Shown one piece after another: positions 1 through 22,904 of a DNA stretch of 22,904 nucleotides. This stretch comes from a virus: the IMG/VR virus record IMGVR_UViG_3300047496_000103, positions 1-22,904 of that record; one strand, 5' to 3'. Below the pieces are notes generated by a model that had not been told where the DNA came from, ran no database searches, and worked only from the letters and a program-made list of their open reading frames with translations. Made by a program: the position numbers and the translations under genes. Within the stretch, counting starts at the first letter, position 1. Each line of letters begins with the position of its first letter.

Positions 1-4
1 CAGC

Positions 5-187
5 ATGACTACTACGTTCAGGCTGACTACGCTCTACGCGTTGAACAACAACGACACGACTCTAGGCCGCACGATCGGTATGAATATGCTCGGTGCTGCC
101 TTATCGGTTGGAACTTGTCAAGCCTTCTCTTTCGGCGAACCTGCCGAGAGCTTAGCAGACTTCGATAAGCGCAAGGGTCGGCGCTAA
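5..187 (+). CDS. Hypothetical small protein, possibly cut at the left edge
   Basis: A 60-residue reading frame ending in TAA one base before the next gene. I do not recognise the protein. It is Thr/Asn-rich near the start, has a short Ala/Gly/Leu-rich middle and a basic end (DKRKGRR). The ATG at position 5 has only four bases before it, and that preceding sequence is open in frame. The gene may therefore start further left, and no ribosome binding site can be judged. It is the first of three close-packed plus-strand genes, which supports it being real and co-transcribed with them. Confidence 0.5.
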   Translation: MTTTFRLTTLYALNNNDTTLGRTIGMNMLGAALSVGTCQAFSFGEPAESLADFDKRKGRR

Positions 188-188
188 C

Positions 189-437
189 ATGGGTTTGTAC
201 GCTATCGACTGTTCTTCTTGCAAGAAGCCCTTCTTGTGGTTCTCGGGCAATCATTTAGACCAACGGTGCAAGGATTGCCGCGACCGAGCTACCGTGATCG
301 ATGCGCTCAAGGTCATGACCAAGGCCATCGAAACGATGAGCGACGAGACCTTATTGAAACTAATCGAGTCTTCGGGAGTGACCGAGGACGAGGCCAAGCA
401 GTACGCTAGGTTGGAAAAGTTGATCACGGGAGACTGA
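189..437 (+). CDS. Small zinc-ribbon-like hypothetical protein
   Basis: An 82-residue protein whose first 30 residues carry two CxxC pairs (C8/C11 and C27/C30, 15 residues apart). This is the spacing of a small zinc ribbon. The rest is predicted helical and acidic (about residues 35-82). An AAGGG about ten bases before the ATG is a weak ribosome binding site. The stop codon overlaps the next start (TGATG), which suggests translational coupling in a plus-strand operon. The function is unknown; nucleic-acid or protein binding through the zinc site is only inference. Confidence 0.72.
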   Translation: MGLYAIDCSSCKKPFLWFSGNHLDQRCKDCRDRATVIDALKVMTKAIETMSDETLLKLIESSGVTEDEAKQYARLEKLITGD

Positions 438-1159
438 TGCTCATCCGGTCTAAATTCCACGACTACTACGATACCGTCGCCTCGTCTGGGGTGGACCACG
501 AGACCTTGTACATCCGAACCACTTCGATAGTCAGAATCCCTCGGGTAGAAGAATTACCGTACGACTACGAGTTCGAGTCTAGGGTTAAGAGACTTAGAGT
601 AACTTTGAATCTACGTACGAAGGTTATCTTTACGTTAGTCGGTTTCTGTGGCAAGGTTTACCCGTGCGCCAAGGTAGAAATTAAGAGACGCGAAGAACCA
701 TCTGTTCTACTGGAAACTCATTTTTGCTATTCCTTCGAGGACTTAACTCAACTATGTGATCTGCTCAATCATGAAATTTTATTTGAGTCGATTCATCGTT
801 GGTCTAGGCACGCGGATCAATCAAAGTTCTTCGAGGCGGACTACTCCAAGTGGTTGCCGGCCTTTCACGCGCACCGAGCTCCGGCATTTCTCATCCACGA
901 GACTAGTGAGGACCACAAGAGAGTGTGGCAATTCGTGGTGAACCCGAATCTCGGGTTACTTCGGTTCCAGTCCGTTAAAGACCCTTACTCGGCTTTCCAA
1001 GAGATCTACAGCTTCATCTCAGGAGTCTTGGGTACGACTGAGAATCGGATGATGACCATCTCGGACAAAGAGATGGCCAAGAAACGTGGTCACGACCACA
1101 AGTACTCATTCAAGACCGAACCAGGTCAAAAGAAACGAAAGAGAAAAGAAAAAGCCTGA
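437..1159 (+). CDS. Conserved-type phage hypothetical protein with a FHDYYD N-terminus
   Basis: A 240-residue protein. GGAG lies five bases before the ATG, and the ATG overlaps the previous stop. The N-terminus (SKFHDYYD followed by a GVD motif and an IYIR-type strand) and the internal VGFCGKVYPC segment at about residues 67-77 resemble hypothetical proteins I recall from large phage genomes; no function is known to me. There is no signal peptide. The last 30 residues are strongly basic (KKRKRKEKA) and could bind nucleic acid, which is inference. The TGA stop lies inside the left arm of a hairpin that also ends the converging capsid transcript. Confidence 0.78.
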   Translation: MLIRSKFHDYYDTVASSGVDHETLYIRTTSIVRIPRVEELPYDYEFESRVKRLRVTLNLRTKVIFTLVGFCGKVYPCAKVEIKRREEPSVLLETHFCYSFEDLTQLCDLLNHEILFESIHRWSRHADQSKFFEADYSKWLPAFHAHRAPAFLIHETSEDHKRVWQFVVNPNLGLLRFQSVKDPYSAFQEIYSFISGVLGTTENRMMTISDKEMAKKRGHDHKYSFKTEPGQKKRKRKEKA

Positions 1160-1180
1160 CCCCTTTCGGGACCAGGCTTT
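1151..1180 (-). terminator. Rho-independent terminator of the capsid gene, between converging genes
   Basis: An 8-bp perfect stem (AAAGCCTG / CAGGCTTT) continues through tandem G-U pairs and a CCC/GGG stem to a GAAA loop when read on the minus strand. A T-rich tract (TTCTTTTCTCTTT) follows on that strand, as expected for intrinsic termination after the capsid gene ending at 1210. On the plus strand the tail is shorter (CTTTCCTT), so it may work less well in that direction. The plus-strand stop codon at 1157-1159 is part of the stem. Confidence 0.85.
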
Positions 1181-1209
1181 CCTTCAGATCATTGCGATCT
1201 GACTCAGTC

Positions 1210-2625
1210 TTAGCTCAAGAGCAAGTTCTGAGCGATTACTTGTTTGCGGGCAGCGCTTACCAAGACCGTGCCGTACAACAGCTGGAGCCATTTGTACGAG
1301 GTATCAGTAACAGCGAGATCGTACTTGATCATGCTACCGAGCTGTTTCCAGCACAGAGCGTCGCTGTCGTGCATCAACAGATAAGCTTTCGCCGAGCCCG
1401 GAAGCTGGAGATTGTTATCGATGACGTACGAGGAGCCGGAACCAGCCGGAGCTAACCGACCGATGAACTGCCAACCGGCAGTCGTTCCGACAGGAGCGCG
1501 GAACACGTTGAAATACAGAGGCGAACCGGAGTACGCGATCTGCACAGAAACGTGATTACCAGCGGACACCGCTTGCTGAATGTTGGACGAAGGCAACGTC
1601 TCACCATCCGCGTAAACGGCGGAGATGACGTAGCTGTACGTACCAGCATCGGCAGTGGCGAACATCGAGGCAGCGTCAGACGCTTGGCCCGCACTCGAGA
1701 GAGTGGGAGCGCTAGAGCCAGACACAGAGCTCGACAATGGAGCGATACGGGGACGGTTGAACAAACTCGGTTTAAACCGGAAGTCCAATGTACCAGTGTG
1801 CTCTTTCACGCGATTACCAGACGTCAACGTCTCACCAGGCAGCGTGCGCTGCTTGTTGTAGAAGTCGCGGCTGAAACGCGAGTGGATGTCAGTTCCGAGG
1901 TAGCAATCCATTGCCATACCGAAGTTGTTGACGTTCTTCAACGCCATCAATTCAGCTTGCGTGTCGTCAAACGTACCGCGAACATCAATGATGACGCTGT
2001 TGTTTGCACCGGCCGAGTCGTAACCCGCGAAGGCAGTCGACTGGAACGCAGCTTGGTTTTGCTTAACGCTGATCTGAGCATACAGACCATCGTATTCGAG
2101 CGGATTAATGCTCGAATCGGCTTCGAACATCGCGCGCTCGTTACGAGCAAGGAGTTCGATAGTTTTGTTCTTGACTTCGCGTGCAATCACCGGTCCGTGA
2201 GCAGCTTGGATCAGAGTCAAGTTATGTTGGACTTGACCTTGGGTTCCGAGGTACTTAACCTGGATTACTTCACGGGCATAGTTCGCATCTGTCTGGGTCG
2301 GAGTTCCGCCCATCGAGAAGAACGGCGATACTTCTTGACCGTACGAGTTTTGAACGTTATACTCATGAACAGTCTGAGGAACCTTTTCCTTCAGAATGTC
2401 TTTCCACAACTTGAGATGCTCAAGTCCGTGGGTCACGAGCTTCAGAGTGCGGTCGAGATCTTCGACTGCGAGCGCAGAACCACCAGACAGAGTATTCGGA
2501 GCAACGGTTCCGTAGTTCTGGCTGATCGCGAGCGCTTTTTGGAGCTGTTCGATTTGTGCAGCAGAATGAGAACCAAATCCAGTCATGGACGGGTCATTTG
2601 CCACTTGATCAATCACGTTAGACAT
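1210..2625 (-). CDS. Major capsid protein, HK97-fold type, with an inserted Ig/FN3-like domain
   Basis: A 471-residue protein following protease and scaffold genes, the usual place for the major capsid protein. An AGGAG motif lies about ten bases before the ATG, and the gene has its own promoter and a terminator on each side. Residues 1-290 and 413-471 look like the capsid body: a helical N-arm, then a region with long strands and helices, ending in a strand-rich C-terminus (LQLLYGTVLVSAARKQV). Residues about 305-412 differ: after a Ser/Ala/Gly linker there is a pattern typical of Ig/FN3-like domains in phage proteins (GTYSYVISAVYADGETLPS, then a strand ending in YFNVFRAPVG, then a YVIDNN turn). 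I infer that this domain is inserted and displayed on the capsid surface. The capsid call rests on context and overall pattern, as the HK97 fold has few invariant residues. Confidence 0.88.
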   Translation of the reverse strand: MSNVIDQVANDPSMTGFGSHSAAQIEQLQKALAISQNYGTVAPNTLSGGSALAVEDLDRTLKLVTHGLEHLKLWKDILKEKVPQTVHEYNVQNSYGQEVSPFFSMGGTPTQTDANYAREVIQVKYLGTQGQVQHNLTLIQAAHGPVIAREVKNKTIELLARNERAMFEADSSINPLEYDGLYAQISVKQNQAAFQSTAFAGYDSAGANNSVIIDVRGTFDDTQAELMALKNVNNFGMAMDCYLGTDIHSRFSRDFYNKQRTLPGETLTSGNRVKEHTGTLDFRFKPSLFNRPRIAPLSSSVSGSSAPTLSSAGQASDAASMFATADAGTYSYVISAVYADGETLPSSNIQQAVSAGNHVSVQIAYSGSPLYFNVFRAPVGTTAGWQFIGRLAPAGSGSSYVIDNNLQLPGSAKAYLLMHDSDALCWKQLGSMIKYDLAVTDTSYKWLQLLYGTVLVSAARKQVIAQNLLLS

Positions 2626-2716
2626 TATTTATGTCTCCTAAGTGATAGTTTGGAGATTTGTTATTGGTTGGATTGTAGGGGTAACTGTTAAAGTCGACTG
2701 TTCGCCGACTAGAAAA

Positions 2717-2749
2717 ATTATAACCAGACTTTAGTGGATTATTCTGGTT
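2717..2749 (-). promoter_or_regulatory. Capsid gene promoter with an abutting inverted repeat
   Basis: A consensus TATAAT lies at 2717-2722 on the minus strand, 92 bases before the capsid start, leaving a leader with an SD site. No good -35 box is seen 17-18 bases upstream (AGAATA or CAGAAT). A perfect 7-bp inverted repeat (AACCAGA / TCTGGTT, arms 2743-2749 and 2722-2728) spans the -35 area and touches the -10 box. It could be an operator or activator site, or a small hairpin. Confidence 0.55.
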
Positions 2750-2796
2750 TTAAGGCAAAAACTTTTACACTGAGATAAGTCACTGATACAAAAGAA

Positions 2797-2830
2797 AAAT
2801 CCGATACATCCTTTCGAACGTATCGGATTT
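2797..2830 (-). terminator. Rho-independent terminator after the scaffold gene
   Basis: A perfect 11-bp stem (AAATCCGATAC / GTATCGGATTT) read on the minus strand, continued by G-U, U-A, U-G and C-G pairs to a GAAA loop. TTTTTCTTTTG follows directly on that strand. It separates the scaffold transcript from the capsid promoter, so capsid messenger can be made independently and in larger amounts. Confidence 0.87.
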
Positions 2831-2846
2831 CCATTCAGTACTGACT

Positions 2847-2870
2847 CGCTCTAACCTTTCGATTAGAGCG
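2847..2870 (-). repeat. GAAA-capped hairpin just upstream of the scaffold terminator
   Basis: A perfect 8-bp inverted repeat (CGCTCTAA / TTAGAGCG), with a loop that on the minus strand reads TC-GAAA-GG, giving two more pairs and a GAAA tetraloop. No T tract follows, so alone it is not a classical terminator. It lies 17 bases before the true terminator stem and may protect the 3' end of the scaffold messenger or act in tandem with it. Confidence 0.6.
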
Positions 2871-2901
2871 GATTCTCGGGGCTTTTTACGGCCTCGATAA
2901 C

Positions 2902-3732
2902 TTATTTGCCGGAGAGCTTGCGTTCAATCGCAGCGCGAGCGCTAGGATCGGCACAGCGACCAGTCATCTCAATTTCGGAGACTACTTCGTCACGAATCTT
3001 ACCAGCTTTGGCGAGTTCGAACGCGGCGTCGAGAACTTCGCTCTTGGAGAACGATTCTTCGCCTTTTTCTTCAGCAGCCATCGATTTCTCGAGGGACTGA
3101 ATACCCGTGATGGACTTGGACTGACGAGGCTGAGAAGCCATCGCCTTTACAAGCTCTTGGGTTTCAGTGATAGATTTCTTGAGGATTTCGTTCTCTTTGC
3201 GGATGGACTCGGTCGCAGCAGCAACAGCCGATTTCACAAGAGTTTCTTGTTCTTTCTTAGCCGTTTCAGCTTTGCGGAGTTCTTCGGCTTCGGTCTGAGA
3301 CTTCTTGAAAGCCACAAACTCGGCGTACTCTTCTTCGCTCAGAGACTTGCGGAAAGGAGCGCTCTCAGGAGCTTTCGATTTCTCGCCACCCAACCGACCT
3401 TTTTCCGAGGTCTGGTCGATAGAAGGAGCTTGTTTCTTAGCTTCTTCGTTCTCGTCGCCCTTATCGCTCTCGTCTTCAGAGATGCTAGCGTCGTACTCGC
3501 CGTCGCGCTTTCCGTCTTCGTCCTTTTGAGGAACTTCGGAAATTTGCTTCGGACGACCTGCGCCGCGCGATTCGTCTTTTTCCATCGACGGAGCCGAGGC
3601 AATAGCCGCGTCCGCAGTGGTTTTAGAATCAGCTGCGAGGTCGATTCCCAAACCTTTCTCAACTTTATCTTCGAACAGATCATCAATCATCGAATCGATG
3701 GATTTCGTGAGAAGGTCTTTTGTGTCGCTCAT
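2902..3732 (-). CDS. Probable capsid scaffolding or internal head protein
   Basis: A 276-residue, highly charged protein with no signal peptide or membrane segment. Residues about 50-125 are an acidic, low-complexity, probably disordered stretch. Residues about 128-205 are Glu/Lys-rich and predicted to form a long helix or coiled coil. A compact C-terminal part (about 207-276, with SITGIQSLEKSM and then a helical region ending in SARAAIERKL) looks folded. This charge pattern, the position between protease and capsid genes, and the separate terminator all fit a scaffold. Family membership is inferred from composition and context, not from a conserved motif. AGGAG lies about seven bases before the ATG. 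Confidence 0.75.
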   Translation of the reverse strand: MSDTKDLLTKSIDSMIDDLFEDKVEKGLGIDLAADSKTTADAAIASAPSMEKDESRGAGRPKQISEVPQKDEDGKRDGEYDASISEDESDKGDENEEAKKQAPSIDQTSEKGRLGGEKSKAPESAPFRKSLSEEEYAEFVAFKKSQTEAEELRKAETAKKEQETLVKSAVAAATESIRKENEILKKSITETQELVKAMASQPRQSKSITGIQSLEKSMAAEEKGEESFSKSEVLDAAFELAKAGKIRDEVVSEIEMTGRCADPSARAAIERKLSGK

Positions 3733-3757
3733 CGTGAATCTCCTAAGTCTTTAAAGC

Positions 3758-3991
3758 TTATACGCCAGCAGCGAGCGCAGCCAAAATCGCGTTGATTTTA
3801 GCTTTGCAAGCGTTAGCCAACGCTTCGGCGGTCGCGAGGTCAGTCGCGTCAGCAGTTGCAATCGGGGCAAGCGCGCCGGCAGTAACGAGACCAGCGATAG
3901 CGTCAGAAACTTTCTTTCCGCCAGTCGGAACCGTGTTACGCTCAGCTACGCCAACGTCAATTCGTCTCTTTTGTCCAGGTGTGAGAGCCAT
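3758..3991 (-). CDS. Small Ala-rich hypothetical protein of the head gene cluster
   Basis: A 77-residue Ala-rich protein with a good AGGAG site eight bases before its ATG and a clear promoter immediately upstream. The N-terminus is basic (TPGQKRRIDVG). The C-terminus (ADATDLATAEALANACKAKI) resembles short helical ends I associate with small phage virion proteins. It lies between protease and scaffold and shares the promoter with the scaffold, so a head-related role (decoration or assembly factor) is plausible but not shown. There are no membrane segments despite the Ala content. Confidence 0.72.
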   Translation of the reverse strand: MALTPGQKRRIDVGVAERNTVPTGGKKVSDAIAGLVTAGALAPIATADATDLATAEALANACKAKINAILAALAAGV

Positions 3992-4027
3992 TTAAAATTC
4001 TCCTAAAGGAAGCTATTTACAGTCCTA

Positions 4028-4057
4028 ATTATACCGAAAACCTATCTTTCGATTCAA
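4028..4057 (-). promoter_or_regulatory. Sigma70-type promoter for the 77-residue and scaffold genes
   Basis: On the minus strand TTGAAT (4052-4057) is followed after 18 bases by consensus TATAAT (4028-4033). It is the best -35/-10 pair in the head region and leaves a leader of about 30 bases with an AGGAG site. The -35 box abuts the stop codon of the protease gene. The -10 context CGGTATAATT is identical to that of the protease promoter. Confidence 0.75.
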
Positions 4058-4876
4058 CTAGAACTTAGTATTCAAACGGTCTTTCACCGCTTCCCAGATT
4101 TCAGTCCGGGAGAAGTTTGGATACAAAGTTTGTAGACGGTCCAAGATCAAGATCATGTTGGCTTTGTACAAGGATTTGTTCATCTTCTTCAGTTTGGACT
4201 TAACTTTCTTTTTGTCCATATCCTCTTGGCCCAGCGCGTCTCCGCCGGTTTTGAGGTTCGGGGCACCAGCCGAAGCGGGTCCGACACTGAGAGCTTTTTG
4301 AACGATAGCCAGTACTTGCGACGAAGTAAACGTCGGGGCATCCACATTAGAGTCGATGGTCGAAGTCTCTTGTACGTCGAACTCTACTTCTTGAGAAGCG
4401 TTCATGGACTTAACGACGTCGGCGAAAGTGTCTGTATTTACAGGGTTCATTGTGAGAGCTACCGCACTGATGCGGCACTTACGGATGATGGAAGGATTGA
4501 GTGGGTCGCGCTCTAGAATCTTGCCCTCGACTGAGAGCCCCATGCGACCGCGGTCGCCTTCACCCAGAGACTCCATGATCTCGCGGACAGCCTTAGCTTT
4601 GGAGTGGTTCTTGAAGAGACGGCCTTCGATGTACAAACCTTTTTCGGTGCGATTATAACCGTCTAGGACACCGATGGTGTTCTCGGGACCGTGTTGATGG
4701 TCCCAGTTCAAGATGCCGCGCTTCTTGTCGATAGGCGACAAGTCTACACCCTTCTGGATGATCATCTCGCCTTGTTGGTCGACTCGGCCAGTAGAAGCTA
4801 GACCACGAACTTTCCATTCGCCGTCTTTGGCTTTCTCTAGGGTCGCAGGAAGAATAAACTTGAAGGAATCGGACAC
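4058..4876 (-). CDS. Prohead protease (U35/HK97 family-like)
   Basis: A 272-residue protein that matures the procapsid by cleaving scaffold and capsid N-arms in related phages. The pattern of this serine protease family is visible: GLASTGRVDQQGE near residues 25-36, a histidine motif WDHQHG (H60/H62) and a serine motif GLSVEG (S115), followed by the strand ISAVALTMNPVN (136-147). Residues about 160-272 are a Lys-rich tail of unknown role. The start is a GTG with GGAG about seven bases upstream. It lies directly upstream of the 77-residue, scaffold and capsid genes, the canonical order. Confidence in the family is high; the exact catalytic His is uncertain. Confidence 0.9.
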   Translation of the reverse strand: MSDSFKFILPATLEKAKDGEWKVRGLASTGRVDQQGEMIIQKGVDLSPIDKKRGILNWDHQHGPENTIGVLDGYNRTEKGLYIEGRLFKNHSKAKAVREIMESLGEGDRGRMGLSVEGKILERDPLNPSIIRKCRISAVALTMNPVNTDTFADVVKSMNASQEVEFDVQETSTIDSNVDAPTFTSSQVLAIVQKALSVGPASAGAPNLKTGGDALGQEDMDKKKVKSKLKKMNKSLYKANMILILDRLQTLYPNFSRTEIWEAVKDRLNTKF

Positions 4877-4911
4877 GTGTGGTCTCCGTTAAAACTTGAC
4901 TTTACTGGTAA

Positions 4912-4917
4912 ATTATA
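4912..4917 (-). promoter_or_regulatory. -10 box upstream of the prohead protease
   Basis: TATAAT on the minus strand in the context CGGTATAATT, 35 bases before the GTG start, leaving a leader with GGAG. No convincing -35 box lies 16-18 bases further up, so the promoter may be weak or need an activator. Confidence 0.5.
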
Positions 4918-4934
4918 CCGAATCTGGCCAAGTC

Positions 4935-5339
4935 TCATTCGGGGTCTTCGGCGGAGAATTCTTGGTCCAAATCGACTGGGTAACTAGCTTCTTCGTCCTC
5001 GGGTGAACCGTCGAGCAACTCGTTGGCTCCGTTGGCTAAAAGAGCAACCTTGAGCTCGTCTACGGCTTGCTTCAAGACGAAGTGGGTTTTGGTGTTGGAG
5101 TATCCAAAGAGCTCAGCCAATTCGGATTGGACCAACTCTTTCATAACTCCGTCTGGACTTGACTTTTCAGCCAAATACTTCCAGAAGCAATAACCGTGGT
5201 CCTTAGAATTCAACCACCAAGGACACTTGGTGTCGTCCCGTCCCCCGGTTTTATCATGAGCGCACGTGCACGCTTGGGTGCGAGTGCAACACTTCATGTC
5301 CGGGGAACGGATGACCTTGAATTTTGGCTTTTTGCCCAT
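4935..5339 (-). CDS. Cys-rich protein with a sigma-region-4-like helix-turn-helix
   Basis: A 134-residue protein. The N-terminal half has six cysteines (C17, C18, C24, C26, C39, C51) and H28, a likely metal-binding set. Residues about 66-99 (ELVQSELAELFGYSNTKTHF and the following helix) read like the region 4 helix-turn-helix of sigma70-type factors. The C-terminal 30 residues are acidic. I infer a DNA-binding regulator, perhaps one that helps host RNA polymerase at promoters lacking a good -35 box, such as those nearby. The start ATG has only a weak SD-like AAGAAG and follows the previous stop by eight bases, so translation may be coupled. Confidence 0.7.
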   Translation of the reverse strand: MGKKPKFKVIRSPDMKCCTRTQACTCAHDKTGGRDDTKCPWWLNSKDHGYCFWKYLAEKSSPDGVMKELVQSELAELFGYSNTKTHFVLKQAVDELKVALLANGANELLDGSPEDEEASYPVDLDQEFSAEDPE

Positions 5340-5347
5340 GTTGCTTC

Positions 5348-6298
5348 TTAGCGGAAGATTTCCACGAACTTACCCGTCACGATGTATTCTTTGATGAAGA
5401 CACGCTTGTTTTCGAGTGACATCAAGAGAATCTCGGTAGCTTCTTGGACGTCGGCTTTGTCGTAGAGTTGCGAAGCGTCGATGCTCACGGCGCCCTTAAT
5501 CAAAGGACACTTTGAGACCGTGGCAGTCATCTCTCCGAACATCGTTTGGAAGGACAAGTCTTCAGTACCGGTGAGAGACTCACCACACTGAACCAAGACT
5601 TCTTCGTCAGCAGCTTTGTCAGCAACCGCGTCGTATCCATAGATCCAGTACTCGTTGACCACCATCGCTTCGTACTTATTCAAGTCCATTCCCATGCGCT
5701 TAGCGGCTTGGAAGTCGAGGTAGTCTACGGCGCGGCGCACCATCTTATACCGACTCTCGAGCTCACCCTTGACTTGACCAGATAACCCACTCACAGACGC
5801 GCGGTGGCTCATCAGAATACCGTTTCGGATGATGTATCGACGGTCTAAGTTTTGAGCGATTTGAAAGCCCATCGAAGCCGCAAACAACGTCACAGTGTGG
5901 ACTTTCTGCGGTAGTGCATTGGCGAAGTCAATCAAGTCTAGACCGTCCATAATAGAACCGCCCGGAGTGTCAAGCACCAAGTAAATCGGAGTGGTCTTAG
6001 GTAGCTTCTTGGAAATCTTCTTCAGTTGCAGCATCGTGCGGGAAACTGAGTCGATAGTCACAGGACCGCGGAGAACCACAGTATTGCGAGCTTCGAGGAG
6101 CAACGTCTTTTCGACTCCAACTACTTTGAGCTCGGTCTCGTTGTCGAGCGCGTCTTCTGCGAGCTTCGGCACGGTCTCTGTTTTATTCGTGCCGTTCACG
6201 ATTTGGCGCGTGAGTGCAGAATTTGAGCGGAATGAGCTCACTAGAGGCGGGATCAACAACAAGGTCATTAGAAGACCGAATACACCGAGAGCTTTCAT
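5348..6298 (-). CDS. Membrane-anchored or secreted ClpP/crotonase-fold serine peptidase-like protein
   Basis: A 316-residue protein beginning with a hydrophobic segment (residues 4-21, LGVFGLLMTLLLIPPLV) that looks like a signal peptide or membrane anchor. Residues about 70-235 have the ClpP-like layout: a VLDTPGGS oxyanion motif (108-115), the nucleophile region FAASMGF (S142) and MSHRAS (H165). In the cytosolic paralogue at 7329 the third triad residue is an Asp about 50 residues after the His; here the matching residue is Asn (N215, in VVNEYW). The protein may have reduced or altered activity. No Clp ATPase is visible in the window. GGAGG precedes the ATG and lies partly in the loop of a small hairpin. 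Substrate and cell location are unknown; an envelope or periplasmic role is inferred from the leader. Confidence 0.82.
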   Translation of the reverse strand: MKALGVFGLLMTLLLIPPLVSSFRSNSALTRQIVNGTNKTETVPKLAEDALDNETELKVVGVEKTLLLEARNTVVLRGPVTIDSVSRTMLQLKKISKKLPKTTPIYLVLDTPGGSIMDGLDLIDFANALPQKVHTVTLFAASMGFQIAQNLDRRYIIRNGILMSHRASVSGLSGQVKGELESRYKMVRRAVDYLDFQAAKRMGMDLNKYEAMVVNEYWIYGYDAVADKAADEEVLVQCGESLTGTEDLSFQTMFGEMTATVSKCPLIKGAVSIDASQLYDKADVQEATEILLMSLENKRVFIKEYIVTGKFVEIFR

Positions 6299-6301
6299 AG
6301 T

Positions 6302-6317
6302 CAGGCCTCCATGCCTG
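6302..6317 (-). promoter_or_regulatory. Small hairpin overlapping the ribosome binding site of the ClpP-like gene
   Basis: On the minus strand a 5-bp perfect stem (CAGGC / GCCTG) encloses the loop ATGGAG, so most of the GGAGG ribosome binding site for the start at 6298 lies in the loop and its last G in the stem. It may modulate translation, but the stem is short. Confidence 0.35.
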
Positions 6318-6325
6318 GTTACGGT

Positions 6326-6508
6326 TTACGCTTGGCGTTGGGCCGAGCGCTTAAAGTACAGTTGTTCGAGGGCACAATTACAAAGCAGGATCTCGCTTTT
6401 GATCTCGCGAATGACGGGTAGATAGACGGGCGATTGCTGGAGTGAGTAACTCAACAAAGCCTGAAGCTCTTCTCGTTTGGTGACTATCCTGTGTTCTAAA
6501 GGGTCCAT
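6326..6508 (-). CDS. Small hypothetical protein with a leaderless-type start
   Basis: A 60-residue, mostly helical and charged protein with no recognised domain. No SD sequence precedes the ATG; instead -10-like boxes lie immediately upstream (TACAAT ending eight bases before it and TATAGT two bases before it). It fills the space between the RecB-like nuclease and the secreted ClpP-like gene and ends 27 bases before the latter, which has its own strong SD site. The gene is likely real given the otherwise gap-free packing, but its function is unknown. Confidence 0.6.
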   Translation of the reverse strand: MDPLEHRIVTKREELQALLSYSLQQSPVYLPVIREIKSEILLCNCALEQLYFKRSAQRQA

Positions 6509-6510
6509 TA

Positions 6511-6522
6511 ACTATAATTGTA
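6511..6522 (-). promoter_or_regulatory. -10-like boxes directly before the 60-residue gene
   Basis: On the minus strand TACAAT (6517-6522) and TATAGT (6511-6516) are adjacent. A TTGCAC lies 19 bases upstream of the first and is a possible -35. With the first box, transcription would begin at or next to the ATG at 6508, giving a leaderless or nearly leaderless messenger. Confidence 0.45.
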
Positions 6523-6547
6523 CCCAGGATTTACAGCTTGGGTGCAA

Positions 6548-7342
6548 TTAAATAGTTGGCACTTCGTCTGAGGCCTTTTTATTGGCCTCGCATCGTTTTT
6601 GATATGGACAGCTCTTGCAGTAGTCTGGAGTGGCAGCTGGGAGTTGGTCGTGGTCAGCGTACCAGATAACTTCTTGGATTTTTGTCACGATCTCCATGAA
6701 GGTACGCTCTGTGGTCGTGACAGCAAACTCGCGCATGTCGGACTTGTCTTTGTTGTAGTAGAGAAACTTTATGCCCTTGGCGGCGGTGTATCCCGAGAGT
6801 TCTGGGATGTGGGCGAACTTGCCCTCTTTCAAAGCTTTGTTGAACAAGTACAAGTAAGTTACACCTTGGACGAGGTGGTCTGGCTTCGGAGTACGAGCTT
6901 CGGCGTAGTTGAATCCGCTCATAGACTTGAACTCGCCCAACCACAACCCGTCGTCGAGAATCACGACCATGTCAATCTTGGCGAGTTTGATCTGGAGCTC
7001 GTCTGAAGATACTCTGAACTCGTAGTCTGGCGTACCGTCTTTGTTGGTGTGGAACGATCCGTCTTCCTTGCGAAATTTGATACCAGCTCCGGTCTTATAG
7101 AACGCGTCGGCCAACATTTGACCTATAGCTAGGCCCAGTTCACCTATGCGGGCACTGGAGTTGGGGAACGAGTTCTTCTCTTCGGGGGTGTTGGTGTAGT
7201 TGTAATAAATTTTACGGATGCACGGAGAGCCCAATAGATACGGCTTGATCGAGCGGTCTTTACCCGGCTTGTGGACTCGGGGTTCACGCTTGACTACAGA
7301 GTCGTACAAAGACTTCAAGTCCTTGCGATTAAAAGAGCTCAT
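6548..7342 (-). CDS. RecB/Cas4-like PD-(D/E)XK nuclease with a probable 4Fe-4S cluster
   Basis: A 264-residue protein. The nuclease core is visible: KIDMVV (D124), then GEFKS with E137 and K139 (the E-x-K motif), then the QGVTYLY motif (Q159/Y163). Four cysteines sit where Cas4 and AddB nucleases hold a 4Fe-4S cluster: C41 near the N-terminus and C242, C245 and C251 in CKSCPYQKRC at the C-terminus. The family resects or cuts DNA ends, so a role in recombination, replication or host DNA breakdown is likely. I chose the ATG at 7342, which has GGAG six bases upstream, over an in-frame TTG at 7354. The start overlaps the end of the ClpP-like gene by 14 bases. Confidence 0.88.
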   Translation of the reverse strand: MSSFNRKDLKSLYDSVVKREPRVHKPGKDRSIKPYLLGSPCIRKIYYNYTNTPEEKNSFPNSSARIGELGLAIGQMLADAFYKTGAGIKFRKEDGSFHTNKDGTPDYEFRVSSDELQIKLAKIDMVVILDDGLWLGEFKSMSGFNYAEARTPKPDHLVQGVTYLYLFNKALKEGKFAHIPELSGYTAAKGIKFLYYNKDKSDMREFAVTTTERTFMEIVTKIQEVIWYADHDQLPAATPDYCKSCPYQKRCEANKKASDEVPTI

Positions 7343-7964
7343 CGACAACTCCAAGCTTCAAGAGTTGCTCGGCGGTGAAGTAAGAGTCTTTTTTCGTTCC
7401 AGCCTCGAGCCAAAACTTGGCTGGCTTCCCAGTGAACTCTTCCATCCACTGAGCCCAGAGTTTGACTTCCTTCTCCGCTTGCAAGACCATGTCTTTGTGG
7501 TTGGAGTGGCGGTCGAAGTCGACTCCGTAACTCATCTCGTGCCACATGAAGGACGAGAACTTGGAGATCTTACGGCGTCTGCCGGCAGCCAGAATCAATG
7601 TGGCTGCAGACATAATCTCACCGTAACCCTTGGTGATGATCTGGCACTTGCTCTCTCGGATGCGGCCGACTATGGCCATAGCTTGATAACAAAACCCGCC
7701 GGGAGAGTTGATCTTGATGGTAATCGCGGCTCTGGAATCAGCTTCCATCTCAGTCAAAGTACGATCCACGAGGTTGAACATGTCCTCGTTTATCTCGCCA
7801 GTCAAGTTTAGAACTCGACGCTGGAAGTCAGCTCCGTGTTTGAATACGTACTCCAACAACAAAGACGCGTGCGTTAAACGGTCGTCGATGCTGGCACTCG
7901 GGCTGATTCTGGAGATGCCGTTGGTAGCTTTGGGCTTGAGTTTATGCGCTCGCTTTTTGTTCAC
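7329..7964 (-). CDS. Cytosolic ClpP-like serine protease
   Basis: About 211 residues with the ClpP pattern. With the GTG at 7964 as residue 1, the features are INSPGG near 85-90, the nucleophile region GEIMSAATLI (S119), MWHEMS (H142), and KKDSYFTAEQL (D193), followed by GVVDELF at the end. Spacings Ser-His (23) and His-Asp (51) match ClpP, so the triad looks intact. There is no signal peptide; the N-terminus is basic and probably flexible. The GTG is preferred because GGAGG lies nine bases before it; an ATG at 7973 directly abuts that GGAGG, and a TTG at 7991 is also possible. It overlaps the GroES-like gene's end and the nuclease gene's start, suggesting one operon. Without a visible Clp ATPase it may borrow the host's ClpX or ClpA, or act alone. 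Confidence 0.87.
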   Translation of the reverse strand: MNKKRAHKLKPKATNGISRISPSASIDDRLTHASLLLEYVFKHGADFQRRVLNLTGEINEDMFNLVDRTLTEMEADSRAAITIKINSPGGFCYQAMAIVGRIRESKCQIITKGYGEIMSAATLILAAGRRRKISKFSSFMWHEMSYGVDFDRHSNHKDMVLQAEKEVKLWAQWMEEFTGKPAKFWLEAGTKKDSYFTAEQLLKLGVVDELF

Positions 7965-8223
7965 TGGCGACATCCTCCACCCGAGCGACAATATTGGTCT
8001 CTTCCATTACTAGGATGGTGACTCCGTCGATCGTGATGGTTTGTCGCTGGTTGCCGTAGTACACTTTGGTTCCGACCTTGAGATCGGAATCAGCTAGGGC
8101 ATCGCCTACGTACTTGATTACACCGACCGAGTTCGAATCATCTGGCATGGAGAATACACTTTGAGACTTAGCGCTAGTCTTCAAAGCTTCGACTCCGACT
8201 CTATTTCCTCGCATCTTAACCAT
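7942..8223 (-). CDS. GroES-like co-chaperonin (Cpn10)
   Basis: A 93-residue protein. The Cpn10 layout is visible: an RGNRVGVEAL opening strand, a flexible segment ending in SMPD at the place of the GroEL-binding mobile loop, GVIKYVG (the usual G-x-V-x-x-V-G strand), VGTKVYYG in place of the V-G-D-x-V strand, then ITIDGVTILVMEETNIVARV as the closing strands. Family members cap GroEL; phage versions such as T4 gp31 allow folding of the capsid protein. No GroEL partner is seen in the window, so it probably works with host GroEL. AGAGG lies five bases before the ATG. It sits between the FKBP-like and ClpP-like genes in a head-gene operon. Confidence 0.85.
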   Translation of the reverse strand: MVKMRGNRVGVEALKTSAKSQSVFSMPDDSNSVGVIKYVGDALADSDLKVGTKVYYGNQRQTITIDGVTILVMEETNIVARVEDVASEQKASA

Positions 8224-8232
8224 GAGTACCTC

Positions 8233-8838
8233 TTAAGCGGTCTGGGCTTGGTCGCCGGTGGGCGCGACGGGTTCAGGCGCAGGGGTTGTAACCGGAGGCT
8301 TGGGTCTCCGAGAAATTCGATCAATCGTAATTTTAGCAGTCATAGAACCTTCGGGTCCGAAGACAACTTCGCGGGTCTCGTTCTTTTCGAGACCAAGAAC
8401 CGCGTTTTCAAGTTCGTCACCTAAGCTTTGACCGGCTCCGATGGCGTTCACCATCAAGCGCGTAACCGGCGAGAACTCAGCATCTTCAGACTTTTTGTGC
8501 GAGATGGCCAAACGGAGACGGTCGCCCAAGGCCACTCCGCCTTCAGTTACTTCCACGAAACCTTCAGCTGCATCTTCGTGGATCGCAACTTTGGTAGCGA
8601 TTTCAGCGCGGGTCACACCCAGCTTCTCTTCTAGAACTGTCTCGATAGCTTTGATTTGCATCAAGATTCCAGCGAGTTGGGATACTTGGTGACGGGCCAT
8701 CGCTTGTCCGACTTGCTGAACCTGAGCGTCGATGTACTCACCGAACTTAGCCAAGGTGGCGTCAGCGACGTACTGCTCAAAACTCTTGTTCGCGTGCGGT
8801 TTGTTGTTTCCGCCGCCGTTCGACTTCTTCTTACCCAT
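8233..8838 (-). CDS. FKBP/trigger-factor-like peptidyl-prolyl isomerase domain protein
   Basis: A 201-residue protein. Residues 1-20 are a Lys/Gly/Asn-rich tail and 20-95 are helical. Residues about 100-178 read like an FKBP or trigger-factor PPIase domain: GDRLRLAISHK, then NAIGAGQSLGDELENAVLGL, then KNETREVVF, then TAKITIDRISR, the usual order of strand, IxGxG-type turn, amphipathic helix and two closing strands. The last 20 residues are Pro/Ala-rich. Several aromatic residues typical of active FKBP pockets are missing (the usual Y, F and W positions are mostly small), so it may bind unfolded chains rather than isomerise. GGAG lies eight to nine bases before the ATG. It precedes the GroES-like gene by nine bases, suggesting joint work in folding. 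Confidence 0.72.
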   Translation of the reverse strand: MGKKKSNGGGNNKPHANKSFEQYVADATLAKFGEYIDAQVQQVGQAMARHQVSQLAGILMQIKAIETVLEEKLGVTRAEIATKVAIHEDAAEGFVEVTEGGVALGDRLRLAISHKKSEDAEFSPVTRLMVNAIGAGQSLGDELENAVLGLEKNETREVVFGPEGSMTAKITIDRISRRPKPPVTTPAPEPVAPTGDQAQTA

Positions 8839-9337
8839 TTGTGGAGCTCCGATTGAATAGCTTTTTGAATGCTAGTTTGATTAAACCAAATACGGATACT
8901 GACGTAAACCAGTCTTCGTGAGGTCGAGATACCGGGACCATAACGCAGTCTTGTTTGAGCGCGAGGTCGATCAACGCTTTTTCTAGCGTGTACACGTACC
9001 TGTCCAAACGATCTACAGTGCCAGAGTAAGTCTTGTAGAGCTGAATCGATCCGCCGCGTCGGGGACGAAACCAAAATGGATTACCCGGCTTCGTTTCTTG
9101 GATGGCTTCGTTCAAGAGCTCTACTTCGCTGATGTCGACGGGAACACCTAACAAAGCGGAAGCGTTAGCTCTGAGCCTAAGTTCACCGTCGAACTGCTCG
9201 TTCAAGTTCCGTTGTTCGACTTCGAAAGCTGAATCCACCTCAGCGATGATCTTGAGCTGAGCTTCGTTGGCCGTGGCTCTAATCCGTGAGTTGTTCTCAC
9301 GGATCGTCTTGGGTGTGAGTTTTACGAAGTCGCTCAT
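8831..9337 (-). CDS. Hypothetical protein
   Basis: A 168-residue protein I do not recognise. The first half is helical and charged (a long helix around residues 15-60 with ELRLRANASALLG). The second half contains a short aromatic and basic loop (FWFRPRRGGSI), a predicted helix (LYKTYSGTVDRLDRYVYTLE) and a basic C-terminal helix (LIKLAFKKLFNR) that could touch membrane or nucleic acid. Start and upstream stop overlap as ATGA, and no good SD is present, so translation is probably coupled to the gene before it. It overlaps the FKBP-like gene start by eight bases. Confidence 0.75.
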   Translation of the reverse strand: MSDFVKLTPKTIRENNSRIRATANEAQLKIIAEVDSAFEVEQRNLNEQFDGELRLRANASALLGVPVDISEVELLNEAIQETKPGNPFWFRPRRGGSIQLYKTYSGTVDRLDRYVYTLEKALIDLALKQDCVMVPVSRPHEDWFTSVSVFGLIKLAFKKLFNRSSTNG

Positions 9338-9849
9338 GCAATGCTCACTTGGTCGAGTGGAACTTTGATGGTGGGACCCGTCTCAGTCTTTACCACAACG
9401 AATGGGGCGTCGAGGCCTACGACCTTGCCGGTGATAGTCAAGTTCTTGTCGTTGGCTACCGTAACGTCTCGACCGGCCAAGTGGCGGTTAGCCATAGCGA
9501 AGGCCATCTTCTCACTGGGCGAGAGTTCTCCCGGAGCAACTTCTCTCTTCGGAGGAGCGGGTCGGGGCGGAGTGTTCGGATTTTCTTGGGCGAACACGGT
9601 ATTGGACTGAGCTTCTTTTGGGGGCTCGCTGAACGACAACGGGACGCCGTTCTCGATCGATTCGACTGCTTTGGTCACGAACTTACGGAGCATACCGACG
9701 ACTTCAATCTTGATGTCCTTGAAAGACTTGTGGTCGTAAGACTCGGCCGACTTCAAGATGTGGTTCAAGAACTCAATCTTGAGCTTTTCTTGTTCGAGCT
9801 GTTTCTCGCGCTCGCGCAGTTTCAGAATTTGAGCATCAATTTTCGACAT
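9334..9849 (-). CDS. Coiled-coil protein with a C-terminal SH3/KOW-like domain
   Basis: I place the start at the ATG at 9849 because GAGGA lies about ten bases upstream; a longer in-frame start at 9897 lies deep in the previous gene. The protein (171 residues) opens with a coiled-coil region (about 1-40, KLREREKQLEQEKLKIEFLN), then a Pro-rich linker (about 95-120, NTPPRPAPPKREV). It ends in a small strand-rich domain (about 135-171) with GRDVTVANDKNLTITGKVVG followed by a hydrophobic strand pair, similar in layout to SH3- or Hfq-like barrels. The function is unknown; an adaptor or RNA-binding role is speculative. Confidence 0.72.
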   Translation of the reverse strand: MSKIDAQILKLREREKQLEQEKLKIEFLNHILKSAESYDHKSFKDIKIEVVGMLRKFVTKAVESIENGVPLSFSEPPKEAQSNTVFAQENPNTPPRPAPPKREVAPGELSPSEKMAFAMANRHLAGRDVTVANDKNLTITGKVVGLDAPFVVVKTETGPTIKVPLDQVSIA

Positions 9850-10024
9850 CAGAATCTTCCTCGTCGAATTCGGTAAGTCCGAGTTCGCAGTCAACACAAA
9901 TCAGTTCGTCGTCGTTATACCGGTCGATGCACTTGGGGCAAATGTCTTGTTGTTCGCAAGACGCGCACGTCTTGGGCTCGTCTACCACTTGCTCGCCGCA
10001 CAATGCGCACTGAAATTCAATCAT
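9836..10024 (-). CDS. Small zinc-finger/RING-like protein
   Basis: About 62 residues with four CxxC pairs in a row (CALC, CASC, CPKC and CVDC), a layout that binds two zinc ions and recalls double zinc ribbons or RING-type fingers. The C-terminus is very acidic (EFDEEDSDVEN). I chose the ATG at 10024, with GGAAGG upstream and an overlap of eight bases with the previous stop, over a GTG at 10054. The role is unknown; small acidic zinc proteins in phages often bind host proteins, which is inference. Confidence 0.75.
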   Translation of the reverse strand: MIEFQCALCGEQVVDEPKTCASCEQQDICPKCIDRYNDDELICVDCELGLTEFDEEDSDVEN

Positions 10025-10226
10025 AGTCCGCGACCTTCCAGTTTTGGTAGTCACCTAAATGAACTTCGAGTTCACCGAAGTCGATAGTCTCAGTGGTGTC
10101 TCGATCGATGTACAAGACGCTCAACAACACAGTGTCTTGAGTCTTCTCGGCTCGACCCAAGACCATGATGTCTTGTTCGAGTGAAGGATTAGTGTATGTC
10201 TCGCCTTCGAGAAACTCCGTGATCAT
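10017..10226 (-). CDS. Small hypothetical protein with a leaderless-type start
   Basis: A 69-residue acidic protein, mostly predicted strands (DIMVLGRAEK, TVLLSVLYIDRD, GELEVHLGDY), probably a small barrel. I do not recognise it. No SD is present; a TATAAT box ends six bases before the ATG with a TTTACT 17 bases further up, so the transcript probably starts on the ATG. It begins the block of small genes that leads into the chaperone and protease genes. Confidence 0.68.
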   Translation of the reverse strand: MITEFLEGETYTNPSLEQDIMVLGRAEKTQDTVLLSVLYIDRDTTETIDFGELEVHLGDYQNWKVADYD

Positions 10227-10232
10227 GGAGTC

Positions 10233-10261
10233 ATTATAAGGTAAGGAAGGGGGTAAGTAAA
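10233..10261 (-). promoter_or_regulatory. Promoter giving a leaderless transcript at 10226
   Basis: On the minus strand TTTACT (10256-10261), 17 bases, then TATAAT (10233-10238), then six bases, then ATG. The same TTTACT/TATAAT pair with an 18-base spacer precedes the start at 18843. It would drive the genes from 10226 leftward, including the chaperone and protease block. Confidence 0.68.
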
Positions 10262-10264
10262 CGG

Positions 10265-11167
10265 TTAATCGACGACTACGTCTTTAACGTAAGGAATCCA
10301 CTTGGCTAAGCCGATGTAAGTGACCGAACCGCCGGGCAAGACTTGAAAACCTGGCTTTAGTTCGATGACTTGCGAGGTTCGCGTGTTTGGGTGTGTAGCT
10401 CCGGCGACCGGCTTCCAAGCCGCTTGTGGCAAACTATAGTTCGAACCGTTTGCCAAAAGAGTTGACAGTCTGTATACTTTTGGTGCATCCCCGACGTCGC
10501 CATAGAACTTCCTGCAAAATTTGCAAGTTATGGCGTCTCCCACAATTACGCGGTAGACAAAGACTTCTTCTAGGGCCATACCTTTGTTGTCCGACGCGAT
10601 TCGGTCCACAGAACCGATACCAATTGCGTTGGACATCTCGGTCAAAGCTACGCGTTGCCAGTCCCGGTTCCCGTCCTTGGAAGTGTCGCGCAACAGTTGC
10701 TTTACCTTGCCCAAGCTAGATTCTTTGATGAGTTCTTCTGCGATTGAAGTTCGACCCGGGTTGTTTATGGTGTCAAACTTATAGGCATCATTGTTCGCCC
10801 GTACGATGTTCTCGATTCGAGTGGTCGTGTCTACCGCGAGCTTGTCTATGAATTGCTTCGTCCGGTCGTTCACGCTTTGAACTGAGTATCTAGTCTCAGC
10901 CGTATTGGGCTTCTCGGTCGATTGTTGGGCTCGCATCTCCTTCAAGTTCTTGGGAGAGTGCTTAGAAATCGGGTTGTTGATGTAATTATGGTAATAAATC
11001 GCAGACAGCAAAGACTCGCGGTTCGAGGTATCGATACCGACATCTTGCATGCGCTTGAGTTCGTCTTTGGTGAATACTTGTGAACCCAAAACTGAAACGG
11101 TCATCATAGAGTAGTGCTTCTCGATGATTCGACGGATCTTCTCTAGAGTCTCGCGTGAAGTCACCAT
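10265..11167 (-). CDS. Phage Mu gpF/SPP1 gp7-like head morphogenesis protein
   Basis: A 300-residue protein. The N-terminal two thirds are helical. The C-terminal third has the motif series of this family: ALTEMSNAIGIGSVDRI (about 173-190), VGDAITCKFCRKFYGD with a CxxC, and ATHPNTRTSQV, matching the usual D-x-x-T-C-x-x-C and H-P-N-C-R-C pattern, although the later Cys residues are replaced. Family members are minor head proteins, linked to portal or capsid and needed early in head assembly. Location near the portal supports this. TAATG overlap with the previous stop, with GGAG about ten bases upstream. Confidence 0.82.
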   Translation of the reverse strand: MVTSRETLEKIRRIIEKHYSMMTVSVLGSQVFTKDELKRMQDVGIDTSNRESLLSAIYYHNYINNPISKHSPKNLKEMRAQQSTEKPNTAETRYSVQSVNDRTKQFIDKLAVDTTTRIENIVRANNDAYKFDTINNPGRTSIAEELIKESSLGKVKQLLRDTSKDGNRDWQRVALTEMSNAIGIGSVDRIASDNKGMALEEVFVYRVIVGDAITCKFCRKFYGDVGDAPKVYRLSTLLANGSNYSLPQAAWKPVAGATHPNTRTSQVIELKPGFQVLPGGSVTYIGLAKWIPYVKDVVVD

Positions 11168-11406
11168 TACGGCGTATCTCCACGGTATTCGTCTTCCAAG
11201 GCAGCGATGATCTCTTTGATCATATTAGCGTAGACGATTTTATTGATGGTTTCGAGTTTCTTGGCGATTTCAATCATAGCTGGGTCGTCAAAAGACTCAG
11301 TTACATGGATGTCGCCCGAGGAGTGGAGTTCGATGGCCTTGAGAAGAGACAAGTCCGCGTCGAGCGGAGTCTCACCTTTATTCAGAAAGACTTTGACTTT
11401 AGACAC
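11167..11406 (-). CDS. Small hypothetical protein
   Basis: A 79-residue acidic protein that I do not recognise. Residues 1-30 contain strands (KVKVFLNKG) and the remainder is helical (PAMIEIAKKLETINKIVYAN). A GTG start has AAGGA eight bases upstream, and it overlaps the HNH gene end by eight bases. The stop overlaps the head morphogenesis start, so it is probably co-translated with it. Confidence 0.7.
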   Translation of the reverse strand: MSKVKVFLNKGETPLDADLSLLKAIELHSSGDIHVTESFDDPAMIEIAKKLETINKIVYANMIKEIIAALEDEYRGDTP

Positions 11407-11704
11407 GTCGCGATCCTTTCTTAAGATTGTCTACGGCCCACAATGGCTGTAAATTGGAATAGTGATACGCCGCATAAATCGAGCTCTCTTTCGAAAAATC
11501 AAAAGCGCTGACGGGAACTATGTGGTCAAGGTGCCAAACGTCGATAGTCCACTTACGGACTTTATATTTGTTGGCGCGCGTATAGATCAACTTATCTTCC
11601 ATCGTGCATTTCTTGCATCTGGAGACCAAACCATTAGCGTGAGACTTACTTTTAAAGTAGTCGCTCCGTGGTTTTTCTAACTTACACTTAGGACAAATCT
11701 TCAT
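11399..11704 (-). CDS. HNH endonuclease
   Basis: A 101-residue protein. CPKC (residues 4-7) and CKKC (about 30-33) form a zinc site. The HNH core reads WHLDHIVPVSAF, then an intervening helix, then YHYSNLQPLWAVDNLKKG: the catalytic His in DHIVP, an Asn in SNLQPL and the closing N in DNLKKG. AAGGA lies eight bases before the ATG, inside the portal gene's end region. Small HNH proteins next to terminase and portal genes are known to help DNA packaging, while others are homing nucleases; the tight operon placement here favours the former. Confidence 0.88.
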   Translation of the reverse strand: MKICPKCKLEKPRSDYFKSKSHANGLVSRCKKCTMEDKLIYTRANKYKVRKWTIDVWHLDHIVPVSAFDFSKESSIYAAYHYSNLQPLWAVDNLKKGSRRV

Positions 11705-11708
11705 GAGA

Positions 11709-13790
11709 TTAATCCTTCAGAGTGTAGTACTCGACCTTGACTTTGCGGGGCTTTTTGGACTTGACGACTGGCTCGTCTTCTTCGGGAGCGACTACGTTGT
11801 TCTCGAGGTTGTCGGGATGCATTACTGAATCGTCGCCGAATTCAAAACCGTCTGGGTCTTGGTTCTCGTCCTTACCGTTCTCGTCGCCACCAGGAGGAGC
11901 TCCGCCTGGAGGATTTGCAGCTGCAGCTTCGGCGTTCTTCTTCTGAAGTTCTTGACCTTTGTCAGAAAACTGAGAATACCACGACATGTAGTTCGTTTCT
12001 AAGATTACGTCATCCATGCCCGGAAGAGGCGGAAGTCCGTCCTCGGCACGAATCTCATTGACCGTCTTCTTGAACTTAACTTCTTTCTCTTGACGCTCCA
12101 ACGACTCCATCCGAGTCTCGTTGGTAATGCCCGTGAATCTCAGGATGAACCGAGAGTCGAACGGCTTAATAATTTGCTCGTTGACGTAGTTCTCGATGTG
12201 GCGGAGGAGGGGATAGAGACCTTTGTCCTTCGAAGCTTCCATCTTGTGCTTCGTGTTGTCCCCGGACATCCCTTGACCGCCGGTACCTTCATCCTTGAAG
12301 GCGATCCCAATTTCGGCTGGATCGATTTGATAAATAGCGCAAATCATCTTGATGAGATAACGCATCCATCCTTCGAACCCGATGTCGTTGTGATTCTGGG
12401 TCAACGGTATCCACTCGACGTCGTCCATGCCGGCGAAGATTGGAGTCTGGAAAGAGTTGCGGGAACCCTTCAACATGTGTTGCCACTGTTGGCGAATGGT
12501 CTCGATCTTGCGGCGATTTAGGGCCGCTTTGATGTGGAGAATGCCCTTGGCGGAGAAGCCTTGAGTGAAATAAGCTTGGTTGTAGAACTCAGCGTTCAAG
12601 TGACCAGTCACGAGACCAACCACGAGTTCGAGCTCAGAAACGCCGTATCCGTTGTTGTAGATGTCGGTCGTCATGTTGCGCACGCCGAGTTTCAGCTCGT
12701 CAGCCGTGTAAGCGCGTTCGATCTTGCCCCGGATGACTTGAACGTATTTGTACTCGTTCTTCGCGAGTAGTTCCGGTTTCAACTCAAGAATCTTTTGCTT
12801 CTCGATTTGCTGAGCTTGTTTCTCTGGGAACAACAAGTCCAAGTTCAAAAAGTTCTCAGCGACTTCTTTGTATCGGCTGAGCTCTAGAGTGGCAAACTTA
12901 ATGGTTCCGGCATCTATAGGGAACCAGTGGTGGACACGACCGGCGTTGTCTGGCACGATTTCAGTGGTGTACCGATCGTACGTCAAGGAGTCGCGGACCC
13001 AAGCTCGGAGAGCCAAATCGAAGTCCCAGCGCAGAGTATCGAACGGACGGTTGTCCGTGATGCCGCAATTTATGACGAAGTCTTGAACGCGCTTCTTGGC
13101 TTTCTTGAACTGAGACTCTAGTTTTTCACGGGCTTTGCGCTCGAGTTCCCAGTTGTAAGCTTCGACTTCGTCGTCGCTCTGAGAAGCGCCAGAAGTGTTG
13201 TCCATTCCGTCTGTGGAGTCTGACCCAGATAAATCGTCGCCAGCTTCTTCGGAATCTTGCGAACCGTCTTGGCTCGCCATCGAATCGCCTTGAGCTTTCG
13301 CCACGGATTCTTCCGGATCGAGCTCAACTTGGTCTGCGCCCGGCTCTTCGCCGTCTTCCGGCATTTCTTTTCCGCCCAGCTCGTCGGCCGCGCCTTGCGC
13401 TTCGAGTTCAGCTTTAATCTTTTGGAGGAGCGCATCTTCGTCGCGCAAACAAAGCATCCAACCGCGTTCTTTCTCTGACTTAACTAATTTGGAATGGTTG
13501 GCAACTTGATTTTGACGGGTCTGAATGATTGCCGAGATGACGGAGTTCTTCAAGCTCATTTGCTTGAGGTGGCCGTCCATTAGGCGATAAGGCTTGTCTT
13601 TCCATCCGGAGGCGTTGATAGCGTACGAGGGGTCTTCGGTGATGGTCTTACCGAAGTAAAACTCGTCTTCCAGGTTGTCCTGGTTCATCACGATGGACGT
13701 CTTCGCTTTATGAAGCTGAGCGTCCACCATTGCGTGACCGGCCTCGAGCATCTTGGAGAAAATCGAAGGTTTGTTGTCCTGATCGGCCAT
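11709..13790 (-). CDS. Portal protein
   Basis: A 693-residue protein forming the ring through which DNA enters the head. Support comes from its length, its place directly after the large terminase, and the core segments (DFDLALRAWVRDSLTYDRYT, then HHWFPIDAGTIKF, then QTPIFAGMDDVEWIPLTQNH, then RYLIKMICAIYQIDPAEIGI) that have the shape of phage portal wing and stem regions. Residues about 138-215 are an acidic, Ser/Asp/Glu-rich insertion, and the last 75 residues are acidic and Pro/Gly-rich, probably disordered. AGAGG lies four bases before the ATG. It has its own -10 box upstream. Confidence 0.9.
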   Translation of the reverse strand: MADQDNKPSIFSKMLEAGHAMVDAQLHKAKTSIVMNQDNLEDEFYFGKTITEDPSYAINASGWKDKPYRLMDGHLKQMSLKNSVISAIIQTRQNQVANHSKLVKSEKERGWMLCLRDEDALLQKIKAELEAQGAADELGGKEMPEDGEEPGADQVELDPEESVAKAQGDSMASQDGSQDSEEAGDDLSGSDSTDGMDNTSGASQSDDEVEAYNWELERKAREKLESQFKKAKKRVQDFVINCGITDNRPFDTLRWDFDLALRAWVRDSLTYDRYTTEIVPDNAGRVHHWFPIDAGTIKFATLELSRYKEVAENFLNLDLLFPEKQAQQIEKQKILELKPELLAKNEYKYVQVIRGKIERAYTADELKLGVRNMTTDIYNNGYGVSELELVVGLVTGHLNAEFYNQAYFTQGFSAKGILHIKAALNRRKIETIRQQWQHMLKGSRNSFQTPIFAGMDDVEWIPLTQNHNDIGFEGWMRYLIKMICAIYQIDPAEIGIAFKDEGTGGQGMSGDNTKHKMEASKDKGLYPLLRHIENYVNEQIIKPFDSRFILRFTGITNETRMESLERQEKEVKFKKTVNEIRAEDGLPPLPGMDDVILETNYMSWYSQFSDKGQELQKKNAEAAAANPPGGAPPGGDENGKDENQDPDGFEFGDDSVMHPDNLENNVVAPEEDEPVVKSKKPRKVKVEYYTLKD

Positions 13791-13868
13791 GGATCCTCTA
13801 AATCTCTGTCTTTTCTATGCCTTAGGCAGCCTTGGTGGTGCAAGCTGTTGACTTTACACCATTCTCAC

Positions 13869-13874
13869 ATTATA
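13869..13874 (-). promoter_or_regulatory. -10 box upstream of the portal gene
   Basis: TATAAT on the minus strand in the context TTGGTATAATG, with 78 bases to the portal ATG. The -35 region (ATTTCG at 17 bases) is poor. The leader between 13791 and 13868 contains an imperfect stem (CAGC-TTG / CAA-GGCTG with one bulged G, at about 13826-13846) of unknown use. Confidence 0.5.
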
Positions 13875-13886
13875 CCAAGAATTCAC

Positions 13887-15725
13887 TTAGCCGAAATCGA
13901 AATTCGGGCCGTCGTCTTCCTCTTCCTCGGCGTCCTCGAACTGGTCCTTTCTCTTGAGTCTTCCGTCCATAGGGTCGATGCCGTACAGCTCAGAGTTGTC
14001 CATTACGTTCTCAGCCAAGTGGCCTGAAGCGACTAACATTTCTGGACTGGGCGCTGTGAAAGCTTTGCCGTCCACATCGGTCTTGACCCCATATGACTTG
14101 ACCGGCAAAGCCGATTCAAACTCAAACTTACCGGTGGTCTGACCTTCCGTCGCCAAGAAAGAGGCTACGGCTAGAGAGTCCGCGAAGTCGTCCTTACCGC
14201 CTGCAGGATGACCAATTTTGATGGTTCCAGTAGCGGACTGTTCTACGACCAGCTCTTTGAGTTCCTTCGCTTGTTGTTCGTGGTCCAACAAGTCCATTTG
14301 CTGAGAGTTGATGAGCTTCTTCAAGTTGAAGTAAATCTTCTTCTTGAACATCGGTGCGAACGTGTACTCGCGGAGCTCCACGTTGTATTGGTCAAAAATC
14401 TCTTTCAAGGGCTGAAACGCAAACTGATCGGCGGCCACGAAATCAACCGGAAAACTCTTGGTGATATTCTTGATGTACTGGGCGACCGTGTGCGCTTTGA
14501 CGGGTTCTTTTCTGGAACCCTCCCAGCCCATGGTTACGTGCTGAGTCACCCGGTTCTCGCGGACCGAGACGATCGTGAACGTGAATCTGTCAGCTTTGAA
14601 AGCGGCGTCTATGGCAGCGAAGTACTTAGCTTCTTTGGTATCCAACGGAGCTAAAAACTTAACTGTCCTCATCCGAGCGATTTCGACCATCTCGGGAGAC
14701 ATGAAGTTGCTCAAGGAATCTGCGAAGTTGGAACGGTACTCAGTGTCGAAACCGTCTTGGTCGAGCTCCCACTCTTCTATGATTTCTTTGTTCGGAATCA
14801 GCGAATTCATCATCCAAGTCGGCGCCTTGAACACGGCGTAAGACTTCGGCAACTTACCGTCGCGATCGGCTTTGTACTCGTTGTATAGTACGCCTTGCTT
14901 GATTCCAGGCGACGAGAGCTTGATTAGCATCGCCAAGTCGCCGAACTGTTTGGTGGCCGGACGGACGGCTTTCATGATCTTGACGTCCGTCTCCTTCATA
15001 GTTTCATCCAAGTTCCAGTACGCGATCTCATCGCAAAGTACTGCGCACGCGGCCATGCCACGAGTAGTCTTGCTGGAGGCAGCGCCCACTTTAATCTGAA
15101 CTTTGGAGTACTCGATCACGCCGCCCTCGATGACCCACGGTACTTTTAGGTTCATCGCCGACGTAGTTTGTTTCGCTTGGTTGTTGATGAGCTTGGATAA
15201 AATGGGGGAAGCCTCTATGAGACTCTTTATTACCTCGAGAACTTCGTCAGAAAATTCTCTGGAGTGAGACATGATGAGAACCGTCGCAAACGGGGTCTTC
15301 TTCAAGAACGGTTTCCAGTTGTTTGAGATGGCGCAATAAATAGCTACAATCGCCGAGATGAGGGTCTTACCAGAGCGGCGACCACAAATCAAGTCGATTT
15401 TGTTGACTTTGACTTCTTCGATTGCTTTTGGATCGTACGGTTTGTCGGTCAAGAACTCGTAGATCTCTACTTCGGTCATGGACGCTGTAATCAGCGCGAA
15501 TCTACCGTCTAAGTCTTGGGCTTCGATTTGGACTATGCGCTTAGCATCTGGATCCAGAGTCTTCTGGAAAATGACCTTCAGAATCACTTCTTGAACCGGA
15601 GTCGGTTCTAGATCCATGAATCCGCCAGCCTTCACGAAGTTCTCGATTGGATCTTCCTTGATCCTCTCGATGACTTTTGAGAAAACCGCAGCGAATTGCT
15701 TCGCGTTGAGTTTATCTATTTCCAT
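13887..15725 (-). CDS. terL: Terminase large subunit (packaging ATPase and nuclease)
   Basis: A 612-residue protein. The ATPase has Walker A GRRSGKT (115-121), Walker B CAVLCDE (227-233, with D232/E233) and the coupling motif SSPG (271-274). The RNase H-like nuclease has acidic residues at D373 (AAIDAA), D433 (AADQF) and D513 or D516 (KDDFADSLA). It cuts concatemeric DNA and pumps it into the prohead through the portal. The ATG directly follows the small subunit's TAA. The C-terminal 30 residues are very acidic (EEEEDDGPNFDFG). The length is normal for the family. Confidence 0.95.
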   Translation of the reverse strand: MEIDKLNAKQFAAVFSKVIERIKEDPIENFVKAGGFMDLEPTPVQEVILKVIFQKTLDPDAKRIVQIEAQDLDGRFALITASMTEVEIYEFLTDKPYDPKAIEEVKVNKIDLICGRRSGKTLISAIVAIYCAISNNWKPFLKKTPFATVLIMSHSREFSDEVLEVIKSLIEASPILSKLINNQAKQTTSAMNLKVPWVIEGGVIEYSKVQIKVGAASSKTTRGMAACAVLCDEIAYWNLDETMKETDVKIMKAVRPATKQFGDLAMLIKLSSPGIKQGVLYNEYKADRDGKLPKSYAVFKAPTWMMNSLIPNKEIIEEWELDQDGFDTEYRSNFADSLSNFMSPEMVEIARMRTVKFLAPLDTKEAKYFAAIDAAFKADRFTFTIVSVRENRVTQHVTMGWEGSRKEPVKAHTVAQYIKNITKSFPVDFVAADQFAFQPLKEIFDQYNVELREYTFAPMFKKKIYFNLKKLINSQQMDLLDHEQQAKELKELVVEQSATGTIKIGHPAGGKDDFADSLAVASFLATEGQTTGKFEFESALPVKSYGVKTDVDGKAFTAPSPEMLVASGHLAENVMDNSELYGIDPMDGRLKRKDQFEDAEEEEDDGPNFDFG

Positions 15726-16343
15726 TTACTTCTTCTTGAAATAACCCTCGACGTCCATCTCTATGACGTCCGAGTCTGGATCGGACAACGACGGGGGCTT
15801 GGGCTTCCCGTTTATGATGTCGTCGATGTGAGTAATCAAATTTTTAAGACCCTCAGACAATGTCAAGCTTTCCTTGAGTTGTTGAATCTCGCGGGTCACG
15901 TTGGGCACGCTCAGTTGCATGGCCATGCCGTCGGTGTCTTTGAGGATTTCCCCAGTGACTGGGTGGCGTTTACAAAAGTCTCCGTGGCGCGCGTAATACG
16001 CAGCGAAGTCTTCCAGTTTCCTCTGGAGTTGTATGAGGCGGAGCTTCTTGAAGTCTAACTCCATGTTCAAGAGGTCTTGGGCTTGACCCAGTTGGGTGTT
16101 TTTGATCTTAGCCAATCCCTCGAGCATGTAAGCTTTGCGGAGTTCGACTAACTGGTGGTCGGTGACGAACTTCTCAATAGTAGCGACCGGAAAGTAGTAC
16201 CGCTCAGCGATTTCCGTGACGCTGAGACCCTCGGCAATATACGCCGACTTGATCACGTCCACTGAAACGGTGCGGTGGGACTGCCCTGTTTCTTTGGCCG
16301 GAACCAGTTTATGAGCTTGGTCTTTTGAACGATCGTCTTCCAT
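15726..16343 (-). CDS. Probable terminase small subunit
   Basis: A 205-residue protein immediately upstream of the large subunit. Residues about 28-60 form a helix-turn-helix (VIKSAYIAEGLSVTEIAERY, then FPVATIEKFV), typical of DNA-recognising small terminases. A helical oligomerisation region follows (about 65-120), with a negatively charged tail ending in basic FKKK. No SD precedes the ATG; a TATAAT ends six bases before it, so the message may be leaderless. Assigned from position and HTH, as sequences of small terminases vary widely. Confidence 0.78.
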   Translation of the reverse strand: MEDDRSKDQAHKLVPAKETGQSHRTVSVDVIKSAYIAEGLSVTEIAERYYFPVATIEKFVTDHQLVELRKAYMLEGLAKIKNTQLGQAQDLLNMELDFKKLRLIQLQRKLEDFAAYYARHGDFCKRHPVTGEILKDTDGMAMQLSVPNVTREIQQLKESLTLSEGLKNLITHIDDIINGKPKPPSLSDPDSDVIEMDVEGYFKKK

Positions 16344-16379
16344 GGGCCAATTATATCAGGCCCGGAAGAGTCAAGTCGA
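16344..16379 (-). promoter_or_regulatory. Promoter before the terminase genes, leaderless type, with an inverted repeat around the -10
   Basis: On the minus strand TCGACT (16374-16379) is followed after 18 bases by TATAAT (16350-16355), and the ATG begins six bases later. The -10 box is enclosed by a 5-bp inverted repeat GGGCC / GGCCC (16359-16363 and 16344-16348), a possible operator. Confidence 0.6.
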
Positions 16380-16383
16380 CTAG

Positions 16384-16938
16384 TTATTTCGACAACTTAG
16401 CTAAGTACACATCGACCATCTTGCGGTAAATCTCGCGCAGTTTGGGAGTGTAAGAGTGGTAGCACGACCACTCATCGCCGGGTTTCACGCTCATCTCGAC
16501 TTGGTGAGCTTTGCACGTCTTAATCTTGCTCTGGAGCAACCGGATGTGCCAATAAGTTTGATACTCGATGTCAGTGCGAAGACGCTGGAAGTCGATGTTC
16601 CAGCCTTGTTTCCGCATGTTCTCGATTGTATGGATGTGGAGTTGGAACAATCCCACATCTGTAATGCCGCGGACTACGGTACCTTCTTTGGTCAAAATCG
16701 CGCCTTGTCGGTCTTGGTTGACCAAGCTCGACTCTTGCATCGCGATAGCTATGGAGTGGTTGGGATCGGTGCCGAACTGACGACTGTACTTGGCAATGTA
16801 ATCAGACAGTTCCTTCGCCACCGTTTGATTCATCGCCGGCTTTAACTTCAGGATGTTGCAATAGATCGGATGCAGTTCGCACTCCGCCGCTAATGCTAGA
16901 CTTGGGACCACCAGAAGAAGGATTAGTAGTTGCTTCAC
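16384..16938 (-). CDS. Secreted SLT-type lytic transglycosylase (probable endolysin)
   Basis: A 184-residue protein with a signal peptide (KQLLILLLVVPSLALA, cleavage likely near residue 18). The SLT/goose-lysozyme-like pattern follows: IAIAMQESSLVN with the catalytic Glu at E69, then GITDVGLFQLHIHT (about 91-104), the usual place of the GLMQ motif. It cleaves peptidoglycan; the signal peptide suggests export through the Sec system, either for host lysis or as an entry-related enzyme. The GTG start has a perfect AGGAGG eight bases upstream, lying inside the preceding gene, so the 137-base overlap with that gene is well supported. Confidence 0.87.
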   Translation of the reverse strand: MKQLLILLLVVPSLALAAECELHPIYCNILKLKPAMNQTVAKELSDYIAKYSRQFGTDPNHSIAIAMQESSLVNQDRQGAILTKEGTVVRGITDVGLFQLHIHTIENMRKQGWNIDFQRLRTDIEYQTYWHIRLLQSKIKTCKAHQVEMSVKPGDEWSCYHSYTPKLREIYRKMVDVYLAKLSK

Positions 16939-17287
16939 TCAGAGAACCTCCTGTTAGAGCTTGCTTGACCTTGGCAACCGCCAAGTCAAGAATTCCGCGG
17001 TCTGTCACTACGCGGATTCTGAATCTAGGAAGAAGAGCGTTTACAATGTCGGTGACGCCGGCGATGATTGGCTTTTGAAAAAACTTGCGTCCGATCCAGC
17101 TGAGTTCAACATAGATGAGCATCTGGAGACGTTCTTGCGAAGCTAAGAGCTCGACTTCCTTTATGAATCCCGAAACGTTGAAGATGTTCAGTTTCAAGTT
17201 GTTGATCAACTGAGGGTCGCTAACGAGTTCCATCTCGTACAACCACTTCAGAGCTGAGTACTGAAATCTTCCCTTTTCAGAATCCAT
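16802..17287 (-). CDS. Hypothetical phage protein overlapping the lysis gene
   Basis: A 161-residue protein that I cannot assign, although its first 110 residues (FQYSALKWLYEMELVSDP, then LNIFNVSGFIKEVELLA, then MLIYVELSWIGRKFF) look like a compact conserved domain of the kind seen in other phage hypotheticals. The last 50 residues are Gly/Ser/Thr-rich and coincide with the other-frame start of the lytic transglycosylase. No close SD: GAGG is 12 bases before the ATG, while a TATAGT box ends six bases before it, with TTTGCA 17 bases further up, so a leaderless transcript is likely. Confidence 0.75.
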   Translation of the reverse strand: MDSEKGRFQYSALKWLYEMELVSDPQLINNLKLNIFNVSGFIKEVELLASQERLQMLIYVELSWIGRKFFQKPIIAGVTDIVNALLPRFRIRVVTDRGILDLAVAKVKQALTGGSLSEATTNPSSGGPKSSISGGVRTASDLLQHPEVKAGDESNGGEGTV

Positions 17288-17293
17288 AACTTA

Positions 17294-17322
17294 ACTATAC
17301 CTCAAGACTGAAATTTTGCAAA
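17294..17322 (-). promoter_or_regulatory. Promoter for the 161-residue and transglycosylase genes, leaderless type
   Basis: TTTGCA (17317-17322), 17 bases, TATAGT (17294-17299), six bases, ATG, all on the minus strand. The -35 box overlaps the end of the RuvC-like gene. It allows lysis-related expression separate from the recombination genes upstream. Confidence 0.65.
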
Positions 17323-17913
17323 TTTAAATAGGAGGAACGCGTGGCCCATGCATAAAGAATCGGCAATGTCGGCATCTCCCGCGTTCTGATCCACGTCAAG
17401 AACCATGCCAAACTTAGCATGTGCATATCTTGCAGCCAGCGTCTTGGGCGTCACCTCCGGTAATCGCTGGGAGGATGCCAATCTTTTATTCAGTTTCTTG
17501 GCCTCTTTGTTCTGAAGCTTGTCGGCCTCAGATTGACGCAGCCCGAGGTTAGTTCTCCATCCCTCGGCTCCAGTGACATCATAAAAATGTACTCGCTTCA
17601 AGTACTCCCGGATCGTTAACAAGACAATCCAATGAAACCCGTCGAGGGTCTTCTGACCGAGGCGATTCTTGGACCCCGCAATCTCTTCGATCACGATTAG
17701 TGTCGGATCGTACTGTAGAATGAGTTTGTGTATTTCCTCAGCTAGATTCAGCATCTTAGCTAGAGTCCCGGGGAGTTTATCCATCTTGGCCAATCCAGGG
17801 ACTCTAGGCTTCAATATTCCATAGACCAGTGGGGCTTGAGAATCGACCGAAAACAACGACCATCCAGTACACGTGGTCGAGAGATCCAACGACAAAACCG
17901 TTTTATTTGACAC
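17302..17913 (-). CDS. RuvC-like Holliday junction resolvase
   Basis: About 203 residues with the RNase H-like fold of RuvC. With the GTG at 17913 as residue 1, the acidic residues are D10 (VLSLDLSTTCTGW), E76/E77 (LIVIEEIA) and D181 or D185 (GDADIADSLCMGHA). It resolves branched DNA before packaging or during recombination. The GTG has GGAG seven bases upstream and is preferred over a TTG at 17934. The start overlaps the end of the phosphoesterase gene by 11 bases. It lies between recombination and packaging genes, as expected for a packaging-related resolvase. Confidence 0.88.
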   Translation of the reverse strand: MSNKTVLSLDLSTTCTGWSLFSVDSQAPLVYGILKPRVPGLAKMDKLPGTLAKMLNLAEEIHKLILQYDPTLIVIEEIAGSKNRLGQKTLDGFHWIVLLTIREYLKRVHFYDVTGAEGWRTNLGLRQSEADKLQNKEAKKLNKRLASSQRLPEVTPKTLAARYAHAKFGMVLDVDQNAGDADIADSLCMGHAFLLFKFAKFQS

Positions 17914-18532
17914 TTTGTTTCTCCAATGATGCAATCCAAGCCTCGATGACGGCTATGCTGACGGGTTTGTATCCGTTGGCCGGGACACCAACGTCATACT
18001 GGTTGTAGGTCGTCTTGGTCGATTTTGTCTTCCAAGACGCAGAATGTATGTGTCCGTGCAGATGCAGTTGGCCAAAGTCAGGGATGGAGAAACGGGTGTG
18101 CCGCTTCTCACCGTGCCACATGTCACCTGGTTCTGCCCCTCGAGTATCGGTTACGTCCTCACGGAATAAGCCCCGCAATGGACAATGAGACATTGTGACT
18201 AGTCGGTTAGCTATCACCATCGAGGCCATGTTGATCACCACATCGAAGCCGGCGGTGTACATGGCGTTCATGCCCTTGTCGTGGTTGCCCATGACCAGGA
18301 CCTTTGTGCCATTCAACTCGTTGAGAGTCTTGACCAAGGCCAAGCGATCGGTTACGCCCATGTCGCCTAAGAAATATGTAATGCCATCATCTGGCACCGA
18401 CGCGTTGAAATTGTTGATCAACACACGATGCATGTGGTTGACATCCTTGAAAGGCCGGCGGTCGTAGACTATACTATTAAAATGACCCAAATGCCAATCT
18501 GAGGTGAAGAATGTAGGTTTGCGGTCGTTCAA
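17903..18532 (-). CDS. Calcineurin-like metallophosphoesterase
   Basis: A 209-residue single-domain enzyme with all motifs of the family: FTSDWHLGH (D12, H14), FLGDMG (D57), MGNHD (N83, H84), SHCP (about 115-118) and HGHIHS (H161, H163). It hydrolyses phosphate esters with two metal ions; the substrate (nucleotide, RNA end or protein) cannot be told. A separate, longer SbcD-type member is also present in this window, so this is not the MRE11-like one. The start is a TTG overlapping the previous stop (TTGA); an in-frame TGA lies two codons upstream, so no longer start exists. Translation is probably coupled. Confidence 0.9.
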   Translation of the reverse strand: MNDRKPTFFTSDWHLGHFNSIVYDRRPFKDVNHMHRVLINNFNASVPDDGITYFLGDMGVTDRLALVKTLNELNGTKVLVMGNHDKGMNAMYTAGFDVVINMASMVIANRLVTMSHCPLRGLFREDVTDTRGAEPGDMWHGEKRHTRFSIPDFGQLHLHGHIHSASWKTKSTKTTYNQYDVGVPANGYKPVSIAVIEAWIASLEKQSVK

Positions 18533-18843
18533 ATGTCATCGATCTTTCTGCGTTTTTGTCCCTTAGAGTTCAACAAATTACGCTTTACTTGACCTTCTAA
18601 ACCGTTGGCTAAGTTGAGCTGTATGGTCGCGTCGGCGTCAACGTCGCGGGAATGATTACGAGCGCGCTCAGTCAAGATTGCTGTAGCGTTCTTCATCTTG
18701 GACTTACCCGTTGCCTTATTGGCCGAGACCATGAACTTTTGATTGGGCGCAGAAATGACTTCTTCCCACTCGACTTGATCGAGTGGTTTCAAACTGCGTC
18801 TAACTTCGCCAGTCTTACGATTTTTGAAATACTTCAGTCCCAT
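18529..18843 (-). CDS. Basic hypothetical protein with a leaderless-type start
   Basis: A 104-residue, strongly basic protein (many Lys and Arg, ending GQKRRKIDDI) with no recognised domain; nucleic-acid binding is plausible from charge only. No SD lies before the ATG, while a TATAAT box ends seven bases upstream. Its stop overlaps the phosphoesterase start by four bases. Confidence 0.7.
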   Translation of the reverse strand: MGLKYFKNRKTGEVRRSLKPLDQVEWEEVISAPNQKFMVSANKATGKSKMKNATAILTERARNHSRDVDADATIQLNLANGLEGQVKRNLLNSKGQKRRKIDDI

Positions 18844-18850
18844 TGGACCG

Positions 18851-18880
18851 ATTATACTACTCTTTAGGGTTGGAAGTAAA
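18851..18880 (-). promoter_or_regulatory. Promoter giving a leaderless transcript at 18843
   Basis: On the minus strand TTTACT (18875-18880), 18 bases, TATAAT (18851-18856), seven bases, ATG. The -35 lies in the end of the upstream gene. It would drive the 104-residue, phosphoesterase and RuvC-like genes. Confidence 0.68.
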
Positions 18881-19273
18881 GTCCGAGAGATTCTTGAAGT
18901 TTTCCGTGAATTTGTAGACGTCCCAGCTGTGGGTCAACTCCAACTCACGCATCATCACGGTCATACGTTTGACCACTATGAAGTACTCGAATTCGCGCCC
19001 AAAAGTGTGCTTCTCGACTTTGAACATCAACTCAGCCATAACTGAGCGGTACAAATCCATGTAGATGCCGGTAGTCCAATACGCGCGGTCAATCGTGTTG
19101 AGAAGCTTCCTGGCTTCTTTCTTATCGCCCAGAGTCAAGAAGTGGTACGCGAAAACTACGCGCTCTTTGAATGTGAGCCACTTTGAAGAGTAGACCTCCG
19201 CGTGTAGTTCTTTAATCGCCTTCTGTGTTTCAGAGAGACTCATGTCACCCTTAATTAATGTCAGCTTGGACAC
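18857..19273 (-). CDS. Hypothetical helical protein following SbcC
   Basis: A 138-residue, largely helical protein (residues about 10-130, with aromatic-rich helices such as FKERVVFAYHFLTLGD and AYWTTGIYMDLYRSVM). I do not recognise it. A GTG start with GGAGG about six bases upstream, both inside the end of the SbcC gene, gives a 23-base overlap. Co-expression with SbcC and SbcD suggests a recombination- or replication-related role, which is only inference. Confidence 0.75.
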   Translation of the reverse strand: MSKLTLIKGDMSLSETQKAIKELHAEVYSSKWLTFKERVVFAYHFLTLGDKKEARKLLNTIDRAYWTTGIYMDLYRSVMAELMFKVEKHTFGREFEYFIVVKRMTVMMRELELTHSWDVYKFTENFKNLSDFTSNPKE

Positions 19274-21146
19274 TGGTTCCTCCCTGCAACTTGACCATAA
19301 AGGACTGATTTACTATATTTTTGAAAATGGAGTTGTGCTCGATCAATAGGACCGGTTGCCCGCGTCCTTCGAGTAGAGTCAAGCACTTTTCCATACTAGA
19401 CTCGCTTAAATCTTTAAAGTATTCATCGAGTATGAGAACACCCAAGGTCGCACCGCGTCTAGCCGTAATGACGTCGGCCAGCGCTAGATCCACTGCTAGA
19501 GATACGCGGCGGAACTGACCACCGGACAACAATCCCAGCCCGCGTTCTGATCCGTCAAACACTACGTCGGTCTCAATCTTCATTGCGTCGTTCCGAAAAC
19601 GCACGGACACAGGTACTTCGAATAAGTGACTGAGATACTGATGGACTCTGGAGTTTATCTCGTTCAACATCGAGTTAAACACGAACGACTTAACTTCCTT
19701 GAAGCCGTCCTTGAGGGCTTCGAGACGACGTGAGTGCACATTGGACTCTTCCACTAAACGAATCAAGTCCGCACGCTGCTCTTCGTTTGATGCCAATTCA
19801 GCTTTTAATTTGTCCAAGCGCGTAGAATCTACAAAGACTTCCGCTCTCTGAGCGGCGTCAAGTTCTTGGGTCAATTTCGCGATCAACTCGGTCTTGGCTT
19901 CGATGGATAACTTTAAGGTTTCGCACTTACCTTGAGTTGTCTTTATCTTATCTTCGACTGCTCGGATGTCGGCCAACTGGGCGTCGATCTGCAGTCTAGA
20001 GAATACTGCTACGTCTCTCTCTTGGGTCAGCGATTCCTTACTAGGAACCGGCTTGTCCAGCTCCACCGAGAGTTCCTCTAGTCTAGCCACAAGGTCGGCC
20101 ATTGATTTATCTAAACGACTGAGTTCAGCTTGGGCGTGGGACGTATCGCAGTTTTCCAACGTGGTATTGCACGTTGGACACAGCTTGCTTGGGTTCTTTA
20201 TAAAGTCTTCATTTTTCTCTTTTTGACGCTGCAGTTCGCGGTATTGGTTAGCCCAGCCCTTACCCTGAGACTCAGAGAACTCACGGTTCTTAACGAGCTT
20301 ATCCGCGTTCTTTATGTCTGCAGTCAACAAAGTTTGTTTGGAAAACAGTTCTTGACTTTGGGTTTCTAGAATAGCTTTCTGAACCCGGTCGACACCGAGT
20401 GTTCCGACTTCTTCGGTCAGTGACTGCAACATAGCCACTTCGGAAGTTTTCTGAGCTACCGCCGTGTCAAACTGAGCTTGGATACGTGCAACGCGTTGGA
20501 GATGCGCCTCGTGGATCTTAGCCAGTTCCATCTCTTCTAATTTAATACGACTCTCGACCAGTAGTTTATCGCGACCGTTCAAGTCCAAATTGTGTCGAAG
20601 TTGTTGGTTGGATGCCTCTTCCTTCTTCAAGAGTTCCATGACTTCTTTTCGAGCGCGGTCGAATAGAGTTAAGTCTTGAACTTCAGAGAGTATCTTACCC
20701 TTCTCTTCTTGATTCGAAGTAATGAACTTTTTGCTGTAGTTTTGGGCGAAGTACACCGTTTGACAGAAAGTCTCAAACGTTAAACCGATCTTGGCTTCGA
20801 TTAAGTCTTGAGTCTCTTTGGCATCTTTGCCTTTAATACTTTCGCCATCTGGAGTAACCATGCACAGCTCGTTGGGTTTGCGAGAGCGCACCACAGTTAC
20901 ATCCCCGAGCTCGACCGCGACTACGCAAGACGACTGTCCTTGCTTGATCACTTCGTCGATCTTGACGTCCTTGGGGAGCTTGCCGTACAAACACCACGAG
21001 ATGGCATTCAAAATAGCTGACTTACCCGAACCTTCCGAAGTTTGGTCGTCTTCGTTCCAACCGTCAATGAGAGTGACACCAGGAGTTACATTGAACTCGA
21101 GCTTCTCCCAGGATAAGAAGTTGCGGGCTTTAACTTTGGTTATCAC
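19251..21146 (-). CDS. sbcC: SbcC/Rad50-like exonuclease ATPase subunit (T4 gp46 type)
   Basis: A 631-residue SMC-like protein. Order of parts: N-terminal ATPase half with a long P-loop (residues 29-43, ending GSGKS), Q-loop area QTVYFAQNYSKK, coiled coil about 165-320, zinc hook CPTC (323-326), returning coiled coil about 335-485, ABC signature LLSGGQFRR (539-547), Walker B VLILDE (570-575) and a C-terminal D-loop/H-loop area (LLIEHNS). With SbcD it resects DNA ends and feeds the RecA-like protein. The coiled coil is short compared with cellular SbcC, as in T4. The GTG start overlaps the SbcD stop (GTGA). Confidence 0.93.
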   Translation of the reverse strand: MITKVKARNFLSWEKLEFNVTPGVTLIDGWNEDDQTSEGSGKSAILNAISWCLYGKLPKDVKIDEVIKQGQSSCVVAVELGDVTVVRSRKPNELCMVTPDGESIKGKDAKETQDLIEAKIGLTFETFCQTVYFAQNYSKKFITSNQEEKGKILSEVQDLTLFDRARKEVMELLKKEEASNQQLRHNLDLNGRDKLLVESRIKLEEMELAKIHEAHLQRVARIQAQFDTAVAQKTSEVAMLQSLTEEVGTLGVDRVQKAILETQSQELFSKQTLLTADIKNADKLVKNREFSESQGKGWANQYRELQRQKEKNEDFIKNPSKLCPTCNTTLENCDTSHAQAELSRLDKSMADLVARLEELSVELDKPVPSKESLTQERDVAVFSRLQIDAQLADIRAVEDKIKTTQGKCETLKLSIEAKTELIAKLTQELDAAQRAEVFVDSTRLDKLKAELASNEEQRADLIRLVEESNVHSRRLEALKDGFKEVKSFVFNSMLNEINSRVHQYLSHLFEVPVSVRFRNDAMKIETDVVFDGSERGLGLLSGGQFRRVSLAVDLALADVITARRGATLGVLILDEYFKDLSESSMEKCLTLLEGRGQPVLLIEHNSIFKNIVNQSFMVKLQGGTSVQADIN

Positions 21147-22090
21147 TTAACTGACTCCAAGATCTGCGAGCCCAAGGTTATGGTTGCTTCGTCTAGACCG
21201 CGAACATCTTTGGCCCATTTCTGGAATTGGACCTCATTGGAAACTGTTTCGTCGATCTGTACATCGTTGGTCTGAAAATCAGACGGGCGAGTGACCCATT
21301 TTACATCTAAATGAGCGAGTCTGGAACGGTCAAAAGCGTTAATGTTTTCTTGAGATCCGGTAAGAATGACACGCCACAATGTAGCGTTGTTCGCGGCTTC
21401 CCAGTCCCTTTGGTCTGACTGGTTGCAGTCAATCTCGATGGACAAGTGTTTGCGGAACGGTGTCTCTTCAAATTCAAGTGCACACCTCTCAGCGTCGAAA
21501 GTAGCTAAGTACTTGTGCTGGTTGGCTTCGCCGAACGAGTGAGTGAACGGGGTACCTAAGTATGTTAAGTTGGACGATTGTTGGAACTTGTGGAAGTGGC
21601 CAGAGATCACCGCTCTGAACTTACTCAATTCTTCAAGTTTTAGACCATTCTTGGACAAATGGCCGTTTCCGTAATCGTGCCCAGCAACATCTAAGTGACC
21701 AATGAGAACGGTACCGGCGTGGGCTCGACCTAATATTTCCCGCAACTTATTTTGGTCGTGGATGTACGGAACCAAAGTCATCTCGTCCAAGCGAGTCGGG
21801 GCGTCGACGACTACAACGTTCTGCAACAACTTTAGGGACTCAAGACTATGGGCCTGGCAATCTAGGTTGAACCAATCATGATTACCAACCAATACGAAGT
21901 GCTGAAGTCTAGATCTCTTGAAGTAAGAAATCAAGGCATTCATGCACTTACCGCGGATGAGTTCCTTGGTATCTAGCATGTCGCCGAGCCAAATGGTAGT
22001 CAATCCCTTAGATTCGACAAGAGCGAAAAGCTCTTCGGCGATGTCTAAATTATTGTTCTTCAGATGGGGGTCGCCGACCAACAAGTACAT
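21143..22090 (-). CDS. sbcD: SbcD/Mre11-like nuclease subunit (T4 gp47 type)
   Basis: A 315-residue metallophosphoesterase-fold nuclease. Motifs: VGDPHL (D7, H9), LGDMLD (D37), VGNHDW (N70, H71), IGHLD and SGHFHK. The C-terminal third is the capping region and the segment that contacts SbcC. It forms the nuclease complex with the SbcC-like protein encoded next. The ATG overlaps the stop of the RecA-like gene (TAATG); the three genes form one operon as in T4-like recombination modules. Confidence 0.93.
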   Translation of the reverse strand: MYLLVGDPHLKNNNLDIAEELFALVESKGLTTIWLGDMLDTKELIRGKCMNALISYFKRSRLQHFVLVGNHDWFNLDCQAHSLESLKLLQNVVVVDAPTRLDEMTLVPYIHDQNKLREILGRAHAGTVLIGHLDVAGHDYGNGHLSKNGLKLEELSKFRAVISGHFHKFQQSSNLTYLGTPFTHSFGEANQHKYLATFDAERCALEFEETPFRKHLSIEIDCNQSDQRDWEAANNATLWRVILTGSQENINAFDRSRLAHLDVKWVTRPSDFQTNDVQIDETVSNEVQFQKWAKDVRGLDEATITLGSQILESVK

Positions 22091-22904
22091 TAGTCTTGAG
22101 CCTGGGTTAAAGGTTTAAAGCCTTCTTCAGAGATTCGGAGAACCAATTCCTTAGCTAATAGGATTTGTTTGCCGCTCTCGTCTTTCAGAGCTTTGGCGTA
22201 GTGGTTCTTGTAGACTTTCCACATTACGTCAGCGCCTGCACGCACTTTTTGACCTTGCACCGTCTTCTCGTACCATGCTTTGCGCGAGGACTGGATGGTC
22301 AGCATGCAATGGAAGTTCAGAGCTTTACCACCGGCGTTAGTCTTGCCCGGAGAACCCATGTTGTCGTATGTATAGTTAACGATGAGTACCGCAATTGGGT
22401 ACTGGATCTGCTTGGCGGCCAGTGCGGAGATACCCATGCGATTGGTCTTAGCTGACCCGCCGACCATTGCCGAGCTCTCAGTGAGCTTCAGTTCTGAGTC
22501 GCGCATGGAAACGGTGTTGCCGTAAGAGTCGAACACCAGCAGAAGTTTGGCGTCTGGGAAGTCGTTGAACACTGCGTCGATTGCCAGATTCGCAGCATCG
22601 AAGGCTTCCTCGACCACTTTGGAGCGGATCGTGATAACCCCGTTCTCGTCGATGCCGGCAGCAGCTAAGTCTTCGGACGAAGTCTTACCTTCTGTCTCGA
22701 CGTAAATTACGGCGTATCCTTGCTCTTGCGCACACTTGATGGACAACAAGGACAACGATGTTTTACCAGAATCGGGTTCACCAGCGATTTGAACAAAGTG
22801 ACCAAACTTAAGTCCAAGCACACCGAAGGCGTTCTTCCACCACTCGGGGAGAACCACGTAGTCTTTTGGGTCATTTGAAACAGATTCGAGCGAAGAACCA
22901 AGAC
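22090..22904 (-). CDS. RecA-like recombinase (UvsX/RecA family), 5' end beyond the window
   Basis: The reading frame is open to the right edge, so the N-terminus is missing; 270 residues are visible. A GTG at 22857 would start just before LPEWWKNAFG but has no SD and in-frame sequence continues upstream, so a longer protein is more likely. RecA core motifs, counting from that GTG: Walker A GEPDSGKT (26-33), VETEG with the catalytic Glu (about 54), Walker B LLLVFDS (105-111), a VNYTYDN strand and the L2-like loop SPGKTNAGGKALNF (169-182). It promotes strand exchange in replication and repair and is followed at once by SbcD and SbcC. Confidence 0.9.
   Translation of the reverse strand, partial: LGSSLESVSNDPKDYVVLPEWWKNAFGVLGLKFGHFVQIAGEPDSGKTSLSLLSIKCAQEQGYAVIYVETEGKTSSEDLAAAGIDENGVITIRSKVVEEAFDAANLAIDAVFNDFPDAKLLLVFDSYGNTVSMRDSELKLTESSAMVGGSAKTNRMGISALAAKQIQYPIAVLIVNYTYDNMGSPGKTNAGGKALNFHCMLTIQSSRKAWYEKTVQGQKVRAGADVMWKVYKNHYAKALKDESGKQILLAKELVLRISEEGFKPLTQAQD

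Follow-up and report, generated by a model that had tools for sequence, protein, structure and literature searches.

A conserved block of trigger-factor-like, GroES-like and ClpP-like genes beside the head genes of an uncultivated phage lineage

The window, the entire stretch of DNA analysed here, is the whole 22,904-base IMG/VR record IMGVR_UViG_3300047496_000103, a fragment of an uncultivated phage genome. All window genes discussed lie on the minus strand. The terminase large subunit (13887–15725; phrog_2, 1.2e-14) and the portal protein (11709–13790; phrog_12, 1.5e-42) are followed by a gene labelled head morphogenesis-like by an earlier sequence-only reading (10265–11167); it has no Pfam or PHROG match, and its position is conserved. 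At the other end of the head region lie a dedicated prohead (head maturation) protease (4058–4876; phrog_1028, 3.4e-39), a probable scaffold (2902–3732) and the major capsid protein (MCP) of SPO1/herellevirus type (1210–2625; phrog_752, 3.4e-54). The scaffold was assigned from its position before the MCP, its charged low-complexity sequence and its conservation in relatives, there being no PHROG match. The gap separating the scaffold-like gene from the MCP contains a strong hairpin (2832–2795). The phrog_752 and phrog_1028 matches and the portal-protease-scaffold-capsid order define a SPO1/herellevirus head module; an identical order is found in Exiguobacterium phage vB_EalM-132. The MCP is only about 29% identical to those of cultured phages, and the phage of the window is a member of an uncultivated lineage with an SPO1-like head. 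An MCP search for a prophage or host in 84,980 genomes gave no match.

Between the head morphogenesis-like gene and the prohead protease sits a cassette of folding and protease genes. A co-conserved gene of unknown function (9334–9897) was taken as its upstream border; a second such gene (8831–9337) lies directly upstream of the FKBP-like gene and overlaps it by 8 bases. Then come genes for an FKBP-fold, trigger-factor-like protein of 201 residues (8233–8838), a GroES/Cpn10-like co-chaperonin of 93 residues (7942–8223), a soluble ClpP-like (S14) serine protease, CLP1 (7329–7964), a Cas4-like PD-(D/E)XK exonuclease (6548–7354), a 60-codon ORF of unknown function (6326–6508), matched in the closest relatives (L001, L002, L008, L010 and L038), and CLP2, a ClpP-like protease predicted to be membrane-anchored or secreted (5348–6298). 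From the 8831–9337 gene through the Cas4-like gene the spacing is −26 to +9 bases, so that neighbours abut or overlap. A promoter/terminator scan gave counts near chance and revealed no clear terminator within the cassette. The sequence-only reading had named four genes here, FKBP-like, GroES-like and two ClpP-like; the four ORFs and their strand are as described and each has fold support. The set is indeed located near the head genes, but it is not consecutive, since the Cas4-like gene and the 60-codon ORF separate the two ClpPs; nor does it run directly up to the prohead protease, from which CLP2 is parted by a conserved gene of unknown function (4935–5339; 22 of 22 relatives, no PHROG match). 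The Cas4-like nuclease had been missed; it matches the PHROG annotation 'CRISPR/Cas system associated' (4.8e-26) and Cas4-domain exonuclease (8.5e-12).

The window's FKBP-like sequence alone gave no Pfam match for the FKBP fold, whereas FKBP_C matches 5 of 16 family members (best 1.2e-4). The AlphaFold model (pLDDT 84) has trigger factor as its best Foldseek match (4.9e-5, probability 1.00), followed by SlyD/FKBP. N-terminal helices (residues 20–73 and 77–91) precede an FKBP-like beta domain (approximately 95–177). The Pfam models for the ribosome-binding N domain and the C-terminal chaperone domain of trigger factor match none of the 16 members. At 201 residues and with these other domains absent, the protein is, judged by its sequence, not a full trigger factor. 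Hand reading of an FKBP2 alignment indicated that the counterparts of the FKBP12 catalytic-pocket residues Tyr26, Asp37 and Trp59 are all replaced; as the main catalytic aromatic residues are absent, proline isomerase activity is doubtful.

The GroES-like protein matches Pfam Cpn10 at 2.3e-4, its 21.6 bits lying above the cut-off of 21.1, and the PHROG co-chaperonin GroES at 9e-6, and the family profile matches solved GroES in the PDB at 1.9e-7; taken singly, 14 of 18 members match Cpn10. In the mobile loop, positions 23 and 24 are hydrophobic in all 18 members, P27 is present in 11 and D/E28 in 16. The motif agrees with the loop of the aligned solved GroES, and the loop is a predicted hydrophobic GroEL-binding segment. 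With tblastn at a threshold as loose as E=1, neither this protein nor the FKBP-like protein of the window matched any of 50,697 phage records. Twelve relatives' contigs were used for GroEL and unfoldase counts. GroEL is encoded on nine of these, including all six over 100 kb. It is a full-length Cpn60 whose alignment with E. coli GroEL covers the whole sequence (PDB profile, about 1e-123), with the ATPase motifs GDGTTT, the D of TKDGV and the D of EDA all kept. In G001 the GroEL gene is at 60256–61875. Since relatives encode GroEL, host GroEL as the only partner was rejected as the default, and the partner of the GroES lid is more probably a phage GroEL than a hijacked host one; the earlier proposal that the cassette redirects host GroEL is weakened accordingly. 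The 22.9 kb window does not contain GroEL, thus that of its own phage is assumed from the relatives.

CLP1 matches Pfam S14 at 3.7e-18 and has the triad Ser119-His142-Asp193, in which Ser119 and His142 are invariant and Asp193 is replaced by Asn in two relatives; a TTG at 7991 is a possible alternative start. CLP2 matches S14 at 1.8e-11 and its AlphaFold model matches ClpP (3e-14, rmsd 1.9 Å over 167 columns); the models of the FKBP-like protein and CLP2 both support the folds first proposed for them. Ser142 of CLP2 is present in all 75 sequences of the family and His165 in 74. In a hand alignment the Asp position of the triad appears to be the invariant Glu216, and Ser, His, Glu, an Asp and two Cys (Cys238 and Cys264) are invariant wherever covered. 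An N-terminal hydrophobic segment is found in 15 of 16 members, the remaining one being a truncated fragment. Its N-terminal membrane helix, its two invariant cysteines and what appears to be a Ser-His-Glu triad set CLP2 apart as a separate protease type, and it is predicted to reside in the membrane or envelope rather than as a soluble cytoplasmic enzyme.

The two proteases could instead belong to head assembly. The GroES-like and FKBP-like proteins would then be capsid-folding aids like T4 gp31, and the ClpPs auxiliary head proteases acting on scaffold or portal-region proteins, with no role in quality control. Phages commonly have ClpP-type head proteases, CLP1 has 'head maturation protease' as its top PHROG match, and the cassette sits between portal and prohead protease. 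We nevertheless regard this explanation as rather unlikely. The dedicated prohead protease is already present and conserved beside the cassette, and the membrane helix and Cys pair of CLP2 would be unlikely in an enzyme of the capsid interior. Furthermore, in contig G009 the whole block is intact beside the portal gene, whereas the protease, scaffold and capsid genes are elsewhere in the contig.

Linkage was counted in 22 non-redundant relatives spanning the region. The FKBP-like and GroES genes are together in one block in all 22, while CLP1 is present in 20 (as several sequence types), the Cas4-like gene in 21 and CLP2 in 18. The genes thus stay together where scattering would have spoken against a cassette, in keeping with the suggestion of a single folding-plus-proteolysis unit adjoining head genes; such recurrence also means that the gene order is not due to chance. 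Any ClpP is absent from two loci and CLP2 from four, so that proteolysis is not obligate. One apparently cassette-free locus, L032, was rejected as such because the block is intact elsewhere in the same contig. Between L020 and L051/L052, dN/dS is about 0.17 for the FKBP-like gene, 0.04–0.08 for GroES and 0.01–0.02 for CLP1, and for CLP2 it is 0.3 (L020 against L051); these values indicate purifying selection on the cassette genes in this comparison. That the genes are chance ORFs was rejected, given database or fold support for every one as well as this selection.

Synteny is frequent in phage structural modules, and the order might reflect plain inheritance within a conservative module of genes with unrelated jobs and no joint function. 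The Cas4-like nuclease and the 4935–5339 gene, unrelated to folding, are interleaved and equally conserved, as such inheritance would predict. We think it improbable, however, as the order persists although identity falls to about 61% for the MCP and about 30% for the FKBP-like and GroES proteins, and the block stays whole when parted from the protease-capsid genes. It is also absent from cultured relatives: in vB_EalM-132 the protease comes directly after the portal, and in the head regions of this phage and DAC19 no cassette gene was found except the protease.

CLP2 is not confined to the cassette. It occurs in unrelated phages that lack GroES or FKBP neighbours, and may thus be functionally apart from the folding genes; a CLP2 search gave three MAG contigs, all without the cassette, and tblastn against the 50,697 phage records gave only three matches, weak and partial. 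In L016 the place of CLP2 is taken by a trypsin-like protease whose N-terminus carries a hydrophobic segment; L024 has a subtilase next to CLP2. The Pfam models AAA_2, ClpB_D2-small and ClpS matched nothing in the 12 relatives' contigs, although all three gave matches in control genomes, and a phage-own unfoldase of ClpX/A/B type was rejected on this basis; the earlier proposal that host Clp is redirected may hold. The lack of a phage Clp ATPase, the occurrence of CLP2 on its own and the proteases in L016 and L024 would fit ClpPs directed against the host, sharing only a late operon with the chaperones: CLP1 assembling with host ClpP into rings that are mixed or act as decoys, or destroying host proteins driven by host ClpX/A, and CLP2 degrading envelope proteins for lysis or superinfection exclusion. 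For proteases of patchy distribution, ClpP foremost, a review of jumbo phages suggests functions aimed at the host (PMC7824862). We judge such a role unlikely for the pair, as CLP1 adjoins GroES in 19 of the 22 loci and the envelope location of CLP2 is a prediction. The CLP1 slot beside GroES is retained and filled anew by different ClpP types, suggesting that it is connected with the folding genes.

Parts of this arrangement have precedents. T4 gp31 and RB49 CocO are phage GroES orthologs whose partner is host GroEL (PMC9598537); they likewise tie a GroES-fold lid to head protein folding, but here GroES shares a conserved block with an FKBP-fold protein and ClpPs, and the relatives have a GroEL of their own. 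EL, OBP and AR9 also encode a GroEL-like chaperonin, which according to published accounts (PMC9598537; PMC7185714) functions in the absence of a co-chaperonin, whereas the relatives' GroEL resembles that of E. coli throughout its length and the same genomes carry GroES. Phages with both GroEL and GroES exist (PMC7185714), and Bacteroides phage DAC19 and Vibrio phage K469 each have the two in one genome; in DAC19, unlike the window, GroES adjoins GroEL, and no FKBP-like or ClpP-like cassette gene was found in the head region. Bacterial tig sits beside clpP/clpX, and trigger factor makes ClpXP degrade certain newly made proteins faster, a cooperation shown in E. coli (PMC7804408). The phage block shares a trigger-factor-like gene near clpP, but has GroES and no clpX, and its FKBP-like protein falls short of a complete trigger factor. 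S14 proteases are likewise present in other phage genomes, as jumbo-phage ClpP (PMC7824862) and as ClpP-type head maturation proteases (phrog_94 and others); here there are two dissimilar ClpP-like genes, one predicted to be membrane-anchored, beside a separate prohead protease. The claim that no such combination had been described in phage holds for FKBP-like, GroES and ClpP together within the literature searched, most subscription journals lying outside its scope, but phage GroES, GroEL with GroES, and ClpP are each known (PMC7185714, PMC7824862).

The fixed FKBP/GroES/ClpP block, with GroEL in the longer genomes, suggests that these phages come equipped with a small kit for protein quality control. 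On balance we lean towards the view that the lineage, whose heads are SPO1-like, supplies its own means of protein quality control late in infection. The FKBP-fold protein would hold nascent late proteins, and the GroES-like protein would cap a GroEL from another part of the phage genome, so that capsid protein and further virion components are folded; a capsid-folding role is inferred from the position of the cassette. CLP1 might clear away host factors, or chains that are misfolded or in excess, the ClpX/A/C unfoldase probably being supplied by the host. CLP2 may act at or across the inner membrane, with a partly separate function in the same operon. The clients, the GroEL-GroES pairing, the ClpP partners and the membrane topology are all inferred. 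A more elaborate scheme is dedicated co-translational triage, in which the FKBP-fold chaperone passes chains to the phage GroEL/GroES cage or to phage ClpP, together with a new membrane-anchored, disulfide-stabilised Ser-His-Glu class of ClpP for envelope proteins; this we consider speculative and probably incorrect as a whole.

The membrane ClpP-like family of CLP2 appears to be a distinct and widespread phage protease that merits biochemical study. Phage chaperonins and phage ClpP were known before, mostly as isolated genes. A compact, conserved trigger-factor-like/GroES/ClpP block by the capsid genes, in a lineage with GroEL, makes it a testable question whether folding and degradation can be run by a virus with a system of its own rather than one borrowed from the host.

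The window is a phage fragment of 22,904 bases; nearly all genes called in it lie on the minus strand, in the order SbcC/D-like, RuvC-like, terminase, portal, a run of small genes, the cassette, prohead protease, scaffold-like and major capsid protein. The capsid protein is of the SPO1/herellevirus type (phrog_752, 3.4e-54) with only ~29% identity to those of cultured phages (e.g. Bacillus SPO1-like and Bacteroides DAC phages), and megablast of the window against 50,697 phage records gave no match. Searching IMG/VR with the capsid protein yielded 36 related loci. Between the scaffold-like and major capsid genes (2832-2795, minus strand) sits a strong hairpin of 17 pairs that has a T-rich tail and might serve for partial termination or for processing. 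HNH-type genes are dense ahead of the capsid gene in the contig of locus L001 (L040:10317-12209), and locus L032 has several HNH-like ORFs upstream of the protease.

The cassette is real and conserved. Linkage was assessed in 22 non-redundant loci spanning the upstream border gene (9334-9897) to the prohead protease. The FKBP-like gene (8233-8838), the GroES-like gene (7942-8223) and a gene of unknown function next to the protease (4935-5339) are present in all 22, the Cas4-like nuclease gene (6548-7354) in 21, CLP1, a soluble ClpP-like protease gene (7329-7964), in 20 and CLP2, a gene for a predicted membrane-anchored or secreted ClpP-like protease (5348-6298), in 18. All but L036, which has CLP1 upstream, share the same order; the sequence-only reading had proposed a phage proteostasis cassette and named gene order in relatives as a check, and the genes are indeed not scattered. 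From 9337 down to 6548 neighbouring genes overlap or are at most 9 bases apart, packing that suggests a single transcript. The co-conserved 9334-9897 protein appears by eye to be Sm/SH3-like in its C-terminal part (TGKVVGLDAPFVVVKTETGPTIKVPLDQVSI); a convincing database match to it was not found. In the closest usable pair comparison (L020 vs L051/L052), dN/dS is ~0.17 for the FKBP-like gene, 0.04-0.08 for GroES, 0.01-0.02 for CLP1 and 0.3 for CLP2; the CLP2 ratio is near 1 in very close pairs, but dS there is only 0.01-0.02. In the cultured herellevirus Exiguobacterium phage vB_EalM-132 protease, scaffold and capsid come straight after the portal with no intervening block, thus the block was either gained in the present lineage or lost in the other. 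One alternative regards the block as mere synteny; in relative G009 it is intact beside portal and terminase, with protease, scaffold and capsid elsewhere in the contig, which argues that the block stays together by itself.

The folds first proposed for the GroES-like, FKBP-like and two ClpP-like genes are borne out by Pfam, family-profile or AlphaFold/PDB matches. The GroES-like protein is barely above the Pfam Cpn10 cut-off (21.6 vs 21.1 bits), but its family profile matches solved GroES at 1.9e-7 and 14 of 18 members match Cpn10 singly, so the assignment is no longer doubtful. GroES grips GroEL by its mobile loop. In the phage family this loop has two invariantly hydrophobic positions followed by P (11/18) and D/E (16/18), resembling the loop of aligned solved GroES; most of these have a longer roof hairpin region than the phage protein. 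A single-sequence Pfam search with the FKBP-like protein found no meaningful match, and five of 16 family members match FKBP_C (best 1.2e-4). Its AlphaFold model (pLDDT 84) has trigger factor as top PDB match (4.9e-5), then SlyD and FKBPs, with probability 1.00. The trigger-factor-like label thus holds for the fold; Pfam trigger-factor models match no family member, which rules out a true trigger factor by membership. In a hand-read alignment the principal residues of the FKBP pocket (Tyr, Asp, Trp) are seemingly replaced, and a binding role without isomerase activity would be the better guess.

Profile matches (Pfam 3.7e-18; PDB 1.8e-18) make CLP1 a standard S14 protease; Ser and His are invariant in the family and Asp is present in the window protein. 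A rival account makes CLP1 an auxiliary head protease. Its slot between GroES and Cas4 holds a clearly different ClpP in several relatives, one alternative type in L001, L009, L012 and L026 and a second in L024 and L025, all S14 by Pfam where tested; L011 and L016 have no ClpP there. This swapping suggests that selection may act on ClpP activity rather than on one particular sequence.

CLP2 is its own kind of ClpP-like protease. Structure comparison of its AlphaFold model gives a ClpP fold (1.9 Å rmsd), and 15 of the 16 members aligned have an N-terminal hydrophobic segment, the remaining one being a truncated fragment. Among 75 phage sequences Ser142, His165, Glu216, Asp231, Cys238 and Cys264 are unchanged wherever covered, and Glu216 aligns by hand with the ClpP catalytic Asp position. 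The cysteine pair would be compatible with a disulfide, which would place the domain outside the cytoplasm. In one locus (L016:6282-7034) the CLP2 position is taken by a trypsin-like protease whose N-terminus bears a hydrophobic segment, and in another (L024:5902-6642) a subtilase adjoins CLP2; these two loci hint that the slot favours a secreted serine protease. Many phages outside this lineage hold CLP2 relatives, and in L063, L084 and L104 a CLP1-like gene lies just upstream of the CLP2-like gene, with chaperone genes absent.

GroEL is encoded by nine of 12 related contigs tested, including all six above 100 kb; the three GroEL-free contigs are fragments of 32-64 kb. The match of this family to E. 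coli GroEL (~1e-123) extends almost from end to end, and the GDGTTT motif and two ATPase Asp contexts are kept. In the GroEL of relative G007 (L120:3678-6275) the GDG|TTT ATP motif is interrupted by a ~320-aa intein-like insert that includes a LAGLIDADG domain, the residue right after GDG being Pro, not Cys/Ser; the GroEL of G003 (L114:2-1546) begins within the tail of such an insert. The AAA_2, ClpB_D2-small and ClpS models matched no gene across the 12 environmental and possibly incomplete contigs, the same models being positive in control genomes. The phage therefore apparently supplies the GroES lid and the GroEL cage, but no unfoldase for its ClpP. Host-directed proteolysis by the ClpP-like proteins is a further rival. 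As to the earlier interpretation, the conserved folding-plus-proteolysis block stands, whereas redirection of host GroEL is weakened by relatives encoding GroEL. A full-length tmRNA gene (RF00023, 103 bits; tag ANDNVVSLNAFRARKNVVSLQHAA) is located at L130:4850-5258 (G001 104850-105258), in the contig of L001; no tmRNA scored above cut-off in the remaining 11 related contigs.

T4 and RB49 encode GroES, and the GroEL of EL, OBP and AR9 is reported to function with no co-chaperonin (PMC9598537); GroES and GroEL occur together in some phages (PMC7185714), and ClpP has been noted in jumbo phages (PMC7824862). In the cultured Bacteroides phage DAC19 groES and groEL are adjacent at the genome end (MT074139.1 176974-178822), and in Vibrio phage K469 both are present, apart from each other. 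The protein genes read in the DAC19 head region are all annotated hypothetical. The literature searched yielded no account of a block that combines FKBP-like, GroES and ClpP genes; as journal coverage was partial, the combination is provisionally new.

We infer as the best reading a late-infection proteostasis set, its clients, partners and topology included. The FKBP-fold protein would hold new chains, GroES with phage GroEL would fold these chains, and failures would be cleared by CLP1 working with a host unfoldase. The FKBP-like/ClpP link parallels the cellular one between trigger factor and ClpP: bacteria have tig close to clpP and clpX, and some newly made proteins are degraded faster by ClpXP when trigger factor assists (PMC7804408). 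Where tmRNA and phage ClpP occur together, in the L001 contig, tagged proteins could be fed to proteolysis.
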